Source of the DNA: a virus
IMG/VR virus record: IMGVR_UViG_3300017783_000229
Span: 1-22,630 of that record
DNA: 22,630 bases
Reading direction: 5' to 3' (one strand)
The notes beneath the pieces were generated by a model. It did no database searches, was not told the DNA's origin, and worked only from the letters and a program-made list of their open reading frames with translations. Both the position numbers and the translations under genes were made by a program. Positions within the stretch are counted from its first letter, which is position 1; every line of letters begins with the position of its first letter. This document shows positions 1-22,630 of this stretch, piece by piece.

Positions 1-2
1 AC

Positions 3-584
3 TGGTGGCAGTTGTGGGATAAGGATGACCCGCCGCCATGTTCGTACATTATTCAGTCTTATGATACTGCGTTTTCTAAAAAGGAAACCGCCGACTATTC
101 GGCCATTACTACTTGGGGTGTATTTAAGCCGAAAGAGGGTATGGGTGATGCTTTGATCCTGTTGGATGCGATTAAGGGTCGGTGGGACTTCCCTGAGCTA
201 AAGGCGGTTGCACAGGAGCAGTATGCTGAGTATGAGCCTGATATGGTTTTGATTGAGGCGCAGGCGAGTGGTACGCCGCTGACGCATGAGCTTCGTGCTA
301 TGGGGATACCTGTGGTGAACTATCGGCCTTCTCGTGGTAATGACAAGATGACGCGGGTTCACTCTGTGAGTCCTGTGTTTGAGGCTGGGATGGTGTACGC
401 GCCTGACCAGGGATTTGCTGATGAGGTGATTGAGGAGTGCGCTGCATTTCCGTTTGCACAGAACGATGACTATGTGGATACTACGACACAGGCCATATTA
501 AGATTTAGGCAGGGTAACTTTATTAATCTTTATTCTGACGAGGAAGAAGAGGAAGTTTACCGACAACAGATATCATATTATTAA
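3..584 (+). CDS. terL: Terminase large subunit, C-terminal nuclease part (5' truncated by window)
   Basis: C-terminal part of the packaging motor. The nuclease domain cuts concatemeric DNA during head filling. The reading frame is open to the window edge (W-W-Q-L-W-D-K...), so the TTG at 12 is not a real start and the ATPase half lies upstream. Counting from that TTG codon, the RNase H-like metal ligands can be placed: D18 in QSYDTAF, E82 in LIEAQASG, and the D152/D153...D156 cluster in NDDYVDTTTQ. This spacing and order is typical of terminase nuclease domains (Terminase_6C type). The protein ends with an acidic run, DEEEEE, and then RQQISYY. A 45-base gap with a good Shine-Dalgarno site follows before the next gene. 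The identification rests on motifs and on the neighbouring portal, scaffold and capsid genes. The subfamily and packaging mode (headful, cos or pac) cannot be told from this fragment. Confidence 0.93.
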   Translation, partial: WWQLWDKDDPPPCSYIIQSYDTAFSKKETADYSAITTWGVFKPKEGMGDALILLDAIKGRWDFPELKAVAQEQYAEYEPDMVLIEAQASGTPLTHELRAMGIPVVNYRPSRGNDKMTRVHSVSPVFEAGMVYAPDQGFADEVIEECAAFPFAQNDDYVDTTTQAILRFRQGNFINLYSDEEEEEVYRQQISYY

Positions 585-629
585 TCAGCGCCGTTCACTG
601 ATCAGTCTGGCGTAAAGGAGATCTCCCTC

Positions 630-2039
630 ATGCTAACTAGAAGCCAACGTGACAGTGCTAGAGCCAGAGCTAAAGCTAAAGAGGCTAATAAGCGAAACGA
701 AGACTTTGACAGAAAAACGCGCAGGCGCGGCGTTCAAGAGAGAACAATAAGGTCGCTTCAGGATAAGGGCAAGCTTGCCACGTTGTTTGACAGAGCCTCC
801 ACCAGCCCTTCTGAGCGAGAGGCTAGAGAAGATAAGCGGGTTTCTGATCTTAAGACGGGTCGTACTCGCGCTGGCGAAAGGATCTTAGCTGAACGTGGTA
901 AGAAGCGTGATGCTGAGACTAAGACGCGTGTAGCTAGAGCGGCTCAAGCTGATATTGACAGAAGATCTGCTGCATCTGGTGCAAGGCTTGAAGCCAAGAT
1001 GAACAAAGACGCAGAGAATGCGCGTAAATTAAAGGGCGCAAAGAAGACCCAGAAGGCTGTTGCTGACTTTACTGGTGAGTCTGGTAAGCGTGCAAGACTT
1101 TCTGATGCGAAAAGAAGGGCTGATGCCAACAAGACAATTACCATGTCTCCAGAGGATTTCGCTAAGGTTCCTTCTGTTCCTCCTGCAAAGAAAAAGCCGG
1201 TCACCAAAAGAATGACTGAGGCTGAAGTTAGGGCCATGAAGAGCAGCCCTTTAAACGCTAAGAAAAAGGCCAAGTCTCAAGGCGGCACTGCTCCAGGGAT
1301 CATGACAAAAAACGCTAGTGTTGCTGCAAAACCTAAAGCCAAAACTGCAGCCAAGCCTGCCGCTAAAGCCGACTCTAAAAGCACCTCTAAAACTGAAAAG
1401 TTTGGTGTTGGTGACAAGTTTGTGATTCGTGGCAACAAAGCCAACGTAACTGACACGCAGTTGAAAAAGACTGGGCTTACTCAAGCGCAGTACATGAAGA
1501 AGTGGAGGGCCAGCAATAAGCGCCCTACAGCAGCTTCTGCATCAAAGTCCACCACCAAGTCCACTACCAACACCACCAAGTCCACCAAGACACCCAAGAA
1601 GGTCGGCGGTTTACGCAAGTTCTTGCTAGGTGATGATGGTAAGTTTGGCGGCGCTCGTGGCGCAATTGATTTCTTGCCTGGTAAGTCTCGCAAGAAGAAA
1701 GAGGATAAGCCTGTCAAGAAGATGGGAGGCGGTATGATGAAATCCAAGATGTCATCCAAGGGCGGCGCACGCGGTGGACGTAATCCTATGGGCATGAAGA
1801 ATGGTGGTTTCCCTGATCTAAACAAGGATGGCAAGGTCACACAGGCTGATATTCTGCAGGGCCGAGGAGTCGTCAAGAAGAAAGCTGGCGGTATGGCCAA
1901 GAAGGGTTACGCTAAGGGCGGCATGACCAAAAAGGGATATGCAAATGGTGGCGCTGTCAACAAGACTGCATCACGCAAACCCACTAAGCCTCGTGGCGTA
2001 GGCGCTGCGACCAGAGGCTTCGGCAAGGCGATGAGATAA
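630..2039 (+). CDS. Very basic Lys/Ala/Arg-rich protein with EF-hand-like loop, function unknown
   Basis: Function not recognised. The 469-residue protein is strongly basic and low in complexity: an Arg/Lys/Ala/Asp helical-looking N-terminal half, then Lys/Ala/Thr/Ser-rich linkers (about residues 200-330), then a Gly/Lys/Met-rich tail. Residues 396-407 (DLNKDGKVTQAD) fit the 12-residue calcium loop of EF-hand and dockerin proteins, with D, N, D, G and D at loop positions 1, 3, 5, 6 and 12. The tail carries two 10-residue repeats of the type GGMAKKGYAK (1887-1946). The ATG at 630 has AAGGAG at 615-620. The gene lies directly after the terminase and overlaps the next gene by one base (TAATG). 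Basic proteins of this look are common in uncultured marine phages. Such charge would suit binding to packaged DNA or to the capsid interior, but that is inference. Confidence 0.85.
   Translation: MLTRSQRDSARARAKAKEANKRNEDFDRKTRRRGVQERTIRSLQDKGKLATLFDRASTSPSEREAREDKRVSDLKTGRTRAGERILAERGKKRDAETKTRVARAAQADIDRRSAASGARLEAKMNKDAENARKLKGAKKTQKAVADFTGESGKRARLSDAKRRADANKTITMSPEDFAKVPSVPPAKKKPVTKRMTEAEVRAMKSSPLNAKKKAKSQGGTAPGIMTKNASVAAKPKAKTAAKPAAKADSKSTSKTEKFGVGDKFVIRGNKANVTDTQLKKTGLTQAQYMKKWRASNKRPTAASASKSTTKSTTNTTKSTKTPKKVGGLRKFLLGDDGKFGGARGAIDFLPGKSRKKKEDKPVKKMGGGMMKSKMSSKGGARGGRNPMGMKNGGFPDLNKDGKVTQADILQGRGVVKKKAGGMAKKGYAKGGMTKKGYANGGAVNKTASRKPTKPRGVGAATRGFGKAMR
1887..1946 (+). repeat. Two tandem 30-base coding repeats (GGMAKKGYAK type)
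   Basis: Two in-frame copies of 30 bases encode GGMAKKGYAK and GGMTKKGYAN. The bases differ at several third positions, so the peptide is conserved better than the DNA. The same kind of KKGGMA tail recurs at the C-terminus of the next gene (2039-2494). Confidence 0.7.
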
Positions 2040-2494
2040 TGCCTGCTCCTCTTGCTCTTTTCCCTATAATCACGTTTATCGCCAAGAAAGGTGTTGAGGC
2101 TGCGGTCAAGAAGTACGGCAAGACTGCGGTTAAGAAGGCGCAAGATGCGTCTAAGAACCAGCCTACGCCTAAGTACATGAAGGACCAAAAGGGTCCGTCT
2201 ATTGCTGAAAAAGAGAAGGCTGCTACTGTTGCACGCAAAACTCGCAACCGTGTTGGCGCTGGCACAGTGGCTGTTGGTGCTGGTCTTTACGGCATTGACA
2301 AACTTGCACGGGCTGCTGGTAACTATGAGCGTGAAAGGCAGAAGACTAATAAGGCTAATAGTGAAAAACCTGTCAATAAATCTAATGGCGGTATGCTAAA
2401 CTCCCCCGCCGCTGTTAAGCGCAGGTCAGGCGCTGCAGTCAAGGGTTTTAAGAAAGGTGGTATGGCCACAAAATGGGAATCTAAGTGGGGATAG
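2039..2494 (+). CDS. Small basic protein with KKGGMA tail, function unknown
   Basis: Function not recognised. The 151-residue protein begins with a short hydrophobic stretch (LALFPIITFIAKKGVEAAVKK), possibly an amphipathic or membrane-touching helix. A Lys-rich middle follows, then a Gly/Ala-rich hydrophobic segment (VGAGTVAVGAGLYGIDKLA, about residues 72-90), and it ends in FKKGGMATKWESKWG. The Gly/Lys/Met tail echoes that of the preceding basic protein and suggests a shared function or binding partner (inference). It starts in a TAATG overlap with the gene before and overlaps the next gene by 10 bases, so translational coupling is likely on both sides. A glycine-rich hydrophobic segment could also suit an ejected or membrane-interacting virion protein, but nothing here proves that. 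Confidence 0.8.
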   Translation: MPAPLALFPIITFIAKKGVEAAVKKYGKTAVKKAQDASKNQPTPKYMKDQKGPSIAEKEKAATVARKTRNRVGAGTVAVGAGLYGIDKLARAAGNYERERQKTNKANSEKPVNKSNGGMLNSPAAVKRRSGAAVKGFKKGGMATKWESKWG

Positions 2495-3378
2495 AAGACT
2501 TACTAGACGATATCTCTGCCGAAGAAGCCCGTGCCGCATCTGAGGCTATGGCTGATATTGAGTTTGATAATGAAATTCAAACTCGCCTGCCTGAAGATCT
2601 TCGTTATGGCGGTCTTTATGGCCTAATGTCCTATCTTGGCATGCAAGGCCAAGGTGATCAGGGTCGGGCCGTTATCAAACCCAAAGGTATGCCGCGCCGT
2701 GAAGAAAGCCAGCGCACAACAAACATATATGGCTCATATTATTTGCCAGAAGCAGATGCTGATAGAATTGCTGAAAGAATAGATCAAGGTATCGGTCTTG
2801 ATTTCTATCAAGGCTCTTACCCTCGGCCTGATGAGATTAGATACTTTCAAGCTACTGACTCAGACCTTAGAGATCGAGGCGGTGAGATCCTTGATGGAAT
2901 AGAGGGGTATGGTGGCTACGGTGGCCCAGACGATGTATCAAATACGATAAATCACGAATTGGTTCACAGAGCACAAAGTCTTCCATTTCTTAAGAATAGG
3001 CTTAAAGATCTTGAGATTAAGATGCTTGATGAAGACTTAAGTGTTTCTCAGTTGAGTAGGCTTAGGTCTGAATACGAAAGGCTAAATGATTTTGTGGGTC
3101 GAGATCATTACTACTTAGATGCTTTAGCCGACAAGTATCCAAACACACCTGAAGAAAGGCGAGAGAGGGCTGAGAATACAGAAATTTATGGCCGCTATCC
3201 AATAGGTGGTAATGAAATACGTCTTAGAGATCTTAAAAAGCTTCAAGATGATACAAGAAGATATTTAACACCAGAGCGTCAAGAGGAATTAGGTGTTAGA
3301 CTCCCCACTCCTGCAGCAAAGCCAAGAACTCCAGGGTTGATGGAAAGGCTTGAGGATTACGCAAAGGACATTTTTTAA
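2485..3378 (+). CDS. Putative HEXXH-motif metallopeptidase, function unconfirmed
   Basis: The 297-residue protein contains NHELVH, a perfect HEXXH zinc-binding and catalytic motif (H157, E158, H161), placed after a short Gly/Tyr-rich stretch and the hydrophobic-helix start VSNTIN. Downstream candidates for the third zinc ligand are H208, D212, E230 and E233, but none can be chosen without an alignment. The N-terminal third is acidic. The C-terminal third is charged and helical (RERAENTE, LRDLKKLQDDTRRY). The start is GTG at 2485, overlapping the previous gene by 10 bases. The next in-frame ATG (2548) would drop 21 residues and has a badly spaced GAGG, so coupled GTG initiation is preferred. 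No signal peptide is seen. Possible roles are processing of virion proteins or wall or host-protein cleavage on entry. Its position by the terminase rather than the scaffold argues against a classic prohead protease. Confidence 0.8.
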   Translation: MGIEDLLDDISAEEARAASEAMADIEFDNEIQTRLPEDLRYGGLYGLMSYLGMQGQGDQGRAVIKPKGMPRREESQRTTNIYGSYYLPEADADRIAERIDQGIGLDFYQGSYPRPDEIRYFQATDSDLRDRGGEILDGIEGYGGYGGPDDVSNTINHELVHRAQSLPFLKNRLKDLEIKMLDEDLSVSQLSRLRSEYERLNDFVGRDHYYLDALADKYPNTPEERRERAENTEIYGRYPIGGNEIRLRDLKKLQDDTRRYLTPERQEELGVRLPTPAAKPRTPGLMERLEDYAKDIF

Positions 3379-3390
3379 AAGGAAAAGCAA

Positions 3391-4068
3391 ATGCCTTACC
3401 TTCAAAGCAACATCCCGCACTTCAAGTGTTGGATAAGAAGGGAATACACAACCAATCACGAGCGATACCATGGAGAGTTTCTACACGCCATGGTCATTGC
3501 TGTCACTACAATGCCTACCAGGTGTCTGAGTTTTCAGGTTATCTTCACTGGGTGTGAATCGGATGACGATGAGAACGAACCAAATATCCACGGCGGTGCA
3601 ATGTGGGCGAGAATGCCTATCACCGCTCTTGTTGGCGACACGCCGTTTGAGGAATGGCCAGAGCCTATGGCGGTACATGATGCCCAGCCTTGGGATTGTT
3701 CTTCTCGCACTCACTCCGTTTATGTTCTAGATCGAGCAACGCCTTGCCCGTGGCTGGCGAAGATTGATGGTAACTTCTACCCTGCTAAGTATATGTTCAC
3801 GGTAGATTATACTGACAATGAGATTGCAGACGATCCTGCACAGCACAAGCAGTCGCATGTGATGGAGTTACTTGATGCTGGCGAGTGGACTGGAAATATA
3901 GTAGCGTTGCCAAATAACAGGGTAAGGGTTACACATCCAGCTTGGTTTGAGACAGGAGAAGGCGCACCTGACTTTAAGCCATCTCAGCATGTTCATTACA
4001 GCAAGTCTGATTTAGATTACACTTTGGATGTTAATCGCATATTTAATAATCTGTACGCAGAAGAGTAA
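3391..4068 (+). CDS. Conserved-looking phage protein, function unknown
   Basis: Function not recognised. The 225-residue soluble-looking protein has a balanced composition, unlike the basic genes before it. It starts MPYLQSNIPHFKCWIRREYT and is rich in aromatic residues, His and Cys. Visible islands are HGEFLHAMVIAVTTMPTR, GGAMWARMPITALVGDTP and NNRVRVTHPAWFETGEGAPDF. An acidic patch (ESDDDENEPN) lies near residues 55-64. There is no transmembrane segment and no known catalytic motif. The ATG at 3391 has AAAAGGA at 3377-3383, a good ribosome site. It ends 3 bases before the portal gene, with which it is probably co-translated. Proteins beginning this way occur beside portal genes in marine phages (recollection, not checked). 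Confidence 0.85.
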   Translation: MPYLQSNIPHFKCWIRREYTTNHERYHGEFLHAMVIAVTTMPTRCLSFQVIFTGCESDDDENEPNIHGGAMWARMPITALVGDTPFEEWPEPMAVHDAQPWDCSSRTHSVYVLDRATPCPWLAKIDGNFYPAKYMFTVDYTDNEIADDPAQHKQSHVMELLDAGEWTGNIVALPNNRVRVTHPAWFETGEGAPDFKPSQHVHYSKSDLDYTLDVNRIFNNLYAEE

Positions 4069-4071
4069 GTT

Positions 4072-6621
4072 ATGGCAATTGAACGTGGCGTAGATGACAT
4101 AGACATCGATGAGTTGGATATTGAAGACAACTCAAAAGAAATCCTTATATCAGATGAGTCTGAAGATGATTTGATGTTTGATGGTATAGAAGATGGCGAT
4201 GAGTCAATTCTAGAAGATGGCACTATGGTTTTTGGTGAGGATGATCTTAACGCTGACGCTCCGATTCCTTTTACAGCAAACCTTGCTGAAGAATTAGATA
4301 GGACTGATTTGGGTCGTATTTACTCTGACTTAATGAGTAGCATCAACGATGACAAGTCTTCTCGCAAAGAGTGGATGGATCAATACACTGAGGGATTAAA
4401 GTTCCTTGGCATGAAGTTTGAAAATCGTACAGAACCATTTGAGGGCGCTTCTGGCGTTATTCATCCCCTTCTTGCTGAATCAGTAACTCAGTTTCAAGCC
4501 CAAGCTTACAAAGAGATGTTGCCTCCTGGTGGTCCTGTAAAGACCAATGTTATTGGTATGGGTACACCTCAAACTGATCTGCAGGCTGCTCGTGTGCAAG
4601 AGTACATGAACTATATGATCACTCAGGAAATGAAAGAGTACGATCCTGAGACTGACCAACTACTGTTTTATTTACCCTTGTCTGGCAGCGCGTTCCGCAA
4701 GGTTCACTTTGACCAGTCATTGGGCCGACCTGTATCTCGTTTTATTCCATCTGAGAAGTTGATTGTGCCTTATGGTACGACAAGCTTAGATGATGCTGTT
4801 CGTATCACGCATGTAATTGACATGTCGATGAACGAGGTTCGCAAACTTCAACAGTCTGGCTTTTACAAGAAAACCAGTATGTCTGACTCTAATTCTCAGT
4901 ATGCTGAGAATGATGAAGTTGATGATGAGATTGATGAGTTGCAGGGCGTTAAGCCATCTGGCAACTCAAGCGATTATGAGTGTGAGTTGTTTGAGGTTCA
5001 TGCTGAAATAGATATTCCAGGGTTTGAAGACCTTGATCAGATGGGCGAAGAGACAGGCATTAAGCTGCCTTACATTGTAACCATTTCACCCAAGCACTCT
5101 ACAATTCTTTCTATTCGCAGGAATTATGCACAAGCCGACATGATGCGTAAGCGCATCGATTACTTCGTGCATTATAAGTTCTTGCCAGGTGTAGGTTTCT
5201 ACGGCTTTGGTTTGACCCATATGATTGGTGGGTTGTCGCAAGCTTCTACTTCTATTCTGCGTCAGTTAATTGATGCAGGTACGTTGGCTAACTTGCCTGC
5301 AGGATTTAAGGCTAGAGGCATACGGATTCGTGATAGCGATGTGCCACTTCAGCCTGGCGAGTTTAGAGATATGGATGCGCCTGGTGGGTCACTGCGTGAT
5401 GCACTTATGCCGTTGCCGTTCAAAGAGCCAAGCGGCACGCTTTTGCAGTTGTTAGGCATGCTTGTTGAGGCTGGCCGCAGGTTTGCTTCTGTTGGCGATA
5501 TGCAGGTTGGCGATGGTAATCAACAGGCACCTGTAGGCACCACGATTGCTCTTCTAGAGAAGGGTGGCCGTGTGATGAGCGCGATTCACAAGCGCATGCA
5601 CTACAGTCAGCGAATTGAATTTAATTTGCTTGCACGGGTAATTAAAGACTCTCCTGTAAAAGCTTATCCGTACCAGATCGCTAGTGGTCAGCAGCAGTTA
5701 ATGGCGCAGGACTTTGATGATCGTATTGATATCATCCCTGTTTCTGACCCCAACATTTTCTCCATGAGCCAGCGCGTTATGCTTGCCCAAGAGATGATGC
5801 AGATGGTACAGACAAATCCGCAGATACACGGCCCACAGGGTATGTATGAGGCGTATCGTCGAATGTATGAGGCGATGGGTGTTCAGCAAATTGAGCAGCT
5901 TTTACCACCTCCTCCGCAGCCACAGCCTGTATCTGCAGCTATGGAGAACTCTGGCTTTTTACAAATGCAGCCTGCACAGGCGTTTGCCGATCAAGATCAT
6001 GATGCACACATTAAGTCGCATTTACTGTTATTTAAACTTCCCGTGATTCAAAAAGTACCTGAAGGACAGATGCAAGGGGCGGCTTCAATTCAATCCCACA
6101 TCTACCAGCACATTGATTTCAAGGCGCGTGAGATGGCCCAGCAAGATCCTGAAGTGATGCAGATGCAACAACAGATTCAGCAGATTCAGCAACAGGCCCA
6201 GATGGACCCAATGATGCAACAGCAAGTTCAAATGCAGGTACAGCAAATGCAGCAGCAGATGCAGACCATTATGGAGGATAAGGTTGCTCAAACTACAGTT
6301 GAGTTGCTTAATGAGCTTGAAGAAGAATTGCAGATCGGTCAGGAAGAAGATCCTTTAGTTGATCTTCGTAGAGAAGAACTTGGCTTGAAGGACAAGGACA
6401 TTGACCGAAAGGCTCAAGAGGCCCAGCAGCGTATTAAGCTAGAGGGCGATAGGATTGATAATAATGTTGATTTGGGCCAAGATCGCTTGGCTCTGCAAGA
6501 GCAGACTGCCAATATGAAGGATGACGTTGCCAGAGAGCGTATTGATTTACAGCGTTCTGCACAAATGGCAAAGACCGCAGAAAATATGGCAAAAGAATTT
6601 TTCAATAGAGGACCAAACTAA
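4072..6621 (+). CDS. Portal protein (P22/podovirus-like, long Gln-rich C-terminus)
   Basis: The portal forms the twelve-subunit ring at the packaging vertex through which DNA enters and leaves the head. At 849 residues it is long. It has an acidic N-terminal arm (residues 1-80, many Asp/Glu), a portal core from about residue 90 (RKEWMDQYTEGLKFLGMKFE, GASGVIHPLLAESVTQFQAQ, then YLPLSGSAFRKVHFD and RFIPSEKLIVPYGTTSLDDA) to about 600, then a Gln/Met-rich coiled-coil-like tract (about 694-731) and a charged helical end. The core islands are typical of large portals of P22-like and marine podovirus-type phages. The long Gln-rich end could form a barrel-like helical bundle inside the head, as in P22 (inference). 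It starts 3 bases after the previous stop, with GAAGAG upstream, and overlaps the next gene in TAATG. Confidence 0.9.
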   Translation: MAIERGVDDIDIDELDIEDNSKEILISDESEDDLMFDGIEDGDESILEDGTMVFGEDDLNADAPIPFTANLAEELDRTDLGRIYSDLMSSINDDKSSRKEWMDQYTEGLKFLGMKFENRTEPFEGASGVIHPLLAESVTQFQAQAYKEMLPPGGPVKTNVIGMGTPQTDLQAARVQEYMNYMITQEMKEYDPETDQLLFYLPLSGSAFRKVHFDQSLGRPVSRFIPSEKLIVPYGTTSLDDAVRITHVIDMSMNEVRKLQQSGFYKKTSMSDSNSQYAENDEVDDEIDELQGVKPSGNSSDYECELFEVHAEIDIPGFEDLDQMGEETGIKLPYIVTISPKHSTILSIRRNYAQADMMRKRIDYFVHYKFLPGVGFYGFGLTHMIGGLSQASTSILRQLIDAGTLANLPAGFKARGIRIRDSDVPLQPGEFRDMDAPGGSLRDALMPLPFKEPSGTLLQLLGMLVEAGRRFASVGDMQVGDGNQQAPVGTTIALLEKGGRVMSAIHKRMHYSQRIEFNLLARVIKDSPVKAYPYQIASGQQQLMAQDFDDRIDIIPVSDPNIFSMSQRVMLAQEMMQMVQTNPQIHGPQGMYEAYRRMYEAMGVQQIEQLLPPPPQPQPVSAAMENSGFLQMQPAQAFADQDHDAHIKSHLLLFKLPVIQKVPEGQMQGAASIQSHIYQHIDFKAREMAQQDPEVMQMQQQIQQIQQQAQMDPMMQQQVQMQVQQMQQQMQTIMEDKVAQTTVELLNELEEELQIGQEEDPLVDLRREELGLKDKDIDRKAQEAQQRIKLEGDRIDNNVDLGQDRLALQEQTANMKDDVARERIDLQRSAQMAKTAENMAKEFFNRGPN

Positions 6622-6815
6622 TGATTAAGAGACAAACAAGTTTTCCACAGCCCAAAGTAACCGACAGCCAAGTATCTTATAAGGATCAAGGCACTGTTAA
6701 GTACGCTAAGGCTGAGACTATTGCTACCCCTACTAAGTCAGCACCTTATGGCGCTGGTGAAATGCGCGGCACTGGCGCAGCACTGCGCGGCAAGAAGTTC
6801 TCAGGCATCAGTTAG
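6621..6815 (+). CDS. Small 64-residue protein, function unknown
   Basis: Function not recognised. A short, basic, Thr/Ala/Gly-rich peptide starting MIKRQTSFPQPKVTDSQVSY and ending GTGAALRGKKFSGIS, with no hydrophobic segment. The start lies in a TAATG overlap with the portal stop, so it is probably coupled to portal translation. Its conservation right after the portal would be the best test that it is real. The overlap, the lack of any competing frame and the clean spacing to the next gene (AAGGA at about 6825) all support it as a gene. Confidence 0.7.
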   Translation: MIKRQTSFPQPKVTDSQVSYKDQGTVKYAKAETIATPTKSAPYGAGEMRGTGAALRGKKFSGIS

Positions 6816-6835
6816 GCGCGTATCAAGGATTAGTT

Positions 6836-7942
6836 ATGGAAATTGATTTAGGTGACTTAGGCATTTCTCCAGCAATGCTGCGTAAATTTCAAGAGAATTA
6901 CGGAAAAGGCATAGCTGCGCCAAAGAAAGTAAAGAAGACAAAAAAGGCTGCGCCGAAAAAACCTGCTGGCAGAAAGCGGGGTCAGCCTGTTGGTGGTAGA
7001 GGTATTGATGTTAAATCGCCTAAACCTGTAGCTGCTATAAAACCTCCTAAGCCCAAGCCTAGTCGCAGAAGAACTAGGGCGGAAATAGAAGCGCCTGAAG
7101 CTGTGCGCTTTGGTCGCAAGGGAATAAAAACCGCCCGTCCTGTAGGCAAAGCACCTGTAGCACCCAAAGCACCTGTAGTTGCTAAAAAAACTGTAGCGCC
7201 CAAGGCACCTAAGCTTCCTACGTCTGGCGGCAGTGGTGGAATTATGGCTTCTCAAAAAGCGCTTGACAGACAAGCCGCTATTGAAGCAAGTGATTTATAT
7301 CCTGAAATACAATCCGCCAACCAAGCCTTGAACAAATATGTAAAAGAAAAGCATGGTAACAGTGAAAACTCCGCACAGTCTGATCCAGCCTATCAAAAGA
7401 TGGTAAAAGATTTGTTTGCGCTTCAAGATCAAGCGGCAGGCGGTGGCAGCATGCCTAGAACAGGACAGCCTGGAGGCCCACAACCTGGAACAGGCACAGT
7501 TCCAGATTCATACATAGCGCCTCAACCCCCTATGCCAGACAAGTTTGAAGGAAGGTATGTTCCGCAGGGATCAATCCTTGGAACACCAGACATGTCGATA
7601 TCAAGTAACATCGTTGGTCAGTCATATGACCCAAGTTTTGCTGAAAGTTTTCAACAACCACCACAACCACCTGGCAGTACTTTTGGCGGTTATGGAGGGC
7701 AAGCGCCTATGCAGGCATTGAATCCATACGCAGGTATGGCTCAAAACAATCCGCAGCCTACTGACTTCTTCCCAACATACATCCCAAGACCTGCGCCTGT
7801 TTATGAACCGCTTCCAGATCAAGGCAATACTGAATCAGACGCTCAACCTGTAATGAATCAACAAAGCCAAAAACCTTTGCTTAGTCAGAATCCAGGTAGC
7901 AGCCGATACGGTGCTGATGGAATCAGGACGTATAGAAGATAA
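6836..7942 (+). CDS. Lys/Pro/Ala-rich low-complexity protein, function unknown
   Basis: Function not recognised. The 368-residue protein has three visible parts. The first is a short acidic, ordered-looking start (MEIDLGDLGISPAMLRKFQ). The second is a strongly basic Lys/Pro/Ala segment (about residues 30-135), full of short PKAP and VAPK-type repeats like a disordered linker or DNA-binding tail. The third is a helical island (about 140-195), followed by a Pro/Gln/Gly-rich disordered tail ending SSRYGADGIRTYRR. There are no transmembrane segments or enzyme motifs. The ATG at 6836 follows AAGGA (about 6825-6829). It abuts the next gene exactly (TAA then ATG). It is the third strongly basic low-complexity protein in this head region, which hints at a shared role on DNA or in the capsid interior (inference). 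Confidence 0.8.
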   Translation: MEIDLGDLGISPAMLRKFQENYGKGIAAPKKVKKTKKAAPKKPAGRKRGQPVGGRGIDVKSPKPVAAIKPPKPKPSRRRTRAEIEAPEAVRFGRKGIKTARPVGKAPVAPKAPVVAKKTVAPKAPKLPTSGGSGGIMASQKALDRQAAIEASDLYPEIQSANQALNKYVKEKHGNSENSAQSDPAYQKMVKDLFALQDQAAGGGSMPRTGQPGGPQPGTGTVPDSYIAPQPPMPDKFEGRYVPQGSILGTPDMSISSNIVGQSYDPSFAESFQQPPQPPGSTFGGYGGQAPMQALNPYAGMAQNNPQPTDFFPTYIPRPAPVYEPLPDQGNTESDAQPVMNQQSQKPLLSQNPGSSRYGADGIRTYRR

Positions 7943-8143
7943 ATGGATTCAATATCTTTAGCAGCATACATATACAAAAAACTTAATCAGTTTGAGGAAT
8001 CTCATATTGATTACATAACATCTGGTCATGTTAAAGACATGGAGGATTACAAGTTTGCAATGGGTGAATTATCGATGCTTCGCACCCTGCGTGATGAACT
8101 AAAAGAAGCGTTGCAGATTGAAGGAGATCCCATCGATGAGTGA
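7943..8143 (+). CDS. Small helical protein, function unknown
   Basis: Function not assigned. The 66-residue, acidic, probably all-helical protein starts MDSISLAAYIYKKLNQFEES. It has a short turn, SGHVKDMEDYKFAMGEL, and a charged helix, LRTLRDELKEAL. The layout (IYKKL... GHVKD...YK...GEL..LR..R) matches small helical proteins I recall near head genes in many phages, with no known function. It starts directly after the previous stop and its 3' end overlaps the start of the GroES-like gene by 8 bases, the Shine-Dalgarno of which lies inside this gene. Confidence 0.75.
   Translation: MDSISLAAYIYKKLNQFEESHIDYITSGHVKDMEDYKFAMGELSMLRTLRDELKEALQIEGDPIDE
8121..8126 (+). promoter_or_regulatory. Shine-Dalgarno site fixing the GroES-like start
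   Basis: AAGGAG lies 9 bases before the ATG at 8136. It selects that ATG over the in-frame TTG at 8118, which lies upstream of the ribosome site itself. Confidence 0.85.
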
Positions 8144-8576
8144 TCTATTATTAGATTCCATCGCAAAACCGTCCGTATTGGGCGCATATGTGAGTGAAGA
8201 AGAGAAGGTATTAGACCCTTCTGTGCTAGACAAGTCCTTGGTTGAAAGAATGCCAAACCCTTCTGGGTATCGTTTATTGGTCCTCCCTTACAAAGGTAAA
8301 GGTACGACTGATGGGGGTATTCAATTAATCCAATCTACGTTAGATAAAGAAAATCTAGCTACATCTGTTTGTTATGTAATGAAAATGGGGCCATTGGCTT
8401 ACAAAGATTACGACAAGTTTGGTGATGAGCCTTGGTGTAAAAAAGGCGATTGGGTTCTTATTGGTCGTTATGCAGGCTCAAGATTCTCTTTAGAAGATGA
8501 TCATGAAGTCCGCATCATTAACGACGATGAGGTTATTGGAACTATTCTTAATCCAGATGACATTAAGTCTGCATAG
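8136..8576 (+). CDS. GroES-like co-chaperonin (Cpn10)
   Basis: Predicted cap for a GroEL-type chaperonin, which assists folding, most likely of the capsid protein by host GroEL. The 146-residue protein keeps the Cpn10 layout. RLLVLPYKG (about 46-54) is the first strand. GKGTTDGGIQLIQSTLDKE (54-72) is the mobile loop, with I-Q-L (62-64) where GroES has I-V-L to touch GroEL. VMKMGP (81-86) follows. CKKGDWVLIGRYAGSRFSL (101-119) matches the GroES VGD-VLF-KYAG region. EVRIINDDEVIGTI (124-137) is the last strands, with the acidic DD of the family. It is longer than bacterial GroES (about 95 residues) through an extra N-terminal arm of about 38 residues. The ATG at 8136 is chosen from AAGGAG at 8121-8126. 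It sits just before the scaffold gene, so it should be made with the head proteins. Confidence 0.88.
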   Translation: MSDLLLDSIAKPSVLGAYVSEEEKVLDPSVLDKSLVERMPNPSGYRLLVLPYKGKGTTDGGIQLIQSTLDKENLATSVCYVMKMGPLAYKDYDKFGDEPWCKKGDWVLIGRYAGSRFSLEDDHEVRIINDDEVIGTILNPDDIKSA

Positions 8577-8583
8577 GTGAAAT

Positions 8584-9666
8584 ATGAGCGAAGAAACATT
8601 AACAGAGGCATTGTCTAAGCTAGACGATGATAGCTCTGTAAGTAAGGCTGCAGTGCCTTCAGGCCGTAGAGTTGAGGAAGAGCTTCAAGAGGGAGACGCA
8701 ATAATTGAGTTTTCTGAAGAGGAAGCGGAGGAGATTGCTCCTGTAACAGAAGATTCTGTTAAAGAAGAGTTTGATGCCCCGTATGAAAACCCTGAAGAAG
8801 AACTTTCAGAAGCTGAAGTAAAGGCAAAAACTGCACAAAGCAGAATTAACCAAGCGGTTAAACAAGCTAAAGAATATCAGCGTAGGGAGCTACAAGCTCT
8901 GCAGTTTGCGAAAGAGTTGCGGGACCAAAACCAACAACTGTCTGATCAACTGCAAAACACTCAAGCTTCTGGCGCTGAACAAAACCTTAAGATTCAAGAA
9001 AGCTACGGCAATGAGTTTGCTACCCGCGTAGACACTCAAGCTGAAGCTGCTAAAAGAAATCTTAAGTCTGCGTATGAATCTGGCGATCCTGAAGCTATGG
9101 CTGACGCACAACAACTTCTCGCAAGGGCCGAGGCGGATAGAAGTGCTTTAGCAAAGTATCAACAGGAGCTTGAAGATTACAAAGTCGAGTATTCAAATTG
9201 GCAAGAACAACAGCGTCACGCTCAAGAGCAAGCGCAGCAATATGTTGAGCCTGAATATCAGCAACAGTATCAAGAGCCGCAATACCAAGAACCTTCAGGC
9301 AAGTCTCAAGAATGGGCCACAAAGAATGAATGGTTTGGCAAAGATAAAATAATGACCAATGTAGCGTTTGCTATTCATCAAGATCTTGTTGATCAAGGTG
9401 TTGACTTGGAGTCAGATGAATACTACGCTCAAATTGATTCTCGTATGAGATCTGAGTTACCTCAGAAATTTAACGAGCAAAATTTCGCGGGAGGCAATCA
9501 ACAAACCGTCCAAACGGTTGTCTCTGGATCGCGCACGACTGGAAGTGGACGCAATCAAAACTCTCGTAGTGTTGCACTGAAGCCAAGTGAACAAGCATTA
9601 GCAAGAAAGCTTGGTGTTCCGTACAAAGAATACGCAAAACAGAAAATGAGGTTAGAACGATCATGA
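8584..9666 (+). CDS. Scaffolding / head morphogenesis protein
   Basis: Probable internal scaffold that guides procapsid assembly and is then released. The 360-residue protein is acidic at the N-terminus (residues 1-80, runs of Glu). It has a long coiled-coil-like middle rich in Gln, Ala, Glu and Lys (about 80-215), then a Tyr/Gln/Glu/Pro stretch (EYQQQYQEPQYQEP). An ordered segment follows, WATKNEWFGKDKIMTNVAFA then LVDQGVDLESDEYYAQIDSR, and a basic C-terminal tail (ALARKLGVPYKEYAKQKMRL). An acidic coiled coil with a basic C-terminal tail that binds coat protein is the usual design of podovirus scaffolds, and the WFG...D..MT.. segment is one I recall from such proteins. It starts 7 bases after the GroES-like gene (AGGTGA upstream) and overlaps the next gene by ATGA. 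Its place two genes before the capsid gene fits. Confidence 0.85.
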   Translation: MSEETLTEALSKLDDDSSVSKAAVPSGRRVEEELQEGDAIIEFSEEEAEEIAPVTEDSVKEEFDAPYENPEEELSEAEVKAKTAQSRINQAVKQAKEYQRRELQALQFAKELRDQNQQLSDQLQNTQASGAEQNLKIQESYGNEFATRVDTQAEAAKRNLKSAYESGDPEAMADAQQLLARAEADRSALAKYQQELEDYKVEYSNWQEQQRHAQEQAQQYVEPEYQQQYQEPQYQEPSGKSQEWATKNEWFGKDKIMTNVAFAIHQDLVDQGVDLESDEYYAQIDSRMRSELPQKFNEQNFAGGNQQTVQTVVSGSRTTGSGRNQNSRSVALKPSEQALARKLGVPYKEYAKQKMRLERS

Positions 9667-10133
9667 GCGACGAGCAAAAGGCAGGCTCTAATAGAGCACC
9701 CAGAGGTAGCAGCGGAAGAGCAGCTACTGAGGCTAGAAAACCATGGCGTAGACCTCAAGCATTGGAAACACCAGAGCCGCCTCCAGGCATGAAGTATCGT
9801 TGGGTGAGAACCCACATGCGTGGTGAAGCAGATAAGACCAATGTCCACATGAGACTTCGTGAGGGGTACGAGCCTGTACATCCTGATGAACTCAGCGGCC
9901 ATGATCTCCCCGTGTTAAGCGAAGGAAGTCATGCCGGTACTGTGGGTGTAGGTGGTCTGATGCTTACCAAAATACCTGAAGAAACGGTGAACGAAAGAAA
10001 TGCTCACTTTGAGCAGCAAACCAATCAGCAGATGAACGCTGTTGATAATGATTTGATGCGCGATGAGCACCCTGCAATGCCAATCTCTAACGAGAGAAAG
10101 ACGCAGGTTTCATTTGGTCGAGGCAGAAAGTAG
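9663..10133 (+). CDS. Conserved-looking phage protein between scaffold and capsid genes, function unknown
   Basis: Function not assigned. The 156-residue protein has a disordered, basic start (SNRAPRGSSGRAATEARKPW). A compact segment, PPPGMKYRWVRTHMRGEADK then NVHMRLREGYEPVHPDEL (about residues 38-80), follows, then a Gly-rich turn, VGVGGLMLTKIPEETVNER, a Gln/Asn-rich helix and a basic end, FGRGRK. The PPGMKYRWVR...RLREGYEPV core is familiar from proteins between scaffold and coat genes in marine phages, where it is unnamed. A structural or assembly role is inferred from position only. It overlaps the scaffold stop (ATGA). Its stop codon lies inside the loop of a terminator-like hairpin (10119-10142). 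Confidence 0.82.
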   Translation: MSDEQKAGSNRAPRGSSGRAATEARKPWRRPQALETPEPPPGMKYRWVRTHMRGEADKTNVHMRLREGYEPVHPDELSGHDLPVLSEGSHAGTVGVGGLMLTKIPEETVNERNAHFEQQTNQQMNAVDNDLMRDEHPAMPISNERKTQVSFGRGRK

Positions 10134-10142
10134 CCTCGTTTT
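10119..10142 (+). terminator. Terminator-like hairpin overlapping a stop codon
   Basis: Perfect 6-bp arms CGAGGC / GCCTCG with an 8-base loop (AGAAAGTA), followed by TTTT and a T-rich stretch. The TAG stop of the preceding gene (10131-10133) lies in the loop and right arm. It may end or thin out transcription before the capsid genes, or protect the 3' end of an upstream transcript. Confidence 0.5.
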
Positions 10143-10172
10143 GATTGTGTTTATTAATTAGGAGATTCCAAA

Positions 10173-10757
10173 ATGGCAAATCAAGATGCCGCATTTGGCA
10201 TGCGTCCAGTACGGATGATAGGGGGAGCACCCTACACTGGCGGACAAAGCCGATACAGAATCGCTGCAAGCTATGGCACTTCTATATTCCAAGGGGATAT
10301 GGTTATGCAAGTTACCGGCGGTACAGTAGAAGTTCACGCTGACGGAGGCACAGTGCCTATAGTTGGTGTGTTTAACGGTTGCACATATACCGATCCAACA
10401 ACCAAAGAAACGGTTTTTAGTAATTATTACCCAGCAAGCACTAATGCTTCTGACTTAATTGCTTTTATTATCGATGATCCAATGGTTGTGTTTGAAGTCC
10501 AAGCTAACATTGCTTTTCCGATTGCAGACTTGTTTGGCAACTTCGATATCGTTTATACGACAGCAGGAAGCACCGTAACTGGTATTTCTGGTGCTGAGTT
10601 GCAGGTAACAGATGGCGGCACTGCCACCACACTTGCTGTTAAAGCAATTGATATATCTGGCGATCCTGAAAATTCAGACGTAGGCGCAGCACATACTAAT
10701 GTGTTGGTAACTATTCAAAACCACTTGTTCGGCGTTAAAGGCGCTGGTCTAGCTTAA
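10173..10757 (+). CDS. Structural protein, probable capsid decoration/stabilisation protein
   Basis: Probable virion protein, read as a head decoration or stabilisation protein from its shape and place. The 194-residue, beta-rich, slightly acidic protein starts MANQDAAFGMRPVRMIGGAP, then has YRIAASYGTSIFQGDMVMQV, VGVFNGCTYTDP and a beta-rich C-terminal half rich in Thr, Val, Gly and Asp. The N-terminal ...FG.RPV....G and IA.GY.T.IF.GD pattern is one I recall from structural proteins encoded next to capsid genes in many tailed phages. AGGAG at 10160-10164 before the ATG and a free 39-base gap suggest high expression. It is followed 12 bases later by the capsid gene. A minor capsid or other surface protein is an alternative. 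Confidence 0.82.
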   Translation: MANQDAAFGMRPVRMIGGAPYTGGQSRYRIAASYGTSIFQGDMVMQVTGGTVEVHADGGTVPIVGVFNGCTYTDPTTKETVFSNYYPASTNASDLIAFIIDDPMVVFEVQANIAFPIADLFGNFDIVYTTAGSTVTGISGAELQVTDGGTATTLAVKAIDISGDPENSDVGAAHTNVLVTIQNHLFGVKGAGLA

Positions 10758-10769
10758 GGGAGTTAATTC

Positions 10770-11678
10770 ATGGCTATTTCAAGAGCACAATTAGCCAAAG
10801 AGCTAGAGCCTGGCCTCAATGCTTTATTTGGTATGGAATATGCGCGTTATGAAAACGAGCACGCTGAGATCTTTGAAACTGAATCTTCTGACCGAGCGTT
10901 TGAAGAAGAAGTACTGATCGTAGGCTTTGGTAACGCACGCGATAAAACTGAAGGTCAAGGTGTCGGTTACGACTCTGCGTCTGAAGGTTTCACCGCTCGT
11001 TACACACACGAAACTGTTGCACTGGCTTTCGCTTTGACGGAAGAAGCAGTAGAAGATAATTTGTATGACCGCCTTGGCGCACGTTATACAAAGGCTCTTG
11101 CACGCAGCATGGCACACACCAAGCAGGTTAAAGCTGCAAACGTATTGAACAATGCGTTTAACTCTAACTTTGCTGGCGGTGACGGTGTTGAGTTGATTGA
11201 TGATGCACACCCCTTAGCTGGCGGTGGTACATTCTCAAATCGTCCTACAGCGTTTTCAGATTTGAACGAAACATCTCTAGAAGATGCTTTGATCAACATC
11301 TCTACGTTTGTTGATGATCGAAACATGATCTTGGCCCTGCAAGGAACCAAGCTTATTGTTCCACCTCAACTTCAGTTTGTTGCTGATCGTCTATTAGACA
11401 CCCCAGGGCGTGTAGGCACAGCAGACAACGACATCAACGCTATTAAGAGTATGGGAATGTTGCCGCAAGGTTACGCAGTAAACCATTTCTTAACAGATCC
11501 TGATGCTTGGTTTGTCTTGACTGACTGCCCAGATGGTCTAAAGCACTTTGAACGTAGCCCGATTTCAACTTCTATGGAAGGTGACTTCGACACAGGCAAT
11601 GTTCGATACAAGGCTCGTGAACGCTATAGCTTCGGCTTTAGTAACCCACGCGCAGTGTTCGGTTCATCCGGTGCGTAA
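10770..11678 (+). CDS. Major capsid protein (HK97 fold, Mu gpT-like)
   Basis: Main shell protein. The 302-residue protein begins MAISRAQLAKELEPGLNALF, with YARYENEHAEIFETESSDRA, an extended E-loop-like region around GFGNARDKTEGQGVGYDSAS, then LTEEAVEDNLYDRLGARYTK and a long helix ARSMAHTKQVKAANVLNNAF. It continues with LIVPPQLQFVADRLL and ends in a beta-rich domain, FSNPRAVFGSSGA. This order (N-arm, E-loop, spine helix, P and A domains) fits the Mu gpT-like branch of HK97-fold capsid proteins. No delta domain and no prohead-protease gene are seen, consistent with the separate scaffold. GGGAG at 10758-10762 gives a strong start. A parS-like palindrome and an intrinsic terminator follow the stop directly. 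Confidence 0.9.
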   Translation: MAISRAQLAKELEPGLNALFGMEYARYENEHAEIFETESSDRAFEEEVLIVGFGNARDKTEGQGVGYDSASEGFTARYTHETVALAFALTEEAVEDNLYDRLGARYTKALARSMAHTKQVKAANVLNNAFNSNFAGGDGVELIDDAHPLAGGGTFSNRPTAFSDLNETSLEDALINISTFVDDRNMILALQGTKLIVPPQLQFVADRLLDTPGRVGTADNDINAIKSMGMLPQGYAVNHFLTDPDAWFVLTDCPDGLKHFERSPISTSMEGDFDTGNVRYKARERYSFGFSNPRAVFGSSGA

Positions 11679-11679
11679 T

Positions 11680-11695
11680 TGTTTCATGTGAAACA
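11680..11695. promoter_or_regulatory. parS-like 16-mer (ParB-site look-alike) within a 9-bp-arm palindrome
   Basis: The sequence TGTTTCATGTGAAACA differs in one central base from the bacterial chromosomal parS consensus TGTTTCACGTGAAACA. It is the core of an inverted repeat at 11678-11697 (arms ATTGTTTCA / TGAAACAAT, 2-base spacer). It lies between the capsid stop and the terminator at 11702, and no T-run follows it directly, so it is not itself a normal terminator. It could bind host ParB, or simply form an RNA hairpin. No parA or parB gene is in the window. Confidence 0.4.
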
Positions 11696-11701
11696 ATAAA
11701 G

Positions 11702-11731
11702 AAAGGGGCATTTGTTGCCCCTTTTCTTTTT
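11702..11731 (+). terminator. Rho-independent terminator after the capsid gene
   Basis: Stem AAAGGGGCA / TGCCCCTTT (9 bp, perfect), loop TTTGT, followed by TCTTTTT. It can be extended by a bulged AAAG/CTTT. A classical strong intrinsic terminator 23 bases after the major capsid stop. Confidence 0.88.
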
Positions 11732-11745
11732 GTGCTGTATAAATA
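11715..11745 (+). promoter_or_regulatory. Candidate sigma70-type promoter overlapping the terminator
   Basis: TTGCCC (11715-11720, 4 of 6 to TTGACA) and TATAAA (11738-11743, 5 of 6 to TATAAT) are 17 bases apart, the ideal spacing. The -10 region also reads TATAAATA, as in T4 late promoters, though one copy is weak evidence for that. The -35 lies in the right arm of the terminator. It would restart transcription for the genes from 11802 onward, about 55 bases upstream of the start codon. Confidence 0.4.
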
Positions 11746-11757
11746 ACTTATCCCTGA

Positions 11758-11776
11758 CAGGCGCATACCGTGCCTG
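11758..11776 (+). other. Hairpin in the leader of the 11802 gene
   Basis: CAGGCGC / GTGCCTG arms pair over 7 bp (one G-T pair) around a 5-base loop. No T-run follows, so it is not a terminator. It lies between the candidate promoter and the AGGAG site and could stabilise the mRNA 5' end (inference). Confidence 0.35.
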
Positions 11777-11801
11777 ACATTAGCCACGACAGGAGATACT
11801 C

Positions 11802-12308
11802 ATGGCGAATACAACTTTTAACGGACCAGTACGGTCAGAAAACGGCTTTATTGCTGTAAGCAAAAATGCAACTACCGGCGGCATTACAGAAATCAGCACA
11901 TATGGTGGTGCTCCTGTAAGCCTTGCTGACGCAAATGTAACCCTAACTAACGCTACTCATAGCGGACGAGTTCTTCTTGTTCCAGATGGCGGTCAAGACA
12001 ACACTTACACACTACCCGCTCCAGTTGCTGGATCTGTCTTTAGATTTGTCTACGCGGGTGGCGCTGCAGATGCTACGGACGCGATCATTGTCACCCCTGG
12101 CAACACCAACTTTTACATTGGTGGCGTTACCTTCCTAGATACTGACAACGAAATTAGCGCAGTTTTTTCTGATGGTAATTCAAACAGCAGTATTCAGTTG
12201 AACGTACCTGCAGGATTTGATGTGACGATCATTGGTCTAAATACGACCAACTATCAGATTTTCGGTACTGTTACAGGAGCGACTGCTCCTGCGTTTGGGG
12301 ACCAATAG
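11802..12308 (+). CDS. Beta-rich structural protein, probable head decoration or fibre
   Basis: Function not proven; read as a virion surface protein. The 168-residue protein is rich in Gly, Thr, Asn, Val and Ala with few charges. It has a start typical of marine-phage structural proteins (MANTTFNGPVRSENGFIAVS) and repeated beta-strand segments (VTLTNATHSGRVLLVPDGG, YTLPAPVAGSVFRFVYAGGA, FDVTIIGLNTTNYQIFGTV). A low-charge all-beta profile fits head decoration or head-fibre proteins. AGGAG lies at 11790-11794 before the ATG at 11802. The gene sits alone between two intrinsic terminators, with a candidate promoter upstream, so it could be a separate, highly expressed unit. Confidence 0.8.
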   Translation: MANTTFNGPVRSENGFIAVSKNATTGGITEISTYGGAPVSLADANVTLTNATHSGRVLLVPDGGQDNTYTLPAPVAGSVFRFVYAGGAADATDAIIVTPGNTNFYIGGVTFLDTDNEISAVFSDGNSNSSIQLNVPAGFDVTIIGLNTTNYQIFGTVTGATAPAFGDQ

Positions 12309-12324
12309 TAACCCTGTAGGCTGC

Positions 12325-12350
12325 AAGGGGCGTTATTCGCCCCTTCTTTT
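12325..12350 (+). terminator. Intrinsic terminator touching the next ribosome site
   Basis: Stem AAGGGGCG / CGCCCCTT (8 bp, perfect), loop TTATT, tail CTTTT. The Shine-Dalgarno AGGAG (12351-12355) of the next gene starts at the very next base. Read-through must supply the downstream genes unless a promoter is missed, so this may act as a partial terminator setting a high-to-low expression step. Confidence 0.8.
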
Positions 12351-12361
12351 AGGAGAAATAT

Positions 12362-12763
12362 ATGGCTGATGCAGTTACCTCTCAAACCATCCAAGATGGT
12401 GAACGAAAAGCTGTTTTAAAGTTTACAAACATCAGCGATGGGACGGGCGAAGCCGCAGTCAAAAAGATTGATGTAAGCGCCCTTTCAGCTAACAGTGCCG
12501 GTTCAGCTTGCACAGAAGTCGCCGTAGCTAAAATTTGGTGGCAGTGTGTTGGTATGGGTGTTGAGCTTTTAAATGACGCAACAACAGACACGTTGATTAT
12601 TGGGTTGTCTCCAGACAGTAATGGTTACCATGATTATTCAGATTTTTCTGGAATTCCAAATGACGCTGGGTCTGGTAAAACTGGCGATGTAATGTTTACA
12701 ACTATTGGTGCAAGTAGTTCTGATACTTATACTGTCATTGTTGAAGTTCTAAAGAGTTACTAA
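12362..12763 (+). CDS. Small structural protein, function unknown
   Basis: Function not proven. The 133-residue beta-rich protein reads MADAVTSQTIQDGERKAVLK, FTNISDGTGEAAVKKIDVS, then VAKIWWQCVGMGVELL and LIIGLSPDSNGYHDYSDFSG, ending in TYTVIVEVLKSY. The pattern (MADAVTSQT.QDG.R..V.KFTN.SDGTGE) is one I recall from virion-associated proteins next to capsid genes in marine phages. A capsid decoration or head-completion role is likely but not shown. AGGAG at 12351-12355 lies directly after a terminator stem, and the stop overlaps the next start (TAATG). Confidence 0.78.
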   Translation: MADAVTSQTIQDGERKAVLKFTNISDGTGEAAVKKIDVSALSANSAGSACTEVAVAKIWWQCVGMGVELLNDATTDTLIIGLSPDSNGYHDYSDFSGIPNDAGSGKTGDVMFTTIGASSSDTYTVIVEVLKSY

Positions 12764-13440
12764 TGACTACTTCAGGTAGCAGGGACTTTGAGCCAGATGT
12801 TGCGGAATACATTGAGGAAGCATTTGAACGATGCGGACTTGAGTTTCGCACAGGCTACGATGGTGTAACCGCTAGGCGTTCGCTCAATCTTCTTTTTGCT
12901 GATTGGGCAAACAGAGGTTTAAACCAGTGGACGGTAACCAATACAGCAACAACCCTTACCCAAGGCGCTGAGTATATTGAACTTTCTGGCAGCACCATTG
13001 ATGTTCTTGATGTTGTCATTAGGCGAACTGATGGCACAACAACCACTGACATAAGCATGGATCAAATTGGTAGGTCTGAGTATTGGAATTTGCCTAATAA
13101 AGCTACTCAGTCCAGACCAACTCAATGGTTCCTTGATAAGCAAATATCACCAAAACTTTACATTTGGCCTGCATCTGAAAATGCTACTGATCAATTGATT
13201 ATTAATCGGCTTGTTCGCATAGAAGATGCTGATGCAAGCGTCAATACTGTAGGCGTACCTTTTAGATTCTATCCATGTCTAGCTGCTGGATTGGCGTACT
13301 ACATTGCGCTTAAGAAAGCCCCAGACCGCGTACAAATGCTTAAGGGTTTGTATGACGAAGAGTTTGCTAGGGCTGCAGACCAAGACCAAAGCAGAGCATC
13401 GTTAACAATTTCGCCTGGTCTTAGGTCTAGGATAGCTTAA
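12763..13440 (+). CDS. Head-tail adaptor / tail accessory factor (P22 gp4-like)
   Basis: Probable adaptor that docks under the portal ring, closes the filled head and starts the tail. The 225-residue protein has an N-terminal helical hairpin, VAEYIEEAFERCGLEFRTGY then ARRSLNLLFADWANRGLNQW, as in the P22 gp4 family. A beta region with VLDVVIRRTDGTTTTDISM and a helix FRFYPCLAAGLAYYIALKKA near the C-terminus follow, then a charged end, LYDEEFARAADQDQSRASLT. P22 gp4 is shorter (about 166 residues). It overlaps both neighbours (TAATG). The order after the capsid genes and before the second adaptor supports the role. An Rz-type or other neck protein is unlikely given the motif. Confidence 0.82.
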   Translation: MTTSGSRDFEPDVAEYIEEAFERCGLEFRTGYDGVTARRSLNLLFADWANRGLNQWTVTNTATTLTQGAEYIELSGSTIDVLDVVIRRTDGTTTTDISMDQIGRSEYWNLPNKATQSRPTQWFLDKQISPKLYIWPASENATDQLIINRLVRIEDADASVNTVGVPFRFYPCLAAGLAYYIALKKAPDRVQMLKGLYDEEFARAADQDQSRASLTISPGLRSRIA

Positions 13441-13781
13441 TGTCTTTTGCGTCTGGCAAATACGCTCTTGCCATCTGCGACAGGTGCGGGTTTCAGTACA
13501 AGTACACTAGCCTAAAAAAAGAGTGGACTGGCTTTAGAGTGTGTTCTGAATGCTTTGAGGTGAAACATCCACAGCTTGAGCCTATTAGCCATATTGCTGA
13601 TGCTGAAGCGTTGCAATACCCAAGACCTGCTCAATCAGCAGCAGATGTTGCCGGTTCTGGCGTTGTCAGGACTATTGATGCCAATCAGATGATGTCTACC
13701 ACAGGCGACCCGATAGGGTCAGAATTTAATCAAAACGCCGCTACAGGCGAAATTGGTACAATAACGGTGGTTATAACATGA
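13440..13781 (+). CDS. Zinc-ribbon-like phage protein in the neck cluster, function unknown
   Basis: Function not known. The 113-residue protein has four cysteines, C13-x2-C16 and C35-x2-C38, in ICDRCGFQYKYTSLKKEW and RVCSECFEVKHPQ, a typical zinc ribbon. An acidic/alanine stretch (ISHIADAEALQYPRPAQSAA) and a hydrophilic tail ending TITVVIT follow. Proteins of the form ICDRCGF.Y...L.KEW.G..VC..C.E.KHPQ are found in many tailed phages near connector genes and are usually annotated as hypothetical. It starts in a TAATG overlap and ends in an ATGA overlap, so it is made stoichiometrically with the two adaptors. A structural, zinc-stabilised neck part is one reading; a regulatory role is another. 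Confidence 0.82.
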   Translation: MSFASGKYALAICDRCGFQYKYTSLKKEWTGFRVCSECFEVKHPQLEPISHIADAEALQYPRPAQSAADVAGSGVVRTIDANQMMSTTGDPIGSEFNQNAATGEIGTITVVIT

Positions 13782-14413
13782 GTTTTACATTAGCGACATT
13801 AAAGTCAACGGTACAAGATTACTGCGAAACTACGGAGACTACATTTGTAGCTGACTTAGATACATTCATAAAAGAAGCCGAAGAGCGGATTTTAAAAAAC
13901 GTAGAGCTACCAGTGTTTAGAAAAAACGTAACGGGTGGGGCAACTACAGGCAACCCATACGTTTCTACGCCGTCTGACTTTTTGGCTCCTTATAGTTTTG
14001 CTGTAATCTCAAGCAACATATATTCGTACCCGCTTCTAAAGCATGTTTCTTTTATAAGAGACTACTCGCCAAATGCATCTACTACAGGCTTGCCAAAATA
14101 TTACGCGCAGTTTGATGACACTACTTTCTTGGTAGCGCCTACCCCTGATGCTGATTACACAATAGAATTACACTATAAGTTTAGGCCAGCATCTTTAACT
14201 ACCACTTCAGGATCAGCAACTACTTGGCTTTCTGATAATGCACCAGATGCGCTTTTGTACGGAACACTTGTAGAGGCGGCAACTTTCTTGAAAGTTCCAG
14301 AGGAAGTTGGGCAATACGAGCAAAGATTTATTGCGGCTACCGCTGCGCTTAAGAAGCTTGGCGAAGGTTATGGCGCTCGTGATGAATTTAGATATGATAT
14401 TGCTAGGGGATAA
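13778..14413 (+). CDS. Neck adaptor protein (SU10 adaptor-like)
   Basis: Second connector protein, expected to bridge the portal ring and the tail. The 211-residue protein has an N-terminal helical part, LKSTVQDYCETTETTFVADL then FIKEAEERILKNVELPVFRK, and a beta middle, NPYVSTPSDFLAPYSFAVIS. The segment LHYKFRPASLTTTSGSATTW follows, with LSDNAPDALLYGTLVEAATF, and the C-terminal helix carries YEQRFIAATAALKKLGEGYG. The layout (helical N-terminus, P..YLAP, Y-x-F-RPASLT...TTWLS.NAPDALLYG.L.EA..F) matches the SU10-adaptor family described in short-tailed phages. It overlaps the zinc-ribbon gene (ATGA) and is followed 2 bases later by a TTG-start gene. Confidence 0.8.
   Translation: MSFTLATLKSTVQDYCETTETTFVADLDTFIKEAEERILKNVELPVFRKNVTGGATTGNPYVSTPSDFLAPYSFAVISSNIYSYPLLKHVSFIRDYSPNASTTGLPKYYAQFDDTTFLVAPTPDADYTIELHYKFRPASLTTTSGSATTWLSDNAPDALLYGTLVEAATFLKVPEEVGQYEQRFIAATAALKKLGEGYGARDEFRYDIARG
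14405..14410 (+). promoter_or_regulatory. Shine-Dalgarno AGGGGA selecting a TTG start
   Basis: AGGGGA ends 5 bases before the TTG at 14416. No ATG is nearby in that frame, so this site decides the start. Confidence 0.7.
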
Positions 14414-14415
14414 CA

Positions 14416-14709
14416 TTGGCATTTTTTGAAGCTCCCAGGCTAGAAGTGGGGAATGTAGTTGTTGCAGTAACCAATGACGGAGGACACCCTCCAGAGTTCT
14501 GGGCGCAAACGGCTGCGGATAGAATTGTTAGTGTCGGTGGAAGTTGCCACCCAGCAATAGCTCAACAAGCGCAAGAGTTTAAAGATGCGGTGAAGGCTAC
14601 TACCTTGCACTACATCCAAGAAGCAATTAAGAGCGATAGGACTACCCTTACCGCTGAATTAGAACGTCAAGGCCATAAAGAAATGGCAGACATAATTAGG
14701 AGTCTATAA
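14416..14709 (+). CDS. Small phage protein with TTG start, function unknown
   Basis: Function not known. The 97-residue protein has a beta-like start, FFEAPRLEVGNVVVAVTNDG, and the motif GHPPEFWAQTAADRIVSVGG. A helical C-terminal half follows (QQAQEFKDAVKATTLHYIQE, AIKSDRTTLTAELERQGHK). The GHPPEFWA....DRI pattern is one I recall from marine-phage neck or tail regions, unnamed. It starts at TTG with AGGGGA 5 bases before it, since no ATG is available, and its stop overlaps the next start (TAATG). A minor virion or assembly protein is suggested by position only. Confidence 0.78.
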   Translation: MAFFEAPRLEVGNVVVAVTNDGGHPPEFWAQTAADRIVSVGGSCHPAIAQQAQEFKDAVKATTLHYIQEAIKSDRTTLTAELERQGHKEMADIIRSL

Positions 14710-15140
14710 TGGCTATTTCTACGGCAATGTGTACTTCTTTCAAGAAAGAATTGTTAGAAGCAAAACATAACTTTTTAGCGTCTGGGGGTAACAGCTTTAA
14801 ACTGGCTTTATATACCTCTAGTGCTTCATTAGGTGCGGCTACAACTGCGTATTCGTCTACCAACGAAACTTCTGGTACAAACTATAGTGCTGGCGGTTCG
14901 GCGTTAACTAACGTAAACCCGTCAAGCAGTGGAACAACGGGCTTTACTGACTTTGCTGATCTTACGTTTTCAAATGTAACAGTTACTGCTAACGGTGCGT
15001 TGATTTACAATGACACAGCTTCTGGTGACCCAGCGGTATGTTCTTTAGCATTTGGTGGTGATAAGACATCTACCGCTGGCGACTTTACTATTCAGTTTCC
15101 TACTGCTGACGCATCTAACGCGATTATTCGCATCGCATAG
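14709..15140 (+). CDS. Small structural-type phage protein, function unknown
   Basis: Function not proven. The 143-residue Ser/Thr/Gly/Ala-rich protein has an N-terminal helix, STAMCTSFKKELLEAKHNFL, and a beta-rich remainder: FKLALYTSSASLGAATTAYS, YSAGGSALTNVNPSSSGTTG, and ALIYNDTASGDPAVCSLAFG. Proteins of this form (M.ISTAMC.SFK.ELLEG.HNF...FKLALYTSSA) are very common in tailed phages and are usually listed as hypothetical or tail-associated. The start is in a TAATG overlap. It is followed by a GTG-start gene after 10 bases. A role at the tail tip or fibre attachment is inferred from position. Confidence 0.82.
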   Translation: MAISTAMCTSFKKELLEAKHNFLASGGNSFKLALYTSSASLGAATTAYSSTNETSGTNYSAGGSALTNVNPSSSGTTGFTDFADLTFSNVTVTANGALIYNDTASGDPAVCSLAFGGDKTSTAGDFTIQFPTADASNAIIRIA

Positions 15141-15150
15141 GTTATAACGT

Positions 15151-15849
15151 GTGGCAATCATTAATGGTTGGGGCAGAGGTACTTGGGGCCAACTTGAGTG
15201 GGGCGAAGGCGACCTTCCTGTCTCAGTCACTGGTGTTGCTGGAACGGGTGCCGCAGGTACAGTTACCGTCGATGCTGAAGCTAACGTCTCTGTTACCGGC
15301 GCTTCGGGAACGGGTGCAATTGGTTCGGTTACGGTCACCGCTGACGCAAACTCCTCCGTCACTGGTGTTGTTGGAACGGGCGCGGTTACAACAGTCACTG
15401 TTGCCGCTGCTGCAAATACGGCAGTTACAGGTGTTTCGGGAACGGGTGCAATCACTACTGTCACTGTGGATGCTGCGGCTAATGTTTCGGTTACAGGCGT
15501 TGAAAGTACAGGGGCAATCGGCACAGTTATCCCCGTATCAAATAATACCCTCGCTGTTACAGGCGTTGCGGGAACAGGCGCAATTGGCACAGTTACGCTT
15601 GCGCTCAACAACTATATCGATGTTGCAGGGGTACAAGGAACTGGTAATGTTGGTACGGTATCGACTCAAGCCAATGCCGATGTTGCTGTTATTGGGGTTA
15701 GTGGTACTGGAGAAATTTCTCCACCAAATATATGGGGTATTATTATCCCTGGTCAAACAACAAATTGGTCGGCTGTCGCAGACAGTCAAGACCCTACTTG
15801 GTCACCTGTTTCAGACAGTCAAGACCCTAATTGGGAAGAGGTAGCTTAA
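15151..15849 (+). CDS. Repeat protein of eight ~22-residue VTGVxGTGAIGTVTV units, probable tail structural
   Basis: Function not known; likely an elongated tail or fibre-attachment protein. The 232-residue protein starts at GTG (15151) with a short Gly/Trp head (INGWGRGTWGQLEWGEGD). Eight repeats of about 22 residues follow (residues 24-190, consensus V-x-VTGVxGTGAIGTVTVxA), a low-charge beta-repeat likely to stack or coil. The end has two copies of a Trp/DSQDP motif (NWSAVADSQDPTW, then SPVSDSQDPNW), encoded by an exact 18-base repeat (15779-15796 and 15812-15829). The ribosome site is weak (TAGGTT). Another frame shifted by 2 (GTG at 15149) also stays open to 15844, but its Leu/Arg/Gln-rich product looks like a shadow of the repeats. 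It abuts the first fibre gene directly, which suggests a partner of the fibre. Confidence 0.83.
   Translation: MAIINGWGRGTWGQLEWGEGDLPVSVTGVAGTGAAGTVTVDAEANVSVTGASGTGAIGSVTVTADANSSVTGVVGTGAVTTVTVAAAANTAVTGVSGTGAITTVTVDAAANVSVTGVESTGAIGTVIPVSNNTLAVTGVAGTGAIGTVTLALNNYIDVAGVQGTGNVGTVSTQANADVAVIGVSGTGEISPPNIWGIIIPGQTTNWSAVADSQDPTWSPVSDSQDPNWEEVA
15220..15720 (+). repeat. 66-base coding repeats, about 8 units
   Basis: Eight imperfect units near 66 bases each, encoding the VTGVxGTG repeats. Middle units share runs such as GGAACGGGTGCAAT, so recombination could change the copy number. Confidence 0.82.
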
Positions 15850-18800
15850 ATGGCAACTTACGTTAATGATTTACGCTTAAAAGAGATTGCCACAGGCGAT
15901 GAAAGCGGAACATGGGGTACAAGTACAAACACTAACTTAGAACTGATTGGTGAAGCTCTTGGGTACAATACTCAAGATTGTTTTAGTTCTGACGCGGATG
16001 CTACCACCACTGTAGCGGACGGTTCTTCAGATCCAGCGCGTGCGATGTATTTTAAAGTTACATCCTCCGCCACTTTGTCAGCAACACGCACACTGACTAT
16101 TGGGCCAAACACTATTTCTCGCGTAATGTTTATTGAGAACGCGACTACCGGCTCACAAAGTATTGCTATAAGCCAAGGTTCTGGCGCTAACGTCACTATT
16201 GCTACTGGAAAAACTGCTGTTGTTTATTTAGACGGTGCAGGTTCTGGCGCAGCAGTTGTTGATGCTATGTTAAAGGTTGATCCAGGCGTTACAGATACGC
16301 TTGCTGAAGTTCTTGTCGCAGGTAATACCTCTGGTGGAACGGGCCTTGTTATTTCATCTGGTGATGATTTAACGCTTACAGGCGCGTCTAGTAACGCTGT
16401 ATGGGATTCTTCTGCTAATGCTTTAGCGTTTGCGGATGCATCGAAAGCGGTGTTTGGTGCAGGTAATGATTTAGAAATATTTCACAATTCCAGTAACTCT
16501 ATAATTAACGACAACGGTACTGGCACATTACAGTTACAAACTGGTGGCGCAACCAAATTAGAAGTTACTTCTAGCGGAGTAACTGTTTCAGGAACGATAA
16601 CAGGTACGTTAGCTACTGCGGCACAAGCGAATGTTACAAGTGTAGGTACGCTGACTTCGCTGGCTGTTTCTGGCGACCTCACCATTGACACGAATACGCT
16701 AAAGGTAAATTCTACCACTAACCGCGTAGGTGTTCTTAACGCTTCCCCTGATGTATCTCTAGATGTTGGTTCAGCTACAGATGCGATACATATGCCTGTA
16801 GGAACTACTGCACAGCGTCCTACGGGCGCGGCGGGATACTTGCGATACAATAGCACCCTAGAGCAATTTGAAGGCTATACGGACGATTGGGGCCAGATTG
16901 GAGGCGGTGGCGGTTCTAATACATTTGCTACCAACAGCTTTACCGGCAACGGTTCTACAACTGCTTACGCGCTGTCTCAAGTAGTAACATCTGAAGACAA
17001 TTTATTAGTTTTTATAGAAGGTGTTTTTCAACAGCAAGCTGCGTATTCGATTGCTACGGCAAGCGGCACAACTACTTTAACTTTTGCTTCTGCGCCAGCT
17101 AATGGACGAAGTATTTTAATCTACTCAGTCGCGTCTGCTATCTCAGGTACTAATCTGAATAGCGATACGATGACGGGTGACGGATCAGATACTACTCTCA
17201 CGCTTTCTTTAGCACCTGTAAACGAAAACAACACACAGGTTTATATAGATGGTACTTACCAGCACAAAGACACCTACAGTATTTCTGGGACTACATTAAC
17301 CTTCAGCACTGCGCCACCCTTGGGGACGGCGGTTGAAGTAATGACGATGAATCAGTTGGATGTAAACACCCCTACAGATGGCAGTGTTACGTCCGCCAAG
17401 CTGTCTGGTGCTTTGGTTACGCCAAGCAGTTTAACCGTTACTGGTGATTTAATTACTACTACGTCAGGAACGTCTAACTTTGTAGCAGGTGTCAACGCAG
17501 GTAACTCCATAGCTTCTGGCGGCAACTATAACGTGGTTGTGGGCGATGAAGCGGGTACTGCAATTACTACGGGTGATGAAAGCGTAGCCGTAGGCTTTGA
17601 AGCTCTTATGACCGCTACATCTGGGTCTGAAAATGTTGGTGTTGGATATAGGGCGCTTAAATTAACTACTGGAAATAGTAATGTAGCGGTCGGTAAAAAC
17701 GCATTAGCCACAAACTCATCTGCGTCTAACAACACCGCAGTTGGTACAAGTGCTTTAACCGCAAACACCACAGGCGAAAGAAACATTGCTATTGGCACTA
17801 GTGCGTTAGATGCTAATACTACCGCAGATAGTAATATTTCAATTGGTGTATCGTCTCTTACTACAAACACAACAGGTGCTTCAAATGTAGCCATTGGGGA
17901 TCAGGCGCTTAGTGATAACACCACAGCCTCTAACAACACAGCAGTCGGTTATCACTCTTTACTCGCAAACACCACAGGTACTCAGAATGCTGCACTAGGT
18001 GCTTATGCTTTAGATGCTGCTACAACAGCCGATGGCAATACAGCAGTTGGATATTTTGGCCTTAGTGCAACTACTACAGGCGCAAATAATACGGCAGTAG
18101 GCAACCAAGCAGGGGCAGCAAACACCACAGGCGCTGAAAACGTATCAGTGGGAGCTGAAGCACTTGACGCAAATACTACCGGAGCTGAAAACGTAGCCGT
18201 TGGTTATAGTTCTTTATCCAACGCAACTACGGCTAGTTATAACACCGCAGTGGGTAAATCAGCTTTAGGCTCGACTACTACAGGGGATAACAACACCGCA
18301 GTGGGTAAATCAGCTTTAGGCGCAAACACCACAGGTAACTTAAATACTGCTCTTGGATTTGGGGCGTTAGGAGCAAACACAGTTGGCGATAGAAATATAG
18401 CTATTGGTGGTAATGCTTTAGCCAGCTTCAATCCCTCTAGTAACGCAGATACTTATAATGTAGCAATAGGTTTAAACGCAGGAATAGCAGTCACCACAGG
18501 CACTCAGAACACCCTCATTGGTGGTCTATCGGGTGATACTATTACTACTGGTGTTCAAAACACAATGATTGGATATAACACCGACACTACAGGTGCTGGT
18601 GGAGATAACAGGATTGGCATCGGAGTAAATTTAAGTCTTGACACAGGAAACGCAATAAAAATAGGTAATGGATCTACTTTTATTACTAACACTTGGGGTT
18701 CTAACGCTACTTGGTCACATAGCTCTGATGAAAGACTAAAAGAGAAAGTAGCAGATGATACTTTAGGCTTGTCGTTTATAAATGATTTAAGAACTGTAAC

Positions 18801-19104
18801 TTATAACTGGCGTTTACAAAAAGATATTCCCGAAGAAATACGCAGTGAGTATGAGTTTGAAAGGGACACCGAAGTAAAGCAGCATGGTTTAATTGCACAG
18901 GAAGTAAAAGCTGCTTTAGACAAGGCTGGTGTAGATACTTTCTTGGGCTGGTCAGAAGAAAAAGACGGAACTCAAATGATAAGTGAAGGTATGTTTGTTT
19001 TCCCATTAATAAAGGCCATCCAAGAACAAAGCGCACTGATCACAGCACAGGCAGCAGCAATAACTGACCTGACTACAAGACTAACCGCACTGGAGAACAA
19101 CTAA
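15850..19104 (+). CDS. Tail fibre 1 with YadA-like repeats and C-terminal Peptidase S74 chaperone domain
   Basis: Probable receptor-binding fibre, a trimer folded with help from its own C-terminal chaperone. Parts of the 1084-residue protein are as follows. (1) The N-terminal attachment domain is MATYVNDLRLKEIATGDESG, then WGTSTNTNLELIGEALGY, a start typical of such fibres. (2) Beta-rich shaft segments carry GNDLEIFHNSSN and TAQRPTGAAGYLRYNS. (3) A duplicated beta unit of about 70 residues spans about 357-500. (4) About 21 repeats of 17 residues (NTAVGxxALxANTTGxx) span about 561-927. (5) An S74 domain starts at S958-S959-D960-E-R-L-K, the conserved SD.R.K site where self-cleavage would release about 126 residues. 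(6) A terminal coiled helix, ITDLTTRLTALENN, closes the protein. The start ATG directly follows the previous stop. Cleavage is predicted from family knowledge, not shown. Confidence 0.9.
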   Translation: MATYVNDLRLKEIATGDESGTWGTSTNTNLELIGEALGYNTQDCFSSDADATTTVADGSSDPARAMYFKVTSSATLSATRTLTIGPNTISRVMFIENATTGSQSIAISQGSGANVTIATGKTAVVYLDGAGSGAAVVDAMLKVDPGVTDTLAEVLVAGNTSGGTGLVISSGDDLTLTGASSNAVWDSSANALAFADASKAVFGAGNDLEIFHNSSNSIINDNGTGTLQLQTGGATKLEVTSSGVTVSGTITGTLATAAQANVTSVGTLTSLAVSGDLTIDTNTLKVNSTTNRVGVLNASPDVSLDVGSATDAIHMPVGTTAQRPTGAAGYLRYNSTLEQFEGYTDDWGQIGGGGGSNTFATNSFTGNGSTTAYALSQVVTSEDNLLVFIEGVFQQQAAYSIATASGTTTLTFASAPANGRSILIYSVASAISGTNLNSDTMTGDGSDTTLTLSLAPVNENNTQVYIDGTYQHKDTYSISGTTLTFSTAPPLGTAVEVMTMNQLDVNTPTDGSVTSAKLSGALVTPSSLTVTGDLITTTSGTSNFVAGVNAGNSIASGGNYNVVVGDEAGTAITTGDESVAVGFEALMTATSGSENVGVGYRALKLTTGNSNVAVGKNALATNSSASNNTAVGTSALTANTTGERNIAIGTSALDANTTADSNISIGVSSLTTNTTGASNVAIGDQALSDNTTASNNTAVGYHSLLANTTGTQNAALGAYALDAATTADGNTAVGYFGLSATTTGANNTAVGNQAGAANTTGAENVSVGAEALDANTTGAENVAVGYSSLSNATTASYNTAVGKSALGSTTTGDNNTAVGKSALGANTTGNLNTALGFGALGANTVGDRNIAIGGNALASFNPSSNADTYNVAIGLNAGIAVTTGTQNTLIGGLSGDTITTGVQNTMIGYNTDTTGAGGDNRIGIGVNLSLDTGNAIKIGNGSTFITNTWGSNATWSHSSDERLKEKVADDTLGLSFINDLRTVTYNWRLQKDIPEEIRSEYEFERDTEVKQHGLIAQEVKAALDKAGVDTFLGWSEEKDGTQMISEGMFVFPLIKAIQEQSALITAQAAAITDLTTRLTALENN
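17530..18630 (+). repeat. 51-base (17-residue) YadA-head-like coding repeats in fibre 1, about 21 units
   Basis: Consensus N-[TV]-A-[VI]-G-x-x-A-L-x-x-N-T-T-G-x-x. Some units are nearly identical in DNA: a 30-base tract at 18241-18270 recurs exactly at 18292-18321, one period (51 bases) on. One unit of 21 residues precedes an AG unit and an NTLIGG unit, an order also seen in fibre 3. Confidence 0.88.
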
Positions 19105-19114
19105 TGGCTTTAAC
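19076..19114 (+). repeat. 39-base direct repeat, copy 1 (fibre 1 / fibre 2 junction)
   Basis: Matches 20338-20376 in 38 of 39 bases (one change at 19086). It encodes the end of one fibre (RLTALENN and stop) and the start of the next (MALT). It also holds the GGAG Shine-Dalgarno (19092-19095) of the downstream gene. Confidence 0.9.
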
Positions 19115-20366
19115 AGAAATCCCTATAGAACTGTCAAGTACTCCAAGTATTGTAGACGGAGGTAATGCTACTGCTATAACTATTGATAGTTCAGAAAATG
19201 TTGGTATTGGTGTCACAAATCCCGCTGACTACTACGCTAAAGACCTTGTAATCGGGGCGGCGGATGAAGGGGGTATTACTATTGAATCTGCCACTACTGA
19301 AAAAACCTATCTATTGTTTGCTGATGGTACGTCCGGTGATGCTAGATATAGAGGTTTTCTAGGGTATGACCACAGCATAGATGTTTTTAATGTATCGTCA
19401 AACGGGTACATAAACTTTCTTACAGGAGATACTGGCGCTAACGCAGAACGTATGCGCATAGACGCATCAGGGCGCGTGGGTATTGGGGCTACGCCTAGTG
19501 CTAATTGGTCAGGAAATGATGTTCTTCAAATGACCTACGGAGCTTTTACTAGCAGCAGTTCGTTTGGCGCGGCTGTCTCAACTAATATTGTTGCAACGGC
19601 TGCTGGATGGCCTACAAAATATCTTGCAACAGGTGCAGCATCTGCATATCTTCAAGCTGTTTCAGACGGAAGTCATCTTTTTTATACAGCAGCTAGTGGT
19701 TCGGCTGGAGCATCTGCACCATTATCAGAACGCGTGCGTATAAACGCAGCAGGTCAACTTTTAATAGGCACTGCAACAGGAGTGGCTACTGGAACTTTAG
19801 CCACTTCAGGATTGGAGGTTGTAGCTCCTTCAGGACAGGATGCTATTGCTACGCAGGTTTTGAACGGAGCAACTTGTTTTGGAGGTTCTGGCCCTACTAC
19901 TTCTTCTCAAACTTACCTTTTTGGGCAAATGGTTAACTCTAGTGGGTCTACGGTAGGGTCAATAGTAGTAAGTGCGAGTGCGACAGCCTACAACACATCA
20001 TCAGACTACCGCTTAAAAGAAAATGTAGTTGCTATATCAAATGCTACAGAACGTCTCAAGCAACTTAACCCTTCACGGTTTAACTTTATTGAAGATGCAG
20101 ATACTACTGTAGATGGCTTCCTAGCACATGAGGTACAGGACGTTGTACCAGAGGCAATCTCAGGCACTAAAGATGCAATGCGTGATGAGGAATATGAAGT
20201 TACTCCAGCAGTTTTAGATGATGATGGCAATGTAACTACTGAGGCTGTAATGGGTACTAGATCAGTACCAGACTACCAAGGCATAGACCAAAGCAAACTT
20301 GTGCCTCTGCTGGTAGCAACCATACAAGAACTTGAAGCAAGACTAACAGCACTGGAGAACAACTAA
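19104..20366 (+). CDS. Tail fibre 2 with C-terminal Peptidase S74 chaperone domain
   Basis: Second probable fibre or tip protein. The 420-residue protein starts MALTEIPIELSSTPSIVDGG, then has shaft-type motifs ENVGIGVTNPADYYAKDLVI, ERMRIDASGRVGIGATPSAN and RVRINAAGQLLIGTATG, typical of S74 fibres. Its variable part (about residues 130-270) has no YadA-type repeats, unlike both neighbours. The S74 domain begins at S299-S300-D301-Y-R-L-K (the SD.R.K site), continues with GFLAHEVQDVVPEAISG, and ends in the helix LVATIQELEARLTALENN. A cut at the site would release about 121 residues. It overlaps both neighbours (TAATG) and is bracketed by the 39-base repeat, so it behaves like a removable cassette. 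Confidence 0.88.
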   Translation: MALTEIPIELSSTPSIVDGGNATAITIDSSENVGIGVTNPADYYAKDLVIGAADEGGITIESATTEKTYLLFADGTSGDARYRGFLGYDHSIDVFNVSSNGYINFLTGDTGANAERMRIDASGRVGIGATPSANWSGNDVLQMTYGAFTSSSSFGAAVSTNIVATAAGWPTKYLATGAASAYLQAVSDGSHLFYTAASGSAGASAPLSERVRINAAGQLLIGTATGVATGTLATSGLEVVAPSGQDAIATQVLNGATCFGGSGPTTSSQTYLFGQMVNSSGSTVGSIVVSASATAYNTSSDYRLKENVVAISNATERLKQLNPSRFNFIEDADTTVDGFLAHEVQDVVPEAISGTKDAMRDEEYEVTPAVLDDDGNVTTEAVMGTRSVPDYQGIDQSKLVPLLVATIQELEARLTALENN

Positions 20367-20376
20367 TGGCTTTAAC
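20338..20376 (+). repeat. 39-base direct repeat, copy 2 (fibre 2 / fibre 3 junction)
   Basis: Partner of 19076-19114, 1262 bases downstream. It again joins RLTALENN-stop to MALT and carries GGAG upstream of the ATG at 20366. Confidence 0.9.
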
Positions 20377-22405
20377 TAAAGTTACAGGTGGCTTATTAGG
20401 CAACCTCCCCACAGGTACAGGTAACGTAGCAGTAGGTGATACTGCACTTGATAGTATTGCTTCTGGTGCTCAATACAACGTAGCCATTGGTAGTGCTGCG
20501 GGTACTGCAATTACTACGGGCGTTCGCAACACGCTCATTGGCAACGCAGCGGGTGATGCTTTAACAGATGCTGATTTTAACGTAGCTATTGGTTATAACA
20601 CACTTACAGCAGACACTTTAGGCAGTGGTTCAGTAGGGGTGGGGTATAAAGCTCTTACCGCACAAAACTTTACTTCGGCTACAGATGCTTACAACACAGC
20701 AGTGGGCCATGTAGCAGGAGCATCAATCACCACAGGCACACTCAACACATTCATTGGTGGTCTTGCAGGTGATGCTACAACAACAGCAAACAACGTCACA
20801 GCAGTGGGTGCTAACGCTTTAACCGCAAACACCACAGGCGAAAGGCTTACTGCGATAGGTCAATCAGCATTAGCCGCTAACACTACTGCGGCCTATAACG
20901 TAGCCGTAGGAGACAGGGCATTACTAACAAATACTGGTTCAGCAAATAACGTAGCCGTAGGTGCTAATGCTCTTTATACCTTTAATGTTGCAAGTGGCGA
21001 TGGCTACAATGTAGCAGTGGGTAAAAACGCAGGTTTTGCAGTCACCACGGGCATTCAGAACACTCTCATCGGTGGTGAATGTGGTGACGCTCTTACAGAT
21101 GCTGACTATAATGTTGCCGTGGGCTATAGAGCTTTAGGCGCTGACACTAAAGGAAATCGGTCAGTAGCTGTAGGCAGATCTGCACTAGCAAATCAGAATC
21201 AAACTACGAGCACAAATACAAATAATGTAGCAGTAGGTTATGCCGCAGGAGCAAATGTCACCACGGGCATTGAAAACACCTTGATTGGTGGTGAAGCGGG
21301 TGATGCGATTACAACTGGATCATCTAACGTGGCGGTAGGACAAGGCTCATTAGACGCTAACACAACCGCTAATAACAACACCGCAGTTGGACATGACTCT
21401 ATGAAGTCTAATACAACCGGCGCTGAAAACGTAGCAGTTGGTAAAGGTGCTTTGAATGCTAACACCACCGCATCTAGCAACACAGCAGTTGGTAGGAGTG
21501 CTTTACTGGCAAACACCACAGGCATTCAAAACACTGCGGTAGGCTTTAATGCAGGTGATGCAAGTACTACAACTAATAACAACACATCACTAGGTTATTT
21601 CGCTTTAAGTGCGGCTTGTGGAAATCAAAACACTGCTTTAGGTTCTCAATCTCTTTCTAACACCAGCGCAGCTAACAACACAGCAGTTGGTTATGCGGCA
21701 GGTTTTACACTTACTACTGGCGCTGAAAACACCATTGTTGGGGCAGGCGCGGGAGGAATTACTACAGGAAGTCAAAATGTCGCAATTGGGTATCTACCGA
21801 TGGGAGGAGCGACTACTACTGGTAGTACTAATACTACCATGGGTTTTGCGGGACTTTATGAAATTACCAGTGGCGGCAACAATACGGCTATCGGCTACAA
21901 CGCGGGTAGATCCACTAGCCCCAGTGGGAGCATTACCACTGGAAGTAATACCATTGTTTTAGGCAACAACAATATTTCTGCCGCTTATATAAAAGTAGCT
22001 TGGACGGTGACTTCCGATGCTCGTGATAAAACTGATTTTACTCCGCTTGATTTAGGTTTAGATTTTGTTAAAGAGTTGAAGCCTATAACGTACAAGTGGG
22101 ATATGCGTAGTAATTATGGGGATAGCTCCGCTGAAGATTATGATTTAGATGCACAAACTCCAGACGGCACTCACAAAGAAGATTGGTTGGACGTAGGTTT
22201 TAAAGCTCAAGAAGTAGAAGCCCTTGAAATTGCCGCAGGTTACACAAGAGAAAACAAGACTAATCTAGTATCTTCCCTGACAGGAGACGGAAAGCAGATG
22301 GGATTAAAGTACGAGAAGTTTGTGCCAATCCTTGTCAAAGCTATCCAAGAGCAACAAACCTTAATTGAATCACTAACAGACCGCATAGCGGCACTAGAAG
22401 GATAA
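20366..22405 (+). CDS. Tail fibre 3, mostly YadA-like repeats, with C-terminal Peptidase S74 chaperone domain
   Basis: Third probable fibre. The 679-residue protein has only a short start (MALTKVTGGLLGNLPTGTG), then about 29 repeats of about 17 residues (N-x-A-V-G-x-x-A-L/G...) over residues 20-538. These include AG units (NVAVGKNAGFAVTTG) and NTLIGG units that recur in a 177-residue superperiod. The S74 domain starts at S550-D551-A-R-D-K, keeping S, D, R and K of the conserved site. It then reads FVKELKPITYKWDM, DVGFKAQEVEALEIAAGY, a conserved-looking KYEKFVPILVKAIQEQ and the end helix SLTDRIAALEG. A cut would release about 130 residues. It lacks the virion-attachment N-terminus of fibre 1, so it may attach to fibre 1 or 2 or be an alternative tip. 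Confidence 0.88.
   Translation: MALTKVTGGLLGNLPTGTGNVAVGDTALDSIASGAQYNVAIGSAAGTAITTGVRNTLIGNAAGDALTDADFNVAIGYNTLTADTLGSGSVGVGYKALTAQNFTSATDAYNTAVGHVAGASITTGTLNTFIGGLAGDATTTANNVTAVGANALTANTTGERLTAIGQSALAANTTAAYNVAVGDRALLTNTGSANNVAVGANALYTFNVASGDGYNVAVGKNAGFAVTTGIQNTLIGGECGDALTDADYNVAVGYRALGADTKGNRSVAVGRSALANQNQTTSTNTNNVAVGYAAGANVTTGIENTLIGGEAGDAITTGSSNVAVGQGSLDANTTANNNTAVGHDSMKSNTTGAENVAVGKGALNANTTASSNTAVGRSALLANTTGIQNTAVGFNAGDASTTTNNNTSLGYFALSAACGNQNTALGSQSLSNTSAANNTAVGYAAGFTLTTGAENTIVGAGAGGITTGSQNVAIGYLPMGGATTTGSTNTTMGFAGLYEITSGGNNTAIGYNAGRSTSPSGSITTGSNTIVLGNNNISAAYIKVAWTVTSDARDKTDFTPLDLGLDFVKELKPITYKWDMRSNYGDSSAEDYDLDAQTPDGTHKEDWLDVGFKAQEVEALEIAAGYTRENKTNLVSSLTGDGKQMGLKYEKFVPILVKAIQEQQTLIESLTDRIAALEG
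20423..21979 (+). repeat. 51-base YadA-like coding repeats in fibre 3, about 29 units, with 531-base superperiod
   Basis: Unit consensus as in fibre 1. AG units at 20477 and 21008, and again at 20693 and 21224, are both exactly 531 bases apart. The 21-residue long unit lies at the same place in each block, showing an older block duplication. Confidence 0.87.
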
Positions 22406-22409
22406 AACA

Positions 22410-22630
22410 ATGACTAGAGAAGCAGATCAAATCGCACAGGACTACTCAGCAATGGGTGACAGTGTAGACCTAATCACCGCAGTTATTGCGGGCGACCAAA
22501 TGGCTGATGAGTCAGCAGAAGATCGCCAAGACTGTGTAGACCGTAACACCCAGCACCTAGAGCTTATGGTAGCTAAAGATGATTGGGGTAGTGAATCTAT
22601 GACCGCAATTAACGCAGCTATTACAGCAGG
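22410..22630 (+). CDS. Start of a small acidic protein, function unknown (3' truncated by window)
   Basis: The frame is open to the window end, 73 complete residues. It starts MTREADQIAQDYSAMGDSVD, continues LITAVIAGDQMADESAEDRQ and ends in view with HLELMVAKDDWGSESMTAIN. It is acidic and probably helical, with no hydrophobic segment. AAGGA at 22397-22401 lies 8 bases before the ATG. Proteins with the sequence ...DYSAMGDSVDLI..IIAGDQMADESAEDRQD are ones I recall just after tail-fibre genes in marine phages, with unknown function. A fibre chaperone or a small virion protein is possible. It cannot be judged further without the missing 3' end. Confidence 0.8.
   Translation, partial: MTREADQIAQDYSAMGDSVDLITAVIAGDQMADESAEDRQDCVDRNTQHLELMVAKDDWGSESMTAINAAITA

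Follow-up and report, generated by a model that had tools for sequence, protein, structure and literature searches.

Tail-fibre shuffling is well known among phages, while the physical join is seldom identified. The closest known locus is that of the T5-like E. coli phages DT57C and DT571/2, whose ltfA and ltfB genes are described as tandem fibre genes that each terminate in an S74 (pfam13884) self-cleaving chaperone, with direct repeats between them (PMC4728585). In that account, laboratory recombination between the repeats deleted DNA, changed the host range and fused both genes (PMC4728585). In the Alteromonas phages A5, V22 and P24, which belong to different marine families, fibre and chaperone modules are held in common via horizontal transfer, as set out in the account of these modules (PMC10579305). 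Receptor-binding protein domain shuffling likewise combines conserved attachment ends with exchanged tips in distant phages (PMC10684548), and in lambdoid mosaicism, relaxed homologous recombination can act on short or diverged homology (PMC2327257).

Here, we analyse a record of 22,630 bases from an uncultured virus (the window, by which we mean this whole stretch), which contains a terminase, an SU10-type portal and a capsid gene. By portal protein, the nearest isolates are podovirus-like phages of Pelagibacter and Roseobacter (42-52% identity), and a marine bacterium is therefore the likely host. Three consecutive fibre genes occupy the end of the window, and their two junctions carry copies of a 39-base repeat, which we call the seam:

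15850..19104, + strand: fibre gene 1, 1084 aa; N-terminal virion-side part (MATYVNDLRLKE..), DUF4183, C-terminal S74; last residues ITDLTTRLTALENN
19076..19114, + strand: seam copy 1, 39 bp; fibre 1 end, embedded GGAG, TAATG overlap and fibre 2 start
19092..19095, + strand: predicted GGAG ribosome site in the Leu-Glu codons of fibre 1, 8 nt 5' of the fibre 2 ATG; predicted unstructured
19104..20366, + strand: fibre gene 2, the bracketed cassette, 420 aa; start type MALTEIPIELSSTP, C-terminal S74; last residues ATIQELEARLTALENN
20338..20376, + strand: seam copy 2, 39 bp; fibre 2 end, embedded GGAG, TAATG overlap and fibre 3 start
20354..20357, + strand: predicted GGAG ribosome site in the Leu-Glu codons of fibre 2, 8 nt 5' of the fibre 3 ATG
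20366..22405, + strand: fibre gene 3, 679 aa; start type MALTKVTGGLLGNLP, tip of 17-aa repeats, C-terminal S74; ends RIAALEG, without a seam
22410..22628, + strand: small gene 3' of the fibres (MTREADQIAQDYSAMGD..), truncated by the window end; flank conserved in four relatives (G001, L002, L003 and L015)

The window shares with the DT57C locus the tandem arrangement of S74 fibre genes and the direct repeats; we regard the seam as a variation on known tail-fibre shuffling, close in kind to ltfA/ltfB. The two loci differ in that the DT57C repeats are described as lying inside the genes, such that deletion fuses them, whereas the window repeat lies at the junctions, where loss of the middle gene would leave both neighbours and the ribosome site intact; the text on ltfA and ltfB describes no embedded ribosome site (PMC4728585). 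The window also resembles the Alteromonas phages in pointing to marine host-recognition modules moved between phages, although in the account of those modules the chaperone is a separate gene, the whole module is transferred, and no conserved nucleotide seam is described (PMC10579305). Receptor-binding protein shuffling concerns domains within proteins (PMC10684548), whereas the conserved join in the window also extends over a stop codon, a ribosome site and a start codon, and the lambdoid case is one of general genome mosaicism (PMC2327257), whereas that of the window is a specific gene seam. A site-specific fibre switch of the Mu Gin type involves inverted sites on either side of the segment and a dedicated recombinase; the window copies are instead direct, and no recombinase gene is seen in the incomplete window. 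A limited search of the open-access literature did not find an embedded ribosome site as a common connector.

The two seam copies are direct, match at 38/39 bases and are spaced 1262 apart, flanking fibre gene 2. Their sequence is CAAGACTAAC[C/A]GCACTGGAGAACAACTAATGGCTTTAAC, with the sole mismatch at 19086/20348. The original prediction had described just such a repeat around fibre 2, and we confirm both its identity and its coordinates, as well as the proposed make-up of each copy: RLTALENN, the C-terminus of both fibre 1 and fibre 2, with its stop codon, the GGAG site, and MALT, the first residues of fibres 2 and 3. At both junctions, stop and start overlap as TAATG. When the amino acids are held fixed and codons are drawn at the usage of the window, a 38/39 match arises in 6e-5 of simulations, and the probability of a chance match is negligible. 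The repeat extends only weakly beyond the seam (73% over 92 nt); the two fibre starts diverge past MALT, which limits the repeat to 39 bases. In RNA folding, neither copy forms a stable structure or folds better than its shuffles, and a structured RNA switch at the seam was rejected on this ground. Predicted unfolded RNA fits with an accessible ribosome site.

All three fibres end in a Peptidase_S74 domain (PF13884), with E-values of 4e-11, 1e-9 and 3e-9 and scores of 43.3, 38.6 and 37.4 for fibres 1, 2 and 3, all above the gathering score of 22. The serine cleavage motif SD.R.K stands near the start of the domain in the three translations, as SSDERLK, SSDYRLK and TSDARDK, respectively. Fibre 2 gave no sequence match to solved structures. 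In characterised fibres, namely K1F and T5-like proteins, S74 domains are cleaved off; by analogy, we suggest that S74 release would free the seam codons from a role in the mature virion.

Comparison with other viral contigs shows that the seam is composed of two separately shared parts. The upstream part consists of the final codons of the S74 gene, in which Leu-Glu (ctGGAG) also serves as ribosome site for the following gene at overlaps, while the downstream part is a leader and start, GGAGAAYAACTAATGGC, carried by the downstream gene. An exact 37-base seam occurs in 5 other viral contigs, each with different genes joined, and a codon-degenerate scan finds the junction in 42 stretches, nearly all of which pair an S74 gene end with a new gene. 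A scan demanding LENN and MALT yields a biased sample of junctions; to offset this bias, we added start-type scans, which leave the upstream side free, and a gene-end scan, in which the downstream side is left unselected. In the start-type scans, GGAGAAYAACTAATGGC precedes downstream start types in approximately 41/88 cases. The leader GGAGAAYAACTA is found behind S74 ends and also behind non-S74 gene ends, such as ..FIISAI-stop, and therefore belongs to the downstream gene. Where such a leader lands behind an S74 gene, the S74 gene would read through into it and end in LENN.

The gene-end scan recovered at least 99 S74 ends of one type. Among the matches listed, the last codons contain the ribosome site in 42/50 junctions that overlap or are near-adjacent (<=6 nt) versus 2/47 spaced junctions (Fisher p 9e-17), and the Glu codon is GAG in 43/50 close junctions versus GAA in 43/47 spaced ones. 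S74 genes with a spaced next gene end in ..LESN, LENA or LES, with the GAA codon and without the ribosome site. Because site and GAG codon track the proximity of the next start, these patterns are strong evidence for selection on the embedded GGAG as a ribosome site, with a probable function in translation. The same design with a different sequence is present in the isolates HTVC100P, MEP301 and MEP401 and is lacking in Bylgja and CRP-7, where the next gene is spaced. The exact seam is absent from 84,980 GTDB genomes, and a 42-base seam has partial matches in isolated phages at chance level only.

Small genes beginning MATWTISTLER or similar are also attached through this S74 end and overlap, as in L039 (6350), L062 (7945), L149, L266 and L295, and the seam is therefore not confined to fibre-fibre joins. 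Behind fibre genes without S74, four contigs (G001, L031, L129 and L152) have small genes ending ..AAYNAAQAAQGV or ..RTERDAGE, which are perhaps separate chaperones in place of the built-in one.

Natural variants of the junction occur in named relatives. The close relative G001 has 93% identity to the middle of fibre 1, after which islands of similarity at 19046-19373 (90%), 20366-20520 (95%) and 22395-22630 (96%) alternate with tips that for the most part have no detectable similarity. Two of these islands lie at the fibre junctions:

19046..19373, + strand: conserved island, 90% in G001; fibre 1 end, seam and fibre 2 start, with unrelated DNA on either side
20366..20520, + strand: conserved start region of fibre 3, from the ATG; 95% in G001, and 97.5% over 364 nt in L129; upstream DNA unrelated

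In L003 and L015, which are 95% identical over 5.6 kb and differ in their fibre tips while agreeing in the seam and next start, fibre 1 leads directly to the fibre 3 start with no fibre 2 between, and a gene of the fibre 2 type lies further on. L008 has a 1076-nt cassette flanked by two seam copies; L037 (93% identical to L008 upstream) lacks it, and the same gene end leads to a start 96% identical to the post-cassette start. These two contigs differ in the last fibre tip as well, and no pair among the compared relatives differs by the cassette only. Upstream, L033 and L039 agree at 97% over 3.2 kb; they have a common gene end (91%) and then, at the seam, continue into different fibre starts.

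In L002, an end of the fibre 1 type runs directly into the fibre 3 start, and the downstream gene is the same (89%). From CAAGACTAAC onward the L002 junction equals seam copy 2 with one difference in approximately 130 nt and has the copy 2 base at the variable site, while the DNA upstream resembles the fibre 1 end. This form is consistent with a crossover within the repeat and falls short of proof, as the 83% identity on the left denotes a different strain and the contig begins only 118 nt before the fibre 3 ATG overlap. Several further contigs have two leader copies around one fibre gene. As expected of a tandem fibre locus of the DT57C type that changes by recombination, loci with fewer or other fibres at the junction are present among the relatives (L002, L003, L015, L008/L037 and G001). 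Relatives, in which the original prediction had proposed to look for different genes between the same repeats, have different genes on both sides of the seam. Its broader suggestion of modular exchange stands insofar as reading frames and ribosome site are kept and relatives have different genes, no fibre 2 or deletion-like junctions. Relatives do not all carry the same single fibre 2, nor do conserved S74 codons suffice to account for the repeat, given the LESN, LENA or LES ends with GAA at spaced junctions.

Across 39 junctions, 10 gene-end types and 8 gene-start types appear in 23 combinations, with 15 four-gamete sets. Pairwise distances correlate at 0.39 and 0.29 within the two sides of the seam and at 0.05 across it (permutation p 0.28). 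For 428 pairs with a common start type, the commonest upstream break points are the GGAG, at which similarity ends exactly in 140, and the ATG, in 67; downstream similarity is mostly lost after 75-125 nt. These breakpoints suggest that the usual exchange anchor is the leader plus start region, about 90-140 nt, which is larger than the 39 bases. Exchange at the seam itself, as originally proposed, is retained, while the anchor would normally add the first 75-125 nt of the next gene; likewise, the repeat is a junction of fibre cassettes at fibre-fibre joins, with the same ends serving small non-fibre genes as well. Exchange inside start regions likewise varies the fibre tips, and the seam is therefore one crossover zone among others. 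Modular fibre exchange at the seam over evolutionary time is well supported by these comparisons. Neighbourhood scans with fibre 1 and with the upstream gene return mostly single-fibre loci without a seam, and hence the three-fibre seam layout is a minority arrangement.

In our view, the repeat is probably a conserved seam at which interchangeable tail-fibre cassettes meet. A cassette would be a fibre gene whose S74 chaperone holds the ribosome site of the next gene in its last codons, joined by the TAATG overlap. The leader and first part of the fibre genes recur in many marine phages, unlike the tips between them, and homologous recombination in the seam and adjoining start region, by phage or host functions, could replace, add or remove a tip together with its own chaperone. 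Exchange at the seam would leave both reading frames and the translation signal unbroken and would be expected to alter host range. A chaperone end, a ribosome site and the beginning of the following fibre coincide in this one short sequence, whose two sides assort almost independently in marine phages. The seam is a concrete, searchable marker of fibre cassettes in metagenomes; with it, one could count how often fibres are gained and lost in natural populations and test directly how phages maintain translation during the exchange of host-recognition genes. A more far-reaching version, which we put forward tentatively and regard as possible rather than likely, is that the seam is a selected standard connector, tolerated by the released S74 end, in which one short sequence ends any fibre, starts the next and anchors recombination; fibre number and type would then be shuffled across unrelated marine lineages, and junction variants would coexist in one population.

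The main competing explanation is constraint alone, in which a coiled-coil end, a ribosome site 8 nt from the ATG and the TAATG overlap would fix the sequence with no recombination between copies. Indeed, 47/47 seam junctions carry the GGAG, whereas the first Asn codon varies freely (26 C, 21 T), the ribosome site is retained only with a close next start, and HTVC100P, MEP301 and MEP401 arrive at this design with other sequence. Constraint does not, however, predict that Arg-Leu-Thr-Ala and Ala-Leu-Thr are encoded by the same codons (6e-5 at the codon usage of the window), the breakpoints at GGAG and ATG, or the independent assortment of the seam sides, and it is further weakened by the four-gamete sets; we judge it unlikely as a full account. 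What it does explain qualifies the reading of the repeat as a recombination site: exchange is upheld, but selection for the embedded ribosome site accounts for part of the identity between the copies. Another rival is that one fibre gene was recently duplicated in tandem and that the repeat is what is left of the duplicated ends, which would agree with three S74 fibre genes in a row and with the weak similarity beyond the seam (73% over 92 nt). We think this very improbable, as fibres 2 and 3 differ in start type, have unrelated tips and fall in different PHROG sets, and other phages carry separate relatives of each start type.

Contig ends bear on a programmed switch, in which a site-specific recombinase acting on the direct repeat would turn fibre 2 on and off. 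For 65 fibre starts in complete contigs, a contig end lies <=400 nt away in 23, versus 6.6 expected, and the L001 contig terminates one base beyond the seam. Such clustering is what branching populations would give, and the direct repeat does flank a host-range gene. As a sign of branching assemblies of coexisting variants, however, the clustering is only suggestive, because start regions repeated within one genome have the same effect and contig ends cluster wherever they repeat. The repeat moreover consists of coding sequence and a ribosome site and lacks palindromic arms, many genes are joined by this seam, and no recombinase gene is seen within the incomplete 22.6-kb record; there is accordingly little reason to believe in a switch. 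A metagenome assembly chimera is a natural concern for an uncultured record, as assemblers can be misled by short repeats, but it has next to no plausibility here: the seam recurs in contigs of many independent metagenomes, other contigs hold two seam copies around a gene, and the embedded ribosome site is present in isolates too. Fibre starts are likely a general break point of viral assemblies.

Outside the seam, the tips of fibre 1 (17540-18640) and fibre 3 (20400-21960) are built of 51-nt (17-aa) repeats of the form NTAVGxxALxANTTG, the copy number of which may vary by recombination; fibre 2 is without these repeats. The gene 5' of fibre 1 (15151-15846) contains repeats of 66 nt (22 aa), and a long overlapping frame stays open across the same region.
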